Part shown: positions 1-64,000 of the stretch, piece after piece | Numbering within the stretch: position 1 is the first letter of the stretch | Layout: each line of letters starts with the position of its first letter | NCBI GenBank assembly: GCA_900473175.1 | Contig: UCKM01000025.1 | Location: 62,001-126,000 of the forward strand | Length of the DNA stretch: 64,000 nt | Reading direction: 5' to 3' | Origin: Hyphomicrobiales bacterium | GTDB taxonomy: Bacteria > Pseudomonadota > Alphaproteobacteria > Rhizobiales > Rhizobiaceae | Notes under the pieces: generated by a model | What the model was told of the DNA's origin: nothing | The model's database searches: none | The model's input: the letters and a program-made list of their open reading frames with translations, nothing else | Made by a program: the position numbers and the translations under genes

Positions 1-114
1 ACGTCGACGAAGAATGCGGTAAGCGAATTCCAGAAGCTGTTCCGCCTGCCGATCACCGGCGAACCCGATGCGAAACTCCTGGCCAAAATGCAGGAAATCG
101 GCCTGATCAATTGA
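1..114 (+). CDS. C-terminal end of a peptidoglycan-binding-domain protein (partial)
   Basis: The window opens inside a reading frame of 37 codons that ends in TGA at 112-114. The visible residues contain FQKLFRLPITGEPDA followed by a leucine-rich helix, which resembles the last helix of the PG_binding_1 domain (FQ..hgL..tG..d). The remainder, and so any catalytic domain, lies left of the window. It ends 13 bases before the DUF1491 gene and is probably co-transcribed with it; I recall this pairing in other Rhizobiales. Confidence 0.55.
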   Translation, partial: TSTKNAVSEFQKLFRLPITGEPDAKLLAKMQEIGLIN

Positions 115-127
115 TTGGAGCCAGTAC

Positions 128-472
128 ATGCGCCTGACGTCGGAATTCTGGGTATCGGCGCTGGTGCGCCGCATCAACAATAGCGGCGCTTTCGCGGCGC
201 TCAGCCACAAGGGCGCTGCCGAGGCCGGCGCCATCTTCATCAAGTTTCGCAATGCGGACGGCACCTATGATCTTTTCGGTCCCGCACCCCAGATGGTCTA
301 TGACGAAACCAAGCCGAACGAGCGCCTGTTCACGCCGTTGAAGGCGGCATCGTCCGAAGGCGAGATCGACGCCGATCTAGACAAGCAGAAGCGCTGGGAT
401 CGCGATTTGTGGATCGTCGAAATCGAGGACTATCGCGGCGACCGCTCGGAACTGTTCCCGACCAGCGACTAG
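128..472 (+). CDS. DUF1491 family protein
   Basis: A 114-residue soluble protein without signal peptide. The N-terminus RLTSEFWVSALVRR and the later IFIKFRNADGTYDLFGPAP are typical of the DUF1491 family, small alphaproteobacterial proteins of unknown function. The full length matches the family. It follows the peptidoglycan-binding gene closely. Its TAG stop shares bases with the stop codon of the convergent brnA gene (a CTAG palindrome at 469-472), so the two 3' ends interlock with no terminator between them. Role unknown. Confidence 0.8.
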   Translation: MRLTSEFWVSALVRRINNSGAFAALSHKGAAEAGAIFIKFRNADGTYDLFGPAPQMVYDETKPNERLFTPLKAASSEGEIDADLDKQKRWDRDLWIVEIEDYRGDRSELFPTSD

Positions 473-783
473 ATTTTGGCCTTTTCGAGAGCTTCACTCA
501 TCTTGGCGCGCCAATCCTTGCCGCTTGCCTTGAAGCGAGCGACGAGCGCGGGACTGAGGCGCAACGTCACCGCCTCTTTTGGGGCATCTACTTTCGGCCT
601 ACCACGAGATCGCCTGGTGTCCTCTACGGCCTTGAAGAATTCGGCAGGCAAGACCTCCGTGGCCGGCTTCATGTTTGCCAGCTCTTCATCCGTGAGTTCC
701 GGACTATCGACGGCGTTCCAATCGCCTTTGGCATAGCCACGCCCTTCGACAAATCCCTTCTGTTTTTGATGTTTGTTTTTCAT
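469..783 (-). CDS. brnA: BrnA family antitoxin
   Basis: A 104-residue protein with a basic, low-complexity N-terminus and a C-terminal region (about residues 68-104) reading VTLRLSPALVARFKASGKDW, the ribbon-helix-helix DNA-binding fold of BrnA antitoxins. BrnA binds the BrnT RNase toxin and represses the shared promoter. It starts 4 bases inside the end of brnT, giving the usual toxin-first order. Its stop overlaps that of the convergent DUF1491 gene. Confidence 0.85.
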   Translation of the reverse strand: MKNKHQKQKGFVEGRGYAKGDWNAVDSPELTDEELANMKPATEVLPAEFFKAVEDTRRSRGRPKVDAPKEAVTLRLSPALVARFKASGKDWRAKMSEALEKAKI

Positions 784-1028
784 CGGAGGCTTCTCCCTTC
801 TTTCGCACTGGCGGGCCGGAAGCTGACGATCGAAATCGCCTCGGCGCCACGCATCGCGTAGATCACGACTGCCGTGCCGTCTTCGAAATAGCCAATTGCC
901 TTTACGCGATTCGAATGTGTGGCATCGACGAGGGCCGTGGACCAGTCGAAATATACAACATCCGCAAAGTCGAAGCCGTGCTTGTCAAGATTTGCCAGCC
1001 GCTTCGGTTCGTCCCAGATGATCTTCAC
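780..1028 (-). CDS. brnT: BrnT family ribonuclease toxin
   Basis: An 82-residue protein starting at GTG (1026-1028). The motifs IIWDEPKRLANLDKHGFDF and VSFRPASAKEGRSLR match BrnT, a RelE-like ribonuclease that cleaves mRNA when its antitoxin is lost. Length is normal for the family and the frame is intact, so the toxin is probably functional. It is the promoter-proximal gene of the brnTA operon. Such pairs are often activated by environmental stress and kept by horizontal transfer. Confidence 0.85.
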   Translation of the reverse strand: MKIIWDEPKRLANLDKHGFDFADVVYFDWSTALVDATHSNRVKAIGYFEDGTAVVIYAMRGAEAISIVSFRPASAKEGRSLR

Positions 1029-1116
1029 TGATTATTCGTACACGTAAAATGGTTGAATTACAATATGACGCATGAAGCGTGGGGAATGGTATTGGTTCGC
1101 CGTGCTCTAAAGATGT

Positions 1117-2076
1117 CTAGGAAACCCGGCGGGCATTATTTTCATAATCCTGCGCCATCTCGCGCAGCTTCTGCCGCAGCTTTTGCGAGTTCTCTTCAGT
1201 CTTCCAGCGTTCCACGGACATCTGCGCCTTGTCCTGGTCGATCTGGCGATAGGATTGCACGAACAGGCGCAGCGAATGCAGGTCCTTGTGCACGAGGCCA
1301 AAGAGCCCCGTAAGGATCAGGTGGGCAGCCTCTGCGGACAGGCCGAGGGAGGCAAGGGCGATTGTCAATTCGGCATTGAGGCCGTGACCTACGATCCGCT
1401 TGACGTTGTCGACGTCGAGGCCCAATGCCGCGCTGAATGCCTGTTCGAACGCGGTCGTCTTCTCCAGCAGCGCGGCGTCGATCAGACGGTCGGCGAGAGC
1501 CTGATCGCTGGAGTGTCCCGCATCGCCGCTGCGCATCAGGGCTTTCAGCGCCTCGCGCGTTTCACGCAGGCGGGGTGATTCCGGTGCTGCGGGCGGCTGG
1601 GACATGCTGTCATCGCTCCCCGTGTCGAAGTGCGAGCGTATTGCGAGGGCGTTTTCGATCGCCCTGTCGTCGAAACCGTGCAATATGCGCAAAAGTTCGG
1701 GATCGGCGAGCCGCCGGCGGGCGATAACGCGCGCGTGGCCGACGCCCTTGCGGGCAATGATGTCGATAAGATCGGTGGCCTGCAGTAGCGGCGAGCGCAG
1801 CAAAAGCGATGCAGATATATCGATCTCGTCCTCGGCAAGCGCAAGGATCAAACGTTTCGGCGCATGGGGAAGTTCAGAGAGGGCCGCTGCCGCATGTCGG
1901 CGCACGCGCGGCGATGCCAGAGCCAGAAGCGGAACCGCGAGATCCTCGAGCTGCTGCGCATCGCTTCTGGCCGGCCTTGCGACGCAGCAGAATGCGGTTA
2001 TCGACGCCGTCAGGAGATCGTCAGCCTTGCTGCCGCCATTGCGGTCTTCAAGCGCCCGAAACTCAGGATACTTCAC
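1117..2076 (-). CDS. DUF2336 domain-containing protein
   Basis: The protein is rich in short alpha-helical, HEAT-like repeats (for example VRRHAAAALSEL and DIDISASLLLRSPLLQ) typical of the DUF2336 family of alphaproteobacteria, whose function is unknown. I chose the GTG at 2074-2076 (protein VKYPEFRALE, 319 residues) because GGAG lies 7 bases upstream. An open frame continues to a TTG at 2133, but that extension is poor in coding character and contains operator-like palindromes. The C-terminus (about residues 270-319) is a charged helix ending in a basic tail. It stands alone between brnT and a divergent small gene. Confidence 0.7.
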   Translation of the reverse strand: MKYPEFRALEDRNGGSKADDLLTASITAFCCVARPARSDAQQLEDLAVPLLALASPRVRRHAAAALSELPHAPKRLILALAEDEIDISASLLLRSPLLQATDLIDIIARKGVGHARVIARRRLADPELLRILHGFDDRAIENALAIRSHFDTGSDDSMSQPPAAPESPRLRETREALKALMRSGDAGHSSDQALADRLIDAALLEKTTAFEQAFSAALGLDVDNVKRIVGHGLNAELTIALASLGLSAEAAHLILTGLFGLVHKDLHSLRLFVQSYRQIDQDKAQMSVERWKTEENSQKLRQKLREMAQDYENNARRVS

Positions 2077-2105
2077 GAACACACTCCACTCGACGCACGA
2101 CGCGG

Positions 2106-2151
2106 TTAAACAATGGCTAAAATTAGCCGCCAAGCGTTAGCAACGCGTTAA
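2106..2151. promoter_or_regulatory. Two near-consensus CtrA boxes and a palindrome upstream of the DUF2336 gene
   Basis: TTAA-N7-CTAA lies at 2106-2120 and TTAG-N7-TTAA at 2137-2151, each one base off the CtrA consensus TTAA-N7-TTAA. They flank an inverted repeat GGCTAA/TTAGCC at 2115-2128. All sit 30-75 bases upstream of the DUF2336 start and also face the small gene at 2237. CtrA is the cell-cycle master regulator of alphaproteobacteria. Binding is an inference from the motif alone. Confidence 0.35.
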
Positions 2152-2236
2152 CCATCGGCATGTCTAATGAAAATATGGCGCAAATCACGCGCGCGTACGC
2201 ATCTGAGTATTCGAGGAGAACAACGAACCGACACGG

Positions 2237-2437
2237 ATGGGGAAAATGGGGTTTGTCATTGCATTTCCAGGCAGCACAATGAGACGCCGGCCCAACGCAA
2301 AAAGCGACCGGCCGATACAAGCCGAGATAACCATCTTTCCGGGCGTGCGCTACGAGCGCTACCCCGCCGAAGCGCCGAAGCGCACCGAGCCAAAATCACA
2401 CCGCATCTTTCTCGACACCTTGCCTCAACCGAGTTAG
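2237..2437 (+). CDS. Small protein of unknown function (66 aa)
   Basis: A 66-residue product with the core VIAFPGS and EITIFPGVRYERYP. I have a recollection of similar short proteins in Rhizobiales but cannot name a family. A purine-rich GAGGAGAA lies at 2212-2219, rather far from the ATG at 2237. An alternative ATG at 2246 would give MGFVIAFPGS. It is divergent from the DUF2336 gene and may share its control region. No signal peptide or membrane segment is visible. Confidence 0.5.
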   Translation: MGKMGFVIAFPGSTMRRRPNAKSDRPIQAEITIFPGVRYERYPAEAPKRTEPKSHRIFLDTLPQPS

Positions 2438-2474
2438 CGGCGTGTGGCCCACAGGCTTGAAACGCGCATCTGTG

Positions 2475-3020
2475 CTAGAGCAAGGGCGTGCAACTGGTGC
2501 TCTTGAGAAAAGCGTCGACCTGGGATTGCCAGGATTCGTCCGGCACGACGCTGCGCACCACAACAAAACCTTCGTCCATATCCGCCTCGATCAGAACCGC
2601 ATTTTCGGCGTCTTCGGGCTTGGTCTTGTTGAGCTCGATCATCTGCAGGGGGGTGGCTACGACGAGATCGAGCTGATCTGCAATCGCCGTCCGGTCATTG
2701 ATGGAATAAAGATTCTCCCCCTGGCGGTTATAGACAGAGATCGACCAGTAGGGTGTGGTGCCGACACCGGTAATGTGGGCGGGAAGGTCCGTTATGTCGA
2801 AGCGGCAGGCCGTCGCCTTGAACAGCGGATCAAAGGCGAGGGGAACCGTACCCGGAGCGCCTTCGCGCGTGACGGGATGGAACTGCCAGTCGTCGCCGTA
2901 GGCGGATATGCGCGACCAGCTGTTGCGATCCGAGTAATAGGGAACGAGCAGGACAACCGCGATGTGAATGAGGCCGGCGCCGATCAGGCCCAAAAGCAGC
3001 GTTCGAATGATGTTACCCAT
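2475..3020 (-). CDS. DUF1254-type inner-membrane protein
   Basis: A 181-residue protein with one N-terminal membrane anchor (about residues 5-28, rich in L, I, G, V) followed by a periplasmic domain containing TPYWSISVYNRQGENLYSIND, typical of the DUF1254/COG5436 proteins of Rhizobiales. It overlaps the upstream DUF1214 gene by 8 bases (3013-3020), so the two are translationally coupled. Proteins of the two families are usually found as a pair, and here they follow a class A penicillin-binding protein, which suggests an envelope role. The biochemical function is unknown. Confidence 0.7.
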   Translation of the reverse strand: MGNIIRTLLLGLIGAGLIHIAVVLLVPYYSDRNSWSRISAYGDDWQFHPVTREGAPGTVPLAFDPLFKATACRFDITDLPAHITGVGTTPYWSISVYNRQGENLYSINDRTAIADQLDLVVATPLQMIELNKTKPEDAENAVLIEADMDEGFVVVRSVVPDESWQSQVDAFLKSTSCTPLL

Positions 3021-3597
3021 TACAGCTTCCCCTTGTCACAGCGGGGAACGTCATGTTGACGAGGCCGGAATTGCTGGCGACAGGGGTGTCGTAAAGTGTC
3101 ATGACCAGCACCATGCGTCCATTGCCGGAGGTGGCTAGCCAGTTTCCCGGCTGCGCCTTTGGCGAAACATTGACTATGAAAGCGCCATCTTCCTTACGGA
3201 ATATTTCCCGCGAGTGGATCGCAGGAAGCCGGTCCTTCCCAGGGTCGAGCGCGACCAGAGCCTGATCAGCCGCGTAAAGGGTCCAGAAGCGCGAATTCGG
3301 TGTATTGCCCTCGATCGTGTAGGTGCAGCGCCGGTCAAGCGCTTTTCCCTGATCGTCGCTATAGGCGTAGAAAGCAAGGCCCTCGGTGCTGCCGAGCGGA
3401 AATGAACCTTCACGGGCGGCGCGGGCTTTTGCGTAAGGATCGGCAAGGGGCGTGCCCGCATCCGGATGTGCGGTCCACTGACCAATCGTGAGGGCGCCAA
3501 AACCTTCGAAGCGATTCACCGCATACCATGCGCTCAGCGTGCCACCGCCGATGGCAACCACAAGCGCAATGAGTGCAAGGAAGACATTTCGAAGCAT
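3013..3597 (-). CDS. DUF1214 domain-containing membrane protein
   Basis: A 194-residue protein with an N-terminal transmembrane or signal segment (residues 4-27) and a periplasmic beta-rich domain (RFWTLYAADQALVAL, NPGNWLATSGNGRMVLVMTLYDTP-like region) recognisable as DUF1214/COG5402. It starts 37 bases downstream of the penicillin-binding-protein gene and overlaps the DUF1254 gene, giving a three-gene operon. In other bacteria DUF1254 and DUF1214 are also fused in one protein, which supports a joint function. That function is not known. Confidence 0.75.
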   Translation of the reverse strand: MLRNVFLALIALVVAIGGGTLSAWYAVNRFEGFGALTIGQWTAHPDAGTPLADPYAKARAAREGSFPLGSTEGLAFYAYSDDQGKALDRRCTYTIEGNTPNSRFWTLYAADQALVALDPGKDRLPAIHSREIFRKEDGAFIVNVSPKAQPGNWLATSGNGRMVLVMTLYDTPVASNSGLVNMTFPAVTRGSCNG

Positions 3598-3634
3598 GAA
3601 GACGATGACTACACGGGACGATAGCGGCGCGCAA

Positions 3635-5785
3635 TCAAAGCGCGGAGACTTTTGCAGGCAGGATCGGCAGTTTCAGCTGCGGCGCGGCCTTCAAGGCCTG
3701 GCCGATCTCGCGCACGGCCGTCGCGGTGGCATTGGAAAGGACGCGCGGTCGCTCGTCCACCTTCAGCGCATCCTCGTCCTCGCCGGTCGCGGGCTTGGCT
3801 GCGGCGACTTTCTCCTGCTTCGGCATGGTCGGATCGATGCCGGGAATGGCTTTCAGGTCGATGTTCTGATGCACGTAGTTCATGAATCGCTGCCAGGTCA
3901 TTGCTGGAAGAATCCCTCCCGTCAGTTCCTTGGTCGGTGTGAAGTTGTCATTACCGAACCAGACCGCGGCGGTGTAGTTGCCAGTGAAGCCGACGAACCA
4001 CGCGTCCCGATAACTCTGTGTGGTGCCGGTCTTGCCGGCTACCCGTGTCATGGGCAGGGCGGCGCGCCGGCCTGTACCCCATTCGGGAACCTGCGCCAGC
4101 ATGAAGTTCATATTGTTTGCAGCCGTCTCGGAAAGGACGCGGTGCGGCTTCACGCCGTCTTTTTTCCAGTCCCACAAAACGTCGCCGTTCTGGTTCAGGA
4201 TCTGGTTGAAGGCATGGCGCATGCCGGCGATGCCACCGGTCGCAAAAACGTTATAACCCGTTGCCTGGTCCATTACCGTCATTCCGGATGTGCCAAGCAC
4301 CATGGTTTTGTGCGAGCTGATCGGCGATTCAACGCCCATCGCCTTCGTCAAGGCAACGATGGGAGCAGTCGTCAAATAATCCTTGGCAAGGCGCACCGGC
4401 ACCGTATTGATGGATTTGACCAGCGCCGTGGTGAGATCGATCTTTCCGAGGTACTGACGCGAATAGTTCTGCGGCGACCAGTTGCCCCATGAGACCGCCC
4501 CGCCGGAAATCATGGTCTTCGGGGTCATGCCCTTTTCCATGGCTGCGGCATAGACATAGGGTTTGAATGACGAGCCGGCCTGCCGCTGCGCGACGGTGGC
4601 GCGGTTGAATTGGCTCTCACCGTAATCGCGTCCGCCGACGATCGCCCGCACGGCGCCGTTATTTTCAAGCACCACGATGGCCGCCTGGGTTACGTTGTAT
4701 TCCTTGCCATATTGACGCAGGTGATACTCGGCGGACTCTTCCGCCGCCTTCTGGATACCGGTGTCGAGCGTGGTACGGACAACGAGCGTATGGCTCGGCA
4801 GTTTCTGCGCCACTTTGCGCACTTCATCGAAAGCCCAATCCAGGAAATAGTCCGGACTCTCCGACCGTCCGCGATCAACGACGCTCGCAGGATTGCGCCG
4901 GGCGCCCACAACCTGGCCCTCGGTCATTAATCCACCTTGCACAAGATTGGTGAGCACGACATTCGCGCGGGCACGGGCCGCCGGCAGGTTGACATGCGGC
5001 GCATATTTGGCCGGCGCCTTGAACAGGCCCGCCAGCATCGCCGCCTCGGCCAGATTGACGTCCTTGATGCTCTTGCCGAAGTAAAATTGCGCAGCGGCGG
5101 CGATGCCGAACGTACCCCCGCCCATATAGGCGCGGTCGAGATAGGTCTGAAGGATTTCCTTCTTGGTCAGATTGGATTCGAGCCAGAGCGCAAGGAAGGC
5201 TTCCTTGATCTTTCGGTCGAGGCTGCGCTCATTGGTAAGGAAAAGGTTTTTCGCCAGCTGCTGGGTGATGGTCGAGCCGCCCTGAACGACCGAGTTGGCC
5301 CGCAGGTTTTCTGTCATGGCGCGCGAAAGGCCAAGGAAATCAATGCCGAAATGGTCAAAGAAGCGGCGGTCTTCGGTGGCGAGAACTGCCTTGATGACAT
5401 GATCCGGCAGTTCATCGATCGGTACGGCGCTGCGATGCAGGATGCCGCGCTGGCCGATCTCGTTGCCGTAGCGATCGAGGAAGGTCACGGCAAAATCGTC
5501 GCGCGTGCGCCAGTTCTTCTCGGTTTCGTGGAAGGCAGGGATCGCCAGCATCAGCATCACGACGGAACCCGCCGTACCCCAGGTGAATGCCTCGCCGAGA
5601 ACTTCGAAAACTGCGCGCCGCCAGCCGGTTACATGGAAACGGCGGAAGAAAATGGTGGTGTCTTCCCAGAATTCGGCCAGACGAAAACGCAATTCATAGA
5701 GGGAAGAATCAATCCAGGCATCAAGTCCGAGAAGCGGCGAGACCTTGAATCGCTTGCGTTCCTTGCCTTGCCTGGGCTCTTCCAT
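3635..5785 (-). CDS. Class A penicillin-binding protein 1 (transglycosylase/transpeptidase)
   Basis: A 716-residue bifunctional peptidoglycan synthase. After a basic cytoplasmic tail and a membrane anchor (about residues 66-84) comes the GT51 glycosyltransferase domain with catalytic EDRRFFDHFG (E138) and QGGSTITQQLAKN (168-180). The transpeptidase domain carries the SxxK serine at S405, SIN at 458-460 and KTGT at 585-588. All catalytic motifs are intact, so it should polymerise and cross-link glycan strands in the periplasm. It leads a minus-strand operon with the DUF1214 and DUF1254 membrane proteins and is divergent from the GTA cluster. It resembles the PBP1 family; which rhizobial paralogue it is cannot be told. 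Confidence 0.93.
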   Translation of the reverse strand: MEEPRQGKERKRFKVSPLLGLDAWIDSSLYELRFRLAEFWEDTTIFFRRFHVTGWRRAVFEVLGEAFTWGTAGSVVMLMLAIPAFHETEKNWRTRDDFAVTFLDRYGNEIGQRGILHRSAVPIDELPDHVIKAVLATEDRRFFDHFGIDFLGLSRAMTENLRANSVVQGGSTITQQLAKNLFLTNERSLDRKIKEAFLALWLESNLTKKEILQTYLDRAYMGGGTFGIAAAAQFYFGKSIKDVNLAEAAMLAGLFKAPAKYAPHVNLPAARARANVVLTNLVQGGLMTEGQVVGARRNPASVVDRGRSESPDYFLDWAFDEVRKVAQKLPSHTLVVRTTLDTGIQKAAEESAEYHLRQYGKEYNVTQAAIVVLENNGAVRAIVGGRDYGESQFNRATVAQRQAGSSFKPYVYAAAMEKGMTPKTMISGGAVSWGNWSPQNYSRQYLGKIDLTTALVKSINTVPVRLAKDYLTTAPIVALTKAMGVESPISSHKTMVLGTSGMTVMDQATGYNVFATGGIAGMRHAFNQILNQNGDVLWDWKKDGVKPHRVLSETAANNMNFMLAQVPEWGTGRRAALPMTRVAGKTGTTQSYRDAWFVGFTGNYTAAVWFGNDNFTPTKELTGGILPAMTWQRFMNYVHQNIDLKAIPGIDPTMPKQEKVAAAKPATGEDEDALKVDERPRVLSNATATAVREIGQALKAAPQLKLPILPAKVSAL

Positions 5786-5851
5786 AGAAACTCTAGCCTG
5801 CCCTACGCTCAGCCATATCGTCCTGAATGGATATGGTGTAGCCGATTACGC

Positions 5852-5866
5852 TTAACAGCTTCTTAG
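5852..5866. promoter_or_regulatory. CtrA-like box (TTAA-N7-TTAG)
   Basis: TTAA at 5852-5855 and TTAG at 5863-5866 are separated by exactly 7 bases, one mismatch from the full CtrA site. It lies 67 bases upstream of the PBP start and 300 bases upstream of the first GTA gene. CtrA is needed for GTA expression in Rhodobacter capsulatus, which makes the site worth noting. Binding is inferred from the motif only. Confidence 0.35.
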
Positions 5867-6109
5867 GATGGCTGTCTGGCTTATTATATGGTCATTCTAC
5901 GCGGGAAAAGAATACCGCTTTTATGAGTAATACGACAAGGCGCTGAAGCTCGCGTCGCGAGATTTGATCGCCATGTGTTGCGAAAGTGCACGCTGTCGGT
6001 CGCTGCTTGCGAATAAGAAAAGTTTCATATCTAGGAAAATAGTCCTTGACTACGTGACGGTCTTGCTGTAGGTTTTAGTCATCGTCGGAAATGTGACTTC
6101 AGTGGTTCG

Positions 6110-6125
6110 CGGCCCGTTCGGGCCG
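6110..6125 (+). promoter_or_regulatory. GC-rich hairpin in the GTA leader
   Basis: CGGCCC and GGGCCG form a perfect 6-bp stem with a GTTC loop, about 40 bases before the first GTA start codon. No T-run follows, so it is not a plain terminator. It could influence mRNA stability or translation of the leader; this is inference. Confidence 0.35.
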
Positions 6126-6166
6126 AGACGTCGTGAGGCGTTTCCGCTTCCCGCCCAGGACATTCC

Positions 6167-6658
6167 ATGACAACTCAGACCGCAAGCGCCATGCGCCGGC
6201 GCTGCGCTTTCGCGTTGTGCCGCGATTACGGGATTTCGGCCAATGAGATCGCTCCCATACTGAACGTTACAGAAGAGCAATTCCTGCGCGGGCTCCATCG
6301 TGACGGCCTGTCGTTCATTGAAATGCAGCAGGGCAGCAGGCAACTGCGTATTGCGCAGAAGATCATGGGCCTCTTGCAGCGCGAGATCGAAACCCTGTCT
6401 TCCTTGAGTGAGGACACGTTCAGCAAGGCGCGGCTCGATGCCATGGTGCTGCTTGCCCGCACCATCGAGCGGGTCGGCGACCTGCAGGAGCGCTTCGCCG
6501 CCGAGCGCTCGCAAAATGTGGGCGGACTGAACGCCGACGAATTGCGCGCTGTCCTCAAGCGCATTGACGAAAGGATCGATGAACTTGCCGACAACCGTGC
6601 ACGAGAGCTGGTCCGGAAAGAATTTGAGCGAGCGGGAATCAAGGGCGGTCGCCCGTGA
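6167..6658 (+). CDS. GTA small terminase-like protein (g1)
   Basis: A 163-residue protein in the position of RcGTA gene g1. The N-terminal part (residues 10-45) reads as a helix-turn-helix (CAFALCRDYGISANEIAPIL), and the rest is long charged helices ending KEFERAGIKGGRP, which fits a small terminase subunit that binds DNA and engages the large subunit. AGGA lies 8 bases before the ATG. Its 3' end overlaps the N-terminal coding region of the large terminase by about 80 bases. Confidence 0.7.
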   Translation: MTTQTASAMRRRCAFALCRDYGISANEIAPILNVTEEQFLRGLHRDGLSFIEMQQGSRQLRIAQKIMGLLQREIETLSSLSEDTFSKARLDAMVLLARTIERVGDLQERFAAERSQNVGGLNADELRAVLKRIDERIDELADNRARELVRKEFERAGIKGGRP

Positions 6659-7877
6659 ATGGATGTTCGAAGGAAGGGTGGCGCAGCAGCCGCCGCGGGG
6701 TGACTGGCAGACCTGGCTGGTCCTTGGCGGGCGCGGGTCCGGCAAGACCCGCATGGGCGCAGAGTGGGTCAACGGTGTGGTGCATGCCCTTGCGCCCTTT
6801 GCGACAGCTGGCTCGCTCAACATCGCGCTTGTGGGGGAAACATTGGCGGACGTGCGCGAGATCATGATCGACGGACCGTCCGGCATCATGGCGGTGTCGC
6901 GCGCCGAGCGTCCCCGCTACGAAACCACCCGGCGCCGGCTTGTCTGGCCGAGTGGCGCGACGGCGGCGATGTTTTCGTCGGAAGATCCGGACAGTTTGCG
7001 CGGACCGCAATTCGACGCGGCCTGGTGTGATGAACTGGCGAAATGGAAGAATGTGCAGGAGACATGGGACATGCTGCAATTCGGGTTGCGCCTGGGTGTC
7101 GGCCCACGGCAGGTGGTGACGACGACACCAAGACCATTGCCACTTTTGAAGAAACTCCTGGCGGACGAAGCCATACCGGTTTGGCGCATGAAGACGCAGG
7201 AGAATGCAGCCAACCTCGCATCCGGTTTCGTCAATCACGTCAACGGACTCTATGGCGGCACGCGGCTCGGACGTCAGGAACTCGACGGTGAACTGATCGA
7301 GGAGAGCCCTGACGCCCTCTGGTCTCGCCTGATGATGGAAAACATATTCTGCGCTGACATACCCGACCTCAAGCGCATCGTGGTCGCCATCGATCCGCCT
7401 GCCAGCGCGACGCATAAATCCGATGCCTGCGGTATCGTTGCCGCCGGGCTTGATTTCACGGGGATTGCCTGGGTCCTTGCCGATGAAAGTCTCGCCCCCG
7501 CCAAGCCGCACGAATGGGCGAGGCGTGCAATAGGCTTGTTCCACAAGCTCGAGGCCGACCTGATCATCGCCGAGGTGAACCAGGGCGGCGATATGGTCGC
7601 CGCCGTAATTGCAGCCGAAGACGGCAACGTGCCGGTACGCTCCGTGCGGGCCAATCGCGGCAAGGCCTTGCGGGCGGAGCCCATCGCCGCGCTTTACGAG
7701 CAGGGGAGAGTGCGCCACGCCGCACGGTTTCCCGCGCTCGAAGACGAGATGTGCGATTTTTCGCCATCGGGACTTTCGAATGGCCGCTCGCCCGACCGGG
7801 TCGATGCGCTGGTCTGGGCGCTGAGCGATGTGTTTCGCCACCGCGACGGCAGTCCGCGAATCCGTGTGGTTGGTTAG
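6579..7877 (+). CDS. GTA/phage terminase large subunit (g2)
   Basis: The DNA-packaging motor ATPase/nuclease, 432 residues from the chosen ATG at 6579, which has AAAGGA a few bases upstream. An in-frame TTG at 6564 is less likely. The Walker A motif LGGRGSGKT lies at about residues 49-57, the Walker B-like region around FDAAWCDELAKW, and the C-terminal nuclease domain starts near RIVVAIDPPA, with conserved acidic residues (IAIDPPAS.., IAEVNQGGDMV, DRVDALVWAL). Length and order match the Terminase_6-type GTA large subunit. The following portal gene starts 43 bases downstream. Confidence 0.93.
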   Translation: MNLPTTVHESWSGKNLSERESRAVAREWMFEGRVAQQPPRGDWQTWLVLGGRGSGKTRMGAEWVNGVVHALAPFATAGSLNIALVGETLADVREIMIDGPSGIMAVSRAERPRYETTRRRLVWPSGATAAMFSSEDPDSLRGPQFDAAWCDELAKWKNVQETWDMLQFGLRLGVGPRQVVTTTPRPLPLLKKLLADEAIPVWRMKTQENAANLASGFVNHVNGLYGGTRLGRQELDGELIEESPDALWSRLMMENIFCADIPDLKRIVVAIDPPASATHKSDACGIVAAGLDFTGIAWVLADESLAPAKPHEWARRAIGLFHKLEADLIIAEVNQGGDMVAAVIAAEDGNVPVRSVRANRGKALRAEPIAALYEQGRVRHAARFPALEDEMCDFSPSGLSNGRSPDRVDALVWALSDVFRHRDGSPRIRVVG

Positions 7878-7920
7878 CGATTGGCGCTAACCGTTTGAAG
7901 TCACTCCTACAATAGAGAGT

Positions 7921-9099
7921 ATGAATCGCATGGCACTTCACTGGCCGTGGCGCCGACGCGCCGCGAACGAAAATCCGCATCTGCAAAACAAGTCGGCGCA
8001 GGGTTTTGTCGCCTTGCAGTTTGACCGGGAAGCGCGCTGGTCGCAAAGCGGCTATGTTGGCCTGTCGCGGCAGGGTTTCATGCGCAATGCAGTCGTTTAT
8101 CGCTGCGTGCGTCATCTGGCCGAAGCGGCAAGCTCCATACCCTGGCTGCTCTACGAAAACGAGAAGGAGGACAGTCAGCATCCATTGCTGAACCTTTTGG
8201 CGCACCCGCATCGCGGCACCGACGGGGCGAGCTTTTTCGAAGAGCTGTACGGACACCTGCTCCTTTCCGGCAATGCCTATCTGGAGCGCGTGCAAGGCGG
8301 CAGTGGCGCGAGCGAACTCTACCTGCTTCGCCCGGACCGCGTCCGGGTCATCGCCGACGACCGAGGCTGGCCGGTGGCGCTGACCTATGGCGTTGGAGCG
8401 CAAAAGCGCACGGTTGCCCTCGACGATGGCGCGGGCCTGCACCTGAAACTGTTTCATCCGCTCGACGACCATTACGGATTTGCACCGCTCGAGGCGGCCT
8501 TGATGGCGCTCGACATCCACAATGCCTCCGGCACCTGGAACAAGGCACTTCTCGACAATTCGGCCCGCCCATCGGGAGCGCTGGTCTACGCGCCGGGGGA
8601 GACCAGCCATCTGACCGAAGAGCAATTCGAGCGGCTCAAAAGCGAACTTGAAGAGGGTTATTCCGGCGCGGCGAAGGCGGGACGGCCATTGCTGCTCGAG
8701 GGCGGGCTCGACTGGAAATCCATGGGGTTGTCGCCGCTCGATATGGACTTCGTCGCCGCCAAGAACAATGCGAGCCGCGATATCGCGCTCGCCTTCGGCA
8801 TTCCGCCGATGCTGCTCGGTATTCCAGGCGACAACACCTACGCCAATTATGCCGAGGCAAACCGCGCGTTCTACCGCCTCACCGTGATCCCGATGGTAAC
8901 GCGAACCGCCAAGGCGATCGGTAACTGGCTCGGTCCCGCCTATGGCCGGGAGCTGCGGTTCGAGCCCGATCTCGACCGCGTCGACGGGCTTTCGCAGGAA
9001 CGCGATGCGCTTTGGCAGCGTATCGCATCAGCGCCCTTCCTCAGCGACGAGGAGAAGCGGGAGGCGGTGGGCTATACGCAGAAAACCCCAGGAGAATGA
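7921..9099 (+). CDS. GTA/HK97-family phage portal protein (g3)
   Basis: A 392-residue portal protein, which forms the dodecameric ring at the capsid vertex through which DNA passes. Recognisable parts are GFMRNAVVYRCVRHLAEAAS near residue 55, the stem/crown region LLLSGNAYLERVQGG, and the C-terminal IALAFGIPPMLLGIPGDNTYANYAEA, a signature of HK97-type portals. Full length for the family. A weak AGAGAG precedes the ATG. Its stop is 1 base from the next ATG, whose Shine-Dalgarno lies inside this gene. Confidence 0.93.
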   Translation: MNRMALHWPWRRRAANENPHLQNKSAQGFVALQFDREARWSQSGYVGLSRQGFMRNAVVYRCVRHLAEAASSIPWLLYENEKEDSQHPLLNLLAHPHRGTDGASFFEELYGHLLLSGNAYLERVQGGSGASELYLLRPDRVRVIADDRGWPVALTYGVGAQKRTVALDDGAGLHLKLFHPLDDHYGFAPLEAALMALDIHNASGTWNKALLDNSARPSGALVYAPGETSHLTEEQFERLKSELEEGYSGAAKAGRPLLLEGGLDWKSMGLSPLDMDFVAAKNNASRDIALAFGIPPMLLGIPGDNTYANYAEANRAFYRLTVIPMVTRTAKAIGNWLGPAYGRELRFEPDLDRVDGLSQERDALWQRIASAPFLSDEEKREAVGYTQKTPGE

Positions 9100-9100
9100 T

Positions 9101-9469
9101 ATGACACAATGGTCCGATGCCGCCTGGATACTCGCGGCCAAAGCCGCGGGTGCGGTCGCAGGCTCTGCGGTATCTCTCGCCTACATGTTGCCCCGCGACA
9201 AGAGCGAGGCGGCAATCCGCTTTATCGTCGGCATCGTCTGCGGCCTCGCCTTCGGTGGCTTGGCCGGCGTCAAGATCGCGGCCGAACTCGATATTCGCGG
9301 CCAACTCGGTGACGGAGAACTAATGCTGATGGGGGCGACTGCCGCAAGCCTTGCCGCCTGGACGGCGCTCGGGCTCTTCGCCCGGTTGGCGTCGCGCGTG
9401 GGTGAATCAAAACCTACGCATTGTCACGCAAGGCACAGGAATAAAAAGGATATCGCCAATGCGAACTGA
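9101..9469 (+). CDS. Small membrane protein between GTA portal and protease
   Basis: A 122-residue protein starting MTQWSDAAWILAAK at 9101, with AGGAGA 6 bases upstream. Two hydrophobic segments are visible (about residues 10-28 and 38-58) and a third near 75-95 (LMGATAASLAAWTALGLFA), with a basic tail rich in H, K and R. A small membrane protein of this kind sits between portal and protease in GTA clusters of Rhizobiales; I recall the name DUF6107 but am not certain. The last 11 bases overlap the protease start. Role unknown, possibly assembly at the membrane. Confidence 0.65.
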   Translation: MTQWSDAAWILAAKAAGAVAGSAVSLAYMLPRDKSEAAIRFIVGIVCGLAFGGLAGVKIAAELDIRGQLGDGELMLMGATAASLAAWTALGLFARLASRVGESKPTHCHARHRNKKDIANAN

Positions 9470-10289
9470 AGCGACACCGCCGCGCATCGAGAAAAAGTTC
9501 GCCGGCCTGTCGATCGAGAACGTCGATGCCGATGGCAGTTTTTCCGGCTATGCCAGTCTGTTTGGCGAGGTGGATCTCGGCAAGGACGCCATTGAACCCG
9601 GCGCCTTCGCCAAATCGGTCCGCGAACGTGGCGCGGCCGGAATACGCATGTTGTGGCAACACGATCCGAACGAGCCGATCGGGGTCTGGACGCACATCCG
9701 CGAAGACCGCCGCGGCCTCTATGTCGAGGGCAGGCTGACCAAGGGCGTTAACCGGGCCCGCGAGGTGCTGGAACTGATGCGCACTGGGGCGATCGACGGA
9801 TTGTCGATCGGGTTCCGCACCGTCAGGGCCAAAGCCGGCAAGGCCGGGGTGAGGCATATTCATGAAGCGGACCTGTGGGAAATCTCGGTCGTGACCTTCC
9901 CCATGTTGCCCTCCGCGCGGGTGGGGCAGGTCAAGGCGGCTACGCGGGCCAACTCTTCGTCACCTGGGCCATCTGCGGGCAACGACCCCATCCGGAGGCT
10001 TTGGCTGGTCAAGGCCAACGAGGTTCTGCTCGCGGCATTGAGGCTCGCAGGACCGGGCCTGGCGAACAAGCGCTGGTCCACACATTTGAGCGACGAGAAT
10101 GCGGCTTTGAAAGCGGCGGCCTCTTTCATGCCAACCACGCTGTCTCTGAAATACCGCTCCGATCAGGCGCGCATTCCCGCTGGAGAGCCCGACGGTGGAC
10201 AATGGACGGGCGAGGGAGGTGGTGGCGATGGGGCAACGCGGGTTGCATCCGTTCTACGTGGCATTTTGGCGAGGGAAATTTTGACGTGA
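9459..10289 (+). CDS. GTA prohead protease (g4) with C-terminal GGQW cassette
   Basis: An HK97-type prohead protease (Peptidase_S78) of 276 residues. The start is the ATG at 9459 (MRTEATPPRIEKKF) with a purine-rich AAAAAGGA before it. Residues 12-165 form the protease fold: SFSGYASLFGEVDLGKD, MLWQHDPNEPIG with the catalytic-type His, and the serine region TGAIDGLSIGFRT. A normal GTA protease ends soon after VVTFPMLPSARVGQVK. Here a further 110 or so residues follow: a helical stretch (LWLVKANEVLLAALRLAG), then SDQARIPAGEPDGGQWTGE and a glycine-rich tail. Its stop overlaps a downstream GTG by 4 bases. The extension is discussed as a finding. Confidence 0.88.
   Translation: MRTEATPPRIEKKFAGLSIENVDADGSFSGYASLFGEVDLGKDAIEPGAFAKSVRERGAAGIRMLWQHDPNEPIGVWTHIREDRRGLYVEGRLTKGVNRAREVLELMRTGAIDGLSIGFRTVRAKAGKAGVRHIHEADLWEISVVTFPMLPSARVGQVKAATRANSSSPGPSAGNDPIRRLWLVKANEVLLAALRLAGPGLANKRWSTHLSDENAALKAAASFMPTTLSLKYRSDQARIPAGEPDGGQWTGEGGGGDGATRVASVLRGILAREILT
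10092..10206 (+). repeat. GGQW cassette, intact copy inside the protease gene
   Basis: This stretch encodes the end of the protease up to DGGQW. A diverged and broken second copy lies about 825 bases downstream (10921-11030), with about 84 percent identity over the first 70 bases by hand alignment. Confidence 0.75.
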
Positions 10290-10387
10290 ACGACGAGGAC
10301 CGCACGGCAGAAGCTATGCAGCGGGGGCGGGAGGAGGATCGACGTAAAATTGATAACATTGTTAATTTGTCGAAACGGTCTTTTTGA
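10286..10387 (+). CDS. 33-residue micro-ORF translationally coupled to the protease
   Basis: A GTG at 10286 overlaps the protease stop in a GTGA arrangement and has GAGGGA 9 bases upstream. The 33-residue product (VNDEDRTAEAMQRG, then a charged helix ending NIVNLSKRSF) is strongly charged and helical. It resembles nothing I recognise. Coupling to the protease is the main support; it may also be the remnant of a longer gene. Confidence 0.4.
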   Translation: MNDEDRTAEAMQRGREEDRRKIDNIVNLSKRSF

Positions 10388-10399
10388 CGCACAGGAGGA

Positions 10400-10525
10400 A
10401 TGTCTTTTAGATCGGCGCAGAAAATATGCATTGAGCAGTGCACAAAGCTTTTGCCAACTTATACACTGGACGGGGCACCATTTCATAAATGCATCTCCGA
10501 ACGTTTGGCAATCTATGGTTTTTAG
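10400..10525 (+). CDS. Possible 41-residue ORF in the GTA variable region
   Basis: ATG at 10400 follows AGGAGG too closely (about 1-2 bases) for a normal start. The product MSFRSAQKICIEQC... carries three cysteines and ends in ERLAIYGF. The region is markedly AT-richer than the GTA genes on either side. It may be a fragment of a decayed gene rather than a functional one. Confidence 0.25.
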   Translation: MSFRSAQKICIEQCTKLLPTYTLDGAPFHKCISERLAIYGF

Positions 10526-10537
10526 GATCAACGTTAC

Positions 10538-10795
10538 ATGAAAAACACGATAAGTAGGGAAGACGCCAATGCAATCGTCGATATGATTCTCGAACACTCG
10601 AGAGGTCTCAACGGTTACTTGATTGAACGTCAAGGCACTAGAAACGCTGAGGCGTTTGATGTTCTGCGGAATATGGTGGGCAGACTCATGGCGGCGCAAT
10701 ATTTTGAAATATTGAGGATCGTCGCCAAACAACATCCGGATATCATGACCCGGATAGCAACAGAGCGACTTAACCACTCATGGCAGCCCAATTGA
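10538..10795 (+). CDS. 85-residue helical protein of the GTA variable cassette
   Basis: A short acidic-basic protein, probably all-helical (MKNTISREDANAIVDMILEH at the start, FEILRIVAKQHPDIMTRI near the end), with no signal peptide or membrane segment. Base composition is AT-rich compared with the flanking capsid and protease genes. Directly downstream (10794-10865) an open frame encodes a similar C-terminal end (RVIAKQHPDLLNQ), so this gene was duplicated in tandem and the second copy has decayed. Size and position next to the GGQW cassette would fit an immunity-like or effector-like partner. That is inference; no family is recognised. Confidence 0.5.
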   Translation: MKNTISREDANAIVDMILEHSRGLNGYLIERQGTRNAEAFDVLRNMVGRLMAAQYFEILRIVAKQHPDIMTRIATERLNHSWQPN

Positions 10796-10865
10796 GGAGG
10801 TTATAAGGGTGATTGCCAAGCAGCATCCTGACCTCTTGAACCAACGGGAGGCTCCCTCGCTTTGA
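10794..10865 (+). pseudogene. Truncated second copy of the 85-residue cassette protein
   Basis: The open frame reads EEVIRVIAKQHPDLLNQREA and then stops at TGA 10863-10865. It aligns to the C-terminal FEILRIVAKQHPDIMTRI of the gene just upstream, with several synonymous or conservative changes. No N-terminal part of this copy remains, so it is a remnant of a tandem duplicate. Confidence 0.5.
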
Positions 10866-11247
10866 GCGGTGCCACACCAAATGAAGACAATAAACGTCGG
10901 GCTTGCCACGGCTTGCGTACGAAAACGCCACTCTGAAAGCGGCGGCCTCTTTCATACAAACCACCCTGTCTCTGAAATACCGATCCGACTAGGCGCGCTC
11001 CCGCCGGGGTACCCCGACGGCGGTCAATGGAACCGATAGGGAGATAGTGGAATCGGTTTCAGGATATTGACCTGATTAAGGATGCAACTGGCTGGCGATC
11101 CTGTGCAAGCCATCAGGCCTGATTCGACGACACAATAACGACTGACGTACCCCGCCACCAGATTCGAACCGCCGCCAGCATTGGCGAACGCGCGATGGCG
11201 TGCGCACAACTTTTTCATTTGTTTCAATCCCCACAGAAGGAAATGTG
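10796..11247 (+). other. Decayed cassette region upstream of the capsid gene
   Basis: This 452-base stretch has no intact gene. It holds the truncated helical-protein copy (10794-10865), the broken GGQW cassette (10921-11030), and then about 190 bases in which I see only scattered stops before the capsid Shine-Dalgarno. Confidence 0.6.
10921..11030 (+). pseudogene. Broken second GGQW cassette
   Basis: The sequence aligns base for base with the protease C-terminal cassette and still encodes LKAAASF..TTLSLKYRSD. It has a TAG in place of the CAG of SDQ and a net one-base deletion just after. Beyond the deletion the motif PPGYPDGGQWNR is readable in the shifted frame. This shows a former second reading frame with the same cassette, now inactivated by a nonsense and a frameshift change. 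Confidence 0.7.
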
Positions 11248-12477
11248 ATGAGTAAGGCAATACTTGAAACCAAGACGTTGAGCACTCCCGAGACGTTGGG
11301 CGATTTCGCCCGCACCTTCCAGGAATTCAGAGACACCAACGATCATCGGCTGGAGAGGCTCGAGAAGGGGATTAGCGTCGACGCTTTGACCAACGAGAAA
11401 CTGCAACGTTTGAGCGATGCGCTGGACCTGCAGCAAAAGGCAATGGACCGCCTGGAATTGCGCAAGGCGCGGCCTACTCTGGACGGGCGCGGTAGCTCAT
11501 ACGCCTCCCTCGAACACAAGGCCGCTTTTGACAGTTATGTGCGGCGCGGCGATGAAAACGGCGTGCGGTCGATAGAAGCCAAGGCACTGTCGATTGGCTC
11601 CGCGCCTGATGGCGGCTATCTGGTGCCGCCCGAACTCGAGCGCGAGATCGGCACACGACTGGCGCGGATATCGCCGATCCGTTCGCTCGCCACGGTACGT
11701 CAAGTCTCCGGCTCGGTGCTGAAGAAGCCGTTCTCGGTCACTGGACCGGCTGTCGGCTGGGTTGGCGAAACCGATGTCCGTCCGCAGACAGAAGCCTCAA
11801 AACTGGCCGAACTGCAATTCCCGACCATGGAGCTCTACGCCATGCCGGCGGCAACCGCGTCACTGCTCGATGATGGGGCGGTCGATGTCGAGCAATGGAT
11901 ATCGGGCGAAGTGGAGACAGCCTTTGCCGAACAGGAAGGCAAAGCCTTCATCAGCGGTGACGGCGTCAACAAGCCGCGTGGCTTCCTTAACTACGAGACC
12001 ATTGCCGAGAGCGCCTGGGCCTGGGGCAAGCTCGGCTATCTGACGACCGGAGTTGCCGGCAAGTTTCCCGCAACGGCGGCTTCCGACATCCTCCTCGATA
12101 CGATCTACGCGCTCAAGGCCGGGTATCGCCAGAATGCGATCTGGGTGATGAACCGCAAGACGCAGGCCGAGGTGCGCAAGCTCAAGGACAATGACGGCAA
12201 CTACCTGTGGACGCCGCCCGCAGCGCCCGGCCAGCAGGCTTCGCTGCTTGGCTTCGGCTTGACGGAAGCGGAGGACATGCCGGACATCGCCAATAATGGT
12301 CTGGCGATTGTCTTTGGCGATTTCGCCCGCGGCTACCTCGTCGTCGACCGCACCGGCGTGCGTGTTCTGCGCGATCCCTATTCCGCCAAGCCCTATGTGC
12401 TTTTCTATACGACCAAGCGGGTCGGCGGCGGTGTGCAGGATTTCGATGCAATCAAGCTCCTGAAGTTCGGCGCTTAG
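11248..12477 (+). CDS. GTA major capsid protein, HK97 family (g5)
   Basis: A 409-residue HK97-fold capsid protein. The start is the ATG at 11248 (MSKAILETK), preceded by AGAAGGAAA. An N-terminal scaffolding-like delta domain (about residues 1-105, coiled-coil rich: FRDTNDHRLERLEKG, LDLQQKAMDRLELRK) is followed by the mature capsid starting near SIGSAPDGGYLVPPELE. The conserved core includes GWVGETDVRPQTEASKLAEL, FISGDGVNKPRGFL and the C-terminal VLRDPYSAKPYVLFYTTKRVGGGV. The protease gene upstream is expected to remove the delta domain during maturation. Confidence 0.94.
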   Translation: MSKAILETKTLSTPETLGDFARTFQEFRDTNDHRLERLEKGISVDALTNEKLQRLSDALDLQQKAMDRLELRKARPTLDGRGSSYASLEHKAAFDSYVRRGDENGVRSIEAKALSIGSAPDGGYLVPPELEREIGTRLARISPIRSLATVRQVSGSVLKKPFSVTGPAVGWVGETDVRPQTEASKLAELQFPTMELYAMPAATASLLDDGAVDVEQWISGEVETAFAEQEGKAFISGDGVNKPRGFLNYETIAESAWAWGKLGYLTTGVAGKFPATAASDILLDTIYALKAGYRQNAIWVMNRKTQAEVRKLKDNDGNYLWTPPAAPGQQASLLGFGLTEAEDMPDIANNGLAIVFGDFARGYLVVDRTGVRVLRDPYSAKPYVLFYTTKRVGGGVQDFDAIKLLKFGA

Positions 12478-12587
12478 GCTCTTCTGACACCAACTTTCCC
12501 TGGGAGTAGCGCTGTTTCCCGCAGGTGGCGATCGCCGCCGCCTGCGTTCTTGCACGTTTGAAATTCCTTCCTGAACAGGAATCCCAC

Positions 12588-13151
12588 ATGACCATAACTC
12601 TATTGACGCCGCCGGCGCTTGAGCCGGTGACGCTGGCTGACATGCGCCAGTTCCTGCGCCTTGACTCTGACCGCGAGGATTCGCTCCTGACCGGTCTCAT
12701 CAAGGCTGCGCGGGAAACGCTGGAACAGCAGGCCGGCCTTGCGCTCATCAATCAGACCTGGCGGCTATACGCCGACCATTGGCCAAGGCACGGGCTCATC
12801 ACGATCTGCAAATATCCTGTGCGCTCCATCGTTTCCGCAACTGCATATGCTGAGGATGGAACGCCGGTAGTGGTCGCGGCGCAGGATGTGCGTCTGGATG
12901 AAGCCGCGCGTCCGGCACGGCTTTATCTCGCTGCGCAGAGCACCAATCCTCTTTCCGGTCTCGAGGTCGATTTCGTTGCCGGCTTTGGAGAGACCGGCAC
13001 CGATGTGCCCGATGCCCTGCGGCATGCCATCATGACTCTGGTTGCGCATTGGTATGAGTTTCGCGGTGTTTATGTTGCCGCGCAGCAGCCGGTTTCCTAC
13101 CCGCCAGCCTTCGAGCGCATGATCGGCCTGTGGCGCAGGGTATCGCTCTGA
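12588..13151 (+). CDS. GTA head-tail connector, gp6-like (g6)
   Basis: A 187-residue head-tail connector. The chosen ATG at 12588 gives MTITLLTPPALEPVTLADMRQFLRLD, a family-typical N-terminus, and AGGAAT lies upstream; an in-frame upstream start at 12525 would add 21 implausible residues. The helical region DREDSLLTGLIKAARETLEQQ and the C-terminal DALRHAIMTLVAHWYEFRG are hallmarks of the phage gp6-like connector. The stop overlaps the next start (TGATG at 13149-13153). Confidence 0.85.
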   Translation: MTITLLTPPALEPVTLADMRQFLRLDSDREDSLLTGLIKAARETLEQQAGLALINQTWRLYADHWPRHGLITICKYPVRSIVSATAYAEDGTPVVVAAQDVRLDEAARPARLYLAAQSTNPLSGLEVDFVAGFGETGTDVPDALRHAIMTLVAHWYEFRGVYVAAQQPVSYPPAFERMIGLWRRVSL

Positions 13152-13486
13152 TGCCGACCTTGTTCATCGACCCAGGACAGCTTTCGCAGGAATTGCTGCT
13201 GGAGGCGCCAATGTTCGGCGAGGACGATACTGGCGGCGTGATCCGAAGCTGGGCGGAGATTGGCTCTGTTTGGGCGCAGGTCGAACCCGTTGACGCAGGC
13301 TTGCGCCTGTTCGCCGATCAGGCGCTGACCGAGACGACACATCGCATCACACTGCGGATGCGCAATGACATCACCAGCGCCATGCGGCTGCGCAAGGGCA
13401 CGCGCATCTTTCAGATTTTGACGTTGCACGACCCGGACGAGAGCGGCCGCTATCTCGTTTGCCGGGTGCGCGAGGAGGGCCGATGA
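13151..13486 (+). CDS. GTA head-tail adaptor/closure protein (g7)
   Basis: A 111-residue beta-rich protein of the phage head-tail joining family. Typical features are DTGGVIRSWAEIGSVWAQVEPV, THRITLRMRNDITSAMRLRKG and a C-terminal RYLVCRVREEGR. It overlaps g6 by one base at the start and the next small gene by ATGA at 13483-13486. It seals the portal after packaging and links to the tail. Confidence 0.85.
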   Translation: MPTLFIDPGQLSQELLLEAPMFGEDDTGGVIRSWAEIGSVWAQVEPVDAGLRLFADQALTETTHRITLRMRNDITSAMRLRKGTRIFQILTLHDPDESGRYLVCRVREEGR

Positions 13487-13638
13487 AGATCACCATGGAG
13501 TTGACGGTCGCCGATCTGATCCGGACCTTGCGCTGGCAGGCGATCGAACTGGCGGAGCAGGCAGCCGACACGCAGGCCAAAGTTGACCGGAGCGAGAAGG
13601 CTCCGAATCGCGCGCCGAACAACGAGATGAAGCGATGA
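13483..13638 (+). CDS. Small helical protein between GTA g7 and g8 (51 aa)
   Basis: ATG at 13483 overlaps the g7 stop (ATGA), and its own TGA at 13636-13638 overlaps the start of g8 (ATGA at 13635-13638). The 51-residue product (MKITMELTVADLIRTLRWQA, then a charged tail ending NNEMKR) looks like an amphipathic helix plus a flexible tail. The double overlap strongly suggests it is translated. I do not recognise a family. Confidence 0.6.
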   Translation: MKITMELTVADLIRTLRWQAIELAEQAADTQAKVDRSEKAPNRAPNNEMKR

Positions 13639-14054
13639 CAAGTGCGGGGCTCGAATTGCAAAAGGCGATGCTCGCGGCCTTGAAGGCGGATACATCCCTG
13701 GAAGGATTGATCGAAGGCCGGATCTACGATCGCGTGCCCCCCAAGGCTACATACCCCTATGTGACTTTGGGCTCGTCGAACACCTACGACTGGAGCACAG
13801 CGACTGAACGGGGCAGCGAGCATCTGTTTACGCTCAACATCTGGAACCGGGCGGATGGCAGGAAATCCGTTCTTCGGATCATGCATGCGATCGAGCAGCT
13901 TTTGGCGGCGGCGCAACTGCGCCTCGACGGGCACCGGCTGATCAATCTCGTGCCGCAATCATCGCAGGCGCGTGCCGAGGACAGCCGCGACGGTTATCTC
14001 GGCGTACTCCGGTACCGGGTGGTAACGGAAGAAATCGTTTCACCCTCATCCTGA
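13635..14054 (+). CDS. GTA DUF3168 tail-completion protein (g8)
   Basis: A 139-residue protein with the DUF3168 pattern: SAGLELQKAMLAALKAD at the N-terminus, GRIYDRVPPKATYPYVTLG in the middle and RYRVVTEE at the end. DUF3168 proteins act as tail terminator or tail-completion proteins in HK97-type phages and GTAs. Tight ATGA coupling to the preceding micro-gene. Full length. Confidence 0.88.
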   Translation: MTSAGLELQKAMLAALKADTSLEGLIEGRIYDRVPPKATYPYVTLGSSNTYDWSTATERGSEHLFTLNIWNRADGRKSVLRIMHAIEQLLAAAQLRLDGHRLINLVPQSSQARAEDSRDGYLGVLRYRVVTEEIVSPSS

Positions 14055-14087
14055 GCTCAACGGACCATTGATTTGGAAGGAAAGAAC

Positions 14088-14501
14088 ATGAGTGCCCAAA
14101 GAGGCAAGGACATCCTGTTGAAGGTCGCCGATACCGGCGGCGCCTTTGTGACATGCGCGGGTTTGCGCTCCAAGCGCGTCGCCTTCAATGCCGAGGCGGT
14201 CGACGTGACCGACGCGGATGCGGTCGGGCGCTGGCGCGAGCTTCTCGGCGGCAGCGGCGTACAACGCGCTTCGGTCAGCGGCTCGGGTCTGTTCAAGGAC
14301 GCGGCCTCGGACGCATTGATACGCCAGGCCTTCTTTGACGGCGACATTCCCGATTGGCAGATCGTCTTGCCGGATTTCGGCATGCTGGACGGGCTGTTCC
14401 AGATCACCGCGCTGGAATATGGCGGCGCTCATGATGGCGAGGTGACCTTCGAGATCGCGCTCGAGTCGGCTGGGCCCGTCAAATTCACGGAGATTGCATG
14501 A
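14088..14501 (+). CDS. GTA major tail (tube) protein (g9)
   Basis: A 137-residue phage major tail protein of the TP901-1 family. The ATG at 14088 (MSAQRGKDILLKV) has GGAAGGAAAG upstream. The motifs VADTGGAFVTCAGLRSKRVA and the C-terminal GEVTFEIALESAGPVKFTEI are typical. It forms the tube of the short non-contractile GTA tail. The stop overlaps the next start (ATGATG). Confidence 0.9.
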   Translation: MSAQRGKDILLKVADTGGAFVTCAGLRSKRVAFNAEAVDVTDADAVGRWRELLGGSGVQRASVSGSGLFKDAASDALIRQAFFDGDIPDWQIVLPDFGMLDGLFQITALEYGGAHDGEVTFEIALESAGPVKFTEIA

Positions 14502-14839
14502 TGGTCAACCGCCATCGCGGTGAAATCAGCGCCGTCCTCGACGGACAGGAGCGAACCCTTTGCCTGACGCTCGGTGCCTTGGCGGAACTGGAACACGCCT
14601 TCGGCGCGCAGGACATGGGCGCCTTGCTCCAACGTTTTGCCAGCGGCGCGCTGTCGGCCGGAGATATCATCAAGATCATCGCGGCTGGATTGCGCGGCGG
14701 GGGCCATGACGTTTCGCGGCAAGAAGTTGCGACCATGCACACCGAGGGCGGGGCAACGGGGTTTGCTGCCCTGGTAAGCGAACTCCTGAGCGCCACCTTT
14801 GGTGAATCAAAAGCGGAGCAAGCTCCGCCAAACCCTTGA
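14498..14839 (+). CDS. GTA g10 family protein (GTA-gp10)
   Basis: A 113-residue protein with the GTA-specific core RGEISAVLDGQERTLCLTLGALAELEHAFG. It corresponds to RcGTA g10, thought to act as a tail assembly chaperone together with the next small gene. Start at the ATG overlapping the g9 stop; a second ATG follows at once. It ends in a proline-rich tail overlapping the next TTG start. Confidence 0.85.
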   Translation: MMVNRHRGEISAVLDGQERTLCLTLGALAELEHAFGAQDMGALLQRFASGALSAGDIIKIIAAGLRGGGHDVSRQEVATMHTEGGATGFAALVSELLSATFGESKAEQAPPNP

Positions 14840-15072
14840 AAGCCGCGGCAGATCCAGCCGTGCCTTTTCCATGGCCGGCCATGATGGCGGCAGGCTTCGG
14901 TCTGCTGCGGCTTTCCTCATCTGAATTCTGGAGCATGACCTTGCGCGAGCTCAACGCGGCATTTGCACGCCCGAGGGCGCTAAACGCGCCGTCGCGCTCC
15001 GAGATCGAGCAATTGATGCGCAAATTCCCCGATCAACGACAGGAAGATAAATGCCCCCAGACACTCCTATAA
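14836..15072 (+). CDS. GTA rcc01693-like tail assembly chaperone (g10.1)
   Basis: A 78-residue protein. The core PWPAMMAAGFGLLRLSSSEFWSMTLRELNAAF matches in outline the small rcc01693/DUF2376 family that follows g10 in GTA clusters. The start is a TTG at 14836 overlapping the g10 stop (TTGA); an internal ATG at 14881 would remove the conserved FPWP. Its end overlaps the tape measure gene by 22 bases. Confidence 0.7.
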   Translation: MKAAADPAVPFPWPAMMAAGFGLLRLSSSEFWSMTLRELNAAFARPRALNAPSRSEIEQLMRKFPDQRQEDKCPQTLL

Positions 15073-15593
15073 AGGTGACAGCCGATACCGGTGAATTCGA
15101 GTCTGCGCTCGACAGGTTGCAAAAGAAATCGGAACAGTTTGGCCGGTCACTGACCAGCGCGCTCAAGGGAGCTGCCGTGGGCGGCCAGTCGCTCGACGAT
15201 GTGCTGCGGCAGCTTGGCATGAGCATCGCAAACATGGCCTTGAGCGCTGGCATGCAGCCGCTGCAAAAGGCAGCATCGGGCTGGTTTGAAGGTTTATTCA
15301 AAAATCTGCAAGGCGCGGCCAAGCCGCACGCCTTGGGCGGCGTGGTCAACAGCCCGACCTATTTCAACGACGGCGGCTCGCTTGGGCTGATGGGAGAGGC
15401 GGGCGCCGAAGCCATCATGCCGCTGACACGTGGCGCCGATGGCCGGCTTGGCGTTGCTGCACAGGGCGGCGGTACGCCCGTACACGTCACCTTCAACGTC
15501 ACGACGCCCGATGTTGCCGCCTTCCGAAAGTCGGAAGCACAGGTGACCGGCATGTTGGCGCGAGCGGTGCGCCGCGGCGCCCGCACATTGTAA
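15051..15593 (+). CDS. GTA tail tape measure protein, short (g11)
   Basis: A 180-residue tape measure protein, very short compared with the 600-2000 residues of most siphophages. The N-terminus (IKVTADTGEFESALDRLQKK) is helical, the middle contains a glycine/alanine-rich stretch (ALGGVVNSPTYF), and EAIMPLTRGADGRLGV is the conserved GTA and lambda-type C-terminal signature. Because tape measure length sets tail length, a short tail is predicted, as in RcGTA. AGGAAG lies before the ATG. Confidence 0.87.
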   Translation: MPPDTPIKVTADTGEFESALDRLQKKSEQFGRSLTSALKGAAVGGQSLDDVLRQLGMSIANMALSAGMQPLQKAASGWFEGLFKNLQGAAKPHALGGVVNSPTYFNDGGSLGLMGEAGAEAIMPLTRGADGRLGVAAQGGGTPVHVTFNVTTPDVAAFRKSEAQVTGMLARAVRRGARTL

Positions 15594-15605
15594 GGACGTT
15601 TTTAC

Positions 15606-16235
15606 ATGACTGCATTTCATGACGTTCTGTTTCCGCCAGCCGTCTCTTTTGGCGCAACCGGTGGACCGGAATGGCGTAACGAGATCGTTCCTTTGACCTC
15701 CGGTTTCGAACAGCGCAACGCGCGCTGGTCGCAATCGCGCCGGCACTATGATGCCGGCACCGGCCTGCGCTCGCTCGCCGATCTGGATGACGTACTCGCG
15801 TTCTTCGAGGCGCGGCGCGGTTCCCTTTATGCGTTCCGGTTTCGCGATCCATTCGATCATCTGTCGTGCAAACCAGGACGGCTCCCTGCGCCCTCCGACC
15901 AGTGGCTTGGCAGCGGCGACGGCGCCAACAGTGTGTTTCAGATGGTCAAGCGCTATGGCGACCATGTGCGGCCCATTACCAAGGCGCAGGGCGGCAGCGT
16001 GCGCGTTGCGGTCAATGGCGTTGAACGAACCGAAACGATCGATTTTGTCGTTGAACTGGCGACCGGCAAGGTAATGTTCCAGCCAGGCAAGCTGCCGGCG
16101 GCCGGGGCCAGCGTGACTGCAGGATTCGGCTTCGACGTGCCCGCCCGCTTTGATACGGACAGATTGGCCGTCAGCATCAAATCCTTCAAAGCCGGCGAAA
16201 TTCCCTCCGTTCCGATCATCGAGGTGAAGGCATGA
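15606..16235 (+). CDS. GTA DUF2460 distal tail protein (g12)
   Basis: A 209-residue member of DUF2460, recognised by FPPAVSFGATGGPEWRNEIVPL, ARWSQSRRHYDAGTGLRS and the C-terminal PVRFDTDRL-like motif (ARFDTDRLAVSI). In RcGTA this is the distal tail protein that joins tube to baseplate. AAGGA lies 10 bases upstream of the ATG, and the stop overlaps g13 (ATGA at 16232-16235). Confidence 0.92.
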   Translation: MTAFHDVLFPPAVSFGATGGPEWRNEIVPLTSGFEQRNARWSQSRRHYDAGTGLRSLADLDDVLAFFEARRGSLYAFRFRDPFDHLSCKPGRLPAPSDQWLGSGDGANSVFQMVKRYGDHVRPITKAQGGSVRVAVNGVERTETIDFVVELATGKVMFQPGKLPAAGASVTAGFGFDVPARFDTDRLAVSIKSFKAGEIPSVPIIEVKA

Positions 16236-17098
16236 CCCAGATTTCTCAAACGCTTGAATCACATCTTGCAGGTGAGGTCACAACGCATTGTTTCTGCTGG
16301 ATTATCCGGCGGAAGGATGGTGCCGTTCACGGATTTACCGACCATGACGCGCCGCTTTTGATCAGCGGCGTTGTCTGCGAACCGCAATCGGGCCTGAGCG
16401 GCAGCGAGGCGACAAGCGCGCTCGGTCTGAGCGTTGACACCGCCGAAGTCGAAGGCGCGCTGTCGTCACTCAGCATCACCGACAGCGATATCGAACGAGG
16501 CGCATTCGATCAGGCGCGTGTGGAGGCGTGGCTGGTCAACTGGGGGTCGCCAGACCAACGCAGCCTGCTGCGCAGTTCCCGCATTGGTTCGATCTCCCGG
16601 TCCGGCGGCAGGTTTGTCGCCGAACTCAAGAGCAGTACCGTCGATCTCGACAAGATCAGCGGCCGCCGTGTTACGCGCCGTTGCGACGCGCAGCTCGGCG
16701 ACAGCCGCTGCGGCTATAGCGGCGGGGCACAGGCCGGGACGGTTGTCACGACCCTTTCGGACCGCGAAATCGTTGTTTCCGGCCTGCAGCCGCCAGGCGC
16801 CGATTGGTTCGACAATGGCGTCCTGGCCTTCGCGACAGGTGGCCAGAACGTGGTTCTCGACCATTCACCCTATGGCGGCGGTATCCGCCTCAGCCTGCGC
16901 GACGTGCAATTTCCCGAGATCAAGGCCGGCGACGGGTTTCAGCTGCTTCCGGGATGTGACAAGAGCTTCGGACAATGCAAGGGGAAGTTTGGCAATGCGG
17001 TGAATTTTCGCGGGTTTCCGCATCTGCCCGGCAATGACGCAGCATACAACTACGCCGACGGCAAAGGCAATTTCGACGGCGGACCGTTGGTACCATGA
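16232..17098 (+). CDS. GTA DUF2163 baseplate hub protein (g13)
   Basis: A 288-residue DUF2163 protein, with the N-terminal VTTHCFCWIIRRKDGAVHGF and TDHDAPL, a mid-protein DVTRRCDAQLGDSRCGYSG-like segment, and the C-terminal LPGCDKSFGQCKGKFGNAVN with cysteines. In RcGTA the homologue is a baseplate hub protein with an iron-sulfur-type cysteine set. Its stop overlaps the next ATG (17095-17098). Confidence 0.92.
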   Translation: MTQISQTLESHLAGEVTTHCFCWIIRRKDGAVHGFTDHDAPLLISGVVCEPQSGLSGSEATSALGLSVDTAEVEGALSSLSITDSDIERGAFDQARVEAWLVNWGSPDQRSLLRSSRIGSISRSGGRFVAELKSSTVDLDKISGRRVTRRCDAQLGDSRCGYSGGAQAGTVVTTLSDREIVVSGLQPPGADWFDNGVLAFATGGQNVVLDHSPYGGGIRLSLRDVQFPEIKAGDGFQLLPGCDKSFGQCKGKFGNAVNFRGFPHLPGNDAAYNYADGKGNFDGGPLVP

Positions 17099-17553
17099 TT
17101 GAGGATCAGGTGCTCGACGAGGCGAGGCGGTGGCTCGGCACACCGTACCGGCACGCGGGATCGAAGTGTCAGGTCGGCTGCGATTGCCTCGGGCTGGTGC
17201 GGGGAATATGGCGTGCGCTCTATGGCCGCGAGCCGCAGCGCGTGGAGCCCTATTCGGCCGATTGGGCGGAGGCCCGTGGTGATTGCGACCCGTTGCTGGA
17301 CTCAGCAAGACGCTACATGCGCGAGCTTGATCCTGGCGACGTGAAGGCTGGTAATCTCGTCCTGTTCCGTTGGCGCGATGGCGCCGCTGCCAAACACCTC
17401 GGCATTCTGACCGGAGCCGCAACGTTCATTCATGCCTATGAGGGGCACAGCGTCGTTGAATCCGCGCTCGTGCCGCAATGGCGCCGCCGCATCGCTGGCA
17501 GGTTCGCATTTCCGGAGACGGTGCAAGTGCGTGGTTCGACAAGCTCACCATGA
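17095..17553 (+). CDS. GTA NlpC/P60 cell-wall peptidase (g14)
   Basis: A 152-residue cysteine peptidase of the NlpC/P60 fold that sits in the GTA tail hub and cleaves peptidoglycan peptides during entry. The catalytic cysteine is in VGCDCLGLVRG (about residue 25-27) and the histidine in AAKHLGILTG (about 102). The normal C-terminus is reached near RRIAGRFAFPETV. The last residues, VRGSTSSP, are encoded by the left arm of a 29-bp inverted repeat, so the repeat has supplied the stop codon. Catalytic residues are intact. Confidence 0.9.
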   Translation: MIEDQVLDEARRWLGTPYRHAGSKCQVGCDCLGLVRGIWRALYGREPQRVEPYSADWAEARGDCDPLLDSARRYMRELDPGDVKAGNLVLFRWRDGAAAKHLGILTGAATFIHAYEGHSVVESALVPQWRRRIAGRFAFPETVQVRGSTSSP

Positions 17554-17642
17554 GGTAAGTGTTTCGCTTCAATCGCTCAAACATTCGCGCCGGAGCGGCC
17601 TGCCGCAACCCTCCCTCATGGTGAGCTTGTCGAACCACGCAC
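17527..17642. repeat. REP-type perfect 29-bp inverted repeat
   Basis: The left arm (17527-17555) and right arm (17614-17642) are exact reverse complements over 29 bases, separated by 58 bases. The arm sequence (GTTCGACAAGCTCACCATGA core) belongs to a class of palindromic repeats common in intergenic DNA of many proteobacteria; their spurious translations are familiar as 'MVRQAHHE' and 'MVSLSNHA'. It lies between GTA genes g14 and g15 and runs into the end of g14. Confidence 0.85.
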
Positions 17643-17691
17643 AGCTAAGTCTTGGTCCGGCTAAAATCAATTCCAGAAAGAATTCAATCGC

Positions 17692-20600
17692 ATGGCGACA
17701 CTCGTTCTTACAGCGGCAGCGGGTTATCTCTTCACAACCGGCACGGTGGCGGCTGCCATCGGCACTGCTGCTGCATCGCTTGGCGGATACCTCATCGACC
17801 AGGCGCTATTCGGCCAGCGCGTCGAAAGCGGCCGCATGTCCTCTATGCGCCCGACCGTCGCTGAAGAGGGAGCTGCCTTGCCGCGTATCTACGGCACGGC
17901 GCGACTCTCCGGAGCGTTGATCTGGGCGACGCGCTTCGAGGAAGTCAAAACCAAGCGGCAGGGTGCAAAGGGTGGTCCCAAGGTCACGGAATATTCCTAC
18001 TTCGCCAATTTCGCCATCGCGGTTGCAGACAAGGAGATCAGTCTCGTCCGCCGCATGTGGGCCGACGGCAAGGAGTTCGACCAGACGAAGTGCACGATCC
18101 GGGTGTACAAGGGTAATGAATCGCAGCAGGCCGATCCACTGATCGAAGCCAAGCAGGGTCGCGGCAACGCGCCCGCCTATCGCGGCACCGCCTATGTGGT
18201 CTTCGAACGATTCCCGCTCGATGATTTCGGCAACCGCATTCCCCAATTCCAGTTCGAAGTCGTACGTGCAATTGGCGCAGCCGCGCGCGATCTGCGCGCT
18301 GTCGCCTTGATTCCCGGCGCGACAGAGTTCGGACTGTCGCCGCAGCTTGTCACCAATGAACCGAGCAAGGGTGTGACAAGGGCGCTCAATCGCAATTGCC
18401 TGCGTGGCCAGACCGACTGGCAGGCGTCCATGGACGAGCTGCAATCGCTTGCTCCTGGTCTGAAACATGTGGCGATCGTCGTGCCCTGGTTCGGGACGGA
18501 TTTGCGGGCAGCGCAATGCAAGCTCCTGCCAGGCGCGATGGAGCGAAAGGGCTATGGCGAGACCCAGACCTGGCGCGCCGGCGGCGTCGGTCGGTCGGAC
18601 GCGCATCTGATTTCCCGCGCTGCGGATGGCGCCGTCTATGGCGGCACGCCGTCTGACGCCAGTGTGATTGCCGCCATTCGTGACGCGAAGGCAAGGGGCC
18701 TTGGCGTTACGCTCTATCCGTTCGTCATGCTCGATATTCCAGACAGCAACCAGTTGCCTGACCCGTATGGTTCCGCACGGCAGGCGACATTCCCCTGGCG
18801 TGGGCGGATAACCTGCGATCCGGCGCCCTATCATTCCGGCAGCGTCAATCGGTCCGCCGCCGCGGCCGCGCAAATCGCGGCCTTCCTCGGCAGCGCAAAG
18901 CCGGGAGATTTTACTGTCAAGAAGGAGCAGATTTCATTCAAGGGAGGAAAAGGCGATTGGGGCTATCGCAGGATGGTTCAGCACATGGCGCAACTGGCCA
19001 TCATCGCCGGCGGCGTCGATACGTTCCTGCTCGGATCGGAACTCTGCGGCCTCAGCATCGTCAGGGATCAGGCCGGCAACTTTCCGTTCGTTGGCGCCCT
19101 TTGCGATCTTGCTTCCGACCTGCGGGGCATGCTTGGAGCTAACTGCAAGTTGACCTACGGCGCCGACTGGACGGAGTATTTCGGTCATCACCCGCAGGAT
19201 GGCTCAGGCGATGTCTACTTTCATCTCGATCAGCTGTGGTCGCATCCGGCGATCAATGCGGTCGGCATCGACAATTACATGCCGCTCAGCGACTGGCGCG
19301 AGGAGGATTACGGCGTTCCAAATCCTGATGGCTTTGCAGCGCCCTATGATCTTGCGGCATTGCAAAAACAAATAACCTCCGGCGAGGGGTTCGACTGGTA
19401 CTATGCAACAGCTGACGACCGGACAATGCGGAAAAGAACGCCGGTCACCGACGGATCGGGAAAGCCATGGGTTTATCGCTACAAGGATATTGCAAGCTGG
19501 TGGCAAAACCGGCACTACAACCGCATTGGTGGCGTCGAAAGCACATCGCCCACCGCCTGGCAGCCGATGGCAAAGCCCGTATGGTTCACGGAACTCGGAT
19601 GCCCGGCCGCAGACAAGGGGCCGAACCAGCCTAATGTCTTTCCGGATATGCGATCATCCGAAGGGGCTTTCCCGTATTTTTCGGACCATGGCCGCTGTGA
19701 TCTCGCCCAGAACCGATATTTGCGCGCGCATTTCGGCTATTGGAAAGCCGGCAATGGCGGCGCCATGCTCGATACGGACCGCCTCTACGTCTGGGCCTGG
19801 GATACGCGGCCGTTTCCCGAATTTCCGCTCAATCGTTCATTGTGGTCCGATGGCAGCAATTGGACGTCGGGTCATTGGCTCAATGGACGATTGGCAGGGG
19901 TAGCGCTTGACGAACTCCTCTTCGCCATTCTCGCTGATTTCGGCGTGACCAATGCCGATACGAGCCAGGTCGATGGCTTCGTCAGCGGCTATGTGATCGA
20001 GGATGCGACGAGCGCGCGATCGGTGCTGGAGCCGATCCTCGCCCTGTTCGGTATCGATGCCTTCGAAGATGGTGACCGGCTGGTCTTTCGCGGTGCCGGC
20101 CATATCGATCGCGAAGCGTCGCTGATCACGGAATTCGTCGAGCCGCAGGAGAATGGACCCGTCACCCTTCGCCTGCAGGAATTGACCGACCAGCCCGCCC
20201 GCTTTGAAATCGCCTATCGCGATCCGATGCTCGACTACCAGGCGGCGATGGCCGTGGCGGAGCGACTTGACGGCAAGGGGACCGAAAATATCGCAATTCC
20301 CGGCATGATCGACAGCGGCCAGGCCAAGACGCTGGCGGAGGAGTGGTTACAGGAGCGCCACGCGGCGCGGCGCTCGGCCACATTCGAGCTTCCGTGGAAA
20401 AACGCGGCACTGAAGCCCGGAGACAAGATCAGACTTGCCGGCACGGCTTCCACGTCGGATTTCGTCGTTACCTCGATCGAGGATGGCGCGACGCGCCGGG
20501 TCGAGGCACGGGCGATGCCGCACCATATCCGCTATCCGGATCGGGCAGGGTTACCTGCGCCTGCCAATGGCGGAAACTCGCAAATCCGCGGCCGGCCCTA

Positions 20601-21540
20601 TTTCCAGATTTTCGATTTGCCGATGTGGCCGGGGGTTGAAAAACCATCCGACCAGTTTCGCGTCGCGGCCTTTGCCAAGCCATGGAGCGGCGTCGGGGTC
20701 TATGTTTCGCCCGAAATGTCGGGGTTCGAGCCGAGAGCAACGCTTGGCAATCAGGCCGTGACCGGTGCGCTGACCGCGCCACTCGGCCCTGGCGTGGGCG
20801 GGCGGCTGTTGAACGATCAAGCCCTCGAAGTCGAACTCTATTACGGCGAGCTCAGCACAGTATCATTGTCGCAGCTGTTGAGCGGCGCCAATACGGCGCT
20901 GCTCGGGACGCCGGACGGCAATTGGGAAATCCTGCAATTCCTTGAGGCCGAAGAGATTGCAGGTGACCGCTGGCGGTTGACCCGCCTCCTGCGAGGCCAA
21001 TGCGGCACCGAGTACGAGGCCAACCAGGTGAAGCCGGAGGAAACACCGTTTGTCTTGCTCGACACGGCGGTTCTTCCGATGGGGCTTAAGGTGCAGGAGG
21101 CAGGTCTGGAGCTCAACTGGCGCATCGGTACCGCCGGCGAGGATTTTTCAGACCAGTATTTTGTTACTGTAACGAAGGCTGGCGGCCTTCGCGCCCTGCA
21201 ACCGCTCGAACCGGTCCACCTCAGAGCGCAGACCGAAGTGAGCGGCGATATCCTGTTCAGCTGGATCAGACGCGGACGAATCGATGCAGACAGTTGGCTG
21301 GCGGCCGATATACCCCTTGGCGAGGAAAGCGAGACCTATCGGATCGAGCTCAGGGCGGATGGACAGCTGGTTCGTTCGTTTGACGTCAGCAGCGCCAGCT
21401 GGATCTACCCGCTTTCGCAGCGCAGCGATGATCTTGGCATGAATTCGGCATTTGATATCAGCGTCGCCATGATGTCAGCCGTGACTGGACCCGGGCGCAG
21501 CGCCGGCTTGACAATTCGGCCAAAACCAATTGAAAAATAA
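17692..21540 (+). CDS. GTA TIM-barrel baseplate multidomain protein (g15, 'megatron')
   Basis: A 1282-residue giant baseplate protein. The N-terminal hydrophobic glycine/alanine segment (LVLTAAAGYLFTTGTVAAAIGTAAAS) leads into a tail-hub region (about 40-390). A TIM-barrel, GTA_TIM domain spans about 400-740 (VDTFLLGSELCGLSIV, TYGADWTEYFGHHPQDGSGD, VWFTELGCPAADKG), and phage tail-hub-like domains follow (RFEIAYRDPMLDYQAA, near 840) with an immunoglobulin-like C-terminal part (LRALQPLEPVHLRA). RcGTA g15 is the corresponding host-contact protein. AAAGAA lies upstream of the ATG. It is separated from g14 by the REP element. Confidence 0.93.
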   Translation: MATLVLTAAAGYLFTTGTVAAAIGTAAASLGGYLIDQALFGQRVESGRMSSMRPTVAEEGAALPRIYGTARLSGALIWATRFEEVKTKRQGAKGGPKVTEYSYFANFAIAVADKEISLVRRMWADGKEFDQTKCTIRVYKGNESQQADPLIEAKQGRGNAPAYRGTAYVVFERFPLDDFGNRIPQFQFEVVRAIGAAARDLRAVALIPGATEFGLSPQLVTNEPSKGVTRALNRNCLRGQTDWQASMDELQSLAPGLKHVAIVVPWFGTDLRAAQCKLLPGAMERKGYGETQTWRAGGVGRSDAHLISRAADGAVYGGTPSDASVIAAIRDAKARGLGVTLYPFVMLDIPDSNQLPDPYGSARQATFPWRGRITCDPAPYHSGSVNRSAAAAAQIAAFLGSAKPGDFTVKKEQISFKGGKGDWGYRRMVQHMAQLAIIAGGVDTFLLGSELCGLSIVRDQAGNFPFVGALCDLASDLRGMLGANCKLTYGADWTEYFGHHPQDGSGDVYFHLDQLWSHPAINAVGIDNYMPLSDWREEDYGVPNPDGFAAPYDLAALQKQITSGEGFDWYYATADDRTMRKRTPVTDGSGKPWVYRYKDIASWWQNRHYNRIGGVESTSPTAWQPMAKPVWFTELGCPAADKGPNQPNVFPDMRSSEGAFPYFSDHGRCDLAQNRYLRAHFGYWKAGNGGAMLDTDRLYVWAWDTRPFPEFPLNRSLWSDGSNWTSGHWLNGRLAGVALDELLFAILADFGVTNADTSQVDGFVSGYVIEDATSARSVLEPILALFGIDAFEDGDRLVFRGAGHIDREASLITEFVEPQENGPVTLRLQELTDQPARFEIAYRDPMLDYQAAMAVAERLDGKGTENIAIPGMIDSGQAKTLAEEWLQERHAARRSATFELPWKNAALKPGDKIRLAGTASTSDFVVTSIEDGATRRVEARAMPHHIRYPDRAGLPAPANGGNSQIRGRPYFQIFDLPMWPGVEKPSDQFRVAAFAKPWSGVGVYVSPEMSGFEPRATLGNQAVTGALTAPLGPGVGGRLLNDQALEVELYYGELSTVSLSQLLSGANTALLGTPDGNWEILQFLEAEEIAGDRWRLTRLLRGQCGTEYEANQVKPEETPFVLLDTAVLPMGLKVQEAGLELNWRIGTAGEDFSDQYFVTVTKAGGLRALQPLEPVHLRAQTEVSGDILFSWIRRGRIDADSWLAADIPLGEESETYRIELRADGQLVRSFDVSSASWIYPLSQRSDDLGMNSAFDISVAMMSAVTGPGRSAGLTIRPKPIEK

Positions 21541-21565
21541 CGCATTTTTAAAAAAGGAATTTATC

Positions 21566-21784
21566 ATGGACGAGCAAAAGCCTTGGTACCTGTCCAAAAC
21601 CATTTGGGCATCCATTGTGACGATCTTCCTTTCCTGCTCGGGCTTTTTCAACAGTTCGCTCGAACACATCGATCAAGCCGCACTTACGGATACGATCATT
21701 CAGTTCATGACGGCGCTCAGCGGAATCGTTGCGCTTTTTGGACGCGTCAGTGCAACGTCGCTCATTTCACGTAAAGAAATATGA
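21566..21784 (+). CDS. Small holin-like membrane protein at the GTA 3' end
   Basis: A 72-residue protein starting MDEQKPWYLSKTIWAS, with AAGGAA 8 bases before the ATG. Two hydrophobic segments (about residues 11-30 and 45-62), a short charged N-terminus and a C-terminal RKEI fit a small two-helix holin or a similar phage membrane protein. It begins 25 bases after the baseplate gene and is probably transcribed with it. It is more AT-rich than the GTA genes. No family could be named with certainty. Confidence 0.55.
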   Translation: MDEQKPWYLSKTIWASIVTIFLSCSGFFNSSLEHIDQAALTDTIIQFMTALSGIVALFGRVSATSLISRKEI

Positions 21785-21875
21785 TGTTAGAAAGGCGTGA
21801 ACCCTGTGGCAATCCGGTCTGTCACATCCCAATTGTTCATGCATCGTTCAGACAGCAAGCGATATTAATGACGCC

Positions 21876-22130
21876 ATGATGAAACACCTGATTTTCTCCC
21901 TGCCCCTTGCGGGCCTCATCTCAGCGGCCGGCGTTTTCAGCGCCGGCGCAGCCCTGGCCGCGGATTGCTCGTCTGTCGGACAGCAGGTGGCCGACTCGCA
22001 AGGCGGAACGCTTGCACGCGCCACATCTGTTGTGCAGAACGGCAAGGAAGTCTGCGTGGTTGTGGTGCTCATTCCCGGCAAGGACGGCGAGCGTCCGCGC
22101 CGCGTCGAAGTGGCTGTCCCCGCCAATTGA
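21876..22130 (+). CDS. feuN: Small periplasmic protein upstream of feuP, FeuN-like
   Basis: An 84-residue protein with a clear signal peptide (MMKHLIFSLPLAGLISAAG, cleavage near GAALAA) and a 58-residue mature domain with two cysteines (DCSSVGQ, VCVVVVLIP). In Sinorhizobium meliloti the small periplasmic protein FeuN lies just upstream of feuP-feuQ and restrains the FeuQ kinase. The position, size and export signal fit. The sequence identity of FeuN was not compared, so the name rests on synteny. It ends 22 bases before feuP. Confidence 0.6.
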   Translation: MMKHLIFSLPLAGLISAAGVFSAGAALAADCSSVGQQVADSQGGTLARATSVVQNGKEVCVVVVLIPGKDGERPRRVEVAVPAN

Positions 22131-22152
22131 TCCTCGCAAGGGAAAATCCTGC

Positions 22153-22824
22153 ATGAGAATACTCGTCGTCGAAGATGATCGTGACCTCAATCGGCAATTG
22201 GTCGACGCACTGACCGATGCCGGCTATGTGGTCGACAAAGCGTTCGACGGTGAGGAGGGGCATTTTCTCGGCGACACCGAGCCCTATGACGCGGTGGTGC
22301 TTGATATCGGCCTGCCGCAGATGGACGGACTGACCGTTCTCGAAAAATGGCGGCGCGACAACCGGATCATGCCAGTGCTGCTGCTCACAGCGCGCGATCG
22401 CTGGAGCGACAAGGTCGCCGGCATCGATGCCGGCGCCGACGACTACGTCGCCAAGCCGTTTCATATCGAAGAAGTCCTCGCACGCCTCCGAGCCCTCATT
22501 CGCCGTGCTGCGGGTCTCGCCTCCTCGGAAATCAGTTGCGGCCCTTTGCGGCTCGATACCAAGACATCAAAGGCAACGGTAAACGGCACCGCCTTGAAAC
22601 TGACGTCGCATGAATTTCGCCTGCTGTCCTATCTGATGCACCACATGGACCAGGTCGTATCCCGTACTGAGCTTGTGGAACATCTTTACGATCAGGACTT
22701 CGACCGGGATTCCAATACGATCGAGGTCTTTGTCGGCCGCCTGCGCAAGAAAATGGGTATGGATTTGATCGAAACCATCCGTGGCATGGGATACCGGATC
22801 AAATCCATCGACAGCAAGGCTTAG
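22153..22824 (+). CDS. feuP: FeuP-like OmpR-family response regulator
   Basis: A 223-residue response regulator. The receiver domain (1-115) has the acidic pocket EDD at 7-9, phospho-acceptor D51 in VVLDIGLPQMDG, the threonine/alanine switch LLLTAR and the lysine in AKPF. The C-terminal winged helix (about 125-218) carries LTSHEFRLLSYLM and TIEVFVGRLRKKM. In rhizobia FeuP activates genes for cyclic glucan export (ndvA) in low osmolarity. It starts just after feuN and precedes the feuQ kinase by 45 bases. Confidence 0.85.
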   Translation: MRILVVEDDRDLNRQLVDALTDAGYVVDKAFDGEEGHFLGDTEPYDAVVLDIGLPQMDGLTVLEKWRRDNRIMPVLLLTARDRWSDKVAGIDAGADDYVAKPFHIEEVLARLRALIRRAAGLASSEISCGPLRLDTKTSKATVNGTALKLTSHEFRLLSYLMHHMDQVVSRTELVEHLYDQDFDRDSNTIEVFVGRLRKKMGMDLIETIRGMGYRIKSIDSKA

Positions 22825-22869
22825 TCGCACCACGATCAAGGGCGTGGCGATAGAGGTAAAGGGCAACGC

Positions 22870-24255
22870 GTGAAAATCCGGCTGAGCCGCTATCTTCCGA
22901 GCTTACGTTCCCTGTCCTTGCGCGTCATCACGCTGTCGACGCTTTGGACCATCATTTCCTTCTTTGCCATCGCCACAATCATCTCCGCGCTCTACGGTGA
23001 GGCGCGGCTGCAAAGTTTCAAACAACTCCTGTCGGCCCACCTCTTCAGCGTGATTGCTTCGGTGAGCGTCAATGACGGTACTCTGGCAGGCAGGCCCGAT
23101 CCCGGCGAAGTGCGTTACTCCAGCCCGCTTTCGGGCTGGTATTGGTCGGTGGATCCGGTCGGTGACAATCTTAAGGGATCGCTGCGCTCGATATCGCTCG
23201 GCACCAACAACATCGACTCGCCGTCCACGCTGATGGTTCCCTTCGATACCTCCTTTCAACGTTCCTACACCGAGACCGGACCTAACGGGCAGCAATTGTC
23301 GGTTGTCGAGACCGAAGTCGTCCTCGACGCGGAAAATCGTGTCGCGCGCTTCAGGGTGATGGGGAATCTAAGCGAAGTCGAAGGCGAGATCGCCGATTTT
23401 CGCCACACCCTTTACTTTTACCTCGGAATATTCGGGCTCGGGGGCACGCTTATCAACGCCGCTGTCATCCTGTTCGGTTTGCGCCCGCTCGATCGTGTCC
23501 GGCGGACCCTTGCCGACATCAGGGAAGGCAAGGTATCGCGTCTCAACGAGAACCTGCCCGACGAGATCGCGCCGCTTGCCCGTGAGATGAATGCGCTGAT
23601 CGAGAACAATCGCCGGATCATGGAGCGTTCGCGAACCCAGGTTGGCAATCTCGCCCACTCCCTTAAGACGCCCTTGTCGGTGCTGGTCAATGAAAGCCGG
23701 ACCATTGGTGGCACCGAGGGCCGCATTGTGGCCGAACAAAGCGCGGCGATGCAGGTACAGGTGCAACATTACCTGCAACGCGCACGCGTTGCAGCACAGC
23801 GCGACAGCGTTGTGTTCCGGGCGCCGGTCACGCCCATTCTTACGCGGCTGATGCGTGTCACCGCAAAACTCAATCCCGACATGGATGTTCGCTTTAACAA
23901 CTATATGGACGACGCCATCTTTGCCGGCGAGCAGGAAGACCTTGAGGAAATAGTCGGCAATCTCCTGGAGAACGCAGGCAAATGGGGCAGGAGTATCATC
24001 AGCCTCACGCTGGCCAAGGTCGATAGCGGCTTTGAAATCAACGTCGAAGATGATGGGGCGGGGCTCGCTTCCGAACAGATCAAGGACGCGCTGACCCGCG
24101 GAAAACGGCTGGATGAAAGCAAGCCCGGTACCGGCCTTGGTCTTTCCATCGTCTACGACACTGTTCGGGAATATGGAGGAACGCTGCGATTGGAACCAAG
24201 TGCTGATCTGGGCGGATTAAGCGCGCGGCTGACATTGCCTGTCGCCGGGAACTGA
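22870..24255 (+). CDS. feuQ: FeuQ-like membrane sensor histidine kinase
   Basis: A 461-residue kinase starting at GTG. The first transmembrane helix (about 17-41) is followed by a periplasmic sensor (42-178) and a second helix (about 181-204), then a HAMP-like linker and the DHp domain with LAHSLKTPLSVL (phospho-His263). The ATP-binding domain has N, D and G boxes (LLENAGKWG, EDDGAGL, GTGLGLSIV). The atypical H-S-L-K-T-P is common in PhoQ-like kinases. It is paired with feuP; FeuN would contact the periplasmic domain. Confidence 0.85.
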   Translation: MKIRLSRYLPSLRSLSLRVITLSTLWTIISFFAIATIISALYGEARLQSFKQLLSAHLFSVIASVSVNDGTLAGRPDPGEVRYSSPLSGWYWSVDPVGDNLKGSLRSISLGTNNIDSPSTLMVPFDTSFQRSYTETGPNGQQLSVVETEVVLDAENRVARFRVMGNLSEVEGEIADFRHTLYFYLGIFGLGGTLINAAVILFGLRPLDRVRRTLADIREGKVSRLNENLPDEIAPLAREMNALIENNRRIMERSRTQVGNLAHSLKTPLSVLVNESRTIGGTEGRIVAEQSAAMQVQVQHYLQRARVAAQRDSVVFRAPVTPILTRLMRVTAKLNPDMDVRFNNYMDDAIFAGEQEDLEEIVGNLLENAGKWGRSIISLTLAKVDSGFEINVEDDGAGLASEQIKDALTRGKRLDESKPGTGLGLSIVYDTVREYGGTLRLEPSADLGGLSARLTLPVAGN

Positions 24256-24342
24256 ATGGATGCTTGCAACGAGGCGTTCAGTCGGGCCATAAAGATCGTT
24301 GATGCCGCCTTGTATTGAAAGCGTTGAAAAGACGGACAAATC

Positions 24343-24768
24343 ATGAAGTTTAATATTGCCATTCCCCTTGTTGCCATCGCTGTACTCTCCGGTTGTTCGA
24401 CCATGTCAGGTTCCAAAGGGGGCGGGAGCACCCTGGGCAGCCTGACCGGGTCGAAGCCCGCGACGACGGGTGTGCTTGCCGCCCTCGGCAATGGTCTCAT
24501 CGGCAACGCATCGCTAGATGCATCGGACCGCAAGCGCGCGCTGCAGGCGGAGTATCAGGCGCTGGAATATTCCCCGGCCGGCAAGATCGTGGAATGGAAG
24601 AACAGCAGCGGTAGCCGCTCGGGCGAAGTGGTTGCAGCGCAGCCCTATCAGGTCGGCTCGCAAAACTGCCGCCAGTACACGCACACGGTTCGTATCGACG
24701 GCACACCGCAAACTGCGCGCGGCACCGCTTGCCGCAATGAAGACGGAACCTGGACACCGCTGACCTGA
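24343..24768 (+). CDS. Outer-membrane lipoprotein of the 17-kDa surface antigen (RT0821/Lpp0805) type
   Basis: A 141-residue lipoprotein with lipobox LSGC at residues 15-18 (Cys18, Ser at +2). The glycine-rich segment (KGGGSTLGSLTG, NGLIGNASL) resembles the glycine zipper of the 17-kDa antigen family. The C-terminal half carries AQPYQVGSQNCRQYTHTV and ARGTACRNEDGTWTPL, typical of RT0821/Lpp0805 surface proteins. It is probably anchored in the outer membrane. It follows feuQ by 87 bases and precedes the cytochrome c maturation operon. Confidence 0.8.
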   Translation: MKFNIAIPLVAIAVLSGCSTMSGSKGGGSTLGSLTGSKPATTGVLAALGNGLIGNASLDASDRKRALQAEYQALEYSPAGKIVEWKNSSGSRSGEVVAAQPYQVGSQNCRQYTHTVRIDGTPQTARGTACRNEDGTWTPLT

Positions 24769-24848
24769 TCCGTTTCTTGTCGACCAAACGATTTGCGGCG
24801 AATTGCCCTATCTGAGAAATCCCTTGGATTTTGGACATTTGGGAGTCT

Positions 24849-26030
24849 ATGTCTCACAGCATGGTTTTCTGGATATCCGCTGCACTTCTAACTGTTGGCG
24901 CGACGCTGCTTGTGCTTTTGCCATTGACGCGGCGCGTCAGGGAACCGGTGTCGGATAATCAGTATGACGTCGAGGTTTACCGCGATCAGTTGCTTGAACT
25001 GGACGCGGACGAGCAGCGCGGCCTTATCGATCACATCAGCGGCGAGCAGGCTCGCGCCGAGATCGGCCGCCGCTTGCTCAAGTCGGCCAAGGCCGCCGAA
25101 GCCGACAAGGCCGTGGTTCGGCCTCAAAAGAGCGCAATGCGCGAATGGCTGACGCTTGCAACAGTTCTTGCTATCCCGCTGATTTCGTGGGGAATTTACA
25201 CAAAGATCGGATCGCCCGATCTGCCTGCGCAGCCGCTGGCGGAAAGGCTTTCTCGCCCGCCTGACCAGAACACCCCCGCCGAACTGATTGCCCGTGCCGA
25301 AGCGCACCTGACGCTCAATCCGGACGATGGTCAGGGCTGGGAAGTGCTGGCCCCGATCTATTTGCGCATCGGCAGACCGGCTGACGCAGTCACGGCGTAT
25401 CAGAACGCGATCCGTCTCAACGGCGACAGCGTGCAACGCCAGCTTGGACTGGGCGAGGCGATGACTGCAGCTGCCGATGGCAAGGTAACGCCCGAAGCCG
25501 AAGCGGTGTTCAAGCATGCGCTCCAACTTGATCCGAAAGACATGCGGGCGCAATTCTTCATCATCGATGGCTGGATGCAACAGGGAAAGCTCACGGAGGC
25601 GCGCGACTTGATCCGCAAATTGCTTGTGGAAGCACCGGCGGATGTTCCCTGGCGCGAGCAGGCGCAGGCAGCGCTGACCCGGCTCGACCAGGAGATCTCT
25701 GGCGATGCTCCCGACGTCAGCGATGTCGAAAAGGCCGGGCCTGATGCTTCGCAGGTCGAGGCCGCAGCCGGCATGAGCAGCCAGGACCGTGCGCAGATGA
25801 TCGAAAACATGGTGGCCGGGCTTGCCGAAAAATTGAAACAATCTCCTGATGATGTCGAAGGCTGGGAACGTCTGGTCCGTTCCTATGTAGTTCTCAACCG
25901 GCCCAACGATGCGATTGAAGCGCTTGCACGTGCGAAGAAGGTGTTGAGCGCTGACAAGATCGCAAGGCTTGATGGCGTCGCCGAGGACCTTGGGCTGAAG
26001 GGCGAACTCGGCGATCCGGAGAAAGATTGA
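24849..26030 (+). CDS. ccmI: Cytochrome c maturation protein CcmI (CycH)
   Basis: A 393-residue membrane protein. GGGAG precedes the ATG at 24849 ([20 protein letters not shown]). Two transmembrane segments flank a cytoplasmic loop with a leucine-zipper-like region ([21 protein letters not shown]), and the periplasmic part holds TPR repeats ([24 protein letters not shown]). CcmI binds apocytochrome c and brings it to the haem-lyase complex CcmF/CcmH. First gene of the four-gene ccmIEFH operon, overlapping ccmE by one base. Confidence 0.92.
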
Positions 26031-26476
26031 TGACGCGCAAACAGAAGCGGCTTTCGGTGATCGGTGGCGGCCTGCTGGTTCTGGCAGTGGCGACGGCGCT
26101 TGTCCTGTTTGCCCTGCAGCAGAAGATCGCTTTTTTCCGCATGCCATCTGATATTCAAACCTCCGACATCCAATCGGAATCCCGCTTTCGCCTTGGTGGC
26201 CTTGTCGAAAAGGGCACCGTGGTGCGAGGTAATGGAACGAAAGTCAGTTTTTCCGTTACCGACCATATAAAGAGCGTTCCCGTCACCTATGATGGCATAT
26301 TGCCTGACCTTTTCCGCGAGGATCAGGGGGTCGTTATCGAGGGCAGGTTCATGCAAGGTGGTGCATTCGTTGCCGATAGCGTGCTCGCCAAGCATGACGA
26401 AAACTACATGCCCAAGGAAGTGGCGGACAGTCTGAAGGCCAAGGGCGTATGGCAAGGGGAGAGCAAGCCGCAATGA
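26030..26476 (+). CDS. ccmE: Haem chaperone CcmE (CycJ)
   Basis: A 148-residue periplasmic haem chaperone with an N-terminal membrane anchor (about 10-29). The haem-attachment His122 and Tyr126 lie in [10 protein letters not shown], the invariant CcmE motif. The domain [14 protein letters not shown] is typical of the OB fold. The ATG at 26030 overlaps the ccmI stop by one base and its own stop overlaps ccmF (ATGA). The protein passes haem from CcmABCD to the CcmFHI complex. Confidence 0.95.
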
Positions 26477-28455
26477 CCGTTGAACTTGGACATTTTGCTC
26501 TGGTACTTGCGCTCGCCCTTTCGATGGTACAGGCAGTCCTGCCGGTGCTCGGCGCCCGCCGCAACGACGACCGGATGATGGCCGTTGCAACCCCGGCAGC
26601 CTTCACCGTCTTTGCCCTGATCGCGCTGTCGTTCGCCGTCCTGACGAGCGCCTATGTTTTATCCGACTTTTCGGTCCAGAACGTGTTCGAGAATTCGCAC
26701 TCGCAAAAGCCGTTGCTCTACAAGTTTACTGGCGTGTGGGGCAATCATGAAGGTTCGATGCTGCTTTGGGTATTGATCCTCAGCTTTTTCAGCGCGCTTG
26801 TCGCCTTCTTTGGCAATAATCTGCCACCGGCGTTGAAAGCCAACGTGCTGGGCGTCCAGGCCTGGATCGGCACTGCCTTTCTTCTTTTTATTGTCGCCAC
26901 ATCCAACCCCTTTGCACGGATCAACCCGGCGCCCATCGAAGGGCGGGATTTGAACCCGATCCTGCAGGATATTGGCCTCGCCATCCATCCGCCAATGCTC
27001 TATCTCGGCTATGTCGGTTTCTCCGTCTGCTTTTCCTTTGCGGTGGCAGCGCTGATCGATGGCCGCATCGACGCCGCATGGGCTCGCTGGGTGCGTCCCT
27101 GGACCTTAGCGGCTTGGCTGTTCCTGACCGGCGGTATCGCCATGGGCTCATACTGGGCCTATTACGAGCTTGGCTGGGGCGGCTGGTGGTTCTGGGACCC
27201 GGTCGAAAACGCATCGTTCATGCCGTGGCTCGCGGGCACCGCCCTCTTGCATTCGGCCCTTGTCATGGAAAAGCGTTCGGCGCTGAAGATCTGGACCATC
27301 CTCCTTGCCATTCTGACATTCTCGCTGTCGTTGCTCGGAACATTCCTTGTACGCTCCGGCGTCCTCACATCCGTCCATACCTTTGCGACCGATCCCGGTC
27401 GCGGCCTCTTCATCCTTGCCATTCTTGTGCTGTTCATCGGCGGATCACTGGCGCTTTTCGCTTGGCGCGCCCAGACATTGGAGCCCGGTGGTCTGTTCCA
27501 GCCAATATCGCGCGAAGGGGCGCTGGTCTTCAACAATCTGTTCCTGACGACGGCGGCAGCAACCGTGCTGATCGGAACGCTCTATCCATTGCTGCTGGAA
27601 TCACTGACAGGCGAGAAGATCTCCGTCGGCGCACCGTTCTTCAATTTGACCTTTGGTCCGCTGATGATCCCGCTGCTTGCGGCGGTACCTTTCGGTCCAC
27701 TGCTGGCCTGGAAGCGGGGCGACATTCTCGCCGTCGCGCAGCGGCTTATGCTGGCCTTCTTCATTGCGCTCCTTGCCGTCGCCGTCGTGCTCTATCAGAC
27801 GTCGGCATCCGGCGTGCTCGCGGCGTTCGGCATCGGCCTCGCTGTTTGGCTGATGCTCGGCGCACTGACCGATCTCGCGCTAAAGGCGGGGATCGGCAAG
27901 ACATCTGTCCATGTCATGTTGCAACGCGTTGTCGGCCTGCCGCGATCGGCGTTCGGAACGACCTTCGCCCATTTCGGTCTCGGGGTCACGCTGATGGGTA
28001 TCGTTTGCACCTCGACGTTTGCAACCGAGAGCGTGTTGGTCATGAAGCCGGGTGATACCGTGGCTGCAGGCGGCTATACGCTGCGTTTCGATCGCATCGA
28101 TCCGGTGAAGGCCTCGAACTATAATGAGGATCAGGGCCGGTTCACCATTCTCAACAGCGCCGGGCGGGAAGTGACCGATTTGCTTTCCTCCAAGCGCTAC
28201 TTCCCGGTTCGCAAGATGCAAACCACCGAGGCGGGCATCAAGACATTCCTCTTCAGCCAGCTCTATGTTTCGCTCGGTGATCCAGGCAAGGATGGCGGGG
28301 TCGTCGTCAGGGTCTGGTGGAAGCCGTGGGTGACATTGATCTGGCTTGGCGCCGTGGTGATGATGGTGGGTGGCGGTCTTTCGCTGCTCGATCGCAGGCT
28401 GCGCATCGGCGCGCCGGCAAAAGCCAGGACCCTGAAAGCCCGAGTGGCCGCATGA
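26473..28455 (+). CDS. ccmF: Haem lyase subunit CcmF (CycK)
   Basis: A 660-residue polytopic membrane protein with about 15 hydrophobic segments. The tryptophan-rich signature [20 protein letters not shown] marks the haem-handling WWD domain, and the conserved periplasmic histidines are visible, for example in THAHFG-like and [10 protein letters not shown] regions. Start at ATG 26473, in the ccmE stop. It is the core of the system I haem lyase that ligates haem to apocytochromes. Full length. Confidence 0.95.
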
Positions 28456-28925
28456 CGCGCGTACTCGCCTCGATCGTTCTTGCCCTGTCGCTTTGCCTGG
28501 CAGGCGCGGCACAAGCAGTGGCTCCCGACGAAATGCTGGCCAATCCGGTGCTGGAAAAGCGCGCCCGCACGATTTCGTCGGAATTGCGCTGCATGGTTTG
28601 CCAGAACGAGTCGATCGACGATTCCAATGCCGATCTTGCCAAGGACCTGCGCCTTCTGGTGCGCGAGAGGCTGGTGGCAGGCGACACCGACCAACAGGTG
28701 CGTGATTTTCTCGTTGCGCGCTACGGTGAGTTCGTTCTTCTCAAGCCGCGATTGCAGACAAGTACGTTGCTGCTCTGGGGATTCCCCATGGGAGCACTGA
28801 TCGCGGGGGCCATCGCGATCGTCCTGTCGGTCCGCAGGCGACGGGCGACAGGTGCGGACGTGGCGCCGCTTTCGGAAAGCGAAAAGAAACAGCTCAAGAA
28901 GCTCTTCGCCGCACCAAAGGAATGA
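28452..28925 (+). CDS. ccmH: Thiol reductase subunit CcmH (CycL)
   Basis: A 157-residue protein with signal peptide ([19 protein letters not shown]) and the redox motif [10 protein letters not shown] (Cys47, Cys50). A C-terminal transmembrane helix (about 104-126) is followed by a lysine-rich cytoplasmic tail ending KKLFAAPKE. It keeps apocytochrome c cysteines reduced. This is the short CcmH/CcmL type; the TPR function sits in the separate ccmI. Last gene of the operon; the convergent MBL gene ends 5 bases away. Confidence 0.94.
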
Positions 28926-28929
28926 GGCT

Positions 28930-29820
28930 TCAGTCTTCTGCGTGACCTGACAGCACCGCCTTGATGTTCTCCCGATGCACGGCTTCGTATGGAGCGAAAT
29001 AGCCGATGGCGCCCGAGCGAAAATCGTCGGCTGCAAAGGTCTTGAGGTCTTGCTCGGCCAATTTGCGCTCTTGTCGCAGGTGCAGCAGTTTTTCCACATA
29101 GTTCCGCGTAGCGGTAATGAGCTCGGGTCCATAACCGCCCGCGACGATTATTTCCTCGGCGCCGTGGTTTGGAAATATCTTGTTTATATCCCACGTTGCC
29201 ATCCGCTCCAGATCGCGCAAGTGCTGGGTCAGCCGGGTGGGCTCGGCAACGTAGGTAATCGGATCCTCCAGTGCGTCGCCCGCAAACAGCAAGTTGAGGT
29301 GCGGCAGGATTATCATCGTCCCGTCATGGCTGTGAATGTCGACGTGGCGCAGGTCGACGTCGATGTCGCCCACCTTCAACCGCATCTCGTCCTCGAACGT
29401 CCGGTTTGGCATGATCAACGGGCGGATCGGCGGATCCCTGTTCTCCAGATTGTCACGATTGTTGACCAAGGCTCGAGCGGTCAGGTGGTTGGCTATGATC
29501 TCGCAATCGGCAAACACCTCGTTTCCGGCGACGTGGTCGACATGCCAGTGGCTGAGCACGACACGGATATGCCGTGCGCCTGCATCTTCGAGCGTCTTGC
29601 GGATTATGCGGGCATGCGCAAGAGATATGCTGGTATCATAAACGAGCGCCTGGTCGCCGGACATGATCGCATAGGAACAAAGACCGAGCGAATAGGCGCC
29701 GTCGTCCAGCCAGTTGGGCTTTGTCGAATAAGCGCGTACCCCATCGATCCTGCCGTCATAGAAGGCGTAGACACCCGGATAAGGGGTATGAATGCGCATG
29801 GTTGATCCGAGCGGCGGCAT
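28930..29820 (-). CDS. MBL-fold metallo-hydrolase
   Basis: A 297-residue metallo-beta-lactamase-fold protein with the zinc motif SHWHVDHVAGN and further ligand regions HSHDGTMIILPHLNLLFAGD and FPNHGAEEI. I set the start at the ATG at 29818-29820 (MPPLGSTMRIHTPY) because GGAGA lies 8 bases before it and the domain begins there; an upstream extension to 29949 is basic and without features. The substrate is not known. No signal peptide. It is convergent with ccmH and divergent from degP. Confidence 0.85.
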   Translation of the reverse strand: MPPLGSTMRIHTPYPGVYAFYDGRIDGVRAYSTKPNWLDDGAYSLGLCSYAIMSGDQALVYDTSISLAHARIIRKTLEDAGARHIRVVLSHWHVDHVAGNEVFADCEIIANHLTARALVNNRDNLENRDPPIRPLIMPNRTFEDEMRLKVGDIDVDLRHVDIHSHDGTMIILPHLNLLFAGDALEDPITYVAEPTRLTQHLRDLERMATWDINKIFPNHGAEEIIVAGGYGPELITATRNYVEKLLHLRQERKLAEQDLKTFAADDFRSGAIGYFAPYEAVHRENIKAVLSGHAED

Positions 29821-30056
29821 GAGAGGTCTCCATTCTGTCAGGCGGTACGAGAGCCGGCGCATGAAACCAGCTTTCGTATGCTGCGTCCAACGTTTGTGTT
29901 CCATCCAAATCATCGCACAAAGGTGCAATGGCTTGCTCGCCTGCCGCAACCTTACAAATTTGTCATGTTGCGGAAATGCCGAGGTAACCTTCCTATCTGT
30001 ATCACTATGGGTATAAAGCGATCGGCCTGTCGATCGAAGTCCAAGGAGATATATTC

Positions 30057-31589
30057 ATGTTGAACAGTCCAAAGTCCTCACATTTCCGCAAGGGCATCGC
30101 AGCAGCCTTGTTGTCCTCGGCATTGGTCGGGGGCTTCCTGGCTACGGGGCCGCTTTCGATCATTGCCCCGGCGCAGGCCGACGCCGTACGCGTTGATGCA
30201 CCTCAGCAGCCTGGCTTTGCCGACGTTGTGGAAAAGGTAAGCCCGGCCGTGGTCAGCGTCCGCGTCAAGAGCGCTATCCATCAGACCGCCGATGACGGCT
30301 CGGATTTCCCGGGCGGCGACCAACTGCCAGAGCAATTCAAGCGCTTCTTCTATGAATTCGGTGGTCCGGGCCAGCGCCCGAACGAGCGCGGGATGGACCG
30401 CAAGTCCCCCCGCGACCAGCACCGGCCAGACCGCGTGCGTCCGACCGCACAGGGGTCAGGCTTCTTTATCTCTGAGGATGGCTATCTCGTCACCAACGAT
30501 CACGTCGTTGAAGACGGCAGCGCCTACACTGTCGTGCTGAACGACGGCACCGAGCTTGACGCCAAGCTGATTGGCAAGGACAAGCGCACGGATCTCGCCG
30601 TCCTCAAGGTCGATGACAAGCGAAAGTTCACCTATGTTTCGTTCGGTGACGACAACAAGATCCGCGTTGGTCAGTGGGTGGTCGCCGTTGGCAATCCGTT
30701 CGGCCTTGGCGGCACTGTAACTGCTGGTATCGTATCGGCGCGCGGCCGCGATATTGGTGCGGGCCCCTATGACGATTTCCTGCAGATTGACGCAGCCGTC
30801 AACCGCGGCAATTCCGGTGGTCCCGCCTTCAATCTGAACGGCGAGGTCGTTGGCATCAATACGGCGATCTTCTCGCCGTCGGGCGGCAGCGTGGGTATCG
30901 CCTTTGCGATCCCAGCAACGACTGCCAAGGCGGTCGTGGACCAGTTGATAAAGACCGGCTCGGTTTCCCGCGGTTGGATCGGAGTTCAGATTCAGCCGGT
31001 CAGCAAGGAAATAGCTGAATCCCTTGGCCTTGCCGAGGAAAAAGGCGCACTCGTTGCTGAACCGCAGCCCGATGGTCCTGCTGCCAAGGCCGGCATCACG
31101 GCAGGCGACGTGATCACCGCCGTCAATGGTGACACAGTTGCCGACCCGCGCGATCTGGCCAAGAAGATTGCGGCCGTCAATCCCGGCAAGGATGTGGAAC
31201 TCTCCGTTTGGCGCAAGGGCGAGGCGAAGTCGATCAATGTTGCGATTAAGGCCATGCCCGGCGATGACCAGCAAGCCACGAAGGGCACGCAGCAGAATGA
31301 AGACACGGCCAAGCCTTCGGCGCTTGACGATTACGGCCTGACGGTCATGCCTTCCGACGACGGCAAGGGTGTCGTGGTCACCGATGTCGACCGTCAGGGC
31401 GACGCCGCGGACAAGGGCATCACGACGGGCGACATTATCGTGTCGGTCAACAATCAGCCGGTGAAGAGTGGTGCTGACATCGAGGGAGCGATTGCCTCTG
31501 CAACGAAGTCCGGCCGCAAGGCAGTCCTTCTGCAGGTGCAGACGAACGACCAGTCCAGGTTCGTGGCTCTGCCGATCAATCAGGGCTGA
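30057..31589 (+). CDS. degP: DegP/HtrA-type periplasmic serine protease (Do family)
   Basis: A 510-residue protease-chaperone. A long signal segment (about 12-42) leads to the trypsin-like domain with His149 (VTNDHVVEDG), Asp179 (RTDLAVLKVD) and Ser253 (GNSGGPAF). An unusual acidic-basic linker with many R and P residues (about 95-130, GPGQRPNERGMDRKSPRD) precedes the domain. Two PDZ domains (about 300-395 and 415-505) follow. It removes misfolded periplasmic proteins. AAGGAG lies 8 bases before the ATG. A strong terminator follows at 31654. Confidence 0.93.
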   Translation: MLNSPKSSHFRKGIAAALLSSALVGGFLATGPLSIIAPAQADAVRVDAPQQPGFADVVEKVSPAVVSVRVKSAIHQTADDGSDFPGGDQLPEQFKRFFYEFGGPGQRPNERGMDRKSPRDQHRPDRVRPTAQGSGFFISEDGYLVTNDHVVEDGSAYTVVLNDGTELDAKLIGKDKRTDLAVLKVDDKRKFTYVSFGDDNKIRVGQWVVAVGNPFGLGGTVTAGIVSARGRDIGAGPYDDFLQIDAAVNRGNSGGPAFNLNGEVVGINTAIFSPSGGSVGIAFAIPATTAKAVVDQLIKTGSVSRGWIGVQIQPVSKEIAESLGLAEEKGALVAEPQPDGPAAKAGITAGDVITAVNGDTVADPRDLAKKIAAVNPGKDVELSVWRKGEAKSINVAIKAMPGDDQQATKGTQQNEDTAKPSALDDYGLTVMPSDDGKGVVVTDVDRQGDAADKGITTGDIIVSVNNQPVKSGADIEGAIASATKSGRKAVLLQVQTNDQSRFVALPINQG

Positions 31590-31653
31590 ACCTTGAACTG
31601 AGGATTGCGGCGGCGCTGCACATCCCCCACCCCCGCTAGCGCCACTGCAACAA

Positions 31654-31698
31654 GGGCGGCAGATCTCCTTCGATTAATCTGCCGCCCGCCCTTTTCTG
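31654..31698 (+). terminator. Rho-independent terminator after degP
   Basis: GGGCGGCAGAT at 31654-31664 pairs perfectly with ATCTGCCGCCC at 31677-31687 (11 bp, 12-base loop), followed by a T-rich CCCTTTTCT. It separates degP from the downstream two-component genes. Confidence 0.85.
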
Positions 31699-31747
31699 CT
31701 GTGCTTTGCACTTAACTCGCTCACCCAAACCGGCTTAATGTGATGCC

Positions 31748-32434
31748 ATGAAGATTCTCGTTATTGAAGATGACCGCGAAGCGGCACGCTATCTTGAGAA
31801 GGCCTTCGCGGAAGCCGGGCATTCGGCGGACGTCGCCGGTGACGGCGAGACCGGATACACATTGGCTGAGCAGGGTACTTACGACGCGCTGGTAGTGGAC
31901 CGCATGCTGCCACGCCGTGATGGCCTTTCCGTAGTGGCTGCGCTGCGCGCTCAGGGTAACGACACGCCCGCATTGATCCTCTCGGCCCTCGGCCAGGTCG
32001 ACGACCGGGTTACTGGCCTGCGCGCCGGGGGCGATGATTATCTGACCAAGCCCTATGCTTTTTCCGAGCTTCTTGCCAGGATCGAAGTGCTGCAACGGCG
32101 CTCGAGCCCGAAAGAGGCGGAAACCGTCTACCGCGTCGGCGATCTTGAACTCGACCGACTTTCCCATTCCGCCAAGCGGGCAGGGCAGGTCATCATCTTG
32201 CAGCCGCGCGAATTCCGCCTGCTTGAATATCTGATGCGCCATGCGGGCCAGGTCGTGACCCGCACGATGCTGCTTGAACATGTCTGGGATTATCATTTCG
32301 ATCCCCAGACCAATGTCATCGATGTCCATGTTTCGCGTCTGCGCGGCAAGATCGAGAAGGACTTCGATACGCCGCTGCTGCACACGGTGCGCGGTGCCGG
32401 TTACATGCTCAAGGCGGCCGGAACCGTTGCATGA
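31748..32434 (+). CDS. OmpR-family response regulator
   Basis: A 228-residue response regulator with acidic pocket EDD (7-9), phospho-acceptor D51 in VVDRMLPRRDG, and a winged-helix output domain (LQPREFRLLEYLMRHAGQVVT, VIDVHVSRLRGKI). It lies 158 bases after degP and overlaps the kinase gene by ATGA. The regulator-kinase pair between degP and glnE is a conserved arrangement in Rhizobiales, as I remember it. Envelope stress is a natural guess for its signal; there is no direct evidence. Confidence 0.9.
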   Translation: MKILVIEDDREAARYLEKAFAEAGHSADVAGDGETGYTLAEQGTYDALVVDRMLPRRDGLSVVAALRAQGNDTPALILSALGQVDDRVTGLRAGGDDYLTKPYAFSELLARIEVLQRRSSPKEAETVYRVGDLELDRLSHSAKRAGQVIILQPREFRLLEYLMRHAGQVVTRTMLLEHVWDYHFDPQTNVIDVHVSRLRGKIEKDFDTPLLHTVRGAGYMLKAAGTVA

Positions 32435-33858
32435 GTCGTTTCTCTGCCATGATGAAGATGACGGCCGTACGCCTGTCCGCACTTTATCTGATCCTCTTTA
32501 CGATATGTGCGCTGGTGCTCGTTTTCTATATGACCAGCCTTTCTGTGCGCCTGTTAACGGCTCAGACCGAAACGGCGGTCAACGAGGAGATTGAAAGTAT
32601 CGGGCAATCCTATGAGCGTGGTGGCATTGCCGGCCTTGTTCGCTCTATCGACCGGCGCGGCAGCCAGCCAGGGGCCTATCTTTACCTCGTGACCGATCCT
32701 GCCGGCCGGATTGTTGCTGGCAATGTGCAAAGCATCGAGATCGGCGTTCTGCAGAATGAAGGCTGGATCGAGCGGCCAATCACCTACGAGCGGTACGGGG
32801 AGGGCAATGATCCGAAAGTGCACACCGCGATCGCACGGGTAATCGTCATGCCTAATGGCATCCGGGTCATGGTCGGCCGTGACCTCGGGGAGCCGGAACA
32901 GGTCCGTCTCGTCGTACGCCGTGCTCTTATGGCCGCCCTCGGCATCATGGGCGTGGGCGCCTTCCTCATCTGGTTCTTCGTCGGGCGAAGGGCCCTGCAC
33001 CGGATTGATGAAGTTTCGGTCGCATCGCAGCGGATCATGGGAGGTGACTTGGCGGGGCGGCTGCCGGTGAGCGGCTCCGGCGACGAGTTCGATCGCCTGT
33101 CCGAGAACCTCAACGGTATGCTTGCGCGCATACAGGAATTGAACGAGGGCGTCAGGCACGTCTCCGATAACATAGCGCACGATCTGAAGACCCCGCTGAC
33201 CCGGATGCACAATCGCGCCGAGTCGGCCCTCGCCAACGCCAAATCGACGAAGGCATGGCGTGTAGCCATGGAGGGCATGATCAGCGACTCCGATCAGCTC
33301 ATCCGTACCTTCAATGCAATCCTGATGATCTCGCGGCTGGAATCCGGCTATTCAACGGAAGCGATGGAGCAAATTGCCCTGTCAGCGATTGCGGAGGACG
33401 TGTTCGAGCTTTATGAGCCTTCCGCCGAGGAAGCGGGTGTCAAATTCATGTTGGGTCCACTCGATACCGCGCCCGTAAAGGCCAATCGCGAACTCATCGG
33501 CCAGACGATTTCCAATCTCGTCGACAATGCGATCAAATATGCGCGTGGCAGCGAAAATCCGGTCGAAGTAACGCTTTCAGTCGCAAGGCAGGACGATAAG
33601 ATCAAGGTCATTGTCGCAGACAATGGACCGGGCATACCGCAAGATCAGATGGAGCGCGCAACAGAGCGCTTCGTGCGGCTGGAAGATAGCAGATCGCAGC
33701 CGGGTTCGGGCCTTGGCCTCAGCCTTGCCAAGGCCGTCATGAAATTGCACGGTGGTACACTGGAACTGGCGGATAATGCGCCGGGGTTGCGAGCGGTGCT
33801 CGTGTTTCCGGTGGGGAGGACAGTGGATGAACCGCAAAATCGGGGCGACAAGCGCTGA
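32431..33858 (+). CDS. Membrane sensor histidine kinase (degP-glnE locus)
   Basis: A 475-residue kinase. Two transmembrane helices (about 14-34 and 165-185) enclose a periplasmic domain (35-164), followed by a HAMP domain, the DHp with NIAHDLKTPLTRMHNRAE (phospho-His250), and a catalytic domain with N, G1 and G2 boxes (LVDNAIKYA, ADNGPGIP, GSGLGLSLAK). It is paired with the response regulator just upstream. Its last 32 bases overlap the start of glnE, so the kinase and glnE may be translationally coupled. Confidence 0.9.
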   Translation: MSRFSAMMKMTAVRLSALYLILFTICALVLVFYMTSLSVRLLTAQTETAVNEEIESIGQSYERGGIAGLVRSIDRRGSQPGAYLYLVTDPAGRIVAGNVQSIEIGVLQNEGWIERPITYERYGEGNDPKVHTAIARVIVMPNGIRVMVGRDLGEPEQVRLVVRRALMAALGIMGVGAFLIWFFVGRRALHRIDEVSVASQRIMGGDLAGRLPVSGSGDEFDRLSENLNGMLARIQELNEGVRHVSDNIAHDLKTPLTRMHNRAESALANAKSTKAWRVAMEGMISDSDQLIRTFNAILMISRLESGYSTEAMEQIALSAIAEDVFELYEPSAEEAGVKFMLGPLDTAPVKANRELIGQTISNLVDNAIKYARGSENPVEVTLSVARQDDKIKVIVADNGPGIPQDQMERATERFVRLEDSRSQPGSGLGLSLAKAVMKLHGGTLELADNAPGLRAVLVFPVGRTVDEPQNRGDKR

Positions 33859-36793
33859 CGGGCCCTTCTTTGCACAGGCCTTGCGCGATCTGACGCCTCT
33901 GGACAAGAAGAACGCCGCGACCCTTCTGCGCGAACTCCTTGCCAACGCTGCCGCAAAGGAATGTGCCGGCTACGGCACGCTGAAGGAAAACAAGGCTGTT
34001 TCTGCCTTTATCGCCAGCGTTCTCGATCTTTCACCGTACCTGCGTAACGTCCTGTTGCGCCGTCCTGAAATCGTCGCTCCCCTGTTCCGCCTGCCACTGC
34101 AAAAGCGTCTCGAAGCGCTGATGCTGGAAATCGCCGGCACCACAGAAACCGACAATGTCACCGAAGCGGGCTTGATGACCGCGCTGCGGCAGCTCAAGCT
34201 TGAAGGCCATGTCGTGATTGCGCTGGGCGATCTGTCTGGCTGCTTCACCACAAACGACACAACGTTCTGGCTTTCGAGGCTTGCAGAAGAATGCGTCGGC
34301 GCTGCGATACGGTTCCTGTTGCGTGACGCACATGCGGCAGGCAAGCTCAAGCTTCCCGATCCGTCGCATCCTGAAAAGGAGAGCGGTTGGATCATTCTTG
34401 CGATGGGCAAGTTTGGCGCCTTCGAGCTGAATTATTCTTCCGACATCGACCTGATCGTTTTCATAGACGAGCACAGCCCGGCGATCATCGACCCTTATGA
34501 GTGCGTTGAGACATTCTCGCGTCTGACGCGCAGGCTTGTTCGTATTCTGCAGGACCGGACCGCCGACGGTTACGTCTTTCGCACCGATTTGCGTCTCCGC
34601 CCGGACCCGGGATCAACACCGCTGGCGATCCCGGTTGGCGCGGCCCTCAATTATTATGAAGGTCGTGGGCAGAACTGGGAACGTGCCGCCATGATCAAGG
34701 CCCGGCCGGTGGCAGGTGACATTGCCGCCGGTAAGCGCGTGGTCGCGGAACTCGCGCCCTATGTCTGGCGAAAATATCTCGATTATGCTGCCATTGCTGA
34801 CGTCCATTCAATCAAGCGGCAGATCCATGCGCACAAGGGCCATGGTGAAATTGCTGTGCGTGGTCACAATGTGAAGCTCGGCCGTGGCGGTATTCGCGAG
34901 ATCGAATTTTTTGTCCAGACCCAGCAACTGATTGCAGGCGGACGTTTTCCGCAACTGCGCGGATCGCGCACTGTCGATATGCTTGGTGCGTTGCACGGTC
35001 TTGGCTGGATCAGCCAGGAAGCGCGCGACACGCTTGTGCAGAAATACGGGTTCTTGCGCGATGTGGAGCACCGTATCCAGATGATCGCCGACGAGCAGAC
35101 CCATATGCTGCCCGAAGACGACGAAAACTTCCTCCGCGTCGCCCATATGATGGGCTATGAGGACGGCGAGGCCTTTGCCAATGATTTTCGCGAAGCCTTA
35201 AAGACGGTCGAAACCCATTACGCCGCTCTGTTCGAACAGGCGCAGGAACTGACGGGTGAGGCGGGAAATCTGGTTTTCACCGGCGACGTCGATGATCCGG
35301 ACACGCTCAAGACCCTCGCAGAATTCGGGTTCGAGCGGCCGAGCGATATTTGCCGCGTGATCCGCACCTGGCATTTTGGCCGCTATCGTGCAACGCAGTC
35401 GGCTGAATCGCGCGAGCGCCTGACCGAGTTGACACCCGTCCTGCTCAAGGCCTTCGGTGCGACGAGCCGGGCGGATGAAGCACTGATGCGCTTCGACGAG
35501 ATGATCAAGGGGCTGCCCGCCGGGATACAACTTTTCAGCCTCTTGCAGTCCAACCCGCGGCTGCTTGACCTCCTGGTGCTGATCATGGGCGCCGCCCCGC
35601 GCCTCGCGGGGATTATCACCCGCAAGCCGCACATTTTCGATGGCATGCTCGATCCCGCTATCTTCGCCGATGTGCCGACGCGCGCCTATCTCGCCGAGCG
35701 GCTGGACAGCTTTCTTGGACCATCGAAGGTCTATGAGGATATTCTCGATCGCCTGCGCATCTTCGCTGCCGAACATCGTTTCCTCATCGGCATCAGGCTA
35801 TTGACCGGCGCGATCGATGGAGCACGCGCCGGCAAGGCTTTTTCTGATCTCGCCGACCTTGTCATCGACCGCGCGCTGCAGGCCGTCATCGACGAGTTTG
35901 CCGGCAAGCACGGCAAGATCAGCGGCGGACGCATTGCCATTCTCGGCATGGGCAAACTTGGCAGCCGTGAACTGACCGCTGGCTCCGACATCGACCTCAT
36001 CCTGCTCTACGATCACGACGAACACGCCGAAGAATCGGACGGCGACAAGGGCTTGGCACCCTCGCAATATTATATGCGGCTCACGCAGCGGCTGATAGCG
36101 GCGCTATCGGCGCCCACGGCGGAAGGTGTGCTTTACGAAGTGGACTTCCGGTTGCGGCCTTCAGGCAACAAAGGCCCGGTGGCCACGCATATTGAAGCGT
36201 TCCGCAAGTACCAGCGCACCGAAGCCTGGACGTGGGAGCACTTGGCGCTTACTCGCGCCCGGCCGGTTGCCGGTGACACCGCCTTCTTTCCCGAGATCGA
36301 GCAGGACGTCACCGAAATCCTGGCCTTGCCGCGCGATACGGCAAAGATTGCCAAGGATGTCGCTGAAATGCGCGCGTTGATCGAGGCGGAAAAGCCCCCA
36401 AGCGACGCATGGGATCTGAAACTTGTGGCAGGCGGCATCATCGATCTCGAATTCATCGCGCAGTTCGCTGCGCTGACGGGCAAGGTCGATGGACCTGTTA
36501 CCGCTCAATCGACCGCTGAGGTATTGAAAAGGCTGAGGCCAGACTGGATCGATCCGGCGACGACTGACAATCTTGTCGAGGCGGCGCATCTCTATACGGG
36601 CGTCACCCAGATCATCCGCCTTTGCCTCGATGGAGATACCAAGAGGGAAGACTTTCCCCCCGGGCTCGGCGATTTGCTCTGTGACGCCTGTGACCTGCCC
36701 GATCTCGATCATGTCGAAGCGCAATTGCGCGAAACGGCCGAGGTGGTGCGCAAGACCTTTGATCGTCTGCTGCGCGAAGCGCGCAAGAAATAA
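33827..36793 (+). CDS. glnE: Bifunctional glutamine synthetase adenylyltransferase/adenylyl-removing enzyme
   Basis: A 988-residue enzyme that adds AMP to, and removes it from, glutamine synthetase in response to PII and glutamine. GGAGG lies 7 bases before the ATG at 33827 (MNRKIGATSADGPFF). The two nucleotidyltransferase halves are both present: the N-terminal (de-adenylylating) with NYSSDIDLIVFID near residue 205, and the C-terminal (adenylylating) with TAGSDIDLILLYD near residue 720, each followed by a helical GlnE/GlnD-type domain. Length is usual for alphaproteobacteria. Transcribed after the sensor kinase, convergent with pleC. Confidence 0.95.
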   Translation: MNRKIGATSADGPFFAQALRDLTPLDKKNAATLLRELLANAAAKECAGYGTLKENKAVSAFIASVLDLSPYLRNVLLRRPEIVAPLFRLPLQKRLEALMLEIAGTTETDNVTEAGLMTALRQLKLEGHVVIALGDLSGCFTTNDTTFWLSRLAEECVGAAIRFLLRDAHAAGKLKLPDPSHPEKESGWIILAMGKFGAFELNYSSDIDLIVFIDEHSPAIIDPYECVETFSRLTRRLVRILQDRTADGYVFRTDLRLRPDPGSTPLAIPVGAALNYYEGRGQNWERAAMIKARPVAGDIAAGKRVVAELAPYVWRKYLDYAAIADVHSIKRQIHAHKGHGEIAVRGHNVKLGRGGIREIEFFVQTQQLIAGGRFPQLRGSRTVDMLGALHGLGWISQEARDTLVQKYGFLRDVEHRIQMIADEQTHMLPEDDENFLRVAHMMGYEDGEAFANDFREALKTVETHYAALFEQAQELTGEAGNLVFTGDVDDPDTLKTLAEFGFERPSDICRVIRTWHFGRYRATQSAESRERLTELTPVLLKAFGATSRADEALMRFDEMIKGLPAGIQLFSLLQSNPRLLDLLVLIMGAAPRLAGIITRKPHIFDGMLDPAIFADVPTRAYLAERLDSFLGPSKVYEDILDRLRIFAAEHRFLIGIRLLTGAIDGARAGKAFSDLADLVIDRALQAVIDEFAGKHGKISGGRIAILGMGKLGSRELTAGSDIDLILLYDHDEHAEESDGDKGLAPSQYYMRLTQRLIAALSAPTAEGVLYEVDFRLRPSGNKGPVATHIEAFRKYQRTEAWTWEHLALTRARPVAGDTAFFPEIEQDVTEILALPRDTAKIAKDVAEMRALIEAEKPPSDAWDLKLVAGGIIDLEFIAQFAALTGKVDGPVTAQSTAEVLKRLRPDWIDPATTDNLVEAAHLYTGVTQIIRLCLDGDTKREDFPPGLGDLLCDACDLPDLDHVEAQLRETAEVVRKTFDRLLREARKK

Positions 36794-36803
36794 GCGTCAA
36801 ACC

Positions 36804-39131
36804 CTAAATCATCCCGGTCGACCGCGTTGGGATGCGCACCGAAACGATTGTGCCGACACCTTCGGTGGAGCGGATTTTCAGTGCTCCGCCATGCAGTTCC
36901 GTCAGCGAACGGGAGATCGCAAGGCCAAGCCCAGAACCCGCATGGGATTTTGTAAACTGGTTCTCCACCTGTTCGAATGGCTGGCCGATCTTTTTCAAGG
37001 CTGATTTTGGAATACCGCAGCCAGTGTCTTCGATGGTGCAGACCAGCGCGCCCGAAACCTTGCGGGCCCGCACTGAAATGCGCCCGCCCGTATCGGTAAA
37101 TTTCACCGCGTTGGATAGAAGGTTGAGCAATACCTGCTTGATGGCGCGGCGGTCGGCATCGAGCGTCACGCTATCGGCGATGCGTGTCTCGACCTTGATG
37201 TCCTTCTCCTGCGCCTGCAGGGAGACGACACGCACGGTCTCGTGGATCAGCGGGCAAAGATCGATTTCCTCGCGGTCCAGCGAGAAATGACCGGCCTCGA
37301 TCTTCGACATGTCGAGAATGTCATTGATGACGTTGAGGAGATAATTACCACTGGTGTGGATGTCGTGGACATATTCGACATAGCGGTCGGAACCAAGCGC
37401 GCCGAACGTCGCCGAATGCATGATCTCGGAAAAGCCGATAATCGCGTTCAGCGGGGTGCGCAACTCGTGCGACATATTGGCGAGGAACTCCGACTTGGCC
37501 CGGTTGGCCGCCTCGGCGCGCTCTTTCTCCACCACATATTTGCTGTTGAGCTCGGTAAGCTCCAGCGTCCGCTCGACTTCGGATTTGCGGGCAAGGCTAA
37601 GATCGTGAATGGTCGCCATCAGGCGGCGCTCGCTATCGACCAGCCGCTCTTCGTGCACCTTCAACTGGGTGATGTCGGTGCCGACCGAAACGAGACCGCC
37701 ATCCTGGGTGCGGCGCTCATTGACCTGCAGCCAGCGGCCATCGGCCAGTTGCCGCTCGAAGGTTAGCGCGCCATTGCGGCCGTTCTCATTGGCCATGCGC
37801 TTCTCGAACGCGACGGCGCGGATACGGGGTTCGAGTTCGTCGCGGCTGATGCCAGGCAGAAGGCACTCATTGGCGAGGCCGGAATATTCATTGAACTTGC
37901 TGTTCGACATGACGAGACGATTATCCGCGTCCCAAAGAACGAAGGTCTCGGAAATGCTTTCGATTGCCTCGCGGATGCGCTGGTCGGCCTGCGCCGTCGC
38001 CTGGGCAAAGCGATGCTGTTCGCTGACGTCGACCGCGACGCCGACGAGATGGAGATCGCCGGCATTGGCTCCAGCCACCTGCGCGCGCACGCGCATCCAG
38101 ACCCAATGCCCTTCGGCGTGCCGCATGCGGAAGACCCGGTCCATCTGACTGATATCGCCGGCGGCGACCTGCGCGGCCACGCCATAGAGTTTGTCGTCGT
38201 CGGGGTGGATGATCGAGGAAATATCGCCAAGCGAGAGGATCGCGTCATGCGCCTCGTACCCGAGCATCTCATACATTGAACGCGACCAGTAGACCCGGCC
38301 GCGCGCCATGTCCCAATCCCACAGGCCGCAGCGCCCGCGCGCCAGTGCGGTATCCACCCGGGCCTGCGTGTGCTGGTAGAGTTCGTCGGCGTCCTGCGCC
38401 CGTGCCGCCTGGCTGAAGTAGGCGTAGAGCACAATCAGCATGATTGTCGCTGTTCCCGCGAACATCGTCACGTTCACGGAGACCGTACGGCGCCAATCGG
38501 CAAATATATCCTCGACCGGCTGCATGACGAAGACCGCGTATGCAGCGTTGGCCGACCGGCTGAAGGCGGCGAAGGCGGGCGTTCCCTCGACCTTGACCGG
38601 CATGGTCCCCGCGCGCTCGCCGAAGAGAAACAGCGGTTGGCCCTCGGTGACGAAGGTTTCGAGATTGCGATCGCGCCAGTGGTCGCCGCCCTCGGACGAG
38701 GCGACGATGCGCGCTTCGGAATTGGCTACGGCGAACCACATGCCCGCCGGGATGAGATCGTTTGAGCGCACCTCGCTGATGATGTTCTGCAGATCGCCGG
38801 TGCCGAGCTTCTGACCGCCATTCATGCGGTTGTCGATGATGCTCGCCACATGGGTCGCGGCCATGGACAGCGTTGCGCGGGCAGTCCGCTCCGTATCGTC
38901 CCGCCAGGTGAGAAACGACATCGAGCGCACGATGGCGAGCACCACCAGGAAGGTAATGATGAGCGGCGGGATGGCGCGGCGCAGATAGGGCTCGGCGGCG
39001 AGGAGCTTGCCATAGGCGGGATCGGCGAGAAGCTTGACGTGGCCGGAGAGCCGGTTGCGCCCCCGCGCACTGGCCCGGTCGTTGGCGTAAACCTTCCCCG
39101 TCGGCGCGCGATACGCGTCCGCATTTGCCAT
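36804..39131 (-). CDS. pleC: PleC-like PAS sensor histidine kinase/phosphatase
   Basis: A 775-residue membrane kinase. A hydrophobic segment at about 52-70 and another at 222-240 enclose a periplasmic domain; two PAS domains follow (about 270-385 and 390-500). The DHp domain carries FLANMSHELRTPLNAII (phospho-His555), and the catalytic domain has NLLSNAVKF, EDTGCGIP and GSGLGLAISR. The DHp sequence matches the PleC/DivJ group that controls the single-domain regulator DivK in asymmetric division. In S. meliloti pleC lies beside glnE, which supports the name. Convergent with glnE, 10 bases apart. Confidence 0.7.
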   Translation of the reverse strand: MANADAYRAPTGKVYANDRASARGRNRLSGHVKLLADPAYGKLLAAEPYLRRAIPPLIITFLVVLAIVRSMSFLTWRDDTERTARATLSMAATHVASIIDNRMNGGQKLGTGDLQNIISEVRSNDLIPAGMWFAVANSEARIVASSEGGDHWRDRNLETFVTEGQPLFLFGERAGTMPVKVEGTPAFAAFSRSANAAYAVFVMQPVEDIFADWRRTVSVNVTMFAGTATIMLIVLYAYFSQAARAQDADELYQHTQARVDTALARGRCGLWDWDMARGRVYWSRSMYEMLGYEAHDAILSLGDISSIIHPDDDKLYGVAAQVAAGDISQMDRVFRMRHAEGHWVWMRVRAQVAGANAGDLHLVGVAVDVSEQHRFAQATAQADQRIREAIESISETFVLWDADNRLVMSNSKFNEYSGLANECLLPGISRDELEPRIRAVAFEKRMANENGRNGALTFERQLADGRWLQVNERRTQDGGLVSVGTDITQLKVHEERLVDSERRLMATIHDLSLARKSEVERTLELTELNSKYVVEKERAEAANRAKSEFLANMSHELRTPLNAIIGFSEIMHSATFGALGSDRYVEYVHDIHTSGNYLLNVINDILDMSKIEAGHFSLDREEIDLCPLIHETVRVVSLQAQEKDIKVETRIADSVTLDADRRAIKQVLLNLLSNAVKFTDTGGRISVRARKVSGALVCTIEDTGCGIPKSALKKIGQPFEQVENQFTKSHAGSGLGLAISRSLTELHGGALKIRSTEGVGTIVSVRIPTRSTGMI

Positions 39132-39157
39132 TGAATGGCCCCCTCAATTGTCTTTGT

Positions 39158-39254
39158 AATCAGTGATTTGCTTCGGCACGCCGCACATCCGAAGCAGCTG
39201 TAGTGAATCAAAAGTGATTCTGCGTGTCTAGTCCCTTTGTTAAATATTTATCAA
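39158..39254 (-). promoter_or_regulatory. pleC upstream region with inverted AATCA/TGATT sites, two GANTC sites and a CtrA-like box
   Basis: AATCA-G-TGATT lies at 39158-39168, and GAATCA-AAAG-TGATTC at 39205-39220. The second contains two CcrM-type GANTC sites (39205-39209 and 39216-39220). TTAA-N7-TCAA at 39240-39254 is one base off the CtrA consensus. All are within 125 bases upstream of the pleC start. Regulation by methylation or CtrA is inference from motifs. Confidence 0.35.
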
Positions 39255-39354
39255 TCATTGTGGCGGGACTTGAGAGTAGGAAAATTGGCGGATCATGTGG
39301 CCGAGGTGCCGGGCGAAAATCGGGTCTCTCGAACGGGCGAGAGTGGGCAAAATG

Positions 39355-39381
39355 GAGGCGGCGCCTGATGTCCGCCGCCTC
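39355..39381 (-). terminator. Terminator hairpin after the repeat lipoprotein gene
   Basis: GAGGCGGCG at 39355-39363 pairs with CGCCGCCTC at 39373-39381 (9 bp, 9-base loop). On the minus strand it is followed by CCATTTTGCC, a short T-run. It lies 12 bases beyond the stop codon of the lipoprotein gene. Confidence 0.6.
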
Positions 39382-39392
39382 GCATTTCGATG

Positions 39393-42300
39393 TTACTTGT
39401 AAGTACCGTCCACAATAGCCAGGACCGTATACAGGGAAGGACCGAATGTCTGACTGTTGGCCGTGAACCTCATGGCCGATGCCACGACAGGTGTATCCAA
39501 AACAATGAATTTGGAAGCGCCAATTGCCGGAATGGATGGTTTTCCGGGCAACGAAGGCGTTTCGGTTCCGCTGGCGATCTGTGTCCATTTCCCTCCAATG
39601 TTTGCCTCGATCGTATAGCTGGTTGTGCGACCGGCAAAGCCACCCTCGGCCATCTGTATGCCCTTGATTTTGACGGGTTTGGCATAGGTCTGCGTCAAGG
39701 TCGCGCTCTTGGTGAGATCATCAGTGGCCCACCTTGACGTCGGATCGCTGTCCGCTGCCATGCTAGGGGCGTATATACGAGCATTGGCGAATATATTCGA
39801 TGCTGTTGCCGTGCCGAAGGCATAGACGTTGTCATGGGTGTCGGCGACGAGCTTCAGCGTCAAAGGCTCCCTGGCCGTACGCGATACCGCTGAAAAGTCG
39901 AGTGTGGTCATGCCTGTGGTAACATTCTTCGTGATCTTGACCTCCGGGGGCAGGGTCGCGCCACCGGTGACGAGTGGAGTGGCGCTGGTGACATCGACAA
40001 AAGCAGTAGGCAGGTCGATCGTCTTCTGGTTTTGGTCGCGGATGAAAAGATAGACATAGTGGTTGCCATCCGCGCCGGTGCCTTGCGTGGAATCAAATCC
40101 TGGAATGCCCGCCTTGGTGCCATAGATGGCCTCGGCGTTATCTTTAACCCACTTACCGACCGCACCGAATTCAATTCCGACATCGTCCGGCAGTGTACCA
40201 TCACCACGCGGGCCGATATTCAGTACGAAATTCTTGCCATTGGAAATGGTGGTCAAAAGCAGCTGAAAGATCCATTCCCGCTTCTGGATGCCTTGGGTAT
40301 CCGTATAGCCCCATCTGTTTCCTCCACAACAATCGGCAAGATCGGGAAGCATACTGGTAGCGACGATTTCCCCGGGCGTATTGACGACATCTGGGGCCAA
40401 TACGGGAAGTTCATGGATGGTGAAATCGTCGGGATCTTTCATTTCAGGGTCGCCAGTGCCGTTCTCGGTACCGATCAGGACCTTGGGCTGGGCCTTGCGA
40501 ATCGTGCTGTACAGAGTTCCAAACTCCCAATCCGACTGCTTTTTTGCCCAACCGCCGGCAAACCAGATCTGGGCCATATCCCCGTAATTAGTAAACAGTT
40601 CCGTCATCTGCTTGTTCAGGAAGGCGCGATATTTAACCCAGTCTCCTTTACGCTCGGAGTAAAGCGTGAATCCGCTACCTGGATAGTCCAGATTAAGTTG
40701 GTTAATCAGTGAATACAACAGGACAAACCTGACCCCCTGCTTTTTACATTCGTCGGCAAAAAGCTTCAGAACATCCTGATGCGGACCGAACGTGTTGGAA
40801 TTGTATCCTTTGGAAAATTCGTCGGCCTTCGTATCCCATAGCGAGTAACCGTCCATGTTCTGCACCGAAAGGACGATATAGCCCATGCCGGTATCTTTGG
40901 CGAGCTTGACCATGGACGCTACGTTCGTTGCGTTGGGGAGAAACTGGGATGCAAAGGAATTATATAAGTCGAGACCGGCTTGCGTGCCGACATTGTAGGG
41001 TGGGTTGTTGATGGCCCATTCACTCTTCCCGGTGGCACTGAAAATACCCCAGGTGATCATCATGCCAAACCTGCTTTTGTCATAGCTGGTTACGCTCGGC
41101 GCGCGGATTGCTTTCCCCGCTTGCGCCGCTGACGCTTGCGCTTGTGCCAGGAGGGTTGGTGTCGATTTGGCCAATGTTTGTGCCGCTGTTGCCGCCGTCT
41201 TTGCCGCATCGGCGGCTGCTTTGGCCGCTTCAGCCGATGGCGCATTGGCCGCGTTGTCCGCTGCCATCTTTGCAGCAGCAGCGGCCGCCTTTGCATTTGC
41301 CGCATTGTCCGTTGCCGTTTTCAAGGCTTCGTTCGCTGCCGCTAGTGCGTCTTGTGCCGCCTTTGCCGTTGCCTGCAGTACCGGGTCCGTTGGTGCATTT
41401 ACCAAGTCGGTCGCTGCTGCCTTTGCCGCTGCGGCGGTTACCTCAACTGCGGCTGCGGTTTTTGCCTTTGTATCCATCACGGTCTGAGCTGCCGCATTGG
41501 CGGCATCGACCGCCGCGTTTGCCGCCGCGACCTCCGCCGCTTTTGCCGCACCCATTGCAGCATCGACAGCTGCTTGCGCCTCCTGGGCTGATGGCGCAAT
41601 TGCTGCATTGTTCGCTGCTGTTTGTATTGCCGCCAATGCTGTCGCCGCTCTTGCCGCATCGGCCGTCGCTATCGCCAAGGCCTCGTCAGCTGCTACTTTC
41701 GCTGCTTTTGCTGTTTGGTCCGCATCAATGAATGCCGGGTCCGTTGTTGCTTTCGCCAGATTGCCCGCTGCTGTATCCGCAGCTGTTTGTGCATTCGCCG
41801 CATTCTGCTTTGCTATATTCAATGCGTCCTTCGCGGCCTGATCTGTCGCTTTTGCCAAGCCAAGTGCTGCATCCACCGCCGCGACAGCAGCTTTCTTCAG
41901 GACTGCTTCAGGCACGCCGGCAGGGCTGGTGCCGGGATTAGCGTCTGGCGCTGCGGCTGGATCAAAGCTCCACTTGGTCTCAGCGGTGCCGGCAAGGCTG
42001 GTGCCGGGATTGGCGTCTGGCGCTGCGGCGGGATCAAAGCTCCATTTCTTTTCGGCTGCGCCGGCAAGGCTGGCGCCCGGATTGGCGTCTGGCGCTGCGG
42101 CAGGATCGAAGCTCCATTTCTTTTCGGCTGCGCCGGCAAGGCTGGCGCCCGGATTGGCGTCTGGCGCTGCGGCTGAATCAAAGCTCCATTTCTTTTCAGC
42201 TGTGCCGGCAAGGTTCACGCCCGGATTTTTGCCTGGCGCTGCGGCTGGATCAAAGCTCCAATTCTTTTCGGCTGTGCCGGCAAGGCTGGTGCCGGGGTTA

Positions 42301-42719
42301 GCGTCTGGCGCTGCGGCCGGATCAAAGCTCCATTTCTTTTCAGCGGTGCCGGCAAGGTTCATGCCCGGATTTTTGCCTGGCGCTGGTGCAGGATCGAAGC
42401 TCCACTTCTTGTCGACGGTGCCGGTAAGGCTGGTGCCCGGATTGGCGTCTGGCGCTGCGGCGGGATCAAAGCTCCACTTCGTCTCAGCGATGCCGGCAAG
42501 GCTGGTGCCGGGATTAGCGTTTGGCGCTGCGGCGGGATCGAAGCTCCATTTAGGATCACCAATGACAGTGGTGCCTGCAGGTGCATCTTTGCTAGCCGTT
42601 GAAACCGGAGCGAATGTGCCCGAATTTGAGACGTTGGAGGCCGGGGTATTTGAGCCGTCGCAGCCAGAAACAAAGATAGCGGTTGTCGTTGCCAGAATGG
42701 CAAGAAGGGAAGGTCTCAC
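39393..42719 (-). CDS. Repeat-rich lipoprotein with GH29-like (pseudo-fucosidase) and discoidin-like domains
   Basis: A 1108-residue protein. A lipoprotein signal ends in VSGC (Cys20) with Asp at +2. Nine tandem 24-residue repeats (KWSFDPAAAPDANPG core, residues 57-272) are followed by an alanine-rich helical stalk (about 273-545), an alpha-L-fucosidase-like GH29 barrel (about 548-880: RFGMMITWG, GYIVLSVQNMDGYSLWDTK, AQIWFAGGW) and a C-terminal F5/8 type C-like domain (about 965-1108: SRWATDDLTKSATLTQTY). The usual GH29 residues are changed: His of HWG is Thr556, HH of KHHDGF is Asn621/Met622, and the nucleophile Asp is Ala721. It looks like a surface or periplasmic sugar-binding pseudoenzyme; this is inference. 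Not in an operon. Confidence 0.8.
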   Translation of the reverse strand: MRPSLLAILATTTAIFVSGCDGSNTPASNVSNSGTFAPVSTASKDAPAGTTVIGDPKWSFDPAAAPNANPGTSLAGIAETKWSFDPAAAPDANPGTSLTGTVDKKWSFDPAPAPGKNPGMNLAGTAEKKWSFDPAAAPDANPGTSLAGTAEKNWSFDPAAAPGKNPGVNLAGTAEKKWSFDSAAAPDANPGASLAGAAEKKWSFDPAAAPDANPGASLAGAAEKKWSFDPAAAPDANPGTSLAGTAETKWSFDPAAAPDANPGTSPAGVPEAVLKKAAVAAVDAALGLAKATDQAAKDALNIAKQNAANAQTAADTAAGNLAKATTDPAFIDADQTAKAAKVAADEALAIATADAARAATALAAIQTAANNAAIAPSAQEAQAAVDAAMGAAKAAEVAAANAAVDAANAAAQTVMDTKAKTAAAVEVTAAAAKAAATDLVNAPTDPVLQATAKAAQDALAAANEALKTATDNAANAKAAAAAAKMAADNAANAPSAEAAKAAADAAKTAATAAQTLAKSTPTLLAQAQASAAQAGKAIRAPSVTSYDKSRFGMMITWGIFSATGKSEWAINNPPYNVGTQAGLDLYNSFASQFLPNATNVASMVKLAKDTGMGYIVLSVQNMDGYSLWDTKADEFSKGYNSNTFGPHQDVLKLFADECKKQGVRFVLLYSLINQLNLDYPGSGFTLYSERKGDWVKYRAFLNKQMTELFTNYGDMAQIWFAGGWAKKQSDWEFGTLYSTIRKAQPKVLIGTENGTGDPEMKDPDDFTIHELPVLAPDVVNTPGEIVATSMLPDLADCCGGNRWGYTDTQGIQKREWIFQLLLTTISNGKNFVLNIGPRGDGTLPDDVGIEFGAVGKWVKDNAEAIYGTKAGIPGFDSTQGTGADGNHYVYLFIRDQNQKTIDLPTAFVDVTSATPLVTGGATLPPEVKITKNVTTGMTTLDFSAVSRTAREPLTLKLVADTHDNVYAFGTATASNIFANARIYAPSMAADSDPTSRWATDDLTKSATLTQTYAKPVKIKGIQMAEGGFAGRTTSYTIEANIGGKWTQIASGTETPSLPGKPSIPAIGASKFIVLDTPVVASAMRFTANSQTFGPSLYTVLAIVDGTYK
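41904..42551 (-). repeat. Nine tandem 72-bp coding repeats
   Basis: Nine near-identical units of 72 bases encode the 24-residue repeats of the lipoprotein. Units differ mainly at the DAN/GKN and TSLAG/MNLAG positions. Two sub-types, DANPGTS and GKNP(M/V)N, alternate in the first five units. The array keeps frame because the unit length is a multiple of three, so expansion or contraction would change protein length without breaking it. Confidence 0.9.
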
Positions 42720-43100
42720 GATCTATTCTCCAAAATTGATTTTTTTTAATTACTTGCATGCACTACGTCGGCCACGTGCATTTGAGCCGCAGCCATCGTC
42801 GAGAAATTGTTCAGAACCGTCCTGTTGAATGGCGCTTACAATTTTCAACGCCGCACCGGTTTTGGGGTGCGATGGTATGAGCCACAAAAATGGCTGGCAT
42901 CAAAAAAACGCCGTTGCAAAAGAGGGATGCTCGCAACGGTAGCAATAAAAAATACGATCGATGCTGTAAACGATAAGGATACGGTATGCAAGAGGGGGGT
43001 GTGAGCCCGCCGGCTCAGCGCCTGTCACACGCCGGTACATCCTGAGGTTGCATATTCGGGCCGGTTTTTAGAGCCGGCAATACGAGACGACAGCTCAGTA
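42720..43100. other. Intergenic region between pepN and the repeat lipoprotein gene
   Basis: No gene is supported in these 381 bases. The left part must carry the lipoprotein promoter on the minus strand. A short stem GCCGG/CCGGC at 43060-43078 lies just after the pepN stop but has no T-run on that strand. Confidence 0.5.
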
Positions 43101-45746
43101 TTAAGCCAGCGTTCGCTCGACGATATCGCGAACATCCGCCGAAAGGCCGGTAACCGTGGCAATGGTTGCGAGCGCTTCGCGCGCGTGCTCGCGGCGCACG
43201 GGTTCGAAGGAGCGCCATGACCGCATTGCCGTCAGCAGCCGCGCGGCGAGCTGTGGGTTCTTCTTTTCGATCGTCAGGATCGTCTCGGCGAAGAACCGGT
43301 AGCCGCCGCCGTCGGCCCGGTTGAAGCCGGTCTGGTTGCCGCTTGAAAATGCCCCGATCAAGGCGCGGGTCCGATTCGGATTGTCGAGCGAGAACAGTTT
43401 GTGCGTCATGAGGCCCTGCACCTTGTCGAGCGCCTCGCTCCCGGGCTGCATCGCCTGCACGATGAACCATTTGTCCATGACGAGCGGATCGTTGCCGAAG
43501 CGCTCTTCGAAGGCTTTCAACGCCTGGACCGTGGCGTCGCTGCCGCTGAAGCGCTGGACGAGCACGCCGAGCGCGGCGGCGCGGTCGGTCATGTTGTCCG
43601 CATGCCGGAACTGACTGGTGGCGCGCTGCGGATTGGCCTCTGCGGCGCTGAGGTAATCGAGCAGCACATTGCGCAACGCGCGGCGGCCGGCACTGGCCGC
43701 ATCGGGCTGGAAAGCCCCTTGCTGATCGAGATCGTTGTAGAGCTGCGCGAATTTCTCCGCATGTGTTTCGGCGACAGCCTTGATCAAGGCCTCACGACTG
43801 CCGAGAATGGCGTCGGGGTCGATATTGGCACCAAGTTCACGCGCGATATCGCTCTCGGAAGGAATGCTGAGGCAAAGCGCCCGGAACGCCTCGTCCAGGG
43901 TAACGTTGAAGGCGATCTCGCCAAGTAGTTTGATCGATGAGTTTTCAACCGTCGCCGGTTTGCCGCCGCGAATGCGCTTCGAATTGCTGGTGAGCTTGGT
44001 GTTGAGAAGTTCCGTGAGAGCCTGCCAGCGCGTCACCTCGTCAGCGTCATTGCGGGCAAGGAAGATGAGGTCGGAGCGCGTCAGTTCGCTGGTCAGCGTG
44101 ACCGGTGCCGAGAACCCGCGCAGCAACGATGGCACCGGGCGTTCGGCAATGCCCGAAAAACTGAAGCGCTCCTTGCGCTTGCGCAGGTGGATGACGTCGC
44201 CCTTGACCAATCCGCCTTTGGCCGAGCGTGGCTTGAGTTCACGGCCCTTTGCACCGATGAGCCCGAACTTCACCGGGATATGCATCGGCTTCTTCGAGGG
44301 CTGTCCAGGCGTCGGCTTGAGTGACTGTTCGATTTCAATCTCGAATGTCTTCGTCGCCTGATCGTAGTCGTAAGTAATGGCAAGATTGGGCGTGCCTGCC
44401 TGATCATACCACAGCGCAAACTGGCTGAGATCCTCGCCGGAGGCGTCTTCGAATACCTTGATGAAATCCTCGATCGTCGCGGCGTCGCCGTCATGGCGTT
44501 CGAAATAAAGGTCCATGCCTTTGCGGAAGAGATCGGGACCGAGAATCGTGCGGATCATGCGCACGACCTCGGAGCCTTTTTCGTAGACAGTGGAGGTATA
44601 GAAATTGTTGATCTCGCGGAACTGCCGCGGACGGACCGGGTGGGCGAGGGGGCCAGCATCTTCCGGAAACTGATGTGCCTTGAGGCCCTTCACTTCAGCG
44701 ATGCGCTTGACCGGGCGTGAGCGCATGTCGGCCGAGAACTCGTGGTCGCGATAGACGGTAAGACCTTCCTTCAAGCAAAGCTGGAACCAGTCCCGGCAAG
44801 TGATTCTATTGCCTGTCCAATTGTGGAAATATTCGTGGGCGATCACGCCCTCGATTCCGGCATAATCGGTATCGGTCGCCGTCTCGGGGTCGGCGAGCAC
44901 GTACTTGTCGTTGAAGACATTGAGGCCCTTGTTCTCCATCGCCCCCATGTTGAAATCGGACACCGCAACGACGTTGAACACATCGAGATCGTATTCGCGG
45001 CCGAATGTGTCCTCGTCCCATTTCATTGAACGCTTCAGCGCATCCATGGCGTACCGCGCGCGCGGCTCCTTGCCATGTTCGACATAGATGCCAAGATCGA
45101 CGTGGCGGCCCGAGCCAGTGGTGAAGGTGTCGGTGATGACGCCCAGATCACCGGCGACCAGCGCAAACAGATAGGCGGGCTTTGGATGTGGATCGTGCCA
45201 AACGGCGAAATGGCGTCCATCGGTAAGCGCACCCTTATCTTTTGGATTGCCGTTCGACAGAAGCAGCGGCGCTTCCTTGCGCTCTGCTTCCACCCGGACG
45301 GTATAGACGGAGAGCAGGTCGGGCCGATCTAGGAAATAGGTGATGCGCCGGAAACCTTCGGCTTCGCACTGGGTGCAATAGACCCCACTTGAACGATAGA
45401 GACCGGTCAGTTGCCTGTTGGTCGTCGGATTGACCTCAGTGGTAATTTCGAGCGTGAATCTGCCGCTGACCGGCAGGCCGCGAATTTCAAGGCGGTCCGG
45501 GGTCGCCACATAGGCATTGTCCCCAAGAGGGGCGCCATCGATCCGGATATCAATGAGCTTGAGTTCATCGCCGTCGAGGATGAGCGGTGCGTCAGCGGCA
45601 GTGCCCTGCCTGCGCTCTATCTGCAATGTGGACTTGACGGTGGTGCGTTCGGGATGAAGGGCAAAATCCAGATGCGTTTGGGGAATGAGAAAATCGGTTG
45701 GCTTGTAATCATCCAGATGAAAAACTTGGCCGGTATCGGTACGCAT
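43101..45746 (-). CDS. pepN: Aminopeptidase N (M1 family)
   Basis: An 881-residue zinc aminopeptidase that trims N-terminal residues from peptides in the cytosol. The start is the ATG at 45744-45746 (MRTDTGQVFHLDDYKPTDFL); the frame is open upstream but that extension is antisense to the divergent transporter and has no family match. The exopeptidase motif MGAMENKG and the zinc site HEYFH (304-308) with Glu327 (LKEGLTVYRD) are intact. The C-terminal helical domain is complete. Length matches the alphaproteobacterial family. Confidence 0.95.
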   Translation of the reverse strand: MRTDTGQVFHLDDYKPTDFLIPQTHLDFALHPERTTVKSTLQIERRQGTAADAPLILDGDELKLIDIRIDGAPLGDNAYVATPDRLEIRGLPVSGRFTLEITTEVNPTTNRQLTGLYRSSGVYCTQCEAEGFRRITYFLDRPDLLSVYTVRVEAERKEAPLLLSNGNPKDKGALTDGRHFAVWHDPHPKPAYLFALVAGDLGVITDTFTTGSGRHVDLGIYVEHGKEPRARYAMDALKRSMKWDEDTFGREYDLDVFNVVAVSDFNMGAMENKGLNVFNDKYVLADPETATDTDYAGIEGVIAHEYFHNWTGNRITCRDWFQLCLKEGLTVYRDHEFSADMRSRPVKRIAEVKGLKAHQFPEDAGPLAHPVRPRQFREINNFYTSTVYEKGSEVVRMIRTILGPDLFRKGMDLYFERHDGDAATIEDFIKVFEDASGEDLSQFALWYDQAGTPNLAITYDYDQATKTFEIEIEQSLKPTPGQPSKKPMHIPVKFGLIGAKGRELKPRSAKGGLVKGDVIHLRKRKERFSFSGIAERPVPSLLRGFSAPVTLTSELTRSDLIFLARNDADEVTRWQALTELLNTKLTSNSKRIRGGKPATVENSSIKLLGEIAFNVTLDEAFRALCLSIPSESDIARELGANIDPDAILGSREALIKAVAETHAEKFAQLYNDLDQQGAFQPDAASAGRRALRNVLLDYLSAAEANPQRATSQFRHADNMTDRAAALGVLVQRFSGSDATVQALKAFEERFGNDPLVMDKWFIVQAMQPGSEALDKVQGLMTHKLFSLDNPNRTRALIGAFSSGNQTGFNRADGGGYRFFAETILTIEKKNPQLAARLLTAMRSWRSFEPVRREHAREALATIATVTGLSADVRDIVERTLA

Positions 45747-45965
45747 CGTATAACTGTCCTTTATGTGGTGCCGGAACCTATCCGCCTTTTGAATTGCATA
45801 CAACTGGAGCCGAGGGGGCGTAGACCCGATCACCCGAATGTTTGCGTCACAAATGCAACGTGATCGGCTTTGCATCTGGCTTGTCAGTTCAAACATGCAT
45901 ATAGATATATCAGTTTCCAGTCCAATTGCGGCCAGCCGTCGTCTTCTCCTCAAGGAATCCCAGTC

Positions 45966-46949
45966 GTGACCACTATTGTTCACCAGCGAGACGGTGAACC
46001 CCCTGTCGCAGAGAAGCTGCGCACCACCAATGTGATGCTTGGAATTGGTCTCAAGGTCGCTTCGGTCTGTGTCTTTGTCTGCATGTCGAGTCTGCTCAAG
46101 GCATCGGATGGGATCCCGGCAGGTCAACTTGTCTTCTTCCGCTCGTTTTTCGCGATCTTCCCGGTCATCACCTTCATCGCCTGGCAGGGGCAGATGAGCG
46201 TTGCCTTCAAGACGAGCGAACCATTCAGCCATTTCTGGCGGGGCTTCGTCGGCGTCAGCGCGATGAGCCTGAGTTTTTACGGGCTTACCAAGCTGCCGCT
46301 GCCGGAGTCGATCGCCATCAGCTATGCGACGCCGCTGCTGACCGTTGTGTGCAGCGCCATCTTCCTGCGCGAGACCGTGCGGCTCTATCGCTGGTCGGCT
46401 GTGTGTTTCGGTCTGGTCGGCGTACTGATCATCCTGTGGCCGCGCATGTCCTTTTTCACCGGCGAGACCGAATTTGGCGGTGATCAGGCGATCGGCGCGC
46501 TGGCAACGCTCGGCGGCGCCGGACTTGCTGCCATCGCGATGCTGCTGGTGCGCAAGCTGGTGCAGACCGAACGCACGCCGACGATCGTCGTCTACTTTTC
46601 GATCGCCTCAAGTCTGATCGCCTTGGTGAGTTTCCCCTTCGGCTGGGTATGGCCGACGGGATTACAGGCCACTTATCTCGTCATGGCCGGCATTGCCGGG
46701 GGCGTGGCGCAGATCCTTTTGACGGAAAGCTACCGGCACGCAGACATGTCGGCCATTGCTCCATTCGAATACACGTCCATGCTGCTGGGGCTTGCCATCG
46801 GTTACCTGCTCTTCGGCGATATTCCGACAACGGAGATGATCACAGGCGCGGTTATCGTAATCAGCGCCGGCATCTTCATCATCTACCGGGAGCACAGGCT
46901 GGGATTGGCCCGGGCGAGGGCGCGCAAGGCATCGACACCGCAGGGCTGA
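45966..46949 (+). CDS. EamA-family (DMT) transporter
   Basis: A 327-residue inner-membrane transporter with about ten transmembrane helices in two EamA halves (SSLLKASDGIPAGQLVFFRSF and AIAMLLVRKLV... VAQILLTESYRHADMSAIAPFEYTS). Start at the GTG 45966 with AAGGAA 9 bases upstream; the first 25 residues are polar and cytoplasmic. Such proteins export amino acids or other small metabolites; the substrate is not known. Divergent from pepN; its stop abuts the convergent MFS gene with no gap. Confidence 0.85.
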   Translation: MTTIVHQRDGEPPVAEKLRTTNVMLGIGLKVASVCVFVCMSSLLKASDGIPAGQLVFFRSFFAIFPVITFIAWQGQMSVAFKTSEPFSHFWRGFVGVSAMSLSFYGLTKLPLPESIAISYATPLLTVVCSAIFLRETVRLYRWSAVCFGLVGVLIILWPRMSFFTGETEFGGDQAIGALATLGGAGLAAIAMLLVRKLVQTERTPTIVVYFSIASSLIALVSFPFGWVWPTGLQATYLVMAGIAGGVAQILLTESYRHADMSAIAPFEYTSMLLGLAIGYLLFGDIPTTEMITGAVIVISAGIFIIYREHRLGLARARARKASTPQG

Positions 46950-48200
46950 TCACTGCTCGCCCTGGGCTGCCTCGCTCAAAGGGTGCAACTGCAAAGTTTC
47001 CGGTGTTTGCGGCCGATCATGCGGACGAATGGCAAAATCGGGTCGCGCCGAAGGCGCCTGCGACGCGCGGCGCAGGCTGCGCCAGAATGCATAGGATCCG
47101 TATGCGGCATAGCTGATTGCCATCGTGACGAAGAAGCCCGAGGGGCCGTTCAAATCCATCAGGCGGCCGGCAATCTGCGGCCCGATCATGCTGCCTATGC
47201 CATAGACGATCAGCAAGCCACTGGAAATCTTGACGAATTCGCTTGGCTCGGCGAAGTCGTTCGCGTGCGCGACGTTGAGAGAATAGATCGGAAACAGCAC
47301 CGTCCCGAAAGCAAACATCAGCGTGTAGATCACCCACGGCGTTGTGGGCTCGACCATGATCATCGTCAACGAAATTGCGACACCGCCCATACCGGCCACG
47401 ACCATTACATAGCGCCGGTCGACGAAATCCGAGATACGGCCGATCGGATATTGAAAGATCGCGCCGCCTATCATCGAAGTAGCGATCATCGTTGCGATAC
47501 CGAAGGTCGAAAGGCCGATGTCGCGTCCATAGACGGCGGAGAGGAAGTTCCATGCGCCGGCGATAATTCCGGCGAGAAGCGAGCCGATCAAGGCGGCCGG
47601 CGATTTACGGTAGAGGTCGGGAAGATCGAGCGAGACTTGCGTCAAGGGGCGGGGCGACTGCGCATTGGACAGGCCCGTGGGCACGAGAGCAGCAGCGTAA
47701 ATCAGCGCCCCGATCATGAACAATGCCTGCGTTGCCGGGTTGCCAAATGGCAGGATGTACTGTCCAACAAGAAGCCCGATCATCGAAACGATCATGTAGA
47801 TCGAGAACACCATGCCGCGCGTCGCATTGGTCACCCGCTCGTTGAGCCAGCTTTCGATGACCATATAGCTGCCGGCAAGCGAAAACCCCGCGAGCGCGCG
47901 AAAGAGTGTCCAGGCCCAGGGGTTGATGATCAATCCGTGCATCAGCATCGACATGCTAAGCAGCGTCAGGAGAACAGCAAAGACGCGTACATGGCCGACA
48001 CGCCGGACGAGACGGGGTACGATGATGCACCCGCCGGTGAAGGCGAGTGCGTAACCGGTGCCGAGCCAGCCGATTGTCGTCGGCGACCAGCCTTCCATGC
48101 CGGCGCGCAATGGCAAAAGGATGCCTGCCAGGCCACCTGCCGTCAGCATCAGGAACGTGCTGGTCAATAGTGCCGTGATCGGCAAGAGCTGGCGAAACAT
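46950..48200 (-). CDS. MFS transporter (YcaD-like)
   Basis: A 416-residue major facilitator with twelve predicted helices. The loop 2-3 motif is degenerate (LVRRVGHVRVFAV) and GRISDFVDRRYVMVV is the matching motif in the second half. Overall it resembles the YcaD/COG0477 group with LRAGMEGWSPTTIGWLGTGYALAF at the N-terminus. A cytoplasmic histidine- and proline-rich tail of about 45 residues ends the protein. Substrate unknown. Convergent, stop-to-stop, with the EamA gene. Confidence 0.85.
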   Translation of the reverse strand: MFRQLLPITALLTSTFLMLTAGGLAGILLPLRAGMEGWSPTTIGWLGTGYALAFTGGCIIVPRLVRRVGHVRVFAVLLTLLSMSMLMHGLIINPWAWTLFRALAGFSLAGSYMVIESWLNERVTNATRGMVFSIYMIVSMIGLLVGQYILPFGNPATQALFMIGALIYAAALVPTGLSNAQSPRPLTQVSLDLPDLYRKSPAALIGSLLAGIIAGAWNFLSAVYGRDIGLSTFGIATMIATSMIGGAIFQYPIGRISDFVDRRYVMVVAGMGGVAISLTMIMVEPTTPWVIYTLMFAFGTVLFPIYSLNVAHANDFAEPSEFVKISSGLLIVYGIGSMIGPQIAGRLMDLNGPSGFFVTMAISYAAYGSYAFWRSLRRASQAPSARPDFAIRPHDRPQTPETLQLHPLSEAAQGEQ

Positions 48201-48300
48201 GTGTGATCCTGCGTTTCAATGTTGGAAACTACAGGTTTCAATCGGCCCGCAAGCCAGAGATTACGACACTGCCATTCCAGTTTTGCGCCAAGCGAATGGA

Positions 48301-49122
48301 TTATTCCATCAATGCGCGCAACCGGATTTTGACGCTGATGAAATCGCGCCAGGCAAAACGCTTCTGCGCCGGATTGCGTAGGAGATAGGCGGGATGCAGC
48401 GTCGGCATGACGGGTATTTCCGTGCCGGAAGCGGTGAGATGGCTTTTCCAGTTGCCGCGCAGGCGCAAAATTCCCTCGCTCGCATTGGTCAGCGCCTTGG
48501 CGGCGGGACCGCCGAGTGCGACCAGCAGTTTCGGATTGGCAAGCTCGATCTGACGCTCGAAGAAGGGGCGGCAAATCTCGGTCTCAAGCGGTGTCGGCGT
48601 GCGGTTGCCCGGCGGACGCCACGGGATCGTATTGGCAATATAGACGCTCGTGCGATCAAGGCCGATGGCGGCGAACATGCGGTCAAGCAATTGCCCCGAA
48701 CGTCCAATGAAGGGAATGCCCTCGAGATCCTCCTCACGACCCGGCGCTTCGCCGATGAACATGATCGAGGCATCGGGGTTGCCATCGGCGAAGACCAGGT
48801 TCTTGGCGGTGAACTTCAGGTTACAGCCGTCGAAGGCGGTGAGCTGCGCGCGCAGTTCTTGGAGCGTTGCGGCGCTTGAGGCAAGTTGGCGCGCCATGGC
48901 GATCTTGGCATCATCGGGCACCGACGCCTTGTGGAGCGGCGTTTGGGCAGGCGGACTTGCCTGCTGCCGTTCTGACTGTTGCTGCGGGGCGGCAACGCGT
49001 GGCGCCGGCGCCGCCGCACGCTTCACCTCGCTCTGCGAAAACCTGTCAACGGGCGCTTCCTCGAGCGGCGTGTCGACGCCCGCTTCGGCATAGAAGTGCA
49101 GCAATTCACGCAGGTGGGGCAA
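48301..49122 (-). CDS. Uracil-DNA glycosylase (family-4-like, cysteine-poor)
   Basis: A 273-residue base-excision-repair enzyme. The start is the TTG at 49120-49122 with AAGGA 8 bases upstream and a stop six codons before it. A proline/glutamine-rich linker (about 35-65) leads to the catalytic domain with GEAPGREEDLEGIPFIGRSG, NTIPWRPPGNRTP and the C-terminal MPTLHPAYLLRNPAQK. Family-4 enzymes bind an iron-sulfur cluster with four cysteines; here only two (FDGCNL and EICRPF) remain, and the CRPP cysteine is WRPP. I believe this is the usual alphaproteobacterial form. It removes uracil from DNA. Confidence 0.85.
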   Translation of the reverse strand: MPHLRELLHFYAEAGVDTPLEEAPVDRFSQSEVKRAAAPAPRVAAPQQQSERQQASPPAQTPLHKASVPDDAKIAMARQLASSAATLQELRAQLTAFDGCNLKFTAKNLVFADGNPDASIMFIGEAPGREEDLEGIPFIGRSGQLLDRMFAAIGLDRTSVYIANTIPWRPPGNRTPTPLETEICRPFFERQIELANPKLLVALGGPAAKALTNASEGILRLRGNWKSHLTASGTEIPVMPTLHPAYLLRNPAQKRFAWRDFISVKIRLRALME

Positions 49123-49173
49123 TCGATGATCCTTTTCCTACTGACGTCGCAAATTGTGCGCTTGATTGCAAGT

Positions 49174-49785
49174 TCAAGAGGAGGGAATGCGCGGGTCCTG
49201 CACCAGATAGAAGACCCGCTTCGGTGTAAAATCGGCGATCGGAAACTCAAATGTGGCATTCTCGCCCGGATCGACCTTGCCGCTTCCAAATAAAAGACGA
49301 TCATATGGCTCGAAATCGTCGCTGTAATGGGCGAACCCCTTCGAGTGGATCAGGCCCGTCTTGTCACCGGGCTGATAGAAGGAAAGCCCGTCACCATAGT
49401 CGCTGGGTACATTGATATGCTCCTGCAACTCGAATTCGAACTCGATCCAGGGACGACCGCTGCCATTGATCGCCTGAACCTGCAAATAGAAGAGAATTCC
49501 AGCGTCCTGGCTCGGATCTGTCAACGTGACGTTGTCCGTCCGAATGACGAGTGTCGTCGGCGACGCGGAATGAAATTCTTCGGTCAGCACGATTGGATCC
49601 TTGAGTGTCCCCGATCCGCTTATTCCCCGGATGGTAAAACCGCCGAGCTCATCTGAAAAAGAGTAGGGGCCAGCCCTCCACAACTCCGACTCTTCCGCAG
49701 CCAACCCGTCTGCAACATAGCCAGATGAACACATACCGATGGCAAGGAAGCCATACAGCACCCAAATCGCTCGGGACAGTTTCAT
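49174..49785 (-). CDS. Secreted protein of unknown function
   Basis: A 203-residue protein starting MKLSRAIWVLYGFLAIG at 49785, with a signal peptide to about residue 30 (cleavage near GLAAEE). The mature part is beta-rich with repeated aromatic and glycine positions (DELGGFTIRGISGSGTLKDP, GILFYLQVQAINGSGRPW, FTPKRVFYLVQDP). I recall similar secreted proteins in other rhizobia but cannot assign a domain. It is divergent from the ETF-QO gene and stands alone. Confidence 0.65.
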   Translation of the reverse strand: MKLSRAIWVLYGFLAIGMCSSGYVADGLAAEESELWRAGPYSFSDELGGFTIRGISGSGTLKDPIVLTEEFHSASPTTLVIRTDNVTLTDPSQDAGILFYLQVQAINGSGRPWIEFEFELQEHINVPSDYGDGLSFYQPGDKTGLIHSKGFAHYSDDFEPYDRLLFGSGKVDPGENATFEFPIADFTPKRVFYLVQDPRIPSS

Positions 49786-50069
49786 CCGGTCTCCAATCGC
49801 CAAATGATGGCCACCAGCAGTCGGTTATGTGTTTGTCCTTGAGTATGAACGAAATGCCGCATGGCGCAACTGCCCCTTGTCGTCCGCTCTCGATATTGAC
49901 GTTTACGTCAAGGTAAATTATGAGAATTCGTGCAATCGTCGTCGGATGAGGGCAATTGGCCGCATCTGGAATGCGTACTACCCACTGTCTTACGGCTATT
50001 GTTGCGCTACAAATCGGAAAAACACGGATTTTGAATCGTGTTAAGGGGCAAGGCATTCAGGAGGAAACC

Positions 50070-51737
50070 ATGAGCGAGACAACCGAACTTCCAGAGCGCG
50101 AGAGCATGGAGTTTGATGTCGTGATCGTCGGGGGAGGGCCATCGGGCCTGTCCGCAGCCATCAGGCTCAAGCAGATCAATCCTGAACTCTCCATCGTCGT
50201 GCTTGAAAAGGGCGGTGAAATCGGGGCGCACATTCTCTCTGGAGCTGTGGTCGATCCGATCGGCGTTGATAAACTGCTCCCGGGCTGGCGCGACGAGGAG
50301 GGTCATCCCTTCAAGACGCCAGTGACCGCCGATCATTTCCTTGTGCTTGGACATTCCGGCTCGATACGGTTGCCGAATTTCGCCATGCCGCCACTGATGA
50401 ACAATCATGGCAATTTCATTGTCTCGCTTGGCAATGTCTGCCGTTGGCTCGGAACCAAGGCCGAGGAACTTGGTGTTGAGATCTATCCGGGCTTTGCCGG
50501 TTCAGAAATGCTCTACGACGACAAGGGCGCTGTGATCGGCGTCGCCACCGGCGACATGGGTATCGAGAAAGATGGAACGCCCGGACCCGCCTATACGCGC
50601 GGCATGGCACTCCTCGGCAAATATGTGTTGATCGCCGAAGGCGCGCGCGGCTCGCTGGCCAAGCAGTTGATCAACAGGTTCAAGCTCGACGAAGGCAAGG
50701 AACCGGCGAAATACGGCATCGGCCTCAAGGAGCTTTGGCAGATCGACCCTGCCAAGCACAAGCTCGGCCTCGTGCAACATTCGTTCGGCTGGCCTTTGGA
50801 CATGAAGACCGGCGGCGGATCGTTCCTCTATCACCTTGAGGACAACACTGTTGCCGTCGGCTTCGTGATGCACCTCAACTACAAGAACCCGTACCTCTCA
50901 CCATTCGAGGAATTCCAGCGCTTCAAGACCCATCCCGCCATCCGCGGTACATTCGAAGGCGGCAAGCGTCTTTCCTACGGAGCGCGTGCCATCACTGAGG
51001 GCGGCTGGCAGTCGGTGCCGAAGCTTTCATTCCCCGGCGGTGCGCTGATTGGCTGCTCGGCCGGCTTCGTCAATGTGCCGCGCATCAAGGGTTCGCACAA
51101 TGCCATGCTGTCCGGCATGTTGGCAGCCGAGCATGTGGCCAAGGCAGTTGCGGACGGGCGGAACAACGACGAACTGATCGGTTATGAAAACGCCTGGCGG
51201 TCCAGCGAGATCGGCAAGGACCTGAAGCGCGTCCGCAATGTCAAGCCGATGTGGTCCAAGCTTGGCACCATTGGCGGTGTCATGCTCGGGGGCCTCGACA
51301 TGTGGCTCAACACCATCTTTGGCGGCTGGTCGCCCTTCGGCACGTGGAAGCATGGCAAGACCGATGCGGCTTCGCTGCAGCCTGCCAGCAAATATTCCCC
51401 GATCGCCTATCCGAAACCCGACGGCGTCCTGACGTTCGATCGCCTGTCCTCGGTGTTCCTGTCAAACACCAACCATGAGGAAAACGAGCCGGTTCACCTG
51501 ATCGTCAAGGATCAAGCGCTACAGAAATCCTCCGAACACGATGTCTATGCCGGCCCATCGACCCGCTATTGTCCGGCCGGTGTCTACGAATGGGTTGACG
51601 AGGGTTCTGGCCCGAAATTCGTGATCAACGCGCAGAACTGCGTCCACTGCAAGACGTGCGACATCAAGGATCCGAACCAGAACATCAACTGGGTGCCGCC
51701 GCAAGGCGGCGAGGGGCCGGTCTATACGAACATGTAA
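50070..51737 (+). CDS. Electron transfer flavoprotein-ubiquinone oxidoreductase
   Basis: A 555-residue inner-membrane-associated flavoprotein that passes electrons from reduced ETF to ubiquinone during fatty acid and amino acid oxidation. AGGAGG precedes the ATG at 50070. The FAD motif VVIVGGGPSGLSAA is near residue 15, the ubiquinone region lies around the middle, and the C-terminal 4Fe-4S ferredoxin domain has CPAGVYEW and CVHCKTCDIKDP. Full length and all cluster cysteines present. A terminator hairpin follows immediately, within the end of the convergent gene. Confidence 0.95.
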   Translation: MSETTELPERESMEFDVVIVGGGPSGLSAAIRLKQINPELSIVVLEKGGEIGAHILSGAVVDPIGVDKLLPGWRDEEGHPFKTPVTADHFLVLGHSGSIRLPNFAMPPLMNNHGNFIVSLGNVCRWLGTKAEELGVEIYPGFAGSEMLYDDKGAVIGVATGDMGIEKDGTPGPAYTRGMALLGKYVLIAEGARGSLAKQLINRFKLDEGKEPAKYGIGLKELWQIDPAKHKLGLVQHSFGWPLDMKTGGGSFLYHLEDNTVAVGFVMHLNYKNPYLSPFEEFQRFKTHPAIRGTFEGGKRLSYGARAITEGGWQSVPKLSFPGGALIGCSAGFVNVPRIKGSHNAMLSGMLAAEHVAKAVADGRNNDELIGYENAWRSSEIGKDLKRVRNVKPMWSKLGTIGGVMLGGLDMWLNTIFGGWSPFGTWKHGKTDAASLQPASKYSPIAYPKPDGVLTFDRLSSVFLSNTNHEENEPVHLIVKDQALQKSSEHDVYAGPSTRYCPAGVYEWVDEGSGPKFVINAQNCVHCKTCDIKDPNQNINWVPPQGGEGPVYTNM

Positions 51738-52783
51738 TCAAGAGCCCGGCCAATGTGCCGGGTTTCTGATTTCGTCAGCATCACCGTCTGCTCGGCAGGC
51801 CCGTTATCGGCTACGCCGCTGATCGAGAAGTGCAGCAATAGCGGGAGATGGTCGGAGCCAACCGGCTGAAGTGTTTCGATGCCCTCCGGCGATATTCGTT
51901 CTGAAACAAGGATGTGGTCGATCGGAAGACCAATCCACCGCGCCGCGTGTGCGAACGTGCCATTGATCAGCCAACTCGGGCGCAGTCCTTCGACCAGGCG
52001 TGTGTTGCTGTACCCGGTCACGCTCTTCAGCGTCTCACTCCACGGGACGGCATTGAAATCTCCCGCAAGGATCATGGGGCCGCCTAGCCGAACCAGGTAT
52101 GGCTGCATCTCCTCGACATTCTCGGCTTGTTCGAAGGGCCATGGCCAGCCAAGATGCAGCGCCGCGACAAGTGCACTGCGACCGCCGAAGTCAATGCGCG
52201 CCAATGCCATCAAGCTATTGCCGACGCATTGCGGCGTGGTGCCTAGCGCAAATGGCCGCCGCGAAAGGATCGCAACCCCGCCAATTCGCTTGGTGCTACG
52301 GCAAAACAGATTATAGGGATACCGGGCTTCTATGGCCTTGAGCTTCGAGCGCCAATCGTTTGAGACTTCCTGCAAGGTGATGACGTCGGGCGTTTCGCGC
52401 GCGATCAGCCGAATGACGTCAGCTTGATCCTTATTGTCGTATCGCAGGTTCATCTGCATCAGCTTGTATTGCGGTTGACCGGCGGTGTCGGCGGGTGCCG
52501 CAGCCGGTTTAGTTGCAGCGGGCGCCTTGGCAGGCACGAGAACCGTTGCCAGCGCGGTGAGTGCAAGCACGATTGCCATCAAGCCTTCGCGCCAAAGCCC
52601 GAGCAAAAGCGCCGGAATGGCTGAAACTCCCGTCAGCACGGCAAGATGTATGCGGAAATGTGCGAATGCATCAAAGATCGGGTGAAGTTCACCGAAGAAT
52701 CCGAGTACCAGCGGTACCGAAAACACGATCGGCAGGAGTACGGCGGCGAGCGTCAACCTGGAGCGCTTTGGATTGCTGGTCAT
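51722..52783 (-). CDS. Endonuclease/exonuclease/phosphatase-family membrane protein
   Basis: A 353-residue protein starting at the ATG 52781-52783 (MTSNPKRSRLTLAAVLL). Three hydrophobic segments occupy residues 10-90, then a proline/alanine linker, then the EEP domain (about 115-330) with MNLRYDNKDQ, VITLQEV, HLGWPWPF, GDFNAVPW and GSDHLPLLLHF. This resembles the rhizobial periplasmic-facing EEP proteins (AvhB/VirD4-unrelated) with three N-terminal helices. Substrate unknown, possibly a phosphodiester or phospholipid. Its 3' end overlaps the ETF-QO gene by 16 bases. Confidence 0.8.
   Translation of the reverse strand: MTSNPKRSRLTLAAVLLPIVFSVPLVLGFFGELHPIFDAFAHFRIHLAVLTGVSAIPALLLGLWREGLMAIVLALTALATVLVPAKAPAATKPAAAPADTAGQPQYKLMQMNLRYDNKDQADVIRLIARETPDVITLQEVSNDWRSKLKAIEARYPYNLFCRSTKRIGGVAILSRRPFALGTTPQCVGNSLMALARIDFGGRSALVAALHLGWPWPFEQAENVEEMQPYLVRLGGPMILAGDFNAVPWSETLKSVTGYSNTRLVEGLRPSWLINGTFAHAARWIGLPIDHILVSERISPEGIETLQPVGSDHLPLLLHFSISGVADNGPAEQTVMLTKSETRHIGRALDYMFV
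51745..51766 (+). terminator. Terminator of the ETF-QO gene, inside the convergent EEP gene
   Basis: CCCGGC at 51745-51750 pairs with GCCGGG at 51757-51762, with a 6-base loop and TTTCT after it. It lies 8 bases after the ETF-QO stop and inside the last codons of the convergent EEP gene, which therefore encodes it on its own strand. Confidence 0.65.
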
Positions 52784-52957
52784 GGCCGCATTAAACCGGC
52801 AATTGCGACACAATCAAGATGATGATTTTGGACACGATCGCTTCTGTTTCCTGGACGCGTTGCATGCAAACTTTAGACCCATACCGGCTGAATGCTCTAG
52901 TGTGGCCGGGAATGGAACGCTAGAAAGGCACTACCCAACATCCTGTCCGGAGATCAC

Positions 52958-53311
52958 ATGACCGTCAGACGCATCGTCGCCAATCTCGCCGTTGCCGATC
53001 CCGCCAGCGTTCGGGATTTTTACGAACGCCTCCTTGATCTGAAAGTGGTAATGGACCACGGCTGGATATTGACCTTCGCGTCCGACGCGATGGCAAAGCC
53101 CGAACTCAGCGTGGCAAGCGAAGGCGGCTCAGGAACGCCGGTTCCCGACCTTTCCATCGAAGTGGATGATGTTGACATGATCTATGAGCGAGCCAAGGCC
53201 TCGGGGTGTGAGATCGTCTACGGCATTGCCGATGAGCCTTGGGGTGTGCGGCGTTTTTATGTGCGCGATCCGTCGGGCAGGATCGTGAATATCCTCGCCC
53301 ACGCCAAGTAG
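52958..53311 (+). CDS. VOC-family (glyoxalase/bleomycin-resistance-like) protein
   Basis: A 117-residue single-domain vicinal oxygen chelate protein with the fold pattern RIVANLAVADPASVRDFYERLL, a central VPDLSIEVDDVDMIYERA and the terminal RRFYVRDPSGRIVNILAH. Such proteins bind metals or small molecules; the substrate is not predictable. It is convergent with the MarR gene, whose stop abuts it. Confidence 0.85.
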   Translation: MTVRRIVANLAVADPASVRDFYERLLDLKVVMDHGWILTFASDAMAKPELSVASEGGSGTPVPDLSIEVDDVDMIYERAKASGCEIVYGIADEPWGVRRFYVRDPSGRIVNILAHAK

Positions 53312-53758
53312 TCACAGGACTTTCTTCAAATTCTGCAACAGGCGGTCATGCTCGTCGCCGCCAAGCAACGCTTCGAGTTCTTTGTGCGTAGTCTTCCATA
53401 TGGGCAGAACGTCAGACAAAAGTGTCATTCCCGTTGGCGTCAATGTCATCAGGCGGCTGCGCTTGTCCGCCGGGTCTGTCTCAATTTTCACCAGGCCCCG
53501 GCGCTCCAGCGGCTTCAGCGCTGCGGTCAGTGTCGTGCGATCCATTGCAAGAAGCGATGCCACGGAACTCAAATTGGCGGGCTGCGGCCGGTTTAATGAC
53601 ATCAATAGCGAAAACTGGCCGTTGGTCAGACCGAATGGCCGCATGACCTCGTCGAAGCGCCGTCCGAGCGCACGCGCGGCGCGCTGAACGCTGAGACACA
53701 TACAGTTGTCGCGAACGTGAAGCGTGGTTTCGAAAGGAACAGAAATCGACTTTGACAT
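53312..53758 (-). CDS. MarR-family transcriptional regulator
   Basis: A 148-residue winged-helix repressor. The N-terminal HVRDNCMCLSVQRAARALGRRF contains two close cysteines (CMC), which could sense oxidants. The DNA-binding wing is LLAMDRTTLTAALKPLERRGLVKIETDPADKRS. It is divergent from the double-VOC protein gene at 53846, which it probably controls, and a 12-bp palindrome lies in the shared region. Confidence 0.85.
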   Translation of the reverse strand: MSKSISVPFETTLHVRDNCMCLSVQRAARALGRRFDEVMRPFGLTNGQFSLLMSLNRPQPANLSSVASLLAMDRTTLTAALKPLERRGLVKIETDPADKRSRLMTLTPTGMTLLSDVLPIWKTTHKELEALLGGDEHDRLLQNLKKVL

Positions 53759-53769
53759 GGCCTATATAT

Positions 53770-53781
53770 GTTGATATCAAC
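53770..53781. promoter_or_regulatory. Palindromic operator candidate for the MarR regulator
   Basis: GTTGATATCAAC at 53770-53781 is a perfect 12-bp palindrome in the 87-base divergent region between the MarR gene and the double-VOC gene. MarR proteins bind such inverted repeats as dimers, and the site sits 12 bases before the MarR start codon, so autorepression and control of the divergent gene are plausible. Confidence 0.6.
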
Positions 53782-53845
53782 GTAATTGTCAATATTCAAT
53801 CACGAGTGTTCTATATAGTCCGGCCATCATGGAGGAGGAACTATC

Positions 53846-54616
53846 ATGACCAAACCCGGTAATTTCATTTGGTACGAGCTGTTGACGAGCGATGCTCAGG
53901 CGGCCGAGCGCTTTTATAGCGAAGTAGTTGGCTGGGACCCCAAGGATTCCGGGCATCCAGAGATGCGATACACATTGCTCAACGTCGGCGCTGCGCCGAT
54001 TGCGGGCCTCATGGCGATCCCGGAAGATTGCGGGCCGGACATGAAACCGGCATGGACCGGCTACATCTGGGCGGAAGATGTCGATGCGAAAGCGGCGGAA
54101 GTCAAGGAACTAGGCGGCAAAGTCTTTCGTGAGCCGGCAGATATCCCCAATGTCGGTCGCTTTGCCGTCGTTGCCGACCCGCAGGGCGTAGCGTTCCAAT
54201 TGTTTGCGCCGACGATGACTGATCGTGGCGATATGCCGAAGCCGCCGACACCGGGCACGATCGGCTGGCACGAACTCGATGCCGATAACTGGGAAAGCGC
54301 ATTTGCCTTCTATTCGGCGCTGTTCGGCTGGACCAAGGATCAGGCGATGGATATGGGCCCGATGGGCACGTACCAGCTGTTCAAAGCTGGAGGAGACGAG
54401 GCGATTGGCGGCATGATGAATCGCACCGATCCGTCGAATCCGCCCAAATGGAACTTCTACATCTGCGTCGACAATATTGATGCTGCCGAACAGCGCGTGA
54501 AGAGCAACGGCGGCAAGATCCTCTTTGGCCCGCAGGAAGTACCGGGCGGTGCCTGGATTTTGCAATGCCTGGATCCGCAAGGCGCGATGTTCTGTCTGGT
54601 TGGCATGCGCAGCTGA
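53846..54616 (+). CDS. Double-domain VOC-family protein
   Basis: A 256-residue protein made of two tandem VOC domains, each opening with a similar motif (FIWYELLTSDAQAAERFYSEVVGW at 7-30, GWHELDADNWESAFAFYSALFGW near 137-160) and ending with DPQG-V-F and DPQGAMFCLVG. Proteins of this type are often called glyoxalase or hydroxylase-like in older annotation; the substrate is unknown. GGAGGAGGA lies before the ATG. Probably repressed by the divergent MarR. Confidence 0.88.
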   Translation: MTKPGNFIWYELLTSDAQAAERFYSEVVGWDPKDSGHPEMRYTLLNVGAAPIAGLMAIPEDCGPDMKPAWTGYIWAEDVDAKAAEVKELGGKVFREPADIPNVGRFAVVADPQGVAFQLFAPTMTDRGDMPKPPTPGTIGWHELDADNWESAFAFYSALFGWTKDQAMDMGPMGTYQLFKAGGDEAIGGMMNRTDPSNPPKWNFYICVDNIDAAEQRVKSNGGKILFGPQEVPGGAWILQCLDPQGAMFCLVGMRS

Positions 54617-54630
54617 AAGGACTGATCCAG

Positions 54631-54650
54631 GCCCCGCATGAAGGTGGGGC
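54631..54650. terminator. Bidirectional hairpin between the VOC and amn genes
   Basis: GCCCC at 54631-54635 pairs with GGGGC at 54646-54650 (5 bp, 10-base loop) in the 34-base gap between the two convergent genes. The flanking bases AG and TT extend it weakly. It may end transcription from both sides. Confidence 0.4.
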
Positions 54651-56159
54651 TTATTGAAAGGCCATCTCGTAGAAGCTGCGCAACTTGCGTGAGTGCAGCT
54701 TCTCGGGTGGCATTTCGGCGAGCTTCTCCAAGGCGCGGATACCGATCTGCAGATGCTGTGCGACCTGCCGCTTGTAGAATTCTGTCGCCATACCCGGCAG
54801 CTTCAATTCACCGTGCAGCGGCTTGTCCGAGACGCAAAGCAGCGTGCCATAGGGTACGCGGAAGCGAAAACCGTTCGCGGCTATCGTCGCCGACTCCATG
54901 TCGAGCGCGATGGCCCGCGACTGTGAAAGCCGCTTTACCGGGCCACGCTGGTCGCGCAGTTCCCAGTTGCGATTGTCGATCGTTGCAACGGTGCCGGTGC
55001 GCATGATGCGCTTCAGATCATAGCCTTCAAGCCCGGTAATCTCTGCTACAGCCTGTTCGAGCGCCACCTGCACTTCGGCAAGGGCCGGGATTGGCACCCA
55101 AACCGGCAGATCGTCATCGAGCACATGGTCTTCGCGCACGTAGGCGTGGGCTAGCACGTAGTCGCCGAGCGCCTGCGTATTGCGCAGCCCGGCGCAATGG
55201 CCAAGCATCAGCCAGGCATGGGGTCTCAGCACCGCGATATGATCCGTGATTGTCTTGGCGTTGGAAGGGCCAACGCCGATATTGACCATTGTGATGCCGG
55301 AGCCGTCACTGCGTGCAAGGTGGTAGGCAGGCATTTGCGGCAACCGGCCGACGGGCACACCTGAGGACGGGCTTGCCTTGCCAGCCTCGGTGATCAGATT
55401 GCCGGGTTCGATGAAATGTTCGTAGCCCCCACCACCGCCTGCCATCAAATTGCGGGCCAGAGCGCAGAATTCGTCGATGTAGAACTGGTAGTTCGTGAAG
55501 AGAACATAGTTCTGGAAATGGGCAGGCCGGGTTGCGGTGTAATGCGAGAGCCGGTGCAAGGAATAGTCGACGCGCTGTGCGGTGAAGGGCGATAGCGGCA
55601 TGACGCTGTCAATATCATCGGCCTCGTATTCGCCGTTGACGATACGATCATCCGTGGCGTTGAGATCAGGCACGTCGAACAGATCGCGCAAGGGACGTGT
55701 GAACGCGTCGGCGACCGACGATTCAACATATGTCCCTTCGAGAAACGCAAAGTGGATCGGGATGGGCGTCGTCGACTCCTGCACCGTGACCGGCCCGCCA
55801 TGATTGCGGATTAAAAGCCTTATCTGCTCTTCGAGATAGTGGTCGAAAAGGTCTGGCCGTGTGATGGTCGCCGAATACTGGCCCGGCGACGACACGTGGC
55901 CGAAGGCAAGGCGGGAATCGATCTGGGCATAGCTGGATGTCGAAAGCCGCACTTCCGGATAGAAGGCGCGGAAATGCGTGGTCTCTCTGGCTTCGCCCCT
56001 TGCAACCCTGTCAAAGGCATCGCGCAGGAACTGGGTATTGCGCTCGTAAAGCCTGCCAAGCGCCTGCACGGCCGCTTTCGCTTCGTTGAATTCTTCCGGC
56101 TCAACATGCGGGGGCATGCTGACTGTTACAGGTTTCTTGGTTCCGACTCGTTTATCCAT
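54651..56159 (-). CDS. amn: AMP nucleosidase
   Basis: A 502-residue enzyme that cleaves AMP to adenine and ribose 5-phosphate. The N-terminal helical domain (about 1-180) holds the DRVARGEARE-type AMN_N region, and the C-terminal nucleoside-phosphorylase-like domain has MLGHCAGLRNTQALGDYVLAHAYVREDHVLDDDLP and the catalytic-type EDMESATIAANGFRF region (ALDMESATIAANG). Full length for proteobacterial Amn. Nothing lies close upstream; a long non-coding stretch precedes it. Confidence 0.95.
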   Translation of the reverse strand: MDKRVGTKKPVTVSMPPHVEPEEFNEAKAAVQALGRLYERNTQFLRDAFDRVARGEARETTHFRAFYPEVRLSTSSYAQIDSRLAFGHVSSPGQYSATITRPDLFDHYLEEQIRLLIRNHGGPVTVQESTTPIPIHFAFLEGTYVESSVADAFTRPLRDLFDVPDLNATDDRIVNGEYEADDIDSVMPLSPFTAQRVDYSLHRLSHYTATRPAHFQNYVLFTNYQFYIDEFCALARNLMAGGGGGYEHFIEPGNLITEAGKASPSSGVPVGRLPQMPAYHLARSDGSGITMVNIGVGPSNAKTITDHIAVLRPHAWLMLGHCAGLRNTQALGDYVLAHAYVREDHVLDDDLPVWVPIPALAEVQVALEQAVAEITGLEGYDLKRIMRTGTVATIDNRNWELRDQRGPVKRLSQSRAIALDMESATIAANGFRFRVPYGTLLCVSDKPLHGELKLPGMATEFYKRQVAQHLQIGIRALEKLAEMPPEKLHSRKLRSFYEMAFQ

Positions 56160-56663
56160 CCTCTCAATATAATAGGTCTGTGTGAACTTTGGAAAACTAT
56201 TGCAAATTACGGTGCCTTTCCCCTTGTTTTTCCAGCCTTTTTTTAAATTAGCTAAGAAAATGAAACCGGCATTGACAGCCCGTTACCAATCTTATTCAGA
56301 TTTTTTTTGGCCAACTTGTCTTGCCCGGCAAAGACCTTGGCCTCCCGTGCGCTGCAGCTTGGCGCTATCGATATCGCTCAATGGCCATTGCTCCAATATG
56401 AACTTGGCTGCGTCGAATGCTGAAGTAAATCGTGCCAGCCGTTAAAGGATCGAAAATGGCCCGGCGCGCATGGATTTAGTGGACTCGTGCCGCCGGGCCA
56501 AAAGCGCTGCGGTGCAGCGCAAGGCCCGCCGCTGGAGAGGGGTTCAAACACAGCGGCGGGCCAGGGGTCTCAAGCTTGGGTTGTCAGGATAGCGGCGCCG
56601 TGCTGGCGTCACAATCAGGACTTGCCCTCGTTGCCAATGGGGAATGTACGCAGACCGCTACAG
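56160..56663. other. Non-coding stretch upstream of amn
   Basis: No gene is supported over about 500 bases. The part near amn is AT-rich with runs of T and A. A strong inverted repeat at 56523-56562 is listed separately. Confidence 0.5.
56523..56562. repeat. 12-bp inverted repeat hairpin
   Basis: GGCCCGCCGCTG at 56523-56534 and CAGCGGCGGGCC at 56551-56562 are perfect reverse complements with a 16-base loop. No T-run is near on either strand, so it is not a classical terminator. It could be a small-RNA stem or a protein site. Confidence 0.6.
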
Positions 56664-56828
56664 TTAATCCGCTTGGCGAAGCTGCTCGGCCAGTTCGGTA
56701 ACGCGTGCGGGATCGGCTTCGCGCATTGTTCGCAACGGCATCGAACGCTGATCATGCGGCCATTCATGCGGATCAGTTCTCACGTCTTCGGTTTCAAGAA
56801 ACCGTGCGAATTGATCCCTGACGCACAT
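56664..56828 (-). CDS. Small acidic protein, 54 residues (candidate)
   Basis: An ATG at 56826-56828 with GAGG 5 bases upstream opens a 54-residue frame: MCVRDQFARFLETEDVRTD, then PHEWPHDQRSMPLRTM, ending ARVTELAEQLRQAD. Composition (many D, E, R, Q) and helical pattern look like real coding. It falls in a stretch otherwise without genes. No family recognised. Confidence 0.4.
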   Translation of the reverse strand: MCVRDQFARFLETEDVRTDPHEWPHDQRSMPLRTMREADPARVTELAEQLRQAD

Positions 56829-57046
56829 GATCGCCTCGCGGCGCGTCAGCTCCGTGCGCCCGAAACGAAAGCAGTCGCCTTGGCAAATCGAACATAACAG
56901 TGTTCTCTATCTGCGACCTGGCAGCTTGTTCACGACCCGCGCGGCGATAATGATCGGATTGTTCTGCGCCCTGTTTCTTCTGCACCCACCTGACTATTGG
57001 CAACTCGAGTGGATGGCGTATCAGAGCCGCACAAGAGGAGACAGAT

Positions 57047-57247
57047 ATGGAAATTGTCAAAACCGCTACCGCACTTGTGGCCATATCCATGCTTGTAGGC
57101 TGCACCAGTACCAGCACATATAATCAGTGGTCCCGTGTGGAAGCCTATTTCATGAATCCGGCCCGATCCTGTGCATCCGGCTATTATGATTGCAGCCTGC
57201 GCTCCAGCAACAGGGCGCGCGACGAGGGCTTTGCCAACGGGCACTGA
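57047..57247 (+). CDS. Small lipoprotein (66 aa)
   Basis: A 66-residue predicted lipoprotein with the signal MEIVKTATALVAISMLVGC and lipobox MLVGC (Cys19, Thr at +2). The mature part is about 48 residues with YNQWSRVEAYFMNPARSCAS and two further cysteines. GAGGAGACAG precedes the ATG. It is probably anchored in the outer membrane. Function unknown; no partner genes nearby. Confidence 0.6.
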   Translation: MEIVKTATALVAISMLVGCTSTSTYNQWSRVEAYFMNPARSCASGYYDCSLRSSNRARDEGFANGH

Positions 57248-57555
57248 ATCGTTCGGTTTTACCGGGTTGGTGCGATCCAGCCTCAACTCCGTGGCGACAG
57301 ATGGGCGATCTGCTCCTGCAATAGCAACGCTTTCAAGCCGCGCCGCGCAATTGCTCAGCTGCCGTTGCAGGCACTGAACTCTAGTATTGCTTGGCACTGC
57401 CGCCGGTATGCGCTTTGGCACCCGCCACACTCCGGGTGTATTGGCACAAGCCGTTTTCAATCAGCTAAACGCTTTGAAAATAAAGGGAATTTTGGCTTTT
57501 TTTACTGTACTCCCAATATAGTGATTTCGTATGACGGTTGAAAAGCACCCGGGCT
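57248..57555. other. Non-coding stretch
   Basis: I see no supported gene or strong structure in these 308 bases. The right part (57470-57530) is AT-rich. Confidence 0.5.
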
Positions 57556-57720
57556 TTAAACTCTTTGAAGAGCAACGAGGAGGACAAGACCGATGCCGCC
57601 ATTGGATGGCGAGCGGCTTTCGTAGCTTGCGGCAAATGCCAGGACAGGGCCGACGAGAATGGCCGAAAAGATCAGCGCCCGCAGGAAGAGCAGCGATAAG
57701 TTTGCTGTCGATTGCATCAT
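57556..57720 (-). CDS. Small membrane or secreted protein (54 aa, candidate)
   Basis: ATGATG at 57715-57720 is preceded by AAGGAG 10 bases upstream. The 54-residue product starts MMQSTANLSLLFLRALIFSA, then ILVGPVLAFAASYESRS, and ends LVLLVALQRV. The N-terminus has the n-, h- and c-regions of a signal peptide (cleavage near AFA-AS), so the mature part is only about 24 residues, or the whole is a two-helix membrane protein. No family recognised; the strong ribosome-binding site and signal make it worth listing. Confidence 0.5.
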   Translation of the reverse strand: MMQSTANLSLLFLRALIFSAILVGPVLAFAASYESRSPSNGGIGLVLLVALQRV

Positions 57721-57876
57721 GGTCTCGCTTCTCCTTTTCGCCCCCCGTTTCGGGGTGCCGCGCCGTTGATGCGAGGAAAATAGGCGTCACGGGCTGAACG
57801 AAAGCTGAGATCGTCGTTCATCTGCCGTTCAATCGGAATTGCCCGGCCACACCTTGTGATCGGTTGTCGGAGCCCT

Positions 57877-58566
57877 ATGTTCTTGGTGACATCCCCCCTT
57901 ACGGAGACTGCTATGACCACCCAGACTTCCATCATGCTCGAGGAACTCGGCGTTCCCTATGATTTGAAGCTGGTCAATATCGGCAAGGGCGACCAGTTCG
58001 AGCCGTCATTCCTGAAGATTGCTCCCAATAATCGCATGCCTGCGATCGTCGATCCGGAAGGCCCGGATGGAAACCCGATTTCGGTGTTCGAATCCGGTGC
58101 AATATTGCAGTATCTCGGCCGCAAGTTCGGCAGGTTCTATCCGCAGGACGAGCGTGCACGCGTCGAGGTTGAGGAATGGCTGTTCTGGCAGGTCGGCGGA
58201 CTGGGGCCCATGGCCGGGCAGGCCAACCATTTCCGCCATTACGCGCCGGAGCAAATCGAATACGGCATTACCCGCTATACGAACGAGGTCAATCGCCTCT
58301 ATGGCGTAATGAATCGCCGTCTCGAAGGCCGCGACTATCTGGCAGGAGATTATTCGATCGCCGACATGGCCTCCTATGGATGGGTCATTTCCTATGCCAA
58401 TCAGGGCCAGGATTTGAATGATTTTCTCAATCTGAAACGCTGGTTCGAAGCTGTGGGTGCACGGCCCGCCGTTGAACGCGGCGTGGAGCTCGGCAAGGCA
58501 GAACGGCGCAGCATCGCCGATGACGAGGAAGCGAAGAAAATTCTGTTCGGCCAACGGGCGCGCTGA
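57877..58566 (+). CDS. Glutathione S-transferase family protein
   Basis: A 229-residue GST of the YghU/nu-like group. The thioredoxin-like domain has SIMLEELGVPYDLKLVNIGKGDQFEPSFLKI and NNRMPAIVDPEGPDG, with the glutathione-contact SVFESGAILQYLGRKF; the helical C-terminal domain spans about 95-215 (YLAGDYSIADMASYGWV). The start is uncertain: ATG 57877 (MFLVTSP) keeps a beta-1 strand, while ATG 57913 removes it. Between strand and helix the usual TPNG-type loop that carries the catalytic Ser/Thr is replaced by LTETAMTTQ. The preceding GGAG suits either start. Convergent with chrA. Confidence 0.8.
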   Translation: MFLVTSPLTETAMTTQTSIMLEELGVPYDLKLVNIGKGDQFEPSFLKIAPNNRMPAIVDPEGPDGNPISVFESGAILQYLGRKFGRFYPQDERARVEVEEWLFWQVGGLGPMAGQANHFRHYAPEQIEYGITRYTNEVNRLYGVMNRRLEGRDYLAGDYSIADMASYGWVISYANQGQDLNDFLNLKRWFEAVGARPAVERGVELGKAERRSIADDEEAKKILFGQRAR

Positions 58567-58600
58567 GGCATGGACCATCGAACGCTGCAGTAAGATACTG

Positions 58601-58626
58601 AACCCCTGCGGCAGCGCGGGGTTTCA
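58601..58626. terminator. Bidirectional terminator between the GST and chrA genes
   Basis: AACCCC at 58601-58606 pairs with GGGGTT at 58618-58623 around a GC-rich loop, followed by TTTC on the plus strand. It lies in the 57-base gap between two convergent genes and can serve both. Confidence 0.6.
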
Positions 58627-60033
58627 GCTCAATCCATGTGCCAGGTACCAGAGCATGCCGGCGAGTGATGCAGCAAGGAGTGTCTGGAGCATGCCGGCTT
58701 TCAACCAGAAAATGGCTGCGACTGCGCCGAGTGTCAGCAAGACCGACGGCAGGTTGATCGAGGATAGCACCGGCAGATCGAGGGTGACCCCGGGAGCTTG
58801 CCAGCGAACGACCTCGCCAAACATCACGTGAAGGGCAAACCACGCGGCGAGGTTTGCGATCACGCCGACCACTGCCGCGGTTATGGCGGTCATCATGCCG
58901 GTCAATGCCCGGTTGTTGCGAAGCCGCTCAATGTAGGGTGCACCGAGAAAAATCCAGAGAAAGCACGGCACGAACGTGACCCATGTGGTCAGGATCGAGG
59001 CGAACACGGCAGCTGTCAGCGGCGACAGCGAACCGGGTGCGCGATATGCGCCCAGGAACCCGACGAACTGCACGACCATGATCAATGGTCCGGGCGTTGT
59101 CTCTGCCATGCCAAGCCCATCGAGCATCTCGCCGGGCCGCAGCCACCCATACTGCTGGACGGCCTGCTGCGCGACATAGGACAACACTGCATAGGCACCA
59201 CCGAATGTGACCATCGCCATCTTGCTGAAAAATATGCCGATCTGGCTAAACACGCTTTCTTGCCCCATCCAGACGATGATCGCCGCGACCGGGACCAGCC
59301 ATAGGAGAAGCAAAATAGCGGATATCTTCAGTGACCAGGCGAGATTCGGCCGTGCATGATCTGGTGTTGCTTCGCCAAGCGCCGAATCGCCGTCGAGAAG
59401 ACCCGGTCCTGCGCTGCCATGACCTCCGCCCATTTGAAACAGCGGCGATCCAGCGCGTCCGCCGATGTAACCGATGACTGCTGCGGTCAGTATGATGAAA
59501 GGGAACGGCATATGAAAGGCGAAGATTGCGAGAAACGCCGCAACAGCGATCAGAACCATTGTGCTGTTCTTCAGGGCGCGCTTGCCGATCCGCAAGACTG
59601 CCTGCAGAACGATCGCAAGAACAGCGGCTTTCAACCCGAAGAACAGCCCTTGAACAAGTCCGACGCTGCCATAGAGAACGTAAATCGTACTCAAAACGAG
59701 TATCGACAGGAAGCCGGGTAGGACGAAAAGCGTCCCCGCTACGAGACCACCCTTGGTTCTGTGCAAGAGCCATCCGATATAGATTGCGAGTTGCTGCGCC
59801 TCGGGACCGGGCAAAAGCATGCAATAATTGAGCGCATGCAGAAATCTTCTCTCGCCAATCCAGCGTTTCTCGTCAACGAGGATGCGGTGCATGACGGCGA
59901 TCTGGCCTGCCGGGCCGCCAAAACTCAATGCAGCGATCCGCACCCAGACGCGCACCGCTTCCCCAAAGGAAATACCATGACCCTCACGGGTTCCCGGCGA
60001 GATTTCAACTCCATTGCTTGCAAGATCGGACAT
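58624..60033 (-). CDS. chrA: Chromate transporter ChrA (long-chain CHR)
   Basis: A 469-residue efflux protein that exports chromate. The start is the ATG at 60031-60033, one base after the chrB stop; a longer reading would reach 60111 inside chrB. The two CHR halves are recognisable by GGPAGQIAVMHRILV and ALNYCMLLPGPEAQQLAIYIGW, and in the second half by FGGAYAVLSYVAQQAV and MLDGLGMAETTPGPLIMV. About ten to twelve transmembrane segments. Second gene of a chrB-chrA pair. Confidence 0.92.
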   Translation of the reverse strand: MSDLASNGVEISPGTREGHGISFGEAVRVWVRIAALSFGGPAGQIAVMHRILVDEKRWIGERRFLHALNYCMLLPGPEAQQLAIYIGWLLHRTKGGLVAGTLFVLPGFLSILVLSTIYVLYGSVGLVQGLFFGLKAAVLAIVLQAVLRIGKRALKNSTMVLIAVAAFLAIFAFHMPFPFIILTAAVIGYIGGRAGSPLFQMGGGHGSAGPGLLDGDSALGEATPDHARPNLAWSLKISAILLLLWLVPVAAIIVWMGQESVFSQIGIFFSKMAMVTFGGAYAVLSYVAQQAVQQYGWLRPGEMLDGLGMAETTPGPLIMVVQFVGFLGAYRAPGSLSPLTAAVFASILTTWVTFVPCFLWIFLGAPYIERLRNNRALTGMMTAITAAVVGVIANLAAWFALHVMFGEVVRWQAPGVTLDLPVLSSINLPSVLLTLGAVAAIFWLKAGMLQTLLAASLAGMLWYLAHGLS

Positions 60034-60034
60034 C

Positions 60035-60853
60035 TCACGCACCAAGCTTTCGGTTGGGCCAATTGTGCGTTTCGCCCGTGGCATCACGGCACCATCGATA
60101 GAATGCGTCATACAGCATCATGCCTGCATCCAACTGCTCAAGGTCATCAGAATACATGCGTGACAGACCGAGTGACGCAGCCAGCAACCCCGGGGCCTCG
60201 GGGGCAAGGTCGGGCCGGGCTGTATCCGCGCCTCGCACGATGGTGGCAAGCCTCGAAAGCGGTTCCGAAGTCAGGCCAAACTCTTCAACCATCACATCGA
60301 ATGTGCAAAGTTCACCACGATGGCTCCAGAACACATTCTCGATATCGAAGGGTGCAGCATTGAAACGGTCCGCCACGGCCTCAACTTCCGCAGGTGCTAC
60401 GAACAGGATCGCAGCACCGGGATCAACGAAGCGACGGATAAGCCACGGGCAGGCAATCCTGTCGATCTTCGGGCGGGCCCGCGTCACCCACACAGTCCGC
60501 CCATTCTGATCGAAAGCCGGCAGCCGCGACACGGGAACCAAAGAAAATCCCGCCGCGCTCCAGGCTTCGTAGCCGCCTTCGAGAGCCTCTGCAGCTATGC
60601 CATTGCAACGCAACAGCGCCGCAGTTCCTTCGCTCAGCTTTTTGCCCTGCTGGCAGATAATGGCGGCGCGCTTGCTATCGAGCTGGTGGACCCAGGATTC
60701 AATATTCTTGTGCGAACGTCGGCGTGAACCGGGAATTAATCGCGGATCCAAAGCGAAATCCTCGTCGGTTCGGACATCGATGAGCGCAGGACAGGCCGGT
60801 GTTCCAACCAACCGTGATAATTTGTCGAGTGATATTGTCGTGGTCGAAGACAT
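60035..60853 (-). CDS. chrB: ChrB-domain chromate resistance protein with N-terminal rhodanese domain
   Basis: A 272-residue protein starting at the ATG at 60851-60853 (MSSTTTISLDKLSRL), with GGAGGG 7 bases before. Residues 1-115 form a rhodanese-like domain with the active-site loop ICQQGKKL (Cys in position), and residues 120-272 form the ChrB C-terminal domain (VTRARPKIDRIACPWLIRRFVDPGA, MLYDAFYRWCRD). Proteins of this fused type accompany chrA in alphaproteobacteria and take part in chromate resistance. chrA follows directly. Confidence 0.88.
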   Translation of the reverse strand: MSSTTTISLDKLSRLVGTPACPALIDVRTDEDFALDPRLIPGSRRRSHKNIESWVHQLDSKRAAIICQQGKKLSEGTAALLRCNGIAAEALEGGYEAWSAAGFSLVPVSRLPAFDQNGRTVWVTRARPKIDRIACPWLIRRFVDPGAAILFVAPAEVEAVADRFNAAPFDIENVFWSHRGELCTFDVMVEEFGLTSEPLSRLATIVRGADTARPDLAPEAPGLLAASLGLSRMYSDDLEQLDAGMMLYDAFYRWCRDATGETHNWPNRKLGA

Positions 60854-60867
60854 TTCGCGTCCCTCCG

Positions 60868-61098
60868 TTAAAAGTCGGTTTTCTGGACGCGATACTTGGG
60901 CATGACGCCTCGTGGGGAGATCGCAATCCCCATGGCCATATGATTGGCACGAACGCAAGATATGTCAAGTGAGCCAAGAACGATGCCAGGTTCCTCTGAA
61001 CGAAATTCGTGAAATGCAACAACCAAATTGTCGCTTGGGGGGCGGGCGCTCGCGACATCCTCCACGGATAGGCTGACCTGGGGTTCTTGGAAAGCCAC
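60868..61098 (-). CDS. Possible small protein upstream of chrB
   Basis: A GTG at 61096-61098 opens a 76-residue frame ending 14 bases before chrB. Its end, SCVRANHMAMGIAISPRG then MPKYRVQKTDF, and its codon choice look like real coding, but the ribosome-binding site is weak and a stop lies shortly upstream. It could be the remnant of a longer gene. No family recognised. Confidence 0.35.
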   Translation of the reverse strand: MAFQEPQVSLSVEDVASARPPSDNLVVAFHEFRSEEPGIVLGSLDISCVRANHMAMGIAISPRGVMPKYRVQKTDF

Positions 61099-61527
61099 AG
61101 CCCTGCATCGGCGCCGTCAATAAATAAGGCAGCCATGGGGGGACAACCATGACTGCCTCTTTTTTTGCCCGCAACCAGCGAAGGATCTGTCCGGGCACAT
61201 TAGTCCTGCGTATGCCTAGCCCAGGCAACATCGAACCGGGCCAAGTCTCAAAAACAAAATGGCTTATCAACCATTCTATTTCTGGCCTCCCAAAACTTCG
61301 CTTTTGTATGCAGGGAGGGTTCGCATACAAACGACTGGATACCGAACAGACTTCAACAACCGCAGGATAAAGGCTTAGAATAACAGGGCATTTCGAAAAC
61401 AACTTCACGCTAAAATCAATATCTTTATAGATGAAGAGATTGTTCCAAACAATTAGACCTTAGTCTAATATGCTGTAAAGAAAGCCATTTTTCTGCAGGA
61501 AGCCCAGTCTTTCAAGGGTTTGGCGGT
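61099..61527. other. Intergenic stretch with a terminator and a small palindrome
   Basis: No gene is supported here. It holds a strong plus-strand terminator at 61128-61167 and the inverted repeat ATTAGAC-CTTA-GTCTAAT at 61452-61469. The right half is AT-rich. Confidence 0.5.
61128..61167 (+). terminator. Rho-independent terminator without an obvious gene
   Basis: GGCAGCCATGG at 61128-61138 pairs with CCATGACTGCC at 61147-61157 (one mismatch, 8-base loop) and is followed by TCTTTTTTT. On the plus strand no gene ends nearby: the two genes to its left (chrB and chrA) run the other way. Confidence 0.75.
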
Positions 61528-61929
61528 TCAGAGATGGCGGACTTCGCCCGGCTTTCTATCCCACTGATCGTCCCTTCCGTCCTGATATTCCAGGGGTGCT
61601 GCCAATAGTTCATCCACCGGCAAATCATCCAGGCAGGCGAGATTAATCGCGTAAAATGGGCCTGTTCCTTCCATTTCGCCGCGGCCAAATGGCTTTACTC
61701 CGCAGGTCCGGCAAAAGAAGTGTGCAATGGTCTTGCTGCCGAATCGGTATTCCGTCAAAGATTCGTTCCCAGCAAGAACGCGCAACGCATCGCTGCCAAC
61801 AAATGCTTTCCAGAAACGGCCCTTGGCGCAGGACGAACAGTTGCATTTGCTTGTTCCCTGACCGAGATCGATATCCGCCTCAAAGCGGACCGCGTTACAA
61901 TGGCAACTACCGTGATAGGTCTTTTGCAT
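61528..61929 (-). CDS. GFA-family (CENP-V/GFA domain) protein
   Basis: A 133-residue protein of the glutathione-dependent formaldehyde-activating enzyme-like (GFA) family. The zinc-binding cysteines are in GSCHCNAVRFEA, CNCSSCAKG and HFFCRTCGVKPFGRG. Most family members have unknown substrates despite the name. GGAGCAAGGA lies before the ATG. Stands alone, divergent from the beta-lactamase. Confidence 0.88.
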   Translation of the reverse strand: MQKTYHGSCHCNAVRFEADIDLGQGTSKCNCSSCAKGRFWKAFVGSDALRVLAGNESLTEYRFGSKTIAHFFCRTCGVKPFGRGEMEGTGPFYAINLACLDDLPVDELLAAPLEYQDGRDDQWDRKPGEVRHL

Positions 61930-62135
61930 TCCTTGCTCCTTCCCAGAATGTGAAGTTTTGTTAATAACTATAAGGTTAAATAACTGAATGGTTTAGTATT
62001 ATTGTCGAGATTACGTCAAGTTGTCGTGACGTTCTTTTTTGGTCACAAATTCTCCATGGAAATTGCCACTTCGGATATCAGCTTGGTGCCCGGCGAGAAT
62101 TCTCGCTGTTCAATCCTCGGAGATGGAGATGAGAA

Positions 62136-63026
62136 ATGGGTGGTCGTATCACGCGCCGCGGGGCACTGATTGGATCGATGTTCGCCATGCCGGCACTGTC
62201 ATTGGCGACGAGATCAACGCAAGCCGCGCCATCGGGCAGGGTGGATCTCGCAGCCGCCTTCAAGACGTTGGAAGAGAGAACTGGTGCCCGCCTTGGAGTT
62301 GCGGCACACGATACCGGCAGCGATAATCGAATCGGCTATCGGGAAGACGAGCGGTTTGCCATGTGCAGTACCTTCAAGTTCCTGGCTGCAGCCGCAGTCC
62401 TTGCACGGGTCGACCGCGAGGAGGAGGAACTCAACCGGATCGTCAAATTCAAGAAAAGCGACCTCGTAGATTACTCGCCGGTTACGGAAAAACATCTCGA
62501 TTCTGGCATGTCGCTTGCGGCAATCTGCGAAGCCGCCGTCACGATGAGTGACAATACGGCGGGCAATCTCATGCTCGACAATATTGGCGGGCCGAAGGGC
62601 TTGACGGAATATGCACGCCGTCTCGGCGACGCGACATTTCGCCTGGACCGGCGGGAAACGGATCTCAATGAAGCCAAACCTGGCGATCCACGCGACACGA
62701 TTACACCAATTGCCATTTTGAAGGATCTGCAGAAGACAGCAATTGGTGATGCGCTCGGCAAGTCATCCCGCGATCAGCTGATCGAATGGCTGCTTGGCAG
62801 CAAGACAGGCGACAAGCGTCTGCGCGCCGGTTTGCCCAAGGACTGGAGCGTTGGCGACAAGACGGGTACGAGCGACAGCGGCATGGCCAATGACATAGCA
62901 GTCATCTGGCCACCGGAGCGCAAACCGATCCTTCTGGCGGTCTATCTTTATGACCCGAAGGGAACCCCTGATAGCCGCAATGAGATCCACCAGAAGGTCG
63001 CAAAACTAGTGGTCGAGAACCTATGA
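62136..63026 (+). CDS. Class A beta-lactamase with Tat-type signal
   Basis: A 296-residue serine beta-lactamase. The N-terminus MGGRITRRGALIGSMF has the paired arginines of a Tat signal and an AxA-like site near TQAAPS. The active-site motifs are S78-T-F-K81, S138-D-N140, E174-x-x-x-N178 (the deacylation Glu in RRETDLNEA) and K242-T-G244. Cys77 precedes the serine, as in carbapenemase-type enzymes, but position 238-like is Ser, so that disulphide cannot form. No LysR-type regulator is adjacent, so expression is probably constitutive. Probably an intrinsic chromosomal enzyme of the species; its substrate range cannot be told from sequence. Confidence 0.93.
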   Translation: MGGRITRRGALIGSMFAMPALSLATRSTQAAPSGRVDLAAAFKTLEERTGARLGVAAHDTGSDNRIGYREDERFAMCSTFKFLAAAAVLARVDREEEELNRIVKFKKSDLVDYSPVTEKHLDSGMSLAAICEAAVTMSDNTAGNLMLDNIGGPKGLTEYARRLGDATFRLDRRETDLNEAKPGDPRDTITPIAILKDLQKTAIGDALGKSSRDQLIEWLLGSKTGDKRLRAGLPKDWSVGDKTGTSDSGMANDIAVIWPPERKPILLAVYLYDPKGTPDSRNEIHQKVAKLVVENL

Positions 63027-63105
63027 GCTGATCGCTAAATGCATGAACCCGGACGTGCCGTTGCCCGGGCTCACCTCGTCCATGCTCGATGCAGCGAGCG
63101 ATTGA

Positions 63106-63453
63106 CTACTGCCGTGTCAGGCTCTCGCTCTTGCAGATGAGGCCGCCCATCACGCAGCCCGACAGCGACAGCGTGGTGCCGCTCACACTCGCCTTGCCGT
63201 TATAGGTCTTGCCTTCATCCAGCTTGTTGACGGTCCCTTTGTAGGCCCCGTCCTTGCCAGACATAGAGCCGATGGATTTACCCTTGTATTCGCCGGTCAT
63301 TACCGTGCCGCAATAGGTGTTCCCACCACAGGATGAATACTGGATGATGGTGCCGCTCGGCCGCTTCCAGGAACCCACGATCGGCTCCTCTGCCAGGGCA
63401 GGGCCAGCCATGAGGATAGAGCCGGCGCAGGCCAACAGTATTTTGCTTTTCAT
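63106..63453 (-). CDS. DUF2147 domain-containing secreted protein
   Basis: A 115-residue protein with a signal peptide (MKSKILLACAGSILMAGPALA, cleavage after ALA). The mature domain reads VGSWKRPSGTIIQYSSCGG, YCGTVMTGEYKGKS and ends LSGCVMGGLICKSESL. The cysteine placement and size agree with DUF2147, small secreted proteins of unknown function common in Rhizobiales. GGAGGAAATAA precedes the ATG. Confidence 0.85.
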   Translation of the reverse strand: MKSKILLACAGSILMAGPALAEEPIVGSWKRPSGTIIQYSSCGGNTYCGTVMTGEYKGKSIGSMSGKDGAYKGTVNKLDEGKTYNGKASVSGTTLSLSGCVMGGLICKSESLTRQ

Positions 63454-63705
63454 TTATTTCCTCCCAAAATAAAGGCGATCTCTCCGATCATCATCTTCTC
63501 TTACGCAAACGTAAACGTAATTCAAGTGATTCGTGATTGAAAGAGGGCGCCTGTGCTGAATCGCGCGAGTGATAATTTGCCGGGCCAATGCGGCTTTGCG
63601 AGGATCCTCAAGCCGGTAAACCCTGAATGTGGTTATCAAAGACTTGAAAAGTGCTTCGGGCTTTTTAGGCGAATTATCACCAAATGCCCGCAATTGCTGG
63701 GGCAT
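63454..63705 (-). CDS. Possible 83-residue protein upstream of the DUF2147 gene
   Basis: An open frame starting MPQQLRAFGDNSPKK ends exactly at the start of the DUF2147 gene, with its last codons forming that gene's ribosome-binding site. The body is basic (FRVYRLEDPRKAALARQI). No ribosome-binding site is visible before its own ATG. The DNA may equally be the DUF2147 promoter region. Low confidence. Confidence 0.25.
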   Translation of the reverse strand: MPQQLRAFGDNSPKKPEALFKSLITTFRVYRLEDPRKAALARQIITRAIQHRRPLSITNHLNYVYVCVREDDDRRDRLYFGRK

Positions 63706-63910
63706 TATATTTAATGAATTCCGAAGTTTACGAGTTGTTTTTGTTTTGTTTGGGTCCGATTAATCATGCCCCTTAACAGCAATTTCAAGCCTCTCAGGCA
63801 TTCTCGAAAGCATCAAAAGAGCACGCCAAAACAAACAATCGGCGGTTCTCAGAAGTCTAACAGGGCTTTTCGCAAGACGAAAATCTGGTTCAACAAGGGG
63901 TTTGACTAAG

Positions 63911-64000
63911 ATGGCACGCTTTGATCTTCAGCATATCGATACAGGTCACGCCGGAGGCTCCGCGCAAACGGATATATTGTTCGAGATGGGCATCATGTAC
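63911..64000 (+). CDS. N-terminal end of a Sel1-repeat-like protein (partial)
   Basis: From the ATG at 63911 the frame is open to the window edge and encodes MARFDLQHIDTGHAGGSAQ then TDILFEMGIMY. I recall rhizobial Sel1-like repeat proteins that begin in this way (ILFELGxMY opening the first repeat). A GGGG lies 10 bases upstream. The rest is outside the window. Confidence 0.5.
   Translation, partial: MARFDLQHIDTGHAGGSAQTDILFEMGIMY

Follow-up and report, generated by a model that had tools for sequence, protein, structure and literature searches.

A predicted lipoprotein with a GH29-like barrel that lacks the fucosidase nucleophile and five of nine motif-mapped fucose contacts

Introduction

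In GH29 enzymes the nucleophile is a conserved Asp, as stated in the accessible part of a review of the family. For the GH29 enzyme AlfC, the accessible part of the report (PMC7718225) places H18, H87 and Y131 in contact with O4 of fucose, E39 and W40 with O3, W40 and H88 with O2, and D200 with O1, with W283 and W198 around C6. According to the same part, the D200A mutant had undetectable activity, a reduction of more than 1e8-fold, and its crystal took up 4NP-fucoside despite this. A GH29 protein in which the nucleophile is changed to Ala can therefore still bind its substrate. Non-catalytic relatives are already known in other glycosidase families (PMC6549527, accessible part). In the accessible portions of the open-licence PMC literature on inactive or pseudo GH29 enzymes or glycosidases, we came across no natural GH29 protein without the Asp.

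Here we describe a GH29-like gene in a window of 64,000 nucleotides from a Rhizobiaceae genome (contig UCKM01000025.1), whose protein product is called the query below and whose C-terminal part is called the head. A first-pass annotation of the window had read it as a lipoprotein with the fold of an alpha-L-fucosidase and a changed active site.

Materials and Methods

GH29 domains were taken from ORFs of at least 200 residues with an E value of 1e-10 or better, drawn from 212 loci. Removal of identical domains and of those spanning fewer than 200 residues trimmed the set from 229 to 223, and column counts refer to the MAFFT alignment of these 223 other domains. The own-genome loci and the pepN loci (L001, L002, L011-L041) were omitted from the counts, and stops within its match kept L043 out of alignment A1. 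The loci compared are part of the matches listed in the genome searches; searches with the head used E limits of 1e-10 to 1e-30. Pattern-scan loci contributed 98 of the 223 domains; since the patterns contain HHDG/HHEG, HWG/HFG or DW, these 98 lean to intact pockets. From the genome pattern scan the best 80 of 569 matches were used. The other 125 came from searches with the query itself, from plasmid matches and from stretches taken at listed matches.

The AlfC contacts were mapped onto the alignment via common motifs (adjacent E-W, adjacent H-H and W-x-D) and not by direct alignment to AlfC. The head model covers the C-terminal 574 residues and was made from an alignment of the query with 53 relatives (53 of 92 available). 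From the full-length model, whose mean pLDDT of 45.4 is poor, only the tendency of the stalk to form helices was taken.

Results

The annotated gene was found as an open reading frame of 1108 codons with a GTG start (Table 1). Its signal peptide, recognised by eye, closes on a lipobox Cys as in bacterial lipoproteins; we take VSGC at residues 17-20, ending in Cys20, to be the lipobox. The repeat stalk described in the first pass consists of nine repeats of 24 residues (residues 58-273), whose copies differ mainly at silent sites (pN/pS 0.41, for the stalk only and with copies treated as independent). It is followed by an Ala-rich stretch in which the low-confidence full-length model predicts five long helices (residues 271-539). 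The discoidin-like (F5/8 type C, CBM32-like) domain, said to be intact, indeed passes the Pfam cut-off for PF00754 at residues 971-1089 (34.2 bits against 28.2). No NCBIfam family was found for the 1108-residue protein at E 0.1. The gene had no PHROG match at E 0.01, and on this ground a phage origin was rejected. Relatives of the stalk were absent from plasmid records with the low-complexity filter on, and elsewhere in its own genome no match to the stalk was better than E 0.098.

Table 1. Features of the GH29-like gene and its insertion site (window positions)
Feature	Position	Strand	Basis or count
Inserted segment, histidine-kinase side homology end to pepN stop side	39268..43100	.	blastn
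GGAGA, ribosome-binding-like site, 7 bases ahead of GTG	42727..42731	-	sequence
GH29-like lipoprotein ORF, 1108 aa, GTG start	39393..42719	-	ORF translation
Signal peptide, lipobox VSGC (Cys20), Asp at +2	42660..42719	-	sequence, by eye
Nine tandem 72-bp / 24-aa repeats, WSFDPAAAPDANPGTSLAGTAEKK type, aa 58-273	41901..42548	-	sequence
Ala-rich region, aa 274-535, predicted helical	41115..41900	-	single-sequence model, low confidence
GH29-like (beta/alpha)8 barrel, aa 539-863	40131..41105	-	PF01120 E 2.5e-48; model
Thr556, His column of HWG (AlfC H18, O4 contact)	41052..41054	-	His in 213/223
Asn621-Met622, His-His columns of KHHDG (AlfC H87 O4, H88 O2)	40854..40859	-	His 222/223, 221/223
Leu668, Tyr column (AlfC Y131, O4 contact)	40716..40718	-	Tyr in 220/223
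Asn673-Gln674, Asp-Trp columns	40698..40703	-	Asp 216/223, Trp 213/223
Ala721, nucleophile column (WFDG)	40557..40559	-	Asp in 223/223
Glu770, candidate general acid/base, E784 alternative	40410..40412	-	loop alignment ambiguous
Beta-sandwich behind barrel, aa 868-960, limits approximate	39840..40118	-	model secondary structure; common to full-length relatives
F5/8 type C (discoidin) domain, aa 971-1089	39453..39809	-	PF00754

The alpha-L-fucosidase fold proposed for the head was borne out by both profile and model. The score against PF01120 was 165.7 bits, far above the curated 25.2 (E 2.5e-48). The head model has a mean pLDDT of 74.5, mostly 80-97 over the barrel and low in the acid/base loop and the linkers. 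Its best solved fold match is 9eu4 (Z 41.0 over 398 residues, rmsd 2.9 Å), and the solved structures listed as matching are GH29 enzymes. The comparison with the T. maritima alpha-fucosidase that the first pass had suggested gave Z 33.1 for the fucose complex 1odu, as a fit of the whole fold. In the model, the changed residues (22, 87-88, 134 and 187 in its numbering) fall within predicted strands of the barrel or at strand ends.

The motif strings TWG, VQNMDGY and WFAGGW had all been read correctly, and the count of at least four changed key positions holds: T556, N621, M622 and A721 occupy the His, His-His and Asp columns. Their placement is the same in the MAFFT alignments and in five HMMER alignments to solved GH29 structures. 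L668, N673 and Q674 are changes beyond that list. T556, N621, M622 and L668 stand where AlfC, by motif mapping, has its fucose-contacting His, His-His and Tyr, and A721 stands where every other domain has the nucleophilic Asp. E567, W568, W719 and W803 of the pocket are retained. Might the catalytic residues have been displaced to neighbouring positions, as the first pass had allowed? The five residues on either side of A721 include neither Asp nor Glu, and no His is found over the same distance around 556 or 621-622, which excludes a small displacement. The acid/base column holds Glu in 213 of the 223 domains, and the candidate for it in the query is E770 or E784; the loop is placed differently between alignments and modelled with a pLDDT of about 35 at residues 775-792. 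Two further candidates were dropped: E784 as a firmly retained residue, because HMMER and MAFFT disagree, and loss of an active-site Arg as an additional change, because 145 of the 223 domains have Arg in that column and 72 have Asn.

By motif mapping of the nine contacts given in the accessible AlfC source, the query is without five. Among the 223 other domains 169 lack none, 46 lack one, seven lack two and one lacks three. For Y131 an alternative is the adjoining, less conserved column (Tyr in 135/223), where the query has Tyr. On the same mapping, the changes affect the contacts to O4 and O1 and one of the two to O2, and both O3 contacts (E567 and W568, the latter also an O2 contact) and both C6 tryptophans (W719 and W803) are retained. 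In an earlier set of 194 domains, the columns conserved at 90% or above comprise eight fucose-contact columns, of which five are lost in the query, and 28 others, of which five are lost (Fisher one-sided p 0.024, which is modest evidence because the columns are few). The lost positions appear to be concentrated in the pocket more than expected by chance.

Because a retaining GH29 enzyme requires the Asp and AlfC D200A is inactive, we take the head to have no fucosidase activity. From the alignment, the absence of this activity is highly probable, and the head is very unlikely to be a retaining alpha-fucosidase. The loss of fucosidase chemistry claimed in the first pass is well supported, the nucleophile being Ala as in the AlfC mutant with its more than 1e8-fold loss of activity (PMC7718225, accessible part). 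The head could still hydrolyse glycosides, by a different mechanism or on a different substrate: E770 or E784 would then work with water or a group of the substrate, and no Asp nucleophile would be needed. The candidate acid/base column and the O3 and C6 contacts are kept, and GH29 also includes alpha-galactosidases and alpha-glucosidases, according to the accessible part of a review. Against such an enzyme stand the invariance of the Asp in 223/223 other GH29 domains, the lack of a substitute carboxylate within five residues of A721, and an acid-bearing loop that is unreliably aligned and modelled. We regard an active hydrolase as quite unlikely. The retained candidate acid Glu (E770/E784) leaves some room for the new chemistry offered as an option in the first pass, yet nothing positive speaks in its favour.

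Other domains also show single departures at these columns. At the His of HWG they are Thr, Val, Asn, Ser or Cys, with the Asp intact in all; Thr occurs there once (L168, Asp intact). Met at the second His occurs once among the other domains, in L202. The motif of L202 reads KHMDGF with the Asp intact, one step in the direction of the query. The first pass had proposed a GH29 phylogeny for finding a clade with the same substitutions, and none of the 223 domains compared belongs to such a clade. In the 125 domains from searches other than the pattern scan, the Asp is present in 125/125 and the two His in 125/125 and 124/125.

Single-protein scans of genome contigs and viral contigs found no relative. 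An alignment scan of the viral contigs yielded six GH29 relatives, and no close one was among them. Plasmid records with a match numbered 296, all below 60% identity and at most 29% among the 40 listed. Besides the gene itself, identity was at most 37% among the matches listed, save one 71-residue piece at 39%. The own genome holds one PF01120 match. Counting this genome, matches to the head occurred in 1/20 genomes of the genus, 4/247 of the family, 2/385 of the class and 5/398 of the phylum, and in 0/19 of the other same-genus genomes. The corresponding numbers were 39/395 genomes in the phylum of Ohtaekwangia, 86/194 in that of a Verrucomicrobiales MAG and 43/226 in that of a Sedimentisphaerales MAG. 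The query branch measured 1.82 in one tree, the third longest of 224 tips, and 1.72 in the other, where it was the longest (median 0.28). Neither of the clades nearest to the query contains a Rhizobium sequence. As FastTree and IQ-TREE differ in these clades (12 tips in the first; 16 in the other, which carries no support value), no donor is named.

The gene lies between pepN and a histidine kinase gene. In comparisons with the pepN-kinase gaps of five same-genus loci, blastn matches end at window positions 39255-39267 and restart at 43101-43105, and the GH29-like gene is the sole gene recognised in the insert so delimited. It is missing between pepN and the histidine kinase in 8/8 same-genus loci examined (19 with pepN were found). 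The gap is short in five of the eight. In L032 (7558-13041) it contains sugar ABC transporter, NanE/NanK-like and GntR-like genes, in L033 (7529-8057) a toxin-antitoxin-like pair of RelBE type, all named by eye, and a similar gap of 1.3 kb is present in L037. What lies between pepN and the kinase gene varies within the genus, and acquisition is the most likely origin of the GH29-like gene. The GC content of the head is 0.53 against 0.586 for the window. Among plasmid records the best DNA matches belong to Shinella, Sinorhizobium and Rhizobium, which points to a member of the Rhizobiaceae.

Other features of the window were noted in passing. The pepN ORF (43101-46232, minus strand, 1043 aa) is extended at its N-terminus by about 160 residues, which overlap an EamA transporter ORF (45870-46949, plus strand); given the 881 aa of a relative's pepN ORF, the true start probably lies further inside. 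An ORF at 17692-21540 (plus strand) with GTA_TIM, phage-tail and Rcc01698-like domains is probably a gene transfer agent tail gene, and one at 62136-63026 (plus strand) carries the beta-lactamase enzyme family domain PF13354.

An acquired fucosidase gene without use might be a decaying relic, drifting and with its pocket gone first. The very long branch, the lack of a match in the 19 same-genus genomes and the GC content of the head below that of the window would fit such decay. A relic is nevertheless unlikely, as the gene runs through 1108 codons without a stop, and the retention of 23 of 28 conserved non-pocket columns beside changes in five of eight pocket columns is not predicted by drift alone. 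The stalk repeats, with their mostly silent differences, appear constrained and together with the intact ORF count for a functional protein.

Discussion

Then, what might a GH29 barrel without its nucleophile do? We lean towards a lipid-anchored protein carrying a non-hydrolytic, glycan-binding head on a repeat stalk, in line with the sugar-binding pseudoenzyme suggested in the first pass. An acquired GH29 fucosidase would have become part of a multi-domain lipoprotein that no longer hydrolyses fucosides. The barrel, its pocket rebuilt at O1, O2 and O4, would probably still hold a sugar but leave it uncut, and we consider such binding by the head somewhat favoured. A second contact with glycans may come from the discoidin domain, and the N-terminal half with its repeats and helices would keep the head off the membrane. 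Relatives that have the same barrel-sandwich-discoidin order together with an intact His-His and Asp (His-Met in one) count for this reading. The retained candidate acid Glu counts against a pure binding protein, which would have no need for one. Display on the outer surface and a role in attachment or glycan capture are tentative suggestions, and so are the surface adhesin and the host-glycan receptor put forward in the first pass. An Asp at lipobox +2 is an inner-membrane retention signal in enterics. If that rule applies here, the Asp at +2 of the query argues against surface display, and it could keep the lipoprotein at the inner membrane.

Binding might instead reside elsewhere in the protein, with the barrel as a mere scaffold and adhesion or cell-surface binding provided by the discoidin domain and the stalk. 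The discoidin domain does exceed its Pfam cut-off and the N-terminal half is made up of tandem repeats and predicted helices, but the kept E567, W568, W719 and W803 suggest that the pocket is still constrained, and we hold a mere scaffold to be distinctly improbable. If the head is a glycan-binding domain, which sugar might it hold? L-rhamnose and L-fucose differ exactly at C2 and C4 and have the C6 methyl group in common. The retention of the O3 and C6 contacts with changes at O4, O1 and half of O2 gave rise to the speculation of an L-rhamnose-like ligand. The head as a stalked, non-cutting lectin for another 6-deoxy sugar, e.g. the L-rhamnose of plant pectin or bacterial polysaccharide, is a long shot.

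If the preferred reading of a glycan-binding head is true, a natural GH29 protein in which the nucleophile and most fucose contacts have been replaced together, with the fold and the rest of the pocket preserved, would show a route from glycosidase to binding protein, and could serve as the basis for lectins that target deoxy sugars. An annotation of this gene as an alpha-L-fucosidase that relies solely on the Pfam score would probably be mistaken.

The GH29A alpha-L-fucosidases 9eu1, 9eu2 and 9eu4 (NNHH loop) and 6gn6 are the best sequence and fold matches of the query. They share with it the barrel fold, the E-W motif, the strand closing in W-F-x and the loop closing in Glu. At the positions where these enzymes have the His, the His-His, the Tyr and the nucleophilic Asp, the residues of the query are T, N-M, L and A. 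Full-length proteins from genomes of Verrucomicrobiota and Planctomycetota type (L080, L166, L196, L198-L202 and L217-L220) follow the domain order of the query, GH29 plus beta-sandwich plus F5/8C, with 24-28% identity over 508-533 aligned residues and a discoidin domain clearly in common. Unlike the query, they retain the His, Tyr and Asp (the one exception being Met in place of the second His in L202), and their E-W motif has a different shape. Their listed ORFs of 577-679 aa are too short for a stalk like that of the query.

The beetle pectinases belong to a glycoside hydrolase family other than GH29. As in the query, catalysis has been lost within a glycosidase family, but the accessible part of the report describes multigene families (PMC6549527), whereas the query is a single gene. 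The laboratory mutants AlfC D200A and T. maritima D224G, both with solved structures, resemble the query in having a small residue at the nucleophile position, and AlfC D200A binds without cutting (PMC7718225, accessible part). In each of these mutants one residue was changed, whereas the query carries several changes.
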